DNA of 24,962 bases from a virus, in the IMG/VR virus record IMGVR_UViG_3300021963_006030, positions 1 through 24,962 of that record. One strand, 5' to 3'. Position numbers and translations under genes: made by a program. Below, piece after piece: positions 1 to 24,962 of this stretch. The notes under the pieces are model-generated. The model worked only from the letters and a program-made list of their open reading frames with translations. It made no database searches and was not told the origin of the DNA. Each line of letters starts with the position of its first letter. The stretch's first letter is position 1.

Positions 1-298
1 GCTCCGCACCCATACCTTCCCTCCCTCTCCACAAATTTATAATATGGGCCTTTCAAAAGAGCACGTAGCGGTGGGAGGAGTACTAGGCCACGCGACGCGA
101 GCGAGTTTTGGCCCCGGGGGGTCGTCATGCGCTGGGTGCATGGGAGCTATGCTATGCGTGGAGTGCAGGGCAGGGTTGCGTGCGGCGCGGGGCGATCACG
201 GTTTCGTGACTTGCGAAGCGCGGCGCGGCGTGCGAGGCGTGGGACGTGGCCAAGGCAGCGCACAACGCGCATGACCAGCGCCACCATAGGAGACTATC
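1..298. other. Left-edge region, no convincing gene
   Basis: I see no supported gene here. A TATAAT hexamer lies at 38-43, but nothing resembling a -35 box stands 16-18 bases upstream. The two small open frames starting at 44 and 127 have no Shine-Dalgarno, are rich in Gly, Arg, Ala and Cys as expected from chance translation of GC-rich DNA, and the second runs into the better-supported gene at 299. The last bases (ATAGGAGACT) are the ribosome binding site of that gene. Confidence 0.5.
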
Positions 299-610
299 AT
301 GGCCAAGCATCAGTCAGACGCAACGTGGGTGCAGATCAATCCGGAGACACTTGGACCAAAGGCGTTCGGCGCGTACAATGCGTACAAGGCATTGTATCGA
401 CAAATGAAAGAGGCGCGGGAGGCGTTCGAGGCGCTGGCGGCGGGCGAAGCGGGCGCACCGGCAGGCAAGCGAATGGTGTTCGGCTATAATTTTGGGAAGC
501 TATCTGCGGCGCTGGTCGAGGATGATCGCAAGGTGGCCAAGCCTAAGGCAGGCGTTCTGTCGCTAGCCGACTTCATCGCCAACCAGGTCCAGGCGGGCGG
601 CAGGGGATAG
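299..610 (+). CDS. Hypothetical small phage protein (103 aa)
   Basis: Unrecognised protein of 103 residues. The start ATG is preceded by AGGAGA at good spacing. The middle (about residues 25-50) is a charged, alanine-rich helix (KALYRQMKEAREAFEALAAG), followed by a short FGYNFGKL segment and an alanine/valine-rich tail. There is no signal peptide, membrane segment or cysteine motif, so a small soluble, mostly helical protein is likely. It is followed 14 bases later by a possible 24-codon membrane peptide and then by a strong terminator, so it seems to be the end of a short transcription unit entering from the left. Function is unknown. Confidence 0.8.
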   Translation: MAKHQSDATWVQINPETLGPKAFGAYNAYKALYRQMKEAREAFEALAAGEAGAPAGKRMVFGYNFGKLSAALVEDDRKVAKPKAGVLSLADFIANQVQAGGRG

Positions 611-624
611 GAAGGATATCCGTC

Positions 625-699
625 TTGATAGTCGTCGCGCTGGTAGCTAGCTTCGTCCTAGCCCTGTGTATTCATCGCGCTATTCACGGCGCACCGTAG
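625..699 (+). CDS. Possible 24-residue membrane peptide
   Basis: A short open frame starting with TTG encodes a single hydrophobic segment (VVALVASFVLALCI) followed by a short basic tail HRAIHGAP. The ribosome binding site is good: GGAAGGAT ends about eight bases before the TTG. The frame starts 14 bases after the stop of the preceding gene and ends 8 bases before a terminator stem. Tiny single-pass peptides are common in phage early regions. A chance open frame of this length cannot be excluded. A second tiny membrane peptide with a similar plan lies at 4635-4724. Confidence 0.45.
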   Translation: MIVVALVASFVLALCIHRAIHGAP

Positions 700-706
700 T
701 AGACCA

Positions 707-737
707 GGGGCGGCCTAATCAGCCGCCCCTTTGCTTT
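707..737 (+). terminator. Rho-independent terminator
   Basis: Perfect 8-bp stem GGGGCGGC/GCCGCCCC (707-714 with 722-729), 7-base loop, then TTTGCTTT. It closes the transcription unit containing the 103-residue gene. Confidence 0.85.
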
Positions 738-747
738 GCGCCGAGTA

Positions 748-850
748 GAACATAACGCGAACGCAACAATCGCCAACGCGGCCCGCTGGCGCGCTTCGCT
801 ACCGGGCGCTACCCCTACCGCCGACCGTGGCAGCAAACGCGCCAGCGGGC
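748..850 (+). repeat. Post-terminator repeat element, copy A, with 13-bp inverted repeat
   Basis: Begins with GAACATAACGCGAACGC (748-764), which differs at one position from 4214-4230. It ends with CGCGCCAGC (838-846), matched at 4297-4305. The distance between the two blocks is similar in both copies (90 and 83 bases), and both copies start just after a terminator. Within this copy, 781-793 and 838-850 form a perfect 13-bp inverted repeat with a 44-base spacer. The element looks non-coding; its role is unknown. Confidence 0.55.
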
Positions 851-900
851 TTGCAAACGCGGCGCAAGGCCCATTCCCGGGCCGTGCGGGCTCGGCTCCG

Positions 901-1225
901 GCTCATGTGACCCTCATAAACCCCTCATGTATCCTTCATCCCCCCCTTATAGGCTTATACCAGAAACATCGCGCGAGGGTCTGCCTCCCGTGGTCTGGCG
1001 CTATATCCGTGCCTCTGGGTCGTCCCGCCGGTCTATCTGGCCCTAGGCTACTACACACATATACGTACCACAGGGGACAGGGGAGGACACACCGCAGGGG
1101 ACGGCCAACCATGGCGAGACCGTAGGAGGCAGGGCTACGCGGCAACTTTCGGCTATAAGCCTATAAGGGCCACATGAGGGGACGATTAGGGGGCCATGAG
1201 GGGATCATGAGGCACAGGAGCGGGA
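901..1225. repeat. Large imperfect inverted repeat with ATGAGGGG-type iterons
   Basis: A perfect 16-bp inverted repeat joins 944-959 (CCCTTATAGGCTTATA) and 1154-1169 (TATAAGCCTATAAGGG). The symmetry continues inwards imperfectly: CTGCCTCCCGTGGTCT near 979-995 pairs with GAGACCGTAGGAGGCAG near 1113-1130. It also continues outwards as iteron-like words. CCCTCAT and CCCCTCATGT (911-929) lie on the left arm; CATGAGGGG (1172 and 1194) and ATCATGAGG (about 1205) lie on the right arm in inverted orientation. The centre is near 1057, and it contains short repeats of CAGGGGAC. No gene is supported inside. Candidate roles are a replication origin, a packaging or resolution site, or a mobile-element remnant. 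Confidence 0.6.
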
Positions 1226-1285
1226 GGAATGGCCGATTAGGCCCTTGAGCGCCCTTGCTTGGGCTATCAGGGCGCACAATTTGCG

Positions 1286-1314
1286 TTGATTTCTCAACGG
1301 GTTAGTGGTATCAT
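1286..1314 (+). promoter_or_regulatory. Promoter P1, sigma70-type with extended -10
   Basis: TTGATT (1286-1291), 17-base spacer, TATCAT (1309-1314), preceded by TGG, an extended -10. It shares TTGATTTCT and GTGGTAT with promoter P3 at 7272. Predicted transcription starts near 1320. The first supported start codon is at 1770, so the leader would be about 450 bases and would contain five copies of the dispersed CGTGGCTAGTT motif. Confidence 0.75.
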
Positions 1315-1769
1315 GGGTTTAGAATCGCAGCGTTACCTTGCAAGCACAAGGGTCTGAACGTGGCTAGTTGTCCTACATTCCCGTGGAACGCCTTGACGGT
1401 GGCTAGTTGTCCAGCTATGGGCAGAGGCTACGCGGCGCGGAGCTATGCGTCCGGCGCATGGCAGACCCGCGAAATGAACATGGCGTTCATGGTTTGGCCA
1501 TGGTACAATCGACGCCAAGGCCAATCCCTGACGGTGGCTAGTGGCTACTAAGGCGGATTGGACGTAGCTAGTTTATCTACCACGCTAACCGACCCGTACA
1601 GCGAACGGAATGTCGCTGGGCTGTTTGACAACGCTTGTGCAAGGCTAACCTGGGTTAGCTAGGAGCGCATAGGCTACATACTACGCAGGAATTGCGCAGG
1701 TGGAGGGTGGGTTTGACGGTGGCTAGCACGCTACCGTGCTTTAACCCATCAACCATCTGAGGATAACCG
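1315..1769 (+). other. Long non-coding leader downstream of P1
   Basis: No gene is supported. The stretch carries motif copies at 1355, 1393, 1528, 1558 and 1713, and a 7-bp palindrome GCTAACC-TG-GGTTAGC (1644-1659) that could be an operator or a small hairpin. The open frame across 1360-1551 gets its repeated residues (LTVAS) simply from the motif copies. The region ends with the ribosome binding site GAGGA of the gene at 1770. Confidence 0.5.
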
Positions 1770-1934
1770 ATGTACATTCTTCATATCAACATCAAGCTAC
1801 CACGAAACCTGTCAATACAACGCAGAGAGTCACACGGAACTATCGGCGCCTTGAACGTGGCTATTCGTGGCATTCTAAGTGAGCATACGAATGCTCACAG
1901 CTTCGTGTTCACCTTGGTTCCGGTGAAGTCATGA
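1770..1934 (+). CDS. Hypothetical small protein (54 aa)
   Basis: A 54-residue open frame (MYILHINIKLPRN... ending FVFTLVPVKS) starts at ATG with GAGGA six bases upstream. Its TGA overlaps the next ATG as ATGA, the coupling style used throughout this genome, which is the main reason to accept so short a gene. The middle contains RRESHGTIGALNVAIRGIL, a small basic helix-like stretch. The copy of the dispersed motif at 1851 lies inside this frame and encodes LNVAI. There is no membrane segment and no recognised family. Confidence 0.6.
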   Translation: MYILHINIKLPRNLSIQRRESHGTIGALNVAIRGILSEHTNAHSFVFTLVPVKS

Positions 1935-2137
1935 CCAAAGAACGTTCCCCTTACTACCACGCCTCCGACCCTACCTACCGCGTGATCTACCGCCCCTCCC
2001 AGCGGTGGGTTGCACAACGCAAGGGTTACGAAAAGGCTACCCGCGAGCTAGACCCTTGGGAGGACTTACACTCTCCCGTGGATACGCGGGATGAGGCGTT
2101 GAGGATCATGCGGAAGAGGATGCCTGAGCGTAGCTAG
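1931..2137 (+). CDS. Hypothetical basic protein (68 aa)
   Basis: A 68-residue protein rich in Arg, Lys, Tyr and Pro (YHASDPTYRVIYRPSQRWV, then a charged C-terminal helix DEALRIMRKRMPERS). It is coupled by ATGA to the 54-residue gene. The TAG stop sits inside motif copy 7 (2124-2143). The pattern of a short aromatic strand and then a helix suggests a compact small protein of the kind phages use to bind host factors, but no family is recognised. Confidence 0.65.
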   Translation: MTKERSPYYHASDPTYRVIYRPSQRWVAQRKGYEKATRELDPWEDLHSPVDTRDEALRIMRKRMPERS

Positions 2138-2200
2138 TTTATCTGCTGAACGTGGCTAGTTGAACGTAGCTAGCAATGCTCGCTAACCCCACCCTCTACC

Positions 2201-2298
2201 TGTGCAATCCTGCACAATCTATCCGGCTCACAGCCGGATATCCCATACGGTGGCTTACCCCACCGTATAACCCGCCGCGACCATAGAACCTAGGTTCG
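2201..2298 (+). ncRNA. Hairpin-rich leader, possible structured RNA
   Basis: Three perfect hairpins stand in tandem: TGTGCA/TGCACA (2201-2216, 4-base loop), ATCCGGCT/AGCCGGAT (2221-2239, 3-base loop) and ATACGGTGG/CCACCGTAT (2245-2268, 6-base loop). A 12-base palindrome GAACCTAGGTTC follows at 2287-2298. A further bulged stem can form from GCCCA (2346) with ACCGTA against TACGGTTGGGC (2393-2403), just before the ribosome binding site of the gene at 2422. None is followed by a T-run, so they are not intrinsic terminators. A structured 5' leader or small RNA is plausible. The 2138-2421 gap holds no supported gene. Confidence 0.45.
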
Positions 2299-2421
2299 TG
2301 AGGGGCCGCTGTCTGTGTGTAACGAGGTGCGAACATCCTGTAAGCGCCCAAAAGACACCGTACAAGCCCTTATGACCGAAGCAATCCTAAGTTACGGTTG
2401 GGCACTACCAGGAGTACTCAA

Positions 2422-3093
2422 ATGGCAGACGAAGCAGAGGTGCTTGACAATCTCGCGGTTGTCGAGGATGCACCGGGCACGGTTCCTACCTCCGTGCTCA
2501 AGGTTCCGGTAACGAAAGGCAAGGGGATTGTCGAGATCAACACCGACGAACTCCCTGACGAAGTGTACCGGGAAGCCTTGCTACTCGGCTTGAAGGAACT
2601 GGCCAATCGTGGGATGAGTAAGCTCACCAAGGCCAGCACCAAAGGCGACGAAGCGAAGCTGAAAGCTCTCGCAATGGAGCAGGCAGCCCAGAACGTCGAC
2701 GCAATCAAGGCCGGGAAAATCCGCTTCTCTGGCGCGAAGGTGAAGTCCTCCGTGTCCCGCGAAGTGACTACCGAAGCTACCCGCTTGGCTAAGAACGTGG
2801 TGAAGGACGAGATCAAGAAGGCTGGTCAGAAGATCAGTCATTACGCGGCCTCGGAGATCACCAAAGCAGCTAAGGCACTTCTCGAAGCTGATGCCTCTTA
2901 CTTCAAGATGGCAGAGGAGAACCTCGCGAAGCGTACCGCTGCTCCGGTCAAGCTGAACATCTCCGGGCTTATCAAGGCTGACCCCAAGCTGGTCGCGAAG
3001 GCTGAGAAGGACAAGGCTGACCGTAAGGCTCAGCTTAGTGCCAAGCAGGCTGGAAAGACCGCTACTCGGCAGAAGCCCGGCGCACGCGCCTAA
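2422..3093 (+). CDS. Lysine/alanine-rich hypothetical protein (223 aa)
   Basis: Unrecognised 223-residue protein. The start is the ATG at 2422, with AGGAG seven bases upstream; an in-frame TTG at 2398 is further upstream and has no better site. The N-terminal 50 residues are acidic to neutral (MADEAEVLDNL... INTDELPDEVYREALLLGLKEL). From about residue 60 the protein becomes strongly helical and rich in Lys and Ala, and the last 40 residues (KAEKDKADRKAQL to the end) are very basic. That composition fits a nucleic-acid-binding or abundant structural early protein, but this is inference. It sits in the P1 unit behind a heavily structured leader, which may mean that its expression is controlled at RNA level. 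Confidence 0.85.
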   Translation: MADEAEVLDNLAVVEDAPGTVPTSVLKVPVTKGKGIVEINTDELPDEVYREALLLGLKELANRGMSKLTKASTKGDEAKLKALAMEQAAQNVDAIKAGKIRFSGAKVKSSVSREVTTEATRLAKNVVKDEIKKAGQKISHYAASEITKAAKALLEADASYFKMAEENLAKRTAAPVKLNISGLIKADPKLVAKAEKDKADRKAQLSAKQAGKTATRQKPGARA

Positions 3094-3098
3094 CTACC

Positions 3099-3337
3099 GA
3101 AGGCTTCACGCGCCTTCAAGCCTAGCAGCAATGTGAACGAATGGTACGAAGAAGCTGAGTGCGATTGCACGCTACCCCAATCTTCCGCAATCGCACTCAG
3201 CCGATCTATCACGTAGTCATAGGATGCTAGGTGACTGAACGTAGCTAGTTCGATGCCAGTAGCATCAGGCGGAGTGAGCAATGCGGGACGCTTACATACC
3301 TATAAGGCTAGGTAGCGTAGCCCCAGGATCACTCCGC
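3099..3337 (+). promoter_or_regulatory. Structured leader of the coiled-coil gene
   Basis: Four inverted repeats are packed into the gap between two genes. GAAGGC/GCCTTC (3099-3117) follows the preceding stop. A perfect 15-bp inverted repeat links 3154-3168 and 3187-3201 (arm GCTGAGTGCGATTGC) with an 18-base loop. GATGC/GCATC is at 3252-3266. GCGGAGTGA/TCACTCCGC (3269-3277 with 3329-3337) encloses a smaller GGCTA/TAGCC hairpin (3306-3322). Motif copy 10 lies at 3235. No stem is followed by a T-run. The 3094-3380 gap holds no supported gene, so the DNA is best read as a structured 5' leader or processing region. Confidence 0.5.
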
Positions 3338-3380
3338 ACTTCCTTTCTACCCCTTCAACCAAGCAACAGGAAATCCTACC

Positions 3381-4148
3381 ATGACCGATGGAACCACGGC
3401 TGTACAGGTCAGCCCCATCCCTACGGAGGAAGACATGAACAAGGTCCAGCAGATCATCAAGCAAGGGCTGGACTCAATCCTCCAACTCTCCCAGATGAAC
3501 CGCGAGGTTACGACCCTTCGCGGAGAGATCGGAGAGCTAAAGGCGGATATCGCGTATGTCCGCGACCGCAACCGAGACTTGGATCAGCACCTCGCAGAGT
3601 TGCGAAACCAGCGGGACAAGGTTCAGAGCGAGCTATCCCAAGCACAGAACGAGCTTGTTCAGGTCACCTCGCAGAAAGACCGCTTTGCTGCCTCAATCGA
3701 GAGTAGTGACAAGACGATCGCTGACCTGCGCGAACAACTCGCCACTACCCGCAAGGAACGCGACGACTACGCCAACGAGGCGATGAAGGCCCTCGATGAC
3801 GCGAAGGAGGCGAAGGAGAAGCTGGACGAGATCAAGAGCTTCGCGAAGTCGGCGTTTGGGCTTGTGGGAGGGGACCATCCTGCGCCAAAGATTGTGGAGC
3901 CTGCGCCGGAACTCTACAATCCGCCGCCTGTAGATGAATACCCGATCCCTCTCGGTGAAGGCCCGGTAGACCTTCCCGGTACTGCACCGACCTTCGAACC
4001 TGCGCCTATCGAGGACAAGCCTTGGTGGGAGCGTGAGGCAGAAGCTAACAAGCCTGCGCCAGTTGAGGAGCCCAAGCCCTTCGACTTCAACAAGCCCCAT
4101 CACTGGGACAGCGAAGCCGGTAAGTACGTCTATACCACGCAAGCCTAA
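3381..4148 (+). CDS. Coiled-coil protein with proline-rich tail (255 aa)
   Basis: A 255-residue protein with three parts. Residues 1-35 are a short N-terminus. Residues about 36-155 form a long heptad-patterned coiled coil (REVTTLRGEIGELKADIAYV and RDRNRDLDQHLAELRNQRDK), so the protein probably oligomerises. The C-terminal 90 residues are rich in Pro, Glu and Trp (PAPELYNPPPVDEY, PWWEREAEANKPAP) and end in HHWDSEAGKYVYTTQA, which looks disordered. There is no membrane segment. It is the last gene of the P1 unit, directly before a strong terminator. The ATG is preceded by AGGA about ten bases upstream. Family unknown; a scaffold-like or host-takeover role would be a guess. Confidence 0.85.
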   Translation: MTDGTTAVQVSPIPTEEDMNKVQQIIKQGLDSILQLSQMNREVTTLRGEIGELKADIAYVRDRNRDLDQHLAELRNQRDKVQSELSQAQNELVQVTSQKDRFAASIESSDKTIADLREQLATTRKERDDYANEAMKALDDAKEAKEKLDEIKSFAKSAFGLVGGDHPAPKIVEPAPELYNPPPVDEYPIPLGEGPVDLPGTAPTFEPAPIEDKPWWEREAEANKPAPVEEPKPFDFNKPHHWDSEAGKYVYTTQA

Positions 4149-4166
4149 CCTGCGCTGACCCCAACA

Positions 4167-4204
4167 AGCCCCGGATGGCTCACGCTGTCCGGGGCTTTTT
4201 ATTT
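4167..4204 (+). terminator. Rho-independent terminator
   Basis: Perfect 9-bp stem AGCCCCGGA/TCCGGGGCT (4167-4175 with 4188-4196), 12-base loop, followed by TTTTATTT. It ends the P1 transcription unit after the coiled-coil gene. Confidence 0.93.
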
Positions 4205-4213
4205 GCTCGCGTG

Positions 4214-4305
4214 GAACAAAACGCGAACGCCCCTCTACGCCCCAAGGGCTCGCGCTACCTCGCCCCTTGGCCATCCTACCAGCCCGGTTCGCCAAGCGCG
4301 CCAGC
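4214..4305 (+). repeat. Post-terminator repeat element, copy B
   Basis: Diverged copy of the element at 748-850. GAACAAAACGCGAACGC (4214-4230) and GCGCGCCAGC (4296-4305) match copy A at similar spacing, and the copy again lies directly behind an intrinsic terminator. A CCAAGGG/CCCTTGG pair lies between them. The open frame at 4175-4384 crosses the terminator stem and is not accepted as a gene. Confidence 0.5.
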
Positions 4306-4387
4306 AAGCCGCGCAAGCGACCGTAGGCCCATCGTAGCGGCGCTCGACCATCCCCCAACGCCACTATCCCATAAGGGAATTTAAGCC

Positions 4388-4416
4388 TTGACTTTGTTCA
4401 CCTTTTGTGCTATAGT
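4388..4416 (+). promoter_or_regulatory. Promoter P2, sigma70-type with extended -10
   Basis: TTGACT (4388-4393), exactly 17 bases, TATAGT (4411-4416), with TGC before the -10. This is the best host-type promoter in the window. Predicted start is near 4423, giving a leader of about 20 bases with GGAGG just before the GTG at 4442. It should drive the chain of small genes 4442-7250. Confidence 0.88.
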
Positions 4417-4441
4417 GGTAGCATAATCGGAGGAACCTACC

Positions 4442-4642
4442 GTGGACAGACCCCACCACTCCCATCCTACCTTCCGCGCGTGGCTAGAGCAGGTCGCGCG
4501 CCAGAGCTTCCACACGCAAGGGCTCCCGCCAGCGGAGGGACACGCTACCTTGCGCGCTACTTCGCGCGTGGGCGAAGCTGAGGAATACGAGGGCGAGGCC
4601 GCATCGCGTGGGTTAGATCACAGGGGCTTTCAACGTGATTGA
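4442..4642 (+). CDS. Hypothetical His/Arg-rich small protein (66 aa)
   Basis: First gene after P2. It starts with GTG and has an excellent GGAGG seven bases upstream. The 66-residue product is hydrophilic, rich in His near the N-terminus (PHHSHPTF) and in Glu, Arg and Gly near the C-terminus (GEAEEYEGEAASRG). There is no predicted membrane segment and no known family. It overlaps the next small gene by 8 bases. Confidence 0.7.
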   Translation: MDRPHHSHPTFRAWLEQVARQSFHTQGLPPAEGHATLRATSRVGEAEEYEGEAASRGLDHRGFQRD

Positions 4643-4724
4643 TCCTCACTGGCCCATAAGCGTGGCCGCGATCCTCATCGCCTTCATTCTCTACAAGGTT
4701 GTGTTTAGCAGGAGGTACTGGTGA
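4635..4724 (+). CDS. Tiny membrane protein (29 aa)
   Basis: A 29-codon frame from GTG at 4635 encodes IDPHWP, then one hydrophobic helix (ISVAAILIAFILYKVVF), then the basic tail SRRYW. This is the layout of a single-pass inner-membrane peptide with a cytoplasmic positive end. An in-frame TAG at 4614 makes this GTG the only usable start. Its TGA overlaps the next GTG as GTGA, and the gene in front overlaps it by 8 bases. The ribosome binding site AGGGG is weak and lies inside the previous gene, so translational coupling is likely. Function unknown; small phage membrane peptides may act on host envelope or superinfection. Confidence 0.6.
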   Translation: MIDPHWPISVAAILIAFILYKVVFSRRYW

Positions 4725-4903
4725 ACTGGCGCGAACTCGAAACCGAACTGGTCAACATCGCGAAGGAGGCGGGGTATGATGTCCTAACAGTGGCTAATAC
4801 CGGGGATAAGCTTCTTGACCACACTACTGGCGATACCCTCTCCCTCACCGACCTCGCCAAGGAGCTTGAGGATCGGTTAGAGTTCAGGAGGAAGGGGTCA
4901 TGA
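4721..4903 (+). CDS. Hypothetical acidic small protein (60 aa)
   Basis: GTG start behind a near-perfect AGGAGG. The 60-residue product has an N-terminal amphipathic helix (WRELETELVNIAKEAGYDVLTV) and a C-terminal charged helix (LTDLAKELEDRLEFRRKG), with a short polar turn between them. The fold resembles a helix-turn-helix-sized adaptor protein, but no specific family is recognised. It is coupled to the next gene by ATGA. Confidence 0.7.
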   Translation: MNWRELETELVNIAKEAGYDVLTVANTGDKLLDHTTGDTLSLTDLAKELEDRLEFRRKGS

Positions 4904-5109
4904 ACCTCCCCGACCTCCCCGAACCCTGCACCGAAGAAGCCCACACGCAAGGTTGTACCTGTTCTATACCAAGCGCCACGGCCTACGACACCGACCCCCT
5001 GAACCAAAGACAGACAAGTACTGCCCCCTACATGGTTGGGCGCGGGACCCTGACGATGAACGCGAGCGGCGCCGTGATGACGCTCTTACCGAGAGGTATT
5101 AAGCCATGA
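4900..5109 (+). CDS. Hypothetical small protein (69 aa), frame uncertain
   Basis: The 69-residue frame begins in an ATGA overlap and ends in another, so its borders fit the local style. The N-terminal half carries a Cys-rich stretch CTEEAHTQGCTC that could bind a metal. The C-terminal half of this frame (NQRQTSTAPYMVGRGTLTMN) looks less protein-like. In the -1 frame the DNA from about 4955 to TAA 5100-5102 reads KYCPLHGWARDPDDERERRR, typical of small phage Cys/His proteins. A real or apparent frameshift is therefore possible near 4970-5020. Function unknown. Confidence 0.5.
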   Translation: MNLPDLPEPCTEEAHTQGCTCSIPSATAYDTDPLNQRQTSTAPYMVGRGTLTMNASGAVMTLLPRGIKP

Positions 5110-5477
5110 TCCTCTACTCCCTCCGCTCCTCCGACTCCGGCTATCAGATCACCAAGTTCGACGATGACCTCAACCCCGAGGCTACCTACACTGTCTCCCT
5201 TTCCGAGTGCGATTGCCCAGCTGGTGTTCGACCGACTTGTCGCCATAGGAAGATGCTCGGGGTGATGGTAGATCGCTGCGACAGCGCATGGTTCTACAAT
5301 TACGATACTGGGGAGTGGCACGATCCATTTAGCTCTTCAACCCCACCCGTTGAGTTGCTTGAGCCTAGTTTATCACCTAGCCTGGACGCCAACCGTCAAC
5401 AGGCGGCGCGGGAGTTTGTGATTGAACAGAACAAGCTGATTATTAACGAACAGACCAAGCCTTGGAGGCGGGTATGA
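5106..5477 (+). CDS. SWIM-type zinc-finger-like protein (123 aa)
   Basis: The key signature is CDCPAGVRPTCRH at about residues 35-47, matching the SWIM pattern CxCx(n)CxH with n=7. In SWIM proteins these four residues bind zinc and mediate DNA or protein contact. Residues 1-33 form beta-like strands (YSLRSSDSGYQITKFD, ATYTVSL), as in many SWIM contexts. After the zinc site come a helix (RKMLGVMVDRCDSAWFYNYD) and a tail ending KPWRRV. There is no catalytic domain, so an accessory nucleic-acid or protein binder is the likeliest reading. The gene begins in an ATGA overlap and its own stop overlaps the next ATG. Confidence 0.75.
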   Translation: MILYSLRSSDSGYQITKFDDDLNPEATYTVSLSECDCPAGVRPTCRHRKMLGVMVDRCDSAWFYNYDTGEWHDPFSSSTPPVELLEPSLSPSLDANRQQAAREFVIEQNKLIINEQTKPWRRV

Positions 5478-5785
5478 GCGGCGTTCCTCTCTCCACAGCC
5501 AAGCCTCCCTACGCGGTCGTCGCTTGGGTGGACGATTACAACGTCTTTGTCGAGTTACCGTCGGTGGAAGGGCCACCGTACATCCTCAGCTACCAGCTTA
5601 GCGAAGGCGGGCTAGCACAAGCGCTCAAGGTAATGCGCACGGCTTACGAGGCGGTGAAGCCGAAGCCTTCACGAGGGAAGTTCTCTCCCACCGCGCCGGT
5701 TCGTGAGCCCACGGTTATCAAAGACTTCTCCAAGACACAGCGCGCGGTGGTCCGGGAGATATTGAAGAAGCAGGGGTTGATCTAA
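5474..5785 (+). CDS. Hypothetical protein (103 aa)
   Basis: The start is the ATG at 5474 in an ATGA overlap with GGAGG upstream; an in-frame TTG at 5462 is not needed. The 103-residue product has beta-like strands first (YAVVAWVDDYNVFVELPS, PYILSYQL), then a helix (GGLAQALKVMRTAYEAVK), a Pro/Lys linker and a C-terminal basic helix (KTQRAVVREILKKQGLI). Strand-strand-helix followed by a basic tail is common in small phage DNA-associated proteins. No family is assigned. Confidence 0.75.
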   Translation: MSGVPLSTAKPPYAVVAWVDDYNVFVELPSVEGPPYILSYQLSEGGLAQALKVMRTAYEAVKPKPSRGKFSPTAPVREPTVIKDFSKTQRAVVREILKKQGLI

Positions 5786-5803
5786 TGTGCGGTGATCAGC
5801 AGA

Positions 5804-6136
5804 ATGCAGACCGGAGCAAAAAAGGACGGCATTCTCGATGACGAACTGCACATGGCAACCGATCGAGACGGTAGCGCAAAGCTCATCGCTGAAATTGATG
5901 CGGCTTACACGAAGGCCACTCCAGGGCGTTGGGAGAAGCAGGACGGCGGCACCGCAAACCCGACACGCATAGCATCCAAGCCGGATGCTACCGGACACAA
6001 GCACACCATCGCTAAGTTTCCTCAGTTCAACCGGCAGAACAATTCGCGCCTGATGGTGCTGCTTCACAACCGCCGGCCAGAAATCCGGGCAGCTCTCATT
6101 CAACAGTCACAAGCGCCGGGAGAGCAGGAACGATGA
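5804..6136 (+). CDS. Small phage protein with ATPGRW motif (110 aa)
   Basis: The core (residues about 25-50) is AKLIAEIDAAYTKATPGRWE. It resembles a widespread phage hypothetical family with a helix followed by ATPGPW and a short beta region; function is unknown. The start is uncertain. GTG 5792 has no ribosome site. ATG 5804 follows GGTGATC, which can pair with the 16S rRNA 3' end. ATG 5852 would keep only the recognised core. An ATG at 5785 (TAATG) reads just 18 codons in another frame. The gene's stop overlaps the next start as ATGA. The C-terminal part contains a polar helix and an Asn-rich loop (FNRQNNSRLMVLLHNRRPEI). Confidence 0.7.
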   Translation: MQTGAKKDGILDDELHMATDRDGSAKLIAEIDAAYTKATPGRWEKQDGGTANPTRIASKPDATGHKHTIAKFPQFNRQNNSRLMVLLHNRRPEIRAALIQQSQAPGEQER

Positions 6137-6351
6137 AGCGGCCATATGATTCCGAGCTTGGCAAGATCACGGACCAGGATCGCGAGTACGCAGCCGACCT
6201 TCTGGGCGACTTGGCTGACGACGCGCCGACCGATCTCGCGCTGCGGATGGAGATCACAGCGTCGTGGTTGAGGAAGGTTCGTTACGAAGCCGTGATGGCT
6301 GACCGCAAGATGCGCGCTGTCGGTGAGACAATCGACGGGAGCAAGAAATGA
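6133..6351 (+). CDS. Hypothetical charged helical protein (72 aa)
   Basis: A 72-residue, highly charged protein, mainly helical: LGKITDQDREYAADLLGDLA, then an amphipathic helix LALRMEITASWLRKVRYEAV, then a short lysine-rich end. ATGA overlaps at both ends show it is translated as part of the chain. No family is recognised. Confidence 0.75.
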   Translation: MKRPYDSELGKITDQDREYAADLLGDLADDAPTDLALRMEITASWLRKVRYEAVMADRKMRAVGETIDGSKK

Positions 6352-6692
6352 ATAACCCCTACCTCATCGCCCACCTCGTGCGTGGCATCCCCGCCTTCGA
6401 CATCGCGGTGATCCTTGATACTGAGGGTACTCCAACGGACCCAGCGCCATGGTGGATAATCCCCACCTCCGGCCATCGGGCCTATCCCTTCTGGCACCAA
6501 GACTTAACCCACGGCTTCTCAATCGAGGACATCCTTAACGACTGGCCACCCCCCGACGGCCACCCCGACCACTACCAAGCCGCGATGGATCAAGTCCACC
6601 TCGCGGAGCCGGAGAGTGAAGCACAAGGTTCGCTTCTTGGTTTGTTGGGCCTTGGTAGACCACAGGCGCCACTTGTGAGGCGTCGCTTATGA
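6348..6692 (+). CDS. Hypothetical Trp/Pro-rich phage protein (114 aa)
   Basis: A 114-residue product with a compact N-terminal region (residues 1-70) rich in aromatic residues: YLIAHLVRGIPAFDIAVILD, PWWIIPTSGHRAYPFW and GFSIEDILNDWPPP. A less ordered Glu/Gly/Leu tail ends RRRL. The pattern resembles short phage proteins found next to replication genes, but I cannot name a function. ATGA overlaps at both ends support the frame. Confidence 0.75.
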   Translation: MNNPYLIAHLVRGIPAFDIAVILDTEGTPTDPAPWWIIPTSGHRAYPFWHQDLTHGFSIEDILNDWPPPDGHPDHYQAAMDQVHLAEPESEAQGSLLGLLGLGRPQAPLVRRRL

Positions 6693-6877
6693 AACGCCGA
6701 CCCCTCCCACTCGACACCCGGCCATCCTGGCGCGATCCATCGCTGCCGGTCTATGGCAAGTCGGGGCGCGCGATCCCTGCGGAGAAGATGGTGCTTAAGG
6801 CCCAAATGACTCTCGTGGCTTCGCAAGAGCCGACCTACAAGAACGATCCGACCTACAACCTCAAGAGGCGCAAATGA
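6689..6877 (+). CDS. Hypothetical basic small protein (62 aa)
   Basis: A 62-residue basic protein starting KRRPLPLDTRPSWRDPSLPV and ending in KNDPTYNLKRRK, with a short helix (AEKMVLKAQMTLVASQE) between. It has no cysteines or membrane segment. It is linked by ATGA overlaps to both neighbours. Unknown function; the charge suggests nucleic-acid contact. Confidence 0.7.
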   Translation: MKRRPLPLDTRPSWRDPSLPVYGKSGRAIPAEKMVLKAQMTLVASQEPTYKNDPTYNLKRRK

Positions 6878-7074
6878 GTGTCCCCACCTCCGGCGAAGAG
6901 TTCTCCAAGCTGATTGAATTTTTGCGCAAAGCCCAAGAGGCCGCTGCGATGCTCGCGCACCTTGAGAACGCCAACGACAACCGCAAGATGGCCATCGGCT
7001 GGCTGGGAGTCAGCGAGCAACTCGGCCTCACCGTCAAGTCGGTTACCGTGTTCGCGCAAAGGAAGATGTCATGA
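6874..7074 (+). CDS. Hypothetical helical small protein (66 aa)
   Basis: A 66-residue all-helical protein: EEFSKLIEFLRKAQEAAAML, then NRKMAIGWLGVSEQLGLTVK. The second part vaguely resembles a DNA-binding helical pair, but no helix-turn-helix can be claimed. ATGA overlaps at both ends. Confidence 0.7.
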   Translation: MSVPTSGEEFSKLIEFLRKAQEAAAMLAHLENANDNRKMAIGWLGVSEQLGLTVKSVTVFAQRKMS

Positions 7075-7250
7075 GCAACGAACCATTCGGCCGCCAGCCT
7101 AAGTTGGTGAAGGTGATCCTTGAAGGCGAGGAGGCGGACGTCACTTACTGGAAGGGCCAGCTAATGCAGCGAGCCGAGTTCAAGGGAGACATCGCCAGCA
7201 GCTTCGCGACGAATTCCTTCACCATCTACCCACGCGCTGTCAACGATTAA
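7071..7250 (+). CDS. Hypothetical small protein (59 aa)
   Basis: A 59-codon frame from the ATG at 7071 (ATGA overlap) to TAA 7248-7250. The sequence starts MSNEPFGRQPKLVKVILEGE and continues with VTYWKGQLMQRAEFKGD, ending TIYPRAVND. It alternates beta-like strands and looks like a small single-domain beta protein. It is the last gene of the P2 chain; only 21 bases separate it from promoter P3, and no intrinsic terminator is visible. Confidence 0.65.
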   Translation: MSNEPFGRQPKLVKVILEGEEADVTYWKGQLMQRAEFKGDIASSFATNSFTIYPRAVND

Positions 7251-7271
7251 CGCGTTCGGAGAACTTTCCCC

Positions 7272-7300
7272 TTGATTTCTACCTCAGGTTGTGGTATTAT
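7272..7300 (+). promoter_or_regulatory. Promoter P3, sigma70-type with extended -10
   Basis: TTGATT (7272-7277), 17-base spacer, TATTAT (7295-7300), with TGG before the -10. It shares TTGATTTCT and GTGGTAT with P1. Predicted start is near 7307, which gives a short leader before the gene at 7329. It should drive the helicase/recombination block down to the terminator at 12913. Confidence 0.88.
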
Positions 7301-7328
7301 AAGGGCAGAATAGGGAGTCACGCACCTA

Positions 7329-7568
7329 ATGAATTGGAAAGCCCGCTCACTCGAACTGGCCAAGCTCCGCGCCAAGCATCTTGCGCAAGCCTATCAGAAC
7401 GAGTTCCCAGACTTAACAACCCCGCCCTCGCCCTGCACCAACGGCTTTGGGCCAACTCCAGCCCGCGCCAAGCTCGCCGCCACAGGCTTCATCGTCTCCC
7501 ACCTTCACAAGTCGAGCTATCAAGTCCTTGGCCGAAACGAAGTTCAGTATGCTGGGAGGAAAGTCTGA
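7329..7568 (+). CDS. Hypothetical protein before helicase (79 aa)
   Basis: First gene after P3. The 79-residue product has an N-terminal basic helix (WKARSLELAKLRAKHLAQAY), a Pro-rich middle (LTTPPSPCTNGFGPTPARAK) and a C-terminal region SSYQVLGRNEVQYAGRKV. The ribosome site GGGAG is 13 bases before the ATG, rather far. Its stop overlaps the helicase ATG as TGATG, so it is co-translated with the helicase. Function unknown. Confidence 0.65.
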   Translation: MNWKARSLELAKLRAKHLAQAYQNEFPDLTTPPSPCTNGFGPTPARAKLAATGFIVSHLHKSSYQVLGRNEVQYAGRKV

Positions 7569-9022
7569 TGCTTGATCACCCTACTACCGACCTATCCCCC
7601 ACCGACGAACAACTCGACATCCTTTCCCGCGCCGAGTCCACCGACGACAACATCATGATGCAGGCTTACGCAGGGACGGGGAAAACCTCGACCCTTGAGT
7701 TGATTGAGCGGTCCGTCAACGAACGGCCGATCCTCTACCTCGTGTTTAACAAGAAGAACGCCGAAGAAGCCACTCAGCGTATGCTCTCCACCACCACCGT
7801 CCGCACCTTCAACTCCCTCGGTCACCGCATCTGGGCTTCCGCTTGCTCGAAGCGCCTCACTCTCAACTCAAAGAAAATCCCCGATGCGCTGCGCAAGATC
7901 ATCAACGACCTGCCCCGCGCGCAGCAAGGTCCCATCTGGGATTCCTTCTGGGACATCGTCAACGGCGTCGGCCGCGCTAAGGCCCTGGGCTACGTCCCCG
8001 AAGGGAAGTACCCGACCGCCAAGCGGCTTATCACCCCCGCCAAGTTCCACGCCTCTCTCGAAGAAGAACCCGACGATCTCGTCTGCGACCTGATCGACGC
8101 CCTGCTAACCGCTTCGATCCGCGAAGCCTACCAAGGCGTGATCGACTACAACGATCAAATCTACATGCCCGCGCTGTTCGGCGGTAACTTCCCTCGGTTC
8201 CCCTTGGTCCTCGTGGATGAATACCAAGACCTCAACCCGGTGAACCTCTACATGATCGAGAAGCTCGTTGGCGACCGCCGGTTGATCGGGGTAGGTGACA
8301 CTAACCAATCGATCTACGCCTTCCGCGGCGCAAACGTCCACGGCATGTCCGATCATGAGAAGAAGTTCTCCATGACCCCAATGGACCTTTCCATAAGCTT
8401 CCGTTGCCCCTCCGCCATCGTCGAACACGCGCGGTGGCACGTTCCCAAGTTCCGCTGGTTCAAAGAAGGAGGCTCCGTTGCTGCTCTGGATCGGCTTGAC
8501 AGCACTTCTATTAGTGACGATGCTGCTATTATATGTCGAAACAACGCGCCCCTATTCTCCGTTGCACTCAGCCTCTTGGCTAGCGGTCGCAGTGTTTCTG
8601 TTGCTGGTTCTGACATTGGTCCCAAGCTAATCGCGATGATGAAGAAGCTGGGGGACGGTGGGATGTCCCGCGCTACCCTACTCGGCGAGATCACCGCCTG
8701 GGAGGAAGAGAAGCTGGCGCGTAACTCCACCACCGCACACGATCTTGCGGAGTGCATGCGGACCTTTGCGCGCGCGTCGACAAGCTTGGACACCGCGATC
8801 GCCTACGCCGAGCACCTCTTCGCCCAGCGCGGCCGCATCCAGCTGATGACCGGGCATAAGGCCAAGGGGCTGGAGTTCTCCTCGGTCTACCATCTGGACC
8901 CAGCGCTTGTGCGCGGTAGGTTCGGTCCGCCTTCGGACCAAGACAAGAACCTTGATTATGTGATTACGACTCGGAGCCGGGATCAGCTCTACGAGATCGC
9001 GAGCGGAGACATCCGGTGGTAA
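7568..9022 (+). CDS. UvrD/Rep-like superfamily 1 DNA helicase (484 aa)
   Basis: The gene starts at the ATG at 7568 behind GGGAGGA; a longer in-frame extension back to GTG 7289 crosses the previous gene and is rejected. Superfamily 1A helicase motifs are in order: Walker A AYAGTGKT (33-40), Walker B with Gln DEYQD (217-221), motif III GDTNQSIYAFRGA (243-255), motif IV SFRCP (277-281), motif V TGHKAKGLEF (428-437), motif VI YVITTRSRDQL (464-474). All key residues are present, so ATP-dependent 3'-5' translocation and strand separation are expected. At 484 residues it is shorter than UvrD (about 720), as is usual for phage versions with reduced 1B/2B subdomains. DNA around 8470-8640 uses more T-ending codons than its surroundings. 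It opens the replication/recombination block. Confidence 0.95.
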   Translation: MLDHPTTDLSPTDEQLDILSRAESTDDNIMMQAYAGTGKTSTLELIERSVNERPILYLVFNKKNAEEATQRMLSTTTVRTFNSLGHRIWASACSKRLTLNSKKIPDALRKIINDLPRAQQGPIWDSFWDIVNGVGRAKALGYVPEGKYPTAKRLITPAKFHASLEEEPDDLVCDLIDALLTASIREAYQGVIDYNDQIYMPALFGGNFPRFPLVLVDEYQDLNPVNLYMIEKLVGDRRLIGVGDTNQSIYAFRGANVHGMSDHEKKFSMTPMDLSISFRCPSAIVEHARWHVPKFRWFKEGGSVAALDRLDSTSISDDAAIICRNNAPLFSVALSLLASGRSVSVAGSDIGPKLIAMMKKLGDGGMSRATLLGEITAWEEEKLARNSTTAHDLAECMRTFARASTSLDTAIAYAEHLFAQRGRIQLMTGHKAKGLEFSSVYHLDPALVRGRFGPPSDQDKNLDYVITTRSRDQLYEIASGDIRW

Positions 9023-9198
9023 CTGAGTGCAAACGCGGTCACCTACACTCCGGCGGCCGCTGCCTTGCCTGCAAAGCCCTTGCCAACCATCGCTGGTACC
9101 TCGCGAACAAAGCTCGCCACCTTCAACTAACCAACTCCAAGCGGCGAGTCCGCCGTCGCCGTCCCCGCTTAATCCCTTACGCAGGAGCCTCAAAGTGA
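9016..9198 (+). CDS. Small zinc-binding protein (60 aa)
   Basis: GTG start overlapping the helicase end by 7 bases, with GGAGA upstream. The motif CKRGHLHSGGRCLACK (residues 5-20) has the spacing of a Cys/His zinc knuckle (CxxxH...CxxC), followed by WYLANKARHLQLTN and a very basic tail (KRRVRRRRPRLIP). This resembles the N-terminal zinc ribbon of phage HNH / endonuclease VII-like proteins, but the nuclease core is absent. It may be a truncated remnant or a free-standing nucleic-acid binder. The stop overlaps the next GTG. Confidence 0.65.
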   Translation: MVTECKRGHLHSGGRCLACKALANHRWYLANKARHLQLTNSKRRVRRRRPRLIPYAGASK

Positions 9199-9599
9199 CC
9201 ATTTCCCAATCCCGCGGTAGCTACGCCGATTGCCGCGAAATAATGGACCGGGCGCTGGAGGACTCGGAGGGCATCCGGGTGAAACAGCCTGGGATCGACG
9301 AGGCCACCTACATGCGGATGCGGTTGCATCAGGCTCGGTCGATCGACCGCCGGGATAACTCGGATACCTACGAACGCGGCCACCCGCTTCACGGCGCGTC
9401 GGTCTACGACCCCCTGGTGATCCGGATCAAAACCGACAGCGACGGCCAGACTTGGCTCTACCTCGAACGCACCAACCTGGAACGGATCGAGATCGAGCCC
9501 CTCTCCACCGCCCCGCCGTTGGTCTCCTACGAGCCAGTGAAGCAACTCACCGGGCCGGAGGTGGTTGATACTCCCCGCATAGCCTTTCGGAGAATCTAA
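9195..9599 (+). CDS. Hypothetical protein (134 aa)
   Basis: The start chosen is GTG 9195, in a GTGA overlap with AGGAG seven bases upstream; a longer frame back to 9027 lies inside the zinc-protein gene. The 134-residue product begins TISQSRGSYADCREIMDRAL, then a charged helix (DEATYMRMRLHQARSIDRRD), then a beta-rich C-terminal half (DPLVIRIKTDSDGQTWLYLE). No family is recognised. The C-terminal part looks like a small beta domain. Confidence 0.75.
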   Translation: MTISQSRGSYADCREIMDRALEDSEGIRVKQPGIDEATYMRMRLHQARSIDRRDNSDTYERGHPLHGASVYDPLVIRIKTDSDGQTWLYLERTNLERIEIEPLSTAPPLVSYEPVKQLTGPEVVDTPRIAFRRI

Positions 9600-9829
9600 T
9601 GGCCCTGCGCATCGACTACCTCCAATACTGGATCACCGCGCTGGATAAAGAAATGGGGATCGCGGTGAAGATCGATCCGCCGGACTCGCGCGAGGAGTTC
9701 CGGAAGCAGATGTACAAAGCGCGGAGCGACGCGAAGGACCCACGGCTGGACGACCTGATGCTATTCTGCCCTAACGGCGACGAGGTCTTTGTGATTAAGC
9801 GCGCAACGGAGTTACCGAGCAATGCCTAA
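9599..9829 (+). CDS. Hypothetical protein (76 aa)
   Basis: Begins in a TAATG overlap. The 76-residue product has an aromatic helix (LRIDYLQYWITALDKEMG), a charged middle (PDSREEFRKQMYKARSDAKD) and a C-terminal FCPNGDEVFVIKRATEL strand pair. Unknown function. It overlaps the next gene by 8 bases. Confidence 0.75.
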   Translation: MALRIDYLQYWITALDKEMGIAVKIDPPDSREEFRKQMYKARSDAKDPRLDDLMLFCPNGDEVFVIKRATELPSNA

Positions 9830-10007
9830 GCAACCCGAAGCGCCGCTACGCAAGGTGACCCTCAACCTATTCGAGGCCGACTGCGCCGCGCTAGAGAAGC
9901 ACTACGGCTGGGGCTGGTCGGAGACGGTGCGCACGCTTGTGCAAGGGCACGCGGCGACGCTCAAACCTACTCCCCGCCGAACCATAGGAGACTTACACCG
10001 TGAGTAA
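9822..10007 (+). CDS. Ribbon-helix-helix-like small protein (61 aa)
   Basis: Residues about 11-40 read KVTLNLFEADCAALEKHYGW then GWSETVRTLVQGH. This is the pattern of a ribbon-helix-helix DNA-binding unit: one beta strand with alternating residues, a first helix, and a second helix starting Ser-Glu-Thr-Val-Arg. Such proteins dimerise and bind operators. It could be a phage regulator, possibly of the dispersed motif in the P1 unit, but that link is only an idea. The Trp-rich turn (YGWGW) is unusual. It overlaps neighbours by 8 bases on both sides. Confidence 0.65.
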   Translation: MPKQPEAPLRKVTLNLFEADCAALEKHYGWGWSETVRTLVQGHAATLKPTPRRTIGDLHRE

Positions 10008-10227
10008 TGACCTCGACCTCCTGATGGACGCCGATCCTCTCGGCCTTTCCGACCAAGACATCGACAAGATCATCGCCTACCACCGCCAGCAGCGGGCCAA
10101 CCGCGAAGCGGGCGGAGCCAAGCGCGCGAGCAAGGACACAGGACCGAAGCTGGACATCGCGGCGCTGCTCGGAGGGATGGTGAAGGCTGAGCCGAAGGCG
10201 GCGCCGTTGACACGGAGGCGCATCTAA
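10000..10227 (+). CDS. Hypothetical conserved-style phage protein (75 aa)
   Basis: GTG start behind AGGAG. The 75-residue product contains DPLGLSDQDIDKIIAYHRQQ followed by a basic segment (GGAKRASKDTGPKLDIAALL). This pattern of an acidic start, a helix ending in IIAYHR and a lysine-rich end is common in small phage proteins encoded next to replication nucleases. Its role is unknown. It is coupled to the zinc-protein gene downstream by a one-base overlap (TAATG). Confidence 0.75.
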   Translation: MSNDLDLLMDADPLGLSDQDIDKIIAYHRQQRANREAGGAKRASKDTGPKLDIAALLGGMVKAEPKAAPLTRRRI

Positions 10228-10421
10228 TGGCCGACTTCTGTGAGCAATGTTCCAAGGATATGGGCTTTTCAGAAAATGATCTGCGGGGAATTACCAAACC
10301 CGAAGATGTGGTTCAAGGTCTATACGCTGTTGTTCTCTGCGAGGGTTGCGGCCCCATTCAGGTTGATCCAGAAGGCAATTGCATTTCAGCAGACTGCCTG
10401 CTTAAGCACGGTGCCTTGTGA
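10227..10421 (+). CDS. Cys-rich zinc-finger-like phage protein (64 aa)
   Basis: A 64-residue protein with paired cysteines: FCEQCS near residues 4-9, VLCEGCGP near residues 36-43, and CISADCLLKH near residues 51-60. This arrangement fits a small zinc-binding fold and matches a common phage family of unknown function (CEQC...LCEGCG...D-C--KH). It stands between the short helical gene and the Fe-S nuclease. GTGA overlap with the nuclease start indicates coupled expression. Confidence 0.8.
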   Translation: MADFCEQCSKDMGFSENDLRGITKPEDVVQGLYAVVLCEGCGPIQVDPEGNCISADCLLKHGAL

Positions 10422-11431
10422 ACATCGCCCCCACCAACCTCACCGGCGCTGTGCAATCGCCCTATCTCCCCGGTACACAAATCCAATACGCCTGGGACAG
10501 CACCTCCCTAGGTATGTTCAAGACCTGTCCCCGCCTCTACCAATACGTAATGCTCGAAGGCTGGGGCGGGAAGGACGAGTCCATCCACCTCCGCTTCGGC
10601 ATCGAGTACCACCAAGCCTTGCAGGAGTACGACGTGAGCAAGTTCGGCGGGGCGACCCACCACGAGGCGATGATTGTCTGCGTTCGCAACCTCCTCGGCC
10701 GCGTTCACGATTGGGAAGTGGACGAAGACACCCGCGCGGGGAAGTATAAGAACCGCGGGTCGATTGTGCAGCTTGTGATCGACTACCTGGATAAGTTCGC
10801 GGACGATCCCGCTAAGACCTTCGTGCTAGAAGATGGAAGGCCCGCGGTGGAGCTTAGCTTCCGGTTCGAGTTAGATTGGGGACCCACCGCAGCGCAGATT
10901 GATGTAGAGCCAGAGATACTAAAGGAATCCAGCTTCTCGCCCCAACCCTACCTCCTCTCCGGTCACCTCGATCGCGTTGTTGACTTCCAATCCTCCCTCT
11001 ACGTGATGGACCGGAAGACTTCCCTCTCCACCATCGGCACCTACTTCTTCGATCAGTTCTCTCCCTCCAACCAGATGACCCTCTACACCCTTGCTTCGCA
11101 AATCATCCTCGGCTCCCCAGTGAAGGGCGTGATCATCGACGCGGCGCAGGTACTGCTGGAGAAACCAAACAACTTCGAGCGTGGGTTCACCTATCGCACG
11201 CCGGATCAGCTAGAGGAGTGGATGCAAGACCTTACCCAACTCCTATCCCTTGCGGAACACTACGCTACCCAAGGCTACTGGCCGATGAACGACACGGCGT
11301 GCGGAAACTACGGCGGGTGTAAGTTCAGGAAGATTTGCTCGAAGAGCCCGCAGGTCAGAGAGAAGCTACTCGCGGGGAGTTTCACAAAGCTAGCGCCGGA
11401 GGACAGATGGAACCCGTTGAAGCCACGGTAG
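10418..11431 (+). CDS. Cas4/RecB-like PD-(D/E)XK nuclease with Fe-S cysteines (337 aa)
   Basis: The nuclease core is visible: H65 in a helix (FGIEYHQAL), E145 in VELSF, D185 in SGHLDRVVDF, the D-x-K pair in YVMDRKTS (D198, K200) and a later Gln in the QMTLYTLA helix (Q219). Four cysteines, C37 (FKTCPRLY) and C295, C301, C307 (ACGNYGGCKFRKIC), are placed as in Cas4 and AddB nucleases, where they hold a 4Fe-4S cluster clamping N- and C-terminal parts. A RecB/Cas4-type exonuclease that resects DNA ends is the expected function. The neighbouring RecA-core ATPase and ssDNA-binding protein make a recombination module likely. GTG start, coupled to the upstream gene. Confidence 0.88.
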   Translation: MNIAPTNLTGAVQSPYLPGTQIQYAWDSTSLGMFKTCPRLYQYVMLEGWGGKDESIHLRFGIEYHQALQEYDVSKFGGATHHEAMIVCVRNLLGRVHDWEVDEDTRAGKYKNRGSIVQLVIDYLDKFADDPAKTFVLEDGRPAVELSFRFELDWGPTAAQIDVEPEILKESSFSPQPYLLSGHLDRVVDFQSSLYVMDRKTSLSTIGTYFFDQFSPSNQMTLYTLASQIILGSPVKGVIIDAAQVLLEKPNNFERGFTYRTPDQLEEWMQDLTQLLSLAEHYATQGYWPMNDTACGNYGGCKFRKICSKSPQVREKLLAGSFTKLAPEDRWNPLKPR

Positions 11432-11595
11432 AGGTACGATACTTGATCTTTACCGTAGTACGCAAGATCGAAGAGATCGGCGATCGTTGGTTCATGCAGT
11501 TCGAAGGCAGTTGGGAATCGCTAAACTTCGGCGGCGAGCGTCCTCCATTTAACCCCGGTGATCGAATTAAGATCATGATTGAGAAGGTGATTTGA
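11407..11595 (+). CDS. Hypothetical beta-rich small protein (62 aa)
   Basis: The chosen start is the ATG at 11407, with GGAGGA immediately upstream and a 25-base overlap with the nuclease end; a longer frame from TTG 11335 lies inside the nuclease. The 62-residue product looks like a small beta barrel: VEVRYLIFTVVRKIEEIGDR, WFMQFEGSW, FNPGDRIKIMIEKVI. This could be an OB- or SH3-like accessory fold, but no family is recognised. TGATG overlap with the ATPase gene follows. Confidence 0.7.
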   Translation: MEPVEATVEVRYLIFTVVRKIEEIGDRWFMQFEGSWESLNFGGERPPFNPGDRIKIMIEKVI

Positions 11596-12449
11596 TGCCC
11601 TCCCTCGCTAACCACCAATCCAACGACTACGTCAAGCTCCTCCTTCTCGGCGACGCCAAGTCCGGCAAGACAGGGTCTCTCGTCTCGCTAGTCAAAGCCG
11701 GGTACAAGCTCCGCATTCTTGACCTCGACAACCTCTTGGACATCCTCGTAGGCCTTGTAAAGCGCGAGTGCCCACAGATGATCGACAACGTTGAGGTGCG
11801 TACCGTTCGAGACAAGCGCAAGATGACTCCCGCAGGACCGATCATCGACGGCGCGCCAGTGGCCTACATCAACGCGATCAAGCTCCTTGATCATTGGAAG
11901 TACACCGAGGACGGGGTGGAGTACGACTTCGGTAAGCCTTACACCTGGGGACCGGAGTGCATCCTCGTGATCGACTCGCTCTCGCGCCTCTGCGACGCCT
12001 GCTACGACTGGCGCGAGCCGCTCACCGGGCACAACGATCCGCGCGCCACCTACGGCGACGCTCAAGACTCCATCGAGAACGTCCTCGCCACGCTGACTTC
12101 CAAAAGCTTCGAAACCAACGTCATCGTCATTGCTCACGGAACGTTACTGGACCTTCCCGATGGGACGAAGAAAATCTTCCCTCAGGGAGTTGGGAAAGCG
12201 CTTAGCCCAAAGATCCCCCAATACTTCCCGAGCTACATCCGTTACAAGAACCTAGGAGGTAAACGCACGATCCAGCTGGAATCCGACCCAATGATCGACC
12301 TTGCCAACCCCCGACCTGGAGCGTTCGCGGGGAAGAGTCTCGACATAGAGACTGGCCTCGCGGAGTTCTTCGCGGTACTCCGTGGCCAGCCGGCTACCAC
12401 CACCGCGCCCAAGCCAACAATAGTGAAACCACAACTAAGGAAAGTGTAA
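11595..12449 (+). CDS. RecA-core ATPase, Sak4/AAA_24-like (284 aa)
   Basis: Walker A is GDAKSGKT (19-26) and Walker B is ILVIDSLS (123-130), followed by a sensor-like strand NVIVIAHGT. The order and length fit the AAA_24 / Sak4 group of phage RecA-like ATPases, which bind ssDNA and support strand annealing. The C-terminal 30 residues are a Pro/Thr/Lys tail (ATTTAPKPTIVKPQLRKV) that may be flexible. The adjacent downstream gene is a likely ssDNA-binding protein, a pairing often seen with Sak4. The start is the ATG at 11595 with AAGGTGA upstream. The nuclease two genes before it would provide the resected end. Confidence 0.85.
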   Translation: MPSLANHQSNDYVKLLLLGDAKSGKTGSLVSLVKAGYKLRILDLDNLLDILVGLVKRECPQMIDNVEVRTVRDKRKMTPAGPIIDGAPVAYINAIKLLDHWKYTEDGVEYDFGKPYTWGPECILVIDSLSRLCDACYDWREPLTGHNDPRATYGDAQDSIENVLATLTSKSFETNVIVIAHGTLLDLPDGTKKIFPQGVGKALSPKIPQYFPSYIRYKNLGGKRTIQLESDPMIDLANPRPGAFAGKSLDIETGLAEFFAVLRGQPATTTAPKPTIVKPQLRKV

Positions 12450-12452
12450 CCA

Positions 12453-12899
12453 ATGGCCCAAGCACAACCCAACTTCTCCTCCCTCCTCGACGCACCCTCC
12501 TCCTCCATCGAACGGCCGAAGCCCTACCCGATCGGCACCTACCTTGGCGTCGTCAACGGTCTGCCGCGGATTGACAAATCCTCAAAGAAGCAGACCGAGT
12601 TCTCGGAATACACGCTGAACTTCCTCCAAGCAATGGATGACGTGGACCCTGAGGCCCTCGAAGAAGTCGGCGGGATCGCGGGGAAATCGATCAAGAACAC
12701 CTACTACCACACGGAAGCTGCGGTCTGGCGGCTCAAGGAGTTCCTCGACCACCTCGGCGCTGGGGATGACTCGATGACCCTGCGCCAGCGGATGCAGGAG
12801 GTGAACGGCCTTCAGTGCTATTTCACCATCCGTCACGAAGCCTCCGAGGACGGCACGATGATCTTCGCCCGCGTCGGTAGCACCGCAGCGGCAGAGTAG
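12453..12899 (+). CDS. Probable ssDNA-binding partner of the RecA-core ATPase (148 aa)
   Basis: A 148-residue protein beginning NFSSLLDAPSSSIERPKPYP, then a beta-rich domain (IGTYLGVVNGLPRIDKSS, SEYTLNFLQAMDDV) and a C-terminal region with ENGL-type strands (LQCYFTIRHEASEDGTMIFA). It matches the general look of phage proteins encoded directly after Sak4-like ATPases, thought to be OB-fold ssDNA-binding proteins; here that is inferred from position and strand pattern. There is no classical acidic SSB tail. It is the last gene before the terminator at 12913. Confidence 0.7.
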   Translation: MAQAQPNFSSLLDAPSSSIERPKPYPIGTYLGVVNGLPRIDKSSKKQTEFSEYTLNFLQAMDDVDPEALEEVGGIAGKSIKNTYYHTEAAVWRLKEFLDHLGAGDDSMTLRQRMQEVNGLQCYFTIRHEASEDGTMIFARVGSTAAAE

Positions 12900-12912
12900 G
12901 GCTAACGCCCGA

Positions 12913-12953
12913 GCCCGGTGGGTAGGTCTTGCGTCCCACCGGGCGCTTCTTTT
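12913..12953 (+). terminator. Rho-independent terminator inside the replication block
   Basis: Perfect 10-bp stem GCCCGGTGGG/CCCACCGGGC (12913-12922 with 12935-12944), 12-base loop, then GCTTCTTTT. Only 14 bases separate it from the next ATG at 12968, so no separate promoter fits between them. Confidence 0.88.
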
Positions 12954-12967
12954 AACAGGAGGGATAG

Positions 12968-13288
12968 ATGGACAAACCCACTGACAACTTTGACAACCGG
13001 CCGAAGATAGACTTCGATCGCCCCGCCGAGGACATTAAGCCGCCCTTGCAGCGTGACCGACTACTCTCCGAACGCGAACGGACCCACGGTGATTTCGCCA
13101 CCGGCGCGCAGGTTTGGGATGATCTCTCACGCGCGATTGGTCGGTTCCCGATGTATCCAGCACAACGTCTCGCACTGTGCATGATCTTTCTCAAAATTTC
13201 CCGCACCGTGCAGAACCCGAGCATAAAGGACCATTGGGACGATATTGCAGGCTATGCCAAACTAGGATCGGAGGCGTGTGATGGTTGA
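12968..13288 (+). CDS. DUF6378-like phage protein (106 aa)
   Basis: The 106-residue protein contains ERERTHGDFATGAQVWDDLS and ends NPSIKDHWDDIAGYAKLGSE. The signature THGDF, then a central helix with YPAQRLALCMIFLKISR, then DHWDDIAGYAKL, matches DUF6378, a widespread phage domain of unknown function. Its N-terminal 35 residues are an acidic, Pro/Asp-rich extension. A strong ribosome site (AGGAGGGATAG) lies right after the terminator. It is followed by the polymerase genes, so it may serve nucleotide metabolism or replication, but this is inferred only from position. Confidence 0.85.
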   Translation: MDKPTDNFDNRPKIDFDRPAEDIKPPLQRDRLLSERERTHGDFATGAQVWDDLSRAIGRFPMYPAQRLALCMIFLKISRTVQNPSIKDHWDDIAGYAKLGSEACDG

Positions 13289-14421
13289 CCCCGAAGAAAC
13301 CGCAACGAAGAGCTTATCAGTTGATTAAGACCTTCCTTTTGGGGGAGGCCATGGGCGACAACGAACTTCGCATCGGCCGGGGATTCGTTGGAGCCTCGGG
13401 CGTGGAACTCCTGCGAATGCTCAACGAGGCCGGCGCGCTAACCCTCACTGCGATGGACCACGACTACATCAACAAATACTTTCAGACCTCGAACCCGCTC
13501 CTGATCGACGCGGTCTGGAACATGCATCCAGAGTTCTACCGCTCCAACGTGTTCCAACTCCATCCGCCGGGGAATAAGATCGAGGCCCTATGCGGCCCGA
13601 AGGGAGAGGGGATACCTGGATACCCAGCGTTGGTGAAGGGAAAGTTCGTGCGGAAGGAGTTTGCCGGGGAGCTAGAAAGGCTTGGCGATGAACTGGTGGA
13701 GCATAATCCTAATTTGGTTATCTGCCTTGGTAACTCTGCTCTATGGGCTCTTAGTGGTACTACTGGTGTCTCGAAGCTTAGAGGATCGACCAGGGCTAGT
13801 ACTCATACCGTTGCTGATTTTAAGCTACTCCCTACTTACCACCCTGCTGCTGTACTTCGTCAGTGGGAGCTTCGGCCCGTAACTGTCGCGGATTTGATGA
13901 AGGCGGCTAGAGAGGCAGAGTACCCGGAGATCAGAAGGCCACAGAGGGAAATTTGGATTGAGCCAAGCATCGAGGACATCCTCGCGTTCACAGAGCAATT
14001 TATTAAACCGTGCGAAATACTTTCGGTTGACATTGAAACAAGTAGAAGCCGAGTTACATGTATTGGCTTCTCTCCAGACCCGAGTCGTGCTATCGTTGTT
14101 CCATTCGATGACTCCCGTAGCAAGGGAAAGTGCTATTGGCCAAGCGCGGGAATTGAAATTCAGGCTTGGCAAATTGTCCGAGGAATTCTCGAAGATGGAA
14201 CAATCCGCAAGGTCTTCCAAAACGGCCTCTACGACATCGCCTTCCTCTGGCGAGCCTATGGGATAAAGGTCTACGGCGCGAGCGAGGACACCATGCTGCT
14301 ATCGCATGCGTTGCAGCCAGAGAGTTTGAAGGGGCTGGCGTTCCTGGGCTCAATTTTTTCCGATGAGGGTGCCTGGAAGTCGGAGCGGAAGGCGAATGAA
14401 ACGATTAAGCGTGATGCATGA
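13285..14421 (+). CDS. Uracil-DNA-glycosylase-like domain fused to 3'-5' exonuclease N-terminal part of a split DNA polymerase (378 aa)
   Basis: Residues 1-210 resemble the family 4/5 UDG fold: GEAMGDNE (20-27, usually GEAPGxxE), FVGASGVELL (34-43), LVICLGNSALWAL (144-156) and TYHPAAVLR (184-192). The CxxC Fe-S cysteines of family 4 are missing, so glycosylase activity is uncertain. Residues about 240-360 are the DnaQ-like exonuclease of family A polymerases: Exo I DIET (249-252), Exo II FQNGLYD (311-317), then DTMLLSHAL (335-343). Exo III is not here; it starts the next gene. The same UDG-exo-pol order occurs as one chain in phage SPO1 polymerase. TTG 13285 keeps the GEAMG motif; an ATG at 13281 reads only 15 codons in another frame. 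Codons are unusually T-rich at about 13690-14180. Confidence 0.85.
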   Translation: MTPKKPQRRAYQLIKTFLLGEAMGDNELRIGRGFVGASGVELLRMLNEAGALTLTAMDHDYINKYFQTSNPLLIDAVWNMHPEFYRSNVFQLHPPGNKIEALCGPKGEGIPGYPALVKGKFVRKEFAGELERLGDELVEHNPNLVICLGNSALWALSGTTGVSKLRGSTRASTHTVADFKLLPTYHPAAVLRQWELRPVTVADLMKAAREAEYPEIRRPQREIWIEPSIEDILAFTEQFIKPCEILSVDIETSRSRVTCIGFSPDPSRAIVVPFDDSRSKGKCYWPSAGIEIQAWQIVRGILEDGTIRKVFQNGLYDIAFLWRAYGIKVYGASEDTMLLSHALQPESLKGLAFLGSIFSDEGAWKSERKANETIKRDA

Positions 14422-15905
14422 AAATAGTTAAAACTCACGAAGCGCGTCCTGATGACTTCGGCCCCTTTGAAAGGGAAATGATCTATAACGGCCTCGACTG
14501 CTGCGTCACCGCCGAGGTCCTCTCTGCCCTTCTCCCCCAACTCGACAACCACACCGCCGCGACCTACTCCTTCTCCCGCGAACTCCAAGGTCCCGCGCTT
14601 GAAATGCGCCTGCGCGGTGTTCTCGTAGACCAAGCCCGAAAGGCAGAGGTGATCGATGAGTACCACGAGAAGATTGAATTCCTCAACCGCAATCTCGAGC
14701 GGATTGTACTGGACGGCGTTGGCCTCGCGTCGTTCAATTGGCGGAGTAGCGCCGACCGAGCTAGGCTTTTTTATGACATCCTTGGAATCCCTCCTGTTTC
14801 AAAAGGCGGGAGGCCAACGACCGACCGGGCCGCAAGGGAAAAGCTCGAAGCCTACACTATCGCCAAGTCTATCGTCGCTCATATTAATACGATCTCAGAC
14901 CTCGCAAAGAAAATCTCCGTCCTCCGAACCGCTATCGATCCCGATGGGAGAATCCGCACCAGCTACAACATTGCCGGAACCAACACCGGCCGTTTCTCCT
15001 CCTCCCTCTCCGAGTTCGGCACCGGAGGGAACCTCCAGAACGTGGAGGAGGGTTTAAGGTCGATCTTTATCTCTGACCCCAAGCAGAAGTTCGCGAAGTT
15101 CGATACGAAGTCGGGGGAGAGCTACTGTGTCGGGGGGATTGAGTGGAATCTGTTTCAGGACGGCGCCTTTCTAGACGCAGTGGAATCCGGCGATCTCCAC
15201 ACCAACGTCGCGATCATTGTCTGGCCAGATTACCCTTGGACAGGAAATCCGAAGGTGGATAAGAAGCTCGCCGAACAACCCTTCTACCGTCACTACGATC
15301 GTCGGTTCATGTGCAAGAAGATTGGGCACGGATCGAACTACGCCGGGATGCCGGAGACACTCGCGGGGCAAGCAAAGGTCCCGGTGAACCTCGTGCGGGA
15401 GTTTCAGCCCAAGTATTTCAAAGCCTTTCCTGCGCATAAGCGCTGGCACGAGTGGGTGGATAACCAACTCCGCACCACCGGTCAGCTGATCTCCCTTACC
15501 GGCCGCAAGCGCCAGTTCTGGGGGAGGCGGAATGACCTCTCCACCTTCCGCGAGGCGGTGGCCTATGATCCCCAGGGGTCCCTCGCGGATATCGTCAACA
15601 CCGTGATGCTCAAGATTTGGCGCCTCGGTATCGCTACCGTTATGATGCACGATCACGACGCCCTCACCTTCCAGTACCCCCAAGAGCGAGAAGATGAAAT
15701 CATCCCAATCCTACTCGAAAACCTCCGACACCCCATCCCACTCAAGCACGGCCGCGTTTTAGAAATACCCGTTGATTGCAATGTCGGCTGGAACAGAGGG
15801 AAGTATGATCCAAAGAAGAACCCAGACGGGCTCCGCGAGTACATACCAGGGGACCAAGGACGTAAACGGAGTGAACCTGTCCACCTCCTCGATCGTAAAC
15901 GGTAG
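14418..15905 (+). CDS. Family A DNA polymerase, C-terminal part with Exo III (495 aa)
   Basis: The start is the ATG at 14418, in an ATGA overlap. Exo III YNGLDC (23-28) begins the protein, followed by the polymerase domain: TNTGRFSSS (188-196), motif A KFDTKSGES (227-235, with D229 and E234), motif B CKKIGHGSNYAG (299-310, with K300/K301 and Y308), and motif C MMHDHDAL (409-416, with H411 and D412; the usual HDE reads HDH). The dNTP-discrimination site appears as His rather than Phe/Tyr, as in several phage lineages. The catalytic residues needed for DNA synthesis are present. Together with the upstream gene it makes a UDG-exo-pol enzyme in two pieces. The polymerase frame has a TGA at 14412, so a continuous single chain by frameshift is unlikely. 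Confidence 0.92.
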   Translation: MKIVKTHEARPDDFGPFEREMIYNGLDCCVTAEVLSALLPQLDNHTAATYSFSRELQGPALEMRLRGVLVDQARKAEVIDEYHEKIEFLNRNLERIVLDGVGLASFNWRSSADRARLFYDILGIPPVSKGGRPTTDRAAREKLEAYTIAKSIVAHINTISDLAKKISVLRTAIDPDGRIRTSYNIAGTNTGRFSSSLSEFGTGGNLQNVEEGLRSIFISDPKQKFAKFDTKSGESYCVGGIEWNLFQDGAFLDAVESGDLHTNVAIIVWPDYPWTGNPKVDKKLAEQPFYRHYDRRFMCKKIGHGSNYAGMPETLAGQAKVPVNLVREFQPKYFKAFPAHKRWHEWVDNQLRTTGQLISLTGRKRQFWGRRNDLSTFREAVAYDPQGSLADIVNTVMLKIWRLGIATVMMHDHDALTFQYPQEREDEIIPILLENLRHPIPLKHGRVLEIPVDCNVGWNRGKYDPKKNPDGLREYIPGDQGRKRSEPVHLLDRKR

Positions 15906-17088
15906 CGGGGGCCGAAAGTGTGAGAGTTGGATCGAGCGGTTCGTAGACCACACGGATAACCTCGACGCTCCGCATATCTTCCGTCAATGGGCCGCTATCT
16001 CCGCGATCGGGGCGGCGCTTGAGCAGAAGGTGTGGATCACTACGTCCTCGCCGATCTTTCCGAATCTCTATGTGGTTCTCATTGGACATCCGGGGACAGG
16101 GAAGACACGCACGATCCGTATGGCCAAGCAGATGCTTGCGGAAGTGCCAGAGTTTCACATCGCCCCGGTGAGCTTTACCTTCGCCTCGCTGGTGGACGTG
16201 CTGACGCGATGCAAGCGAGTAATCATGCGGATGCCCGATGCGCAACTCGAGTACAACACCGTCGCGATCATCGCCGATGAACTCGGGACATTCATGCACA
16301 AGTTTGATAAGGAAATGGCGGATGGCATATCGGCGTTTTACGATCCCGACCCCTATGGACATGAACGCCGTGGCGGAGATATTAAGATCAAGATCAAGTC
16401 CCCGCAACTTTCCATTCTCTGTGGATCGACCCCTTCAAATCTCATGGACACCATGCCCGAATCCGCCTGGGGACAAGGGCTCACTTCACGCATGGTTATG
16501 GTTTTCAGCGACGAACGGATCGTTGGTGATGACTTCGCGAAGATCAATCGCAGCCTGCCGCCTGATCTCGTGCACGACCTCCGGGTCATCAATTCCCAGG
16601 TCGGTGAGTTCAAGGTCACTAAGGATTACATCACGTTAGTGAACGCTTGGCGCCAGCTGGGCGAAGCGCCCGCGCCCAACCACCCGAAGTTGATCCACTA
16701 TAACTCCCGCCGCCGAGTGAACCTCTACAAACTCTCGATGATCTCAGCGATCGACAAAGGAAACACTCTCCTCCTCACCCGCGAGGACTTCAACCGCGCG
16801 ATGAATTGGCTGGTACAAGCGGAGAGCAACATGCCGGATATCTTCAAGGCGGGAGCCAGCGGCACCGACGGTAAGGCCACGGAGGAAATCCTTCACTACA
16901 TAATGGTCGCTGGGCCTACCGGCCTTTCCGAACAGAAGGTGGTGAACTTCGCGCGCGAACGCGTGCCGATTCACTCGGTGATGCGGGTGATTGAGGTGAT
17001 GGAGCGGAGCGGAATGATCGAAGGCTCGCAGCCAGACAAGACCGGACAGCGGCGGTGGCGCGCGGTTGTGGAGTCTAAGGCGCCTTAG
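15805..17088 (+). CDS. DUF3987-like P-loop ATPase, possible replicative helicase (427 aa)
   Basis: Core signatures: WIERFVDHTDNLDAPHIFRQ, then Walker A GHPGTGKT (94-101) and a Walker B-like strand AIIADELGTF, then SILCGSTPSNLM. This layout fits the DUF3987 group of phage and plasmid ATPases that sit with replication genes, so DNA unwinding or loading at the origin is the best guess. The C-terminal 70 residues (KVVNFARERVPIHSVMRVIE, IEGSQPDKTGQRRWRAV) look like a winged-helix tail. The start is uncertain: ATG 15805 after GAGGG is used, with GTG 15871 as an alternative. It overlaps the polymerase end by about 100 bases and ends 14 bases inside the convergent lysis gene. Confidence 0.8.
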   Translation: MIQRRTQTGSASTYQGTKDVNGVNLSTSSIVNGSGGRKCESWIERFVDHTDNLDAPHIFRQWAAISAIGAALEQKVWITTSSPIFPNLYVVLIGHPGTGKTRTIRMAKQMLAEVPEFHIAPVSFTFASLVDVLTRCKRVIMRMPDAQLEYNTVAIIADELGTFMHKFDKEMADGISAFYDPDPYGHERRGGDIKIKIKSPQLSILCGSTPSNLMDTMPESAWGQGLTSRMVMVFSDERIVGDDFAKINRSLPPDLVHDLRVINSQVGEFKVTKDYITLVNAWRQLGEAPAPNHPKLIHYNSRRRVNLYKLSMISAIDKGNTLLLTREDFNRAMNWLVQAESNMPDIFKAGASGTDGKATEEILHYIMVAGPTGLSEQKVVNFARERVPIHSVMRVIEVMERSGMIEGSQPDKTGQRRWRAVVESKAP

Positions 17089-17305
17089 TGAATCCAAAGG
17101 CGTAAAGTTCTAGCTTCTGTATTCTTATTGCATGATCGTCTAAGATTCCGCCGTGTAATCGACGGTGCTTATCATCCTCTCGATAGATCGTCTTCTCCAC
17201 ATCCCGAAACTTGCCGGTGAGCCAAAGCACTAGCCCAGCGACAGTCGCGGACCAAGTAAGAAGCACAGTCAAGATGGCGACAATAAGCACCGTCGTTTCT
17301 TGCAT
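17075..17305 (-). CDS. Small single-pass membrane protein in lysis cluster (76 aa)
   Basis: N-terminal hydrophobic segment (VLIVAILTVLLTWSATVAGL, about residues 6-29) followed by a charged helix (GKFRDVEKTIYREDDKHRRL) and HAIRIQKLELYAFG. One membrane pass with a helical soluble domain fits either a type of holin or an inner-membrane spanin partner for the lipoprotein two genes upstream. It is short for a spanin. It follows the holin candidate directly (TAA then ATG) and its tail overlaps the replication ATPase gene by 14 bases in the convergent orientation. Confidence 0.7.
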   Translation of the reverse strand: MQETTVLIVAILTVLLTWSATVAGLVLWLTGKFRDVEKTIYREDDKHRRLHGGILDDHAIRIQKLELYAFGFTKAP

Positions 17306-17647
17306 TTAGCTCACAGCGATTCGGTTAACGGCCGCGTCTGACGAAGCCGTAGCTTCGATCTTAGGTTGCGTGGGGTCCACCGCAATCGAGGCTAGGACTT
17401 GGTTGGACTGCTCATTCACCTGGAGTCGCTCTACCCCAGGCATCGCGAGGACATCCTTAACCGTGTTGTTTTGGCTGGTGAGAACAGCGAGGATTCCAGC
17501 CAACGCGGTGTTCGTCATGCCCGCGAGTCCGGCAACCAACTTCGTCATATGTGGCCCTACAATATCGGTCAACTGCGCGGTGGACGCGGTGAGGACCCCA
17601 AGGATTACCATGACGATAGCGATTACTTGTTTGGTATTCAGGTTCAT
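17306..17647 (-). CDS. Holin candidate (113 aa)
   Basis: Two hydrophobic stretches near the N-terminus, residues about 7-28 (QVIAIVMVILGVLTASTAQL) and about 36-57 (KLVAGLAGMTNTALAGILAV), followed by a polar C-terminal domain rich in Asn, Val and Ala. Two transmembrane segments beside an endolysin without its own signal peptide is the usual setting of a class II holin, which would permeabilise the inner membrane at lysis. The N-terminal pattern resembles small membrane proteins of rhizobial-type phages (from memory). The start overlaps the lipoprotein stop as ATGA. Confidence 0.78.
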   Translation of the reverse strand: MNLNTKQVIAIVMVILGVLTASTAQLTDIVGPHMTKLVAGLAGMTNTALAGILAVLTSQNNTVKDVLAMPGVERLQVNEQSNQVLASIAVDPTQPKIEATASSDAAVNRIAVS

Positions 17648-17934
17648 TTAACGAACCTTCCCACAACAACCACATTACCAACCCGCGGCACCCGGCCACC
17701 AGGGCCGTCGGCGAGGGGGAGGTTGGTGACTGCGTTGCAGATTTGACTCGCAATTGCGGAGCCAGTGGTTAGATAGGCGCTCTGGGTGAAGATCGCGCTG
17801 ATTGTCTCGATGGTCGGCAGGAACTTACACGCCGCGACAGTCTGTGCTTGCACCTCCTTTGCCTGCTCCACCGTACACCCAGAGACTACACTGGCGATCG
17901 AGATTGCGATAAGGGCGTTATACAAAATCTTCAT
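17644..17934 (-). CDS. Small phage lipoprotein (96 aa)
   Basis: A signal peptide MKILYNALIAISIASVVSGC ends in a lipobox VVSGC with the lipid-anchor Cys at residue 20, so it is exported and lipidated. The mature part begins TVEQAKEVQAQTVAACKFLP and is rich in Ala, Thr and Val, without a clear Pro-rich o-spanin domain. Its position between holin and endolysin suggests a lysis role, such as an outer-membrane spanin-like partner, but that is only positional inference. It starts two bases after the endolysin stop. Confidence 0.78.
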   Translation of the reverse strand: MKILYNALIAISIASVVSGCTVEQAKEVQAQTVAACKFLPTIETISAIFTQSAYLTTGSAIASQICNAVTNLPLADGPGGRVPRVGNVVVVGRFVK

Positions 17935-17936
17935 CC

Positions 17937-18773
17937 TTATATCCTTTCAACGTGTCTACCACTAACCCAGCCGAGATACCCGGCAGGTGTTCGTACCCGA
18001 AGCCAAGCCGTGGTTTCATTCCTGGCTTCGTCGAGGATGGTGACTACCGTGCCTTTCGGCAGGGAGCCGATGATTTCGGTATCTGCTCCAGAGCCACGCC
18101 GGAAGTTGAGGTCGGCGGTGATGGTCTTGCCACGCCGTTCGGGTACTGATGGAGGTTGGACCCCCGCAATGATCGCCGCGGTTGCGGCCGGGTTATGTTC
18201 CCCACCGGACATTAGATCGTTCACGGCCCGGATCATCTGCAGCTTATCCTCCGCGATGTCCTTCCCGGGGCAATCGTGGGTGGTAAATGGATCCTGTTTG
18301 TGGAGGAGGATCGCCTCAGCTGGGTCGAGGCCCAGGGTCGAACACAGCACCGCCGTTGCGTTGATCGTGTTGTTCTTCACCTTGAGCCCGTCGCCAGAGT
18401 CATCGTCCTCTTTCGAGAAGTCACCGACCATTTCGATCCCCAGCGCGGTGTTGTTGTAACTTGGAGAGTGGGTCCCTGGCGCGGTGAGGGGGTTGAACAC
18501 CCAGATGAAGTCGGGCGCGATGAAGAGGTGCGGCGCGCCCTTCCACCCTTTCAGTTTCCAGAAGTAATACTCCAGGCTATTGATCCGGCTGGTGCCAGGA
18601 ATCCTTCCCTCTCGCACATCCTCCCTAGCCGACTTCAACCATTGCTCAAGGCTCGGTGCCGCAGTGTTGTGCCAGACGATCTTCCCCGGCCGCCAGCTGC
18701 TCCAGACGAGCCCGGCGACGTAGGGCTGGAAGGCCGTCTGTGTGAACGGTTGCTTTACCGCAGGCCATGCCAT
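17937..18773 (-). CDS. Endolysin: N-acetylmuramoyl-L-alanine amidase with C-terminal SH3b domain (278 aa)
   Basis: The N-terminal two-thirds is an Amidase_2 (T7-lysozyme-like) zinc amidase: H35 in VWHNTAAP, then SRINSLEYYFWKLKGW, APHLFIAPD and LGIEMVGDF, then H158 in LLHKQDP and C168 in THDCPGKDI as the other ligands. It cleaves the amide bond between N-acetylmuramate and L-alanine. Residues about 215-278 (ITADLNFRRGSGADTEIIGS, LRVRTPAGYLGWV) are an SH3b wall-binding domain. No signal peptide or SAR helix is seen, so release through the holin is expected. The ATG follows GAGGT; the gap from the giant gene is 3 bases. Confidence 0.93.
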   Translation of the reverse strand: MAWPAVKQPFTQTAFQPYVAGLVWSSWRPGKIVWHNTAAPSLEQWLKSAREDVREGRIPGTSRINSLEYYFWKLKGWKGAPHLFIAPDFIWVFNPLTAPGTHSPSYNNTALGIEMVGDFSKEDDDSGDGLKVKNNTINATAVLCSTLGLDPAEAILLHKQDPFTTHDCPGKDIAEDKLQMIRAVNDLMSGGEHNPAATAAIIAGVQPPSVPERRGKTITADLNFRRGSGADTEIIGSLPKGTVVTILDEARNETTAWLRVRTPAGYLGWVSGRHVERI

Positions 18774-18776
18774 TGG

Positions 18777-21700
18777 TTACCTCTTTGGTGGTGGGCCGTT
18801 GATGATTCCTGAGGACCATTCGAGAATGTTCTTCGGCCTTATGCGGCCCTTGTTAACATCGTAGACATACTGCCCGGTGCGACCCACCTGCGCCATTGTT
18901 GGAACGCCAAGGCCAAGGCCGATGATGTTCGCTCCGGCTTGAATGGGTTTCTGCATTTCCTTGCCTTGGTAAACCCGCTTCCCCTCCGACCAGATCGTGC
19001 CTGCGGCGGTAAGGATCGATTCGATCGGAGTACGCGGGGTAAACCCTTCGAAGACGTAGTTCGCCGCTTCACGAATGAACGGAACGGTCTGCAAGGGTTG
19101 GAGGGCTAGCGCCTTTCCTACATTATTCGCCCACCGCTTGAAGAACGGCGCCTCTCTATTCTCCTTGCTCTCTTGGTTGAACAAGATCGCGCCGAAGAGC
19201 GCCGGGACCGCAATAAAGGTCCAGTAGTTCTTCATAAACTCGCCGTACTCACCGCGGCGAAGATTCCCAGGAAGTTGGCGCGAACCTTGATACATCGTGT
19301 TAAAGAAACCCATAAACGTCGTCGCCATCTTCATGGCCTCACTCCCACGCATGATCGCGGGGAGATTGAATACCGCTGAGGAGCCGTGGCGTTCGCGAAC
19401 AGAAGAGTCAGCAACGGCCGCTGCATCGGTTTCGCTCAGGCCTCGCGCTAGCCCTTGCTTGTACTCATCCACGAAGGTAATCATTCGGAACTGTTGCTCA
19501 ACGTGAACCATTGGCATGAAGGTCAGCCGAACCGCGTCGGCTTGGAGCCCAGACATACCTTTGTCTCGAACCAACTGTTCCACCTTCTCCCGAAAGTCCC
19601 GGTCCATGTTCATGAAGGTGTGGGGGATTTCCTGCGACTTGGCGTGGGCAAGCGCGACGTTATCGGAGTGCTGCGCGTAGAACCTACCCGCAGCGGCGGG
19701 GTTGGCCTCACCCAAGCTGGGAGAGAGAATCACGCGCAGATTCATTGGCAATGCATGCGCAACTAGGTTCAACCGCGCCCGCCGCAGCACCGCGTTGTAC
19801 CACTTAATGGCCGCCTCAGGCTGATCAAACTGCCCGGCCACTGCCTTGAGCCAGGGATCAAACTGCGCCTCGTACTCTGGGCCGTAGTGGTTCCTGATGG
19901 CGCTTCGAATGTCCTTGTCATACACCACCTTCCTGGCCTCCATCACCGCGGGCCGAAACGCAATGTCGTGGATCATCTGTTGGAGCTTACCGGACAACTC
20001 TCCGATCGGACTCTGAAAGTCAACGTAATCCACTACCCCCGTGCGGGCCTTGGTGTAACCGTTGCCTATCGTGGCGCGGTAGTAGTTCGGGCCGAAGAAG
20101 TTGCCTTGAGACTTCTGTTCGACGGAAACCGCCTGATTTGACCGCCAAGGGTCATTGATGATTGGAAAATAACCGCCCTCGAACTCGCCATGCTTGTTGG
20201 AGATCGGTACGTTTTCGATCCAACGCGGCGCCAACCCGGAAAGGTCCTTGTACATGACCTCAGATTCCTTACGAAATTCCTCAAATACGTTCCAAATCCG
20301 CTGAACAAATTCCCAATCCTCCTTTGTCGCGTGTTGATCGAATAATTGCCATAGCTTAGCTTCGCCTGCCTTAGCTTCCTTTCCAAACCAACCGCGCGTG
20401 GCCTTGTCGATGTTCGAGTAATTCCCGAAGTTCAGCATGATGTTGATCATGTTCTGCCGGGTCAGGTCGAACGGCGCGCCATCGCCCGTGCGGGGATCGA
20501 AGAAAAACTCCTGGGGAATGGTGTCGTCTAGAGACTTCTTCCACTCCGGGGTTATCTCCTTGATCTCAGCAAGGCGCTTGGCGAGACGGGTCAACAGCAC
20601 ATTCTGCTTCGCCTCGGCTTCGGCCATCGGCCGGATTATGGCATTCCACAACGGGCCTAGCTCCTGCCGGAGATCGAGGTCCTTGGCAATCTGTTCCATC
20701 TTGACGTTGCCTGCGTCGAGGCCGTAAAGGAGCTTCCCTGCCTTGTTAATAGTCTCCTTACGCAGCGGTAGAGACTTAATGTTGGCAATAACCTCTTCTT
20801 TGAAGTCCGCGAACTCCATCTTCTCGCCAGCAATGGTGATAAGCTTCTCTGCCCGGCCAACGTGGGCTAGGGAGTCGATCCCCGCCTTGAACTCATCGAA
20901 CTCGGCCACGGTCATTTGGGAAAGGGGCTTGGTTGGGGAGGCGGCGTCCACCTCCCACCCCGCCTCGTACTTGGCTTCAACGAACTTCTCCAGGGAACCA
21001 TAGGCTGCGTTGGCTTCCTTAAGCTCCTGAACGCTTCGCTTGACCGGTAGGCCTGCGTCGATAAGCATCGCCTGGATGAAGTCGGTGTATTCTTGATCTA
21101 CGCCCTTCACCTCCCGGTTGGAGAACCGCTTGGCCGTCTTCTCGAACTGGGCTTCTGCCTTCTCGATCTTCCTGGCTTCCTGAGCCTCGACCACCGCGAC
21201 GTATTGCCGAACCTTTTGTCGAAGGGCCTCCGCTGGATTGTCCTTTAAGTATCCCATTTCCAGCGCCTTGCCTGCGCGACCAGCCGCCGCAAGGCTCCGC
21301 TTGGAGGAGACAAGGGCCAGAGCGGTTCCCATCAACCGATCGTGAACCCAGGACTTAATCTCCCCCTTCTGGATCGTGAACTGCGCGCCTGCTTCGAGCG
21401 CGAGGGCGAGAGTTTCCTCATGGAGAATATCCAACGTGGTCTCGCCGAGGACCTGATCCACCGCGGCGTCGAGGATATTATTCTGGAGATCACCGTGAGT
21501 CTCGGCCATCCGGCGGTCAATCTCGCCTTTGATCAGCTCCCGCTTCCAATCGCCGGGGCGTTTGCCGGAGTCTCTGATCTCCTTCTGTAGGTCCATCAGG
21601 GAGAGCAGCAGCTGCGATCCGTTCTCAAATCCGGTCAGCGCCGCGAGATCATCCGGGTGTAGGCCGTTCTTCTCGAAGTAGTAGAAGGGAAGAGCCTCGC

Positions 21701-24566
21701 GGACCTCGGGAGGAACGGAGTCGGAGGCGATCCTGGCGCGGGTTTTCATATCCTCGCCGAAGTAGGTCCCATCCCGGAGGAGAGTATCCGCCGCAATTGC
21801 TGGTCGGGCGTTGATCTCGGCAACTACGTCCGGACGGATGCGGGCCTCCTCGGCCTTCCACTCGGCGGTTTCTCGGCGCTTTTGTTCCTTAAGGGCACGG
21901 GCGGTAAAGTAGTCTACGTCATCGATCTGTTGCTGGTTGGTAAGCTTCGCAATGCGCTTGTACACCGCCTCGGTCATGCCCCCAGCGGCAGCGGTCTGGA
22001 AAGGCTGGGATTCGCCAATGGTGATGGGTTGTTTGGGGGGTTTGGCAGGCGCAGCATCCGGCACCGTGGCTTCAATGTTCTTGAGGCTGATCGTAACCTT
22101 GGCAGCGTCTCCAGGGTTCTTACCACCAAACCACCGCGCTCCGTCTGCGCGGAATCCGGAAATAGATTCCGCTAAAGGGAACTCCATCTTAACTTGGCGT
22201 AATACATCAAGCATCACTCGTGTGCCAAGTTTATTAGTAACATTCCCTTCAACGCCTTCAAATTCATTTACATATAAATTCTTACCACCATCCTGTTCAG
22301 TAAGTGCAATACTCGCAATTGGCTTACCATCCGGGCCAATTAAATCAAAGCTGTGGTCATTTGCACCGGCTGTTGTTTGCCAGTCATAGACTTTCTCTGT
22401 ATTAGAATTGCGCTGTAGTGTAAGCTTCCGCTCCGCCCTCAGCGGCCGTGCTAACCCCGCGGCCTCTCTCACCGCCTCAACCGGGTCCTTCGGCGGACGG
22501 GGGACGGGTTGATCGTTCTTATGGGTGATCTCGGCGAGGGATTCGTCGAAGAGGACGATGTTGTGGGTCTTAGGCGGGGTGTCAAGTTTCATACCCGCCG
22601 AATTCATTCCTCCAGGGCCAGGACGCGACCCCTGATCCAGATACTTGATCCCCGGGATGCCCGCTTCGCGGAGGGCTTTGGAGGCGGCAGCATCACCACC
22701 TTTTCTTACCCCGCCGAGTCTATCGGCCATCATACTATATGCGGCAGACAAAGGAGCCTTTTGATCAAATGGGCCGTGTTCGATGTCTAATACTTTAAGT
22801 CTCTCCTGTACGTAAGGACTCTGCTCCCCCAGCGGCTTATCCCAATCGAGGAACTTGGCCTTGTCGGCTTTGATGGAGACTTTATAAAGATTGCTAGATA
22901 GCTGCTTGACCGGAGGCAACTCTTTTGGATTCTCAAGCCGCTGTAGAACTTCCTGATAAAACTCCTCATCAGGTGCTCGGGCGATATCCTGTTTGATCTT
23001 CTCAATCGCCGCTTCGCGCGTGCCTAAATCAAATACCATAGTAGCGGCTTGGTGAACCGGATAATCCGGATTGTAATGTACTCCATCAACAAGAGTATCA
23101 GCCGCTCTGGAGGCGTAGTCCTTCCCTACCGCTGGATTCTCAGCAAAGTAAAGCCCATGCCCATAGCGCTGCGCGCCCTCCCCCGTCCCGATCTTCTCCA
23201 TCGAGAACGCATCGAATTCATGCGGCGAGCCGTGGAAGACATCGAACGCCGCCGCTTCCTTCGCGGCCTCCGCATCCAGCTTCGTCAGGTTCCCTTCCCT
23301 TACCCGCGTGCCGTCCTCCAGCGCCTTCGCAACGCTTGGGTCCACCCGCGCCAGCCAATCGGCAACGGGGACCATGATGTCACCGCCGGTCGCCCACGCT
23401 AGCTCCAGCTGCCGTTCGATCCCTGGAATCCAGCCGAGGATACCGTCCTCTGGGTGGGGAACCTTATCGCCATAGAGTTCGAGGACCGCATCGACCGAGA
23501 TTCCGATCTTCTCATCGGTATGCTGGCGAAGGAACTCGCCAAAGAGTTCTGGGGAGCGTTCGCGGGTGGCGGAGAGTTGTACGTCTTTCAAGGCCTCGTT
23601 TAGGTCCTTGAGGTCAACAACGTTTTGTTCTGCCTTTACTGCATCGATTAGTGGGTCGATCCCAGCTGGAGGATGCTGTCCCGCCTTGATCCACGGAGTG
23701 ATCTTATGCCCGAGATCAAACAGATACTGCCCCGCCTTGTTGGGGGTAGCAAAGCCGAATCCAGCTGCGGCGGATAAGGCTACATTCTTCGGGTCCACAT
23801 GGCCTTCGAAGGCAAGCTCCGTTCCTGCTTCTAGCCCTGCGCCAAAGCCCGCGCCAATCGTTCGCACTCTAAGGCTAGCCGCAGTCGGCTTCATACCCGC
23901 CAAGAATGGAGCCATGCCACCCATAAACTGCGCTGTTGGATGTAAGGCTTTGTCGATCGCCTGCTGCTCTTTGTCTAAACCAAAGAGCTTAAGCTGAGCT
24001 TCTGGAACGTGCGAGAGCAGCCATTCCTGCGCAATCGATATAGCATAACCAGCACCGAAGCCGCCTAATAGGCCACCGACTACAGCGCCGACGGGAACTG
24101 TAACAGGCGCAAAGGGTCCTCCAAAGGCACCAGCGCCAGCGCCGATAGTTGCACCCGCTGCCATAGCAGGCATTGAACCTATAGCTGGGATAGCACCGCG
24201 CTCAGCCGCACGAAGGAACGCGCCAGTGCTGGAAGTGCGTTGAGATAGCTTAAACACACTCTGCGATACGGTGTCCAACTGGCCGTAGTCGTCGTTGGAA
24301 ACCTTCGACGCCATTGGATTGCGCGCGAGGTAATCCGAGATAAACGCGTTGTTGTTGACGATGTCCCCGGCTAGCGCGGTCTTGTTCTGCCGTTCGAAGT
24401 TGTCGAGATCGCCGTAGATCACTGGGGCCGGAACGCCGGTGGTCTGGGAGAGGCGCAAGGCGCGGGCCGCATTCTCAGGATTGTCGTCGATCGCACCGAT
24501 CGCCTGAGCTTGCGCTGTGCGCCGGGGGAGTGCGACTACGTCATCAATCGCGTCTGTGTAGCTCAT
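18777..24566 (-). CDS. Giant polyvalent internal-virion-type protein with ADP-ribosyltransferase domain (1929 aa)
   Basis: A 1929-residue protein of the kind phages package and eject into the host. Residues about 25-100 resemble a helical N-terminal domain of large virion proteins. Residues about 122-180 are Gly/Ala-rich, hydrophobic and GxxxG-like, suggesting membrane insertion. Residues about 441-680 form an ART-PolyVal-like domain: FHGSPHEFDAF (444-454), IGTGEGAQRYGHGLYFAE (459-476), GIPGIKYLDQGSR (636-648) and NIVLFDES (669-676). Residues about 720-835 have a GNAT-like look (NKLGTRVMLDVLRQVKMEFP). Long helical parts follow, then a late segment YWTFIAVPALFGAILF and an ending RIRPKNILEWSSG. 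Patches of the DNA (about 22690-23110 and 22190-22430) are visibly AT-richer, which fits mosaic domain acquisition. ATGA overlap with the gene upstream. Confidence 0.9.
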   Translation of the reverse strand: MSYTDAIDDVVALPRRTAQAQAIGAIDDNPENAARALRLSQTTGVPAPVIYGDLDNFERQNKTALAGDIVNNNAFISDYLARNPMASKVSNDDYGQLDTVSQSVFKLSQRTSSTGAFLRAAERGAIPAIGSMPAMAAGATIGAGAGAFGGPFAPVTVPVGAVVGGLLGGFGAGYAISIAQEWLLSHVPEAQLKLFGLDKEQQAIDKALHPTAQFMGGMAPFLAGMKPTAASLRVRTIGAGFGAGLEAGTELAFEGHVDPKNVALSAAAGFGFATPNKAGQYLFDLGHKITPWIKAGQHPPAGIDPLIDAVKAEQNVVDLKDLNEALKDVQLSATRERSPELFGEFLRQHTDEKIGISVDAVLELYGDKVPHPEDGILGWIPGIERQLELAWATGGDIMVPVADWLARVDPSVAKALEDGTRVREGNLTKLDAEAAKEAAAFDVFHGSPHEFDAFSMEKIGTGEGAQRYGHGLYFAENPAVGKDYASRAADTLVDGVHYNPDYPVHQAATMVFDLGTREAAIEKIKQDIARAPDEEFYQEVLQRLENPKELPPVKQLSSNLYKVSIKADKAKFLDWDKPLGEQSPYVQERLKVLDIEHGPFDQKAPLSAAYSMMADRLGGVRKGGDAAASKALREAGIPGIKYLDQGSRPGPGGMNSAGMKLDTPPKTHNIVLFDESLAEITHKNDQPVPRPPKDPVEAVREAAGLARPLRAERKLTLQRNSNTEKVYDWQTTAGANDHSFDLIGPDGKPIASIALTEQDGGKNLYVNEFEGVEGNVTNKLGTRVMLDVLRQVKMEFPLAESISGFRADGARWFGGKNPGDAAKVTISLKNIEATVPDAAPAKPPKQPITIGESQPFQTAAAGGMTEAVYKRIAKLTNQQQIDDVDYFTARALKEQKRRETAEWKAEEARIRPDVVAEINARPAIAADTLLRDGTYFGEDMKTRARIASDSVPPEVREALPFYYFEKNGLHPDDLAALTGFENGSQLLLSLMDLQKEIRDSGKRPGDWKRELIKGEIDRRMAETHGDLQNNILDAAVDQVLGETTLDILHEETLALALEAGAQFTIQKGEIKSWVHDRLMGTALALVSSKRSLAAAGRAGKALEMGYLKDNPAEALRQKVRQYVAVVEAQEARKIEKAEAQFEKTAKRFSNREVKGVDQEYTDFIQAMLIDAGLPVKRSVQELKEANAAYGSLEKFVEAKYEAGWEVDAASPTKPLSQMTVAEFDEFKAGIDSLAHVGRAEKLITIAGEKMEFADFKEEVIANIKSLPLRKETINKAGKLLYGLDAGNVKMEQIAKDLDLRQELGPLWNAIIRPMAEAEAKQNVLLTRLAKRLAEIKEITPEWKKSLDDTIPQEFFFDPRTGDGAPFDLTRQNMINIMLNFGNYSNIDKATRGWFGKEAKAGEAKLWQLFDQHATKEDWEFVQRIWNVFEEFRKESEVMYKDLSGLAPRWIENVPISNKHGEFEGGYFPIINDPWRSNQAVSVEQKSQGNFFGPNYYRATIGNGYTKARTGVVDYVDFQSPIGELSGKLQQMIHDIAFRPAVMEARKVVYDKDIRSAIRNHYGPEYEAQFDPWLKAVAGQFDQPEAAIKWYNAVLRRARLNLVAHALPMNLRVILSPSLGEANPAAAGRFYAQHSDNVALAHAKSQEIPHTFMNMDRDFREKVEQLVRDKGMSGLQADAVRLTFMPMVHVEQQFRMITFVDEYKQGLARGLSETDAAAVADSSVRERHGSSAVFNLPAIMRGSEAMKMATTFMGFFNTMYQGSRQLPGNLRRGEYGEFMKNYWTFIAVPALFGAILFNQESKENREAPFFKRWANNVGKALALQPLQTVPFIREAANYVFEGFTPRTPIESILTAAGTIWSEGKRVYQGKEMQKPIQAGANIIGLGLGVPTMAQVGRTGQYVYDVNKGRIRPKNILEWSSGIINGPPPKR

Positions 24567-24962
24567 CTGGACATCGGTACCACTGGTGTCTTGGCGTCCT
24601 GCTTGGCCTTCCCGCCGTAGAGTTCTTGGTAGAGTCGGCGGGAGTAGACCCGTTGGACTTGCTCATCGTTGGGAGTGACACCAATCTCCCCCCACTTCGG
24701 ATCGGCTTTGATCTTCTCGGCCTCTTCAGAAGGAACGGGGATTTTAAACGTCTCCGTCTTCGACCAAGGGTTCAACGCCCACGGCGTCGCTTGCCCCTGC
24801 AACAGCCGCGACCCAATCTTCTGAATGTCCTCAGCGCGCGGTGGCTTCTGGGTTTCGTTGGCCCAGTCTTGTAGCGCGTCCTGGAGAGAGCCGACGAATT
24901 GGAAGTAGGTCTCTTTGTTGAACTCCCGCCCAATCCGTGCGGCCTGTAACTGGGGGCCGAGG
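24563..24962 (-). CDS. Large virion-type protein, C-terminal 132 residues only
   Basis: The frame is open from the window edge to a TGA overlapping the giant gene start as ATGA, so only the C-terminus is visible. It reads QLQAARIGREFNKETYFQF and later FKIPVPSEEAEKIKADPKWG, then TPNDEQVQRVYSRRLYQELY. The final pattern (PVP...EE..I.., then PxxDEIQRVYxxxLYxE-like) is common at the C-terminus of phage transglycosylase or internal virion proteins located next to such giant proteins. Function is assigned only by that resemblance and position. A TTG at 24802 is not the real start. Confidence 0.75.
   Translation of the reverse strand, partial: LGPQLQAARIGREFNKETYFQFVGSLQDALQDWANETQKPPRAEDIQKIGSRLLQGQATPWALNPWSKTETFKIPVPSEEAEKIKADPKWGEIGVTPNDEQVQRVYSRRLYQELYGGKAKQDAKTPVVPMSR

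Follow-up and report, generated by a model that had tools for sequence, protein, structure and literature searches.

Bacterial Pol III and archaeal Pol D divide exonuclease and polymerase between separate subunits, each active site lying inside one chain. Phage replicative polymerases encoded in two genes have also been described. Aeromonas phages 25 and 44RR carry a family B polymerase split as gp43A/gp43B, sometimes with an endonuclease gene in between, and in phage 25 both products co-purify and show activity (PMC2988022). OM43 phages MEP401 and MEP402, like most of their group, have a family A polymerase divided into two ORFs that flank a small one (PMC10580990), and the split NrdA of phage Aeh1 is an essential enzyme in two polypeptides that performs as well as the intact one (PMC2988022). 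With regard to the exonuclease itself, ExnV1 (PDB 7r0t) is a lone Pol I-type chain from a viral metagenome whose catalytic residues have been matched to Klenow, and in its structure the counterparts of D355, E357 and D501 touch metals (PMC9629493).

The locus described here lies on the IMG/VR virus fragment IMGVR_UViG_3300021963_006030, whose 24,962 bases make up the window. Two of its genes very probably encode, one subunit each, a single proofreading DNA polymerase of family A, the exonuclease site of which would be assembled in trans. On a broader scale, the data lean towards a large, old phage clade having fixed an obligate two-subunit family A polymerase, with a proofreading site built from two gene products and with dedicated ends. 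Split phage polymerases are already known; the present pair differs from them in being cut through the exonuclease site and in being fixed throughout a large clade. The open-licence literature yielded no description of either, an earlier report elsewhere being possible, as well as nothing on phage family A polymerases combined with a UDG domain and no relevant paper on split PolA.

Results

Organization of the two genes

A reading of this DNA from its letters alone (hereafter the sequence-only reading) had placed a UDG-like domain with Exo I and Exo II in ORF1, and Exo III with the polymerase in ORF2. Pfam and motif assignments agree, and the ATGA overlap and the TGA in the polymerase frame that it reported are both present (Table 1). 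ORF1 matches PF01612 (DNA_pol_A_exo1) over the first two thirds of the family (2e-7), whereas chain 2 combines PF00476 with the motif A, B and C residues of a family A (Pol I type) polymerase. The start of ORF1 is uncertain, a TTG at 13321, which gives an N-terminus resembling that of most relatives, being at least as likely as the TTG at 13285.

Table 1 Features of the split polymerase locus, in positions of the window
Feature	Position	Strand	Evidence or conservation
Chain 1 gene (ORF1): UDG-superfamily domain and Exo I/Exo II part of Pol I-type 3'-5' exonuclease	13285..14421	+	ORF call, Pfam
UDG-superfamily domain (PF03167) in chain 1	13327..13872	+	Pfam 3e-12
Exo I, DIET (D249, E251 of chain 1)	14029..14040	+	D and E in 150/150 pairs
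Exo II, NGLYD (N313, D317 of chain 1)	14221..14235	+	N 150/150; D 149/150, one E
Chain 1 C-terminal tail TIKRDA	14401..14418	+	T373 119/150; K375 144/150; D377 119/150 and 26 E
TGA closing chain 2 frame just 5' of chain 2 ATG	14412..14414	+	Read from sequence
ATGA overlap: chain 1 stop/chain 2 start	14418..14421	+	Read from sequence
Chain 2 gene (ORF2): Exo III helix and family A polymerase	14418..15905	+	ORF call; DNA_pol_A (PF00476) 5e-27
Chain 2 N-terminal head MKIVKT	14418..14435	+	I at position 4 127/150; T at position 6 139/150
Exo III, YNGLD (Y23, D27 of chain 2)	14484..14498	+	Y and D 150/150
Polymerase motif A Asp (D229 of chain 2)	15102..15104	+	150/150
Polymerase motif C His-Asp (H413, D414 of chain 2)	15654..15659	+	148/150, remaining 2 gaps

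In one-chain relatives, comprising Microcystis phage Mel-JY34, ctMlz233 and their IMG/VR kin, PF03167, PF01612 and PF00476 all occur in one protein, so that the two genes of the window are parts of a single chain elsewhere; the earlier likening to one-chain UDG-exo-pol proteins was therefore right in kind, the Mel-JY34 type having the same three domains. By profile comparison, the N-terminal domain of chain 1 is assigned a UDG-superfamily fold closest to type-4 UDGs, a profile of 49 relatives matching type-4 UDG structures down to 4e-24. Type-4 UDGs bind an iron-sulphur cluster with four cysteines, among them that of the KCRPP motif and two N-terminal to GExxG. In the consensus of the chain 1 domain, Leu or some other residue replaces the KCRPP cysteine, and the stretch preceding GExxG is absent, which makes a type-4-like iron-sulphur cluster unlikely.

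Three further features of the window were recorded. Motif C reads His-Asp-Ala (15654-15662), the last position being Ala in 130 and Ser in 16 of 150 clade sequences and usually Glu in Pol I. A DUF6378 gene lies directly upstream of chain 1 (12968-13288) and another sits between the halves in a relative (L050, 552-818), indicating that such genes move around the operon. On the minus strand, a 1929-residue ORF (18777-24566) that matches LPD22 and, weakly, an ADP-ribosyltransferase (ART-PolyVal) is of the large polyvalent protein kind.

Conservation of the break

Relatives were gathered in three scans: an IMG/VR search with ORF2, which gave 80 relatives (54-68% identical); a search with an ORF1 alignment as query, which, pooled with the first, gave 117 distinct split loci; and a scan sorted by likeness to Caulobacter phage Kuura, the best 80 of whose 561 candidates added 52 distinct loci. 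The break is at the same place in all of these ~169 distinct loci, nearly all from IMG/VR, a recurrence far beyond chance. The halves are separate ORFs in every clade member examined with both on the contig, and no fused form occurs among the ~169 loci; the third scan covered the best 80 of its 561 candidates, and the others may include a one-chain member. A scan of genomes gave two matches only, a Terriglobia MAG contig and an Actinomycetes MAG contig, and both are split. The same split is present, with two small ORFs between the halves, in Kuura, a cultured, plaque-forming podophage (PMC9959647). Chain 1 is annotated as a hypothetical protein in the Kuura record, and such phages can consequently seem to lack proofreading.

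The sequence-only reading had proposed asking whether relatives share the split: ~169 distinct loci do, and the one-chain relatives do not. In a tree of the polymerases with 104 split rows and 18 one-chain rows, a single branch (support 100) divides the two forms, as expected from one split event, suggesting that a single origin of the split is likely; midpoint rooting and some long branches leave it short of proof.

Across the first 117 loci, the two genes overlap or lie within 20 nt of each other in 42, of which 17 have the 4-base overlap seen in the window; 2 have short gaps, and in the remaining 73 the halves are separated by 100-1,357 nt. This distribution bears on the proposal that one polypeptide is made after all, the break being either a sequencing error or mended by programmed frameshifting, stop readthrough or an intron. 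The small overlap in the window would suit such a rescue, as would the few loci where both ORFs share a frame with only a stop codon between them, and phage polymerase genes with introns are known (PMC10580990). We nevertheless regard it as highly improbable, because the ~169 distinct loci differ in relative frame, the 73 long inserts carry ORFs of their own, slippage would have hardly any space given the TGA at 14412, and a conserved tail and head end and begin exactly at the break. Many independent loci with the same break rule out a sequencing error and a decaying gene, and whole genes between the halves rule out in practice the outcome that the sequence-only reading had named as its refutation, a resequencing that rejoins the frames. 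Since genes intervene in most loci, frameshifting and readthrough are excluded as a general rescue, in keeping with the little room that had been claimed for the former; together with the varying frames and the lack of any Rfam match, group I introns included, in the window or Kuura, the intervening genes also dispose of an intron.

As a separate observation, in one relative with an HNH gene in the gap (L051, 399-2257) the frame of chain 2 shifts between residues 41 and 45, and this copy may be damaged or misassembled.

Catalytic residues, selection and ends

Conservation was counted in 150 aligned chain 1/chain 2 pairs. The exonuclease residues, which correspond to Klenow D355, E357, D424, Y497 and D501, are invariant over both chains, bar one D to E replacement in Exo II. 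The counterparts of D355 and E357 are on chain 1 and that of D501 is on chain 2, so that the DEDDy set (Exo I D-x-E, Exo II Asp and Exo III Y-x3-D) is complete only when the two chains are taken together; in no clade member examined does one polypeptide hold all of these motifs, Exo III being in a separate gene. The motif B Lys of chain 2 (K300) is present in 150/150 pairs, as is the motif A Asp, and the motif C residues are interrupted only by the two gapped rows.

Five regions allowed an estimate of dN/dS, the 13-residue tail being saturated at synonymous sites. Their values, between 0.08 and 0.22, indicate purifying selection on both chains; at 0.12, the UDG domain is constrained as much as the rest.

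At the break, chain 1 ends with the consensus TIKRD[DE] and chain 2 begins with M[KR]IIxT (Table 1), neither of which is found in one-chain relatives. The distance from the WK of chain 1 to the YN of Exo III is ~37 residues in split pairs versus ~19 in one-chain relatives, and the split-specific ends are accordingly additions, not mere cut surfaces.

Coevolution and predicted fold

Direct coupling analysis was applied to the 150 pairs (~120 effective sequences), covering residues 225-378 in chain 1 and 1-130 in chain 2. The two highest-ranking pairs overall are both inter-chain (342-53, z 14.0; 334-54, z 12.2), as are 23 of the top 50, compared to 0 with shuffled pairing. In a phylogeny-matched control with the primase on the same 120 loci, the exonuclease and polymerase chains have 24 pairs in the top 50 (max z 13.1) against 7 and 8 (max z 6.3) for the control. 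A second control with sak4 (79 loci) was noisier, with 15 pairs in the top 50 and a max z of 9.9, for which reason the weaker coupled pairs should not be taken as contacts, and part of the signal could come from shared ancestry alone. By these statistics chains 1 and 2 coevolve beyond the phylogeny-matched control, and the leading pairs, which connect residues 334, 342 and 347 with 39, 53, 54 and 60, look like two packing helices.

In locus L013 the TAA that ends chain 1 leads in frame into chain 2; for structure prediction with AlphaFold2, the two were joined by reading TAA as Q, with separate exonuclease and polymerase rows as input. The fused pair was modelled with a mean pLDDT of 89-90 and a pTM of 0.83. 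The Exo III helix is confident and low confidence is restricted to the break (residues 328-336), as expected of an exposed loop; the head of chain 2 is predicted as a short strand. In a Foldseek search, the first model came closest to E. coli Pol I and Klenow (E 8e-27). As an artificial fusion the model is a stand-in for the complex, not proof of binding; within that limit, it indicates that the fused chain can fold in a Klenow-like manner. Together with the coevolution, it gives indirect support to the idea that the two products bind and yield an active enzyme.

These results also weigh on the alternative that the chains act apart, chain 2 as a polymerase without proofreading and chain 1 as an independent UDG or nuclease-like protein serving some other function. 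The genes are indeed separate, often with others between them, and the UDG domain could work by itself. Without Exo III, however, chain 1 has no complete exonuclease site; a lone Exo III helix on chain 2 would be useless, yet its Tyr and Asp are invariant; and the inter-chain coupling sits in the exonuclease region. Independent action is thus unlikely. The sequence-only reading had left two possibilities, a site formed from two polypeptides or a loss of proofreading: retained residues, purifying selection and coevolution lend good support to the former and contradict the latter.

The intergenic region and the origin of the split

In the 72 gaps examined there are 94 ORFs of at least 40 residues, which form 77 sequence clusters and may, among the shortest, include spurious ones. 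Those identified include genes for HNH, Endonuclease VII and GIY-YIG nucleases, for a deoxynucleotide kinase and for a gp5.9-like RecBCD inhibitor, as well as DUF6378. The window has no endonuclease gene at the break, and a minority of relatives has one, with HNH, Endonuclease VII or GIY-YIG genes in the gaps of L023, L031, L051, L063, L066, L073, L131 and L135. As a control, inserts of >100 nt were counted at other junctions of the operon, where they occur in 38/90 loci at sak4/ssb, 69/96 at ssb/exo and 7/100 at pol/primase. A special insertion hot spot at the exo/pol junction is hence unsupported, sak4/ssb and ssb/exo being similar, though pol/primase takes inserts rarely, and the gap is best described as an ordinary gene boundary of the operon.

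Within the two-subunit interpretation, the split might have been made by a free-standing homing endonuclease that inserted between Exo II and Exo III and was later mostly lost or replaced. Precedents exist in nrdA of Aeh1 and gene 60 of T4 (PMC2988022), and the nuclease genes listed above speak for it; most gaps, on the other hand, hold other genes or are empty, and the insert rates at other junctions imply that the gap nucleases may have come late to a boundary that was already there. We consider this origin conceivable, with the odds somewhat against it.

In the two-subunit scheme that we favour, an ancestral one-chain UDG-exo-pol gene would have been cut in the loop between Exo II and Exo III, deep in the phage lineage and probably once. 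The helix near the N-terminus of chain 2 would complete the exonuclease fold and supply the Tyr and the metal-binding Asp, and the TIKRD[DE] tail and the M[KR]IIxT head probably contribute to keeping the junction together. In loci with abutting genes, the window among them, ATGA probably couples their translation; after the split, the junction would have turned into an ordinary gene boundary at which other genes come and go.

Breaks at other sites were also noted. One-chain-type relatives (L085, 4953-8087; L175/L179; L180/L181; L186) show a second recurrent break in the polymerase domain, just after an NLQN motif; the open frames are 45-817 nt apart, and no Rfam intron match was obtained. The MEP401 split appears to be in the same domain (PMC10580990). 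Two related polymerase genes (L178, L184) have a third break site early in the protein, after the UDG region. In the SPO1-like Bacillus phage Goe26 (L266, 2713-6307), the polymerase is annotated as two genes with a third between them, an interruption that is possibly an intron.

Discussion

Throughout an entire clade, selection seems to have preserved a catalytic site that is divided in two. The split and its conservation, the retained catalytic residues, purifying selection, the conserved ends, coevolution and the Klenow-like fold of a fused pair are what the data show; that the chains assemble physically, that the pair has exonuclease activity, what the ends do, that translation is coupled and that the split arose once are what we infer. 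The cultured member Kuura makes the survival of an enzyme cut through its active site directly testable, offering a natural two-part proofreading polymerase. If the two-subunit interpretation is true, proofreading could in principle be set by the amount of chain 1 that is made or bound.

Among known systems, one-chain polymerases of the Mel-JY34 type are alike in domain order and have similar neighbours, such as a DUF3987 protein downstream, but are encoded by one gene, with the shorter spacing between WK and Exo III (~19 residues) and neither the TIKRD tail nor the MKII head. The gp43A/gp43B pair is likewise a phage replicative polymerase in two genes; it differs in belonging to family B instead of A and in being reported for few phages, and a cut through the exonuclease site is not stated. 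In MEP401/MEP402 the break falls inside the polymerase domain and leaves the exonuclease whole, and an intron was considered there (PMC10580990). The divided enzyme of Aeh1 is a ribonucleotide reductase, found in a single phage with the homing endonuclease still present. Finally, ExnV1 and the Pol I of phage G20c share with the split pair a Pol I-type exonuclease; unlike chain 1, ExnV1 has the Exo III residues and is complete alone.
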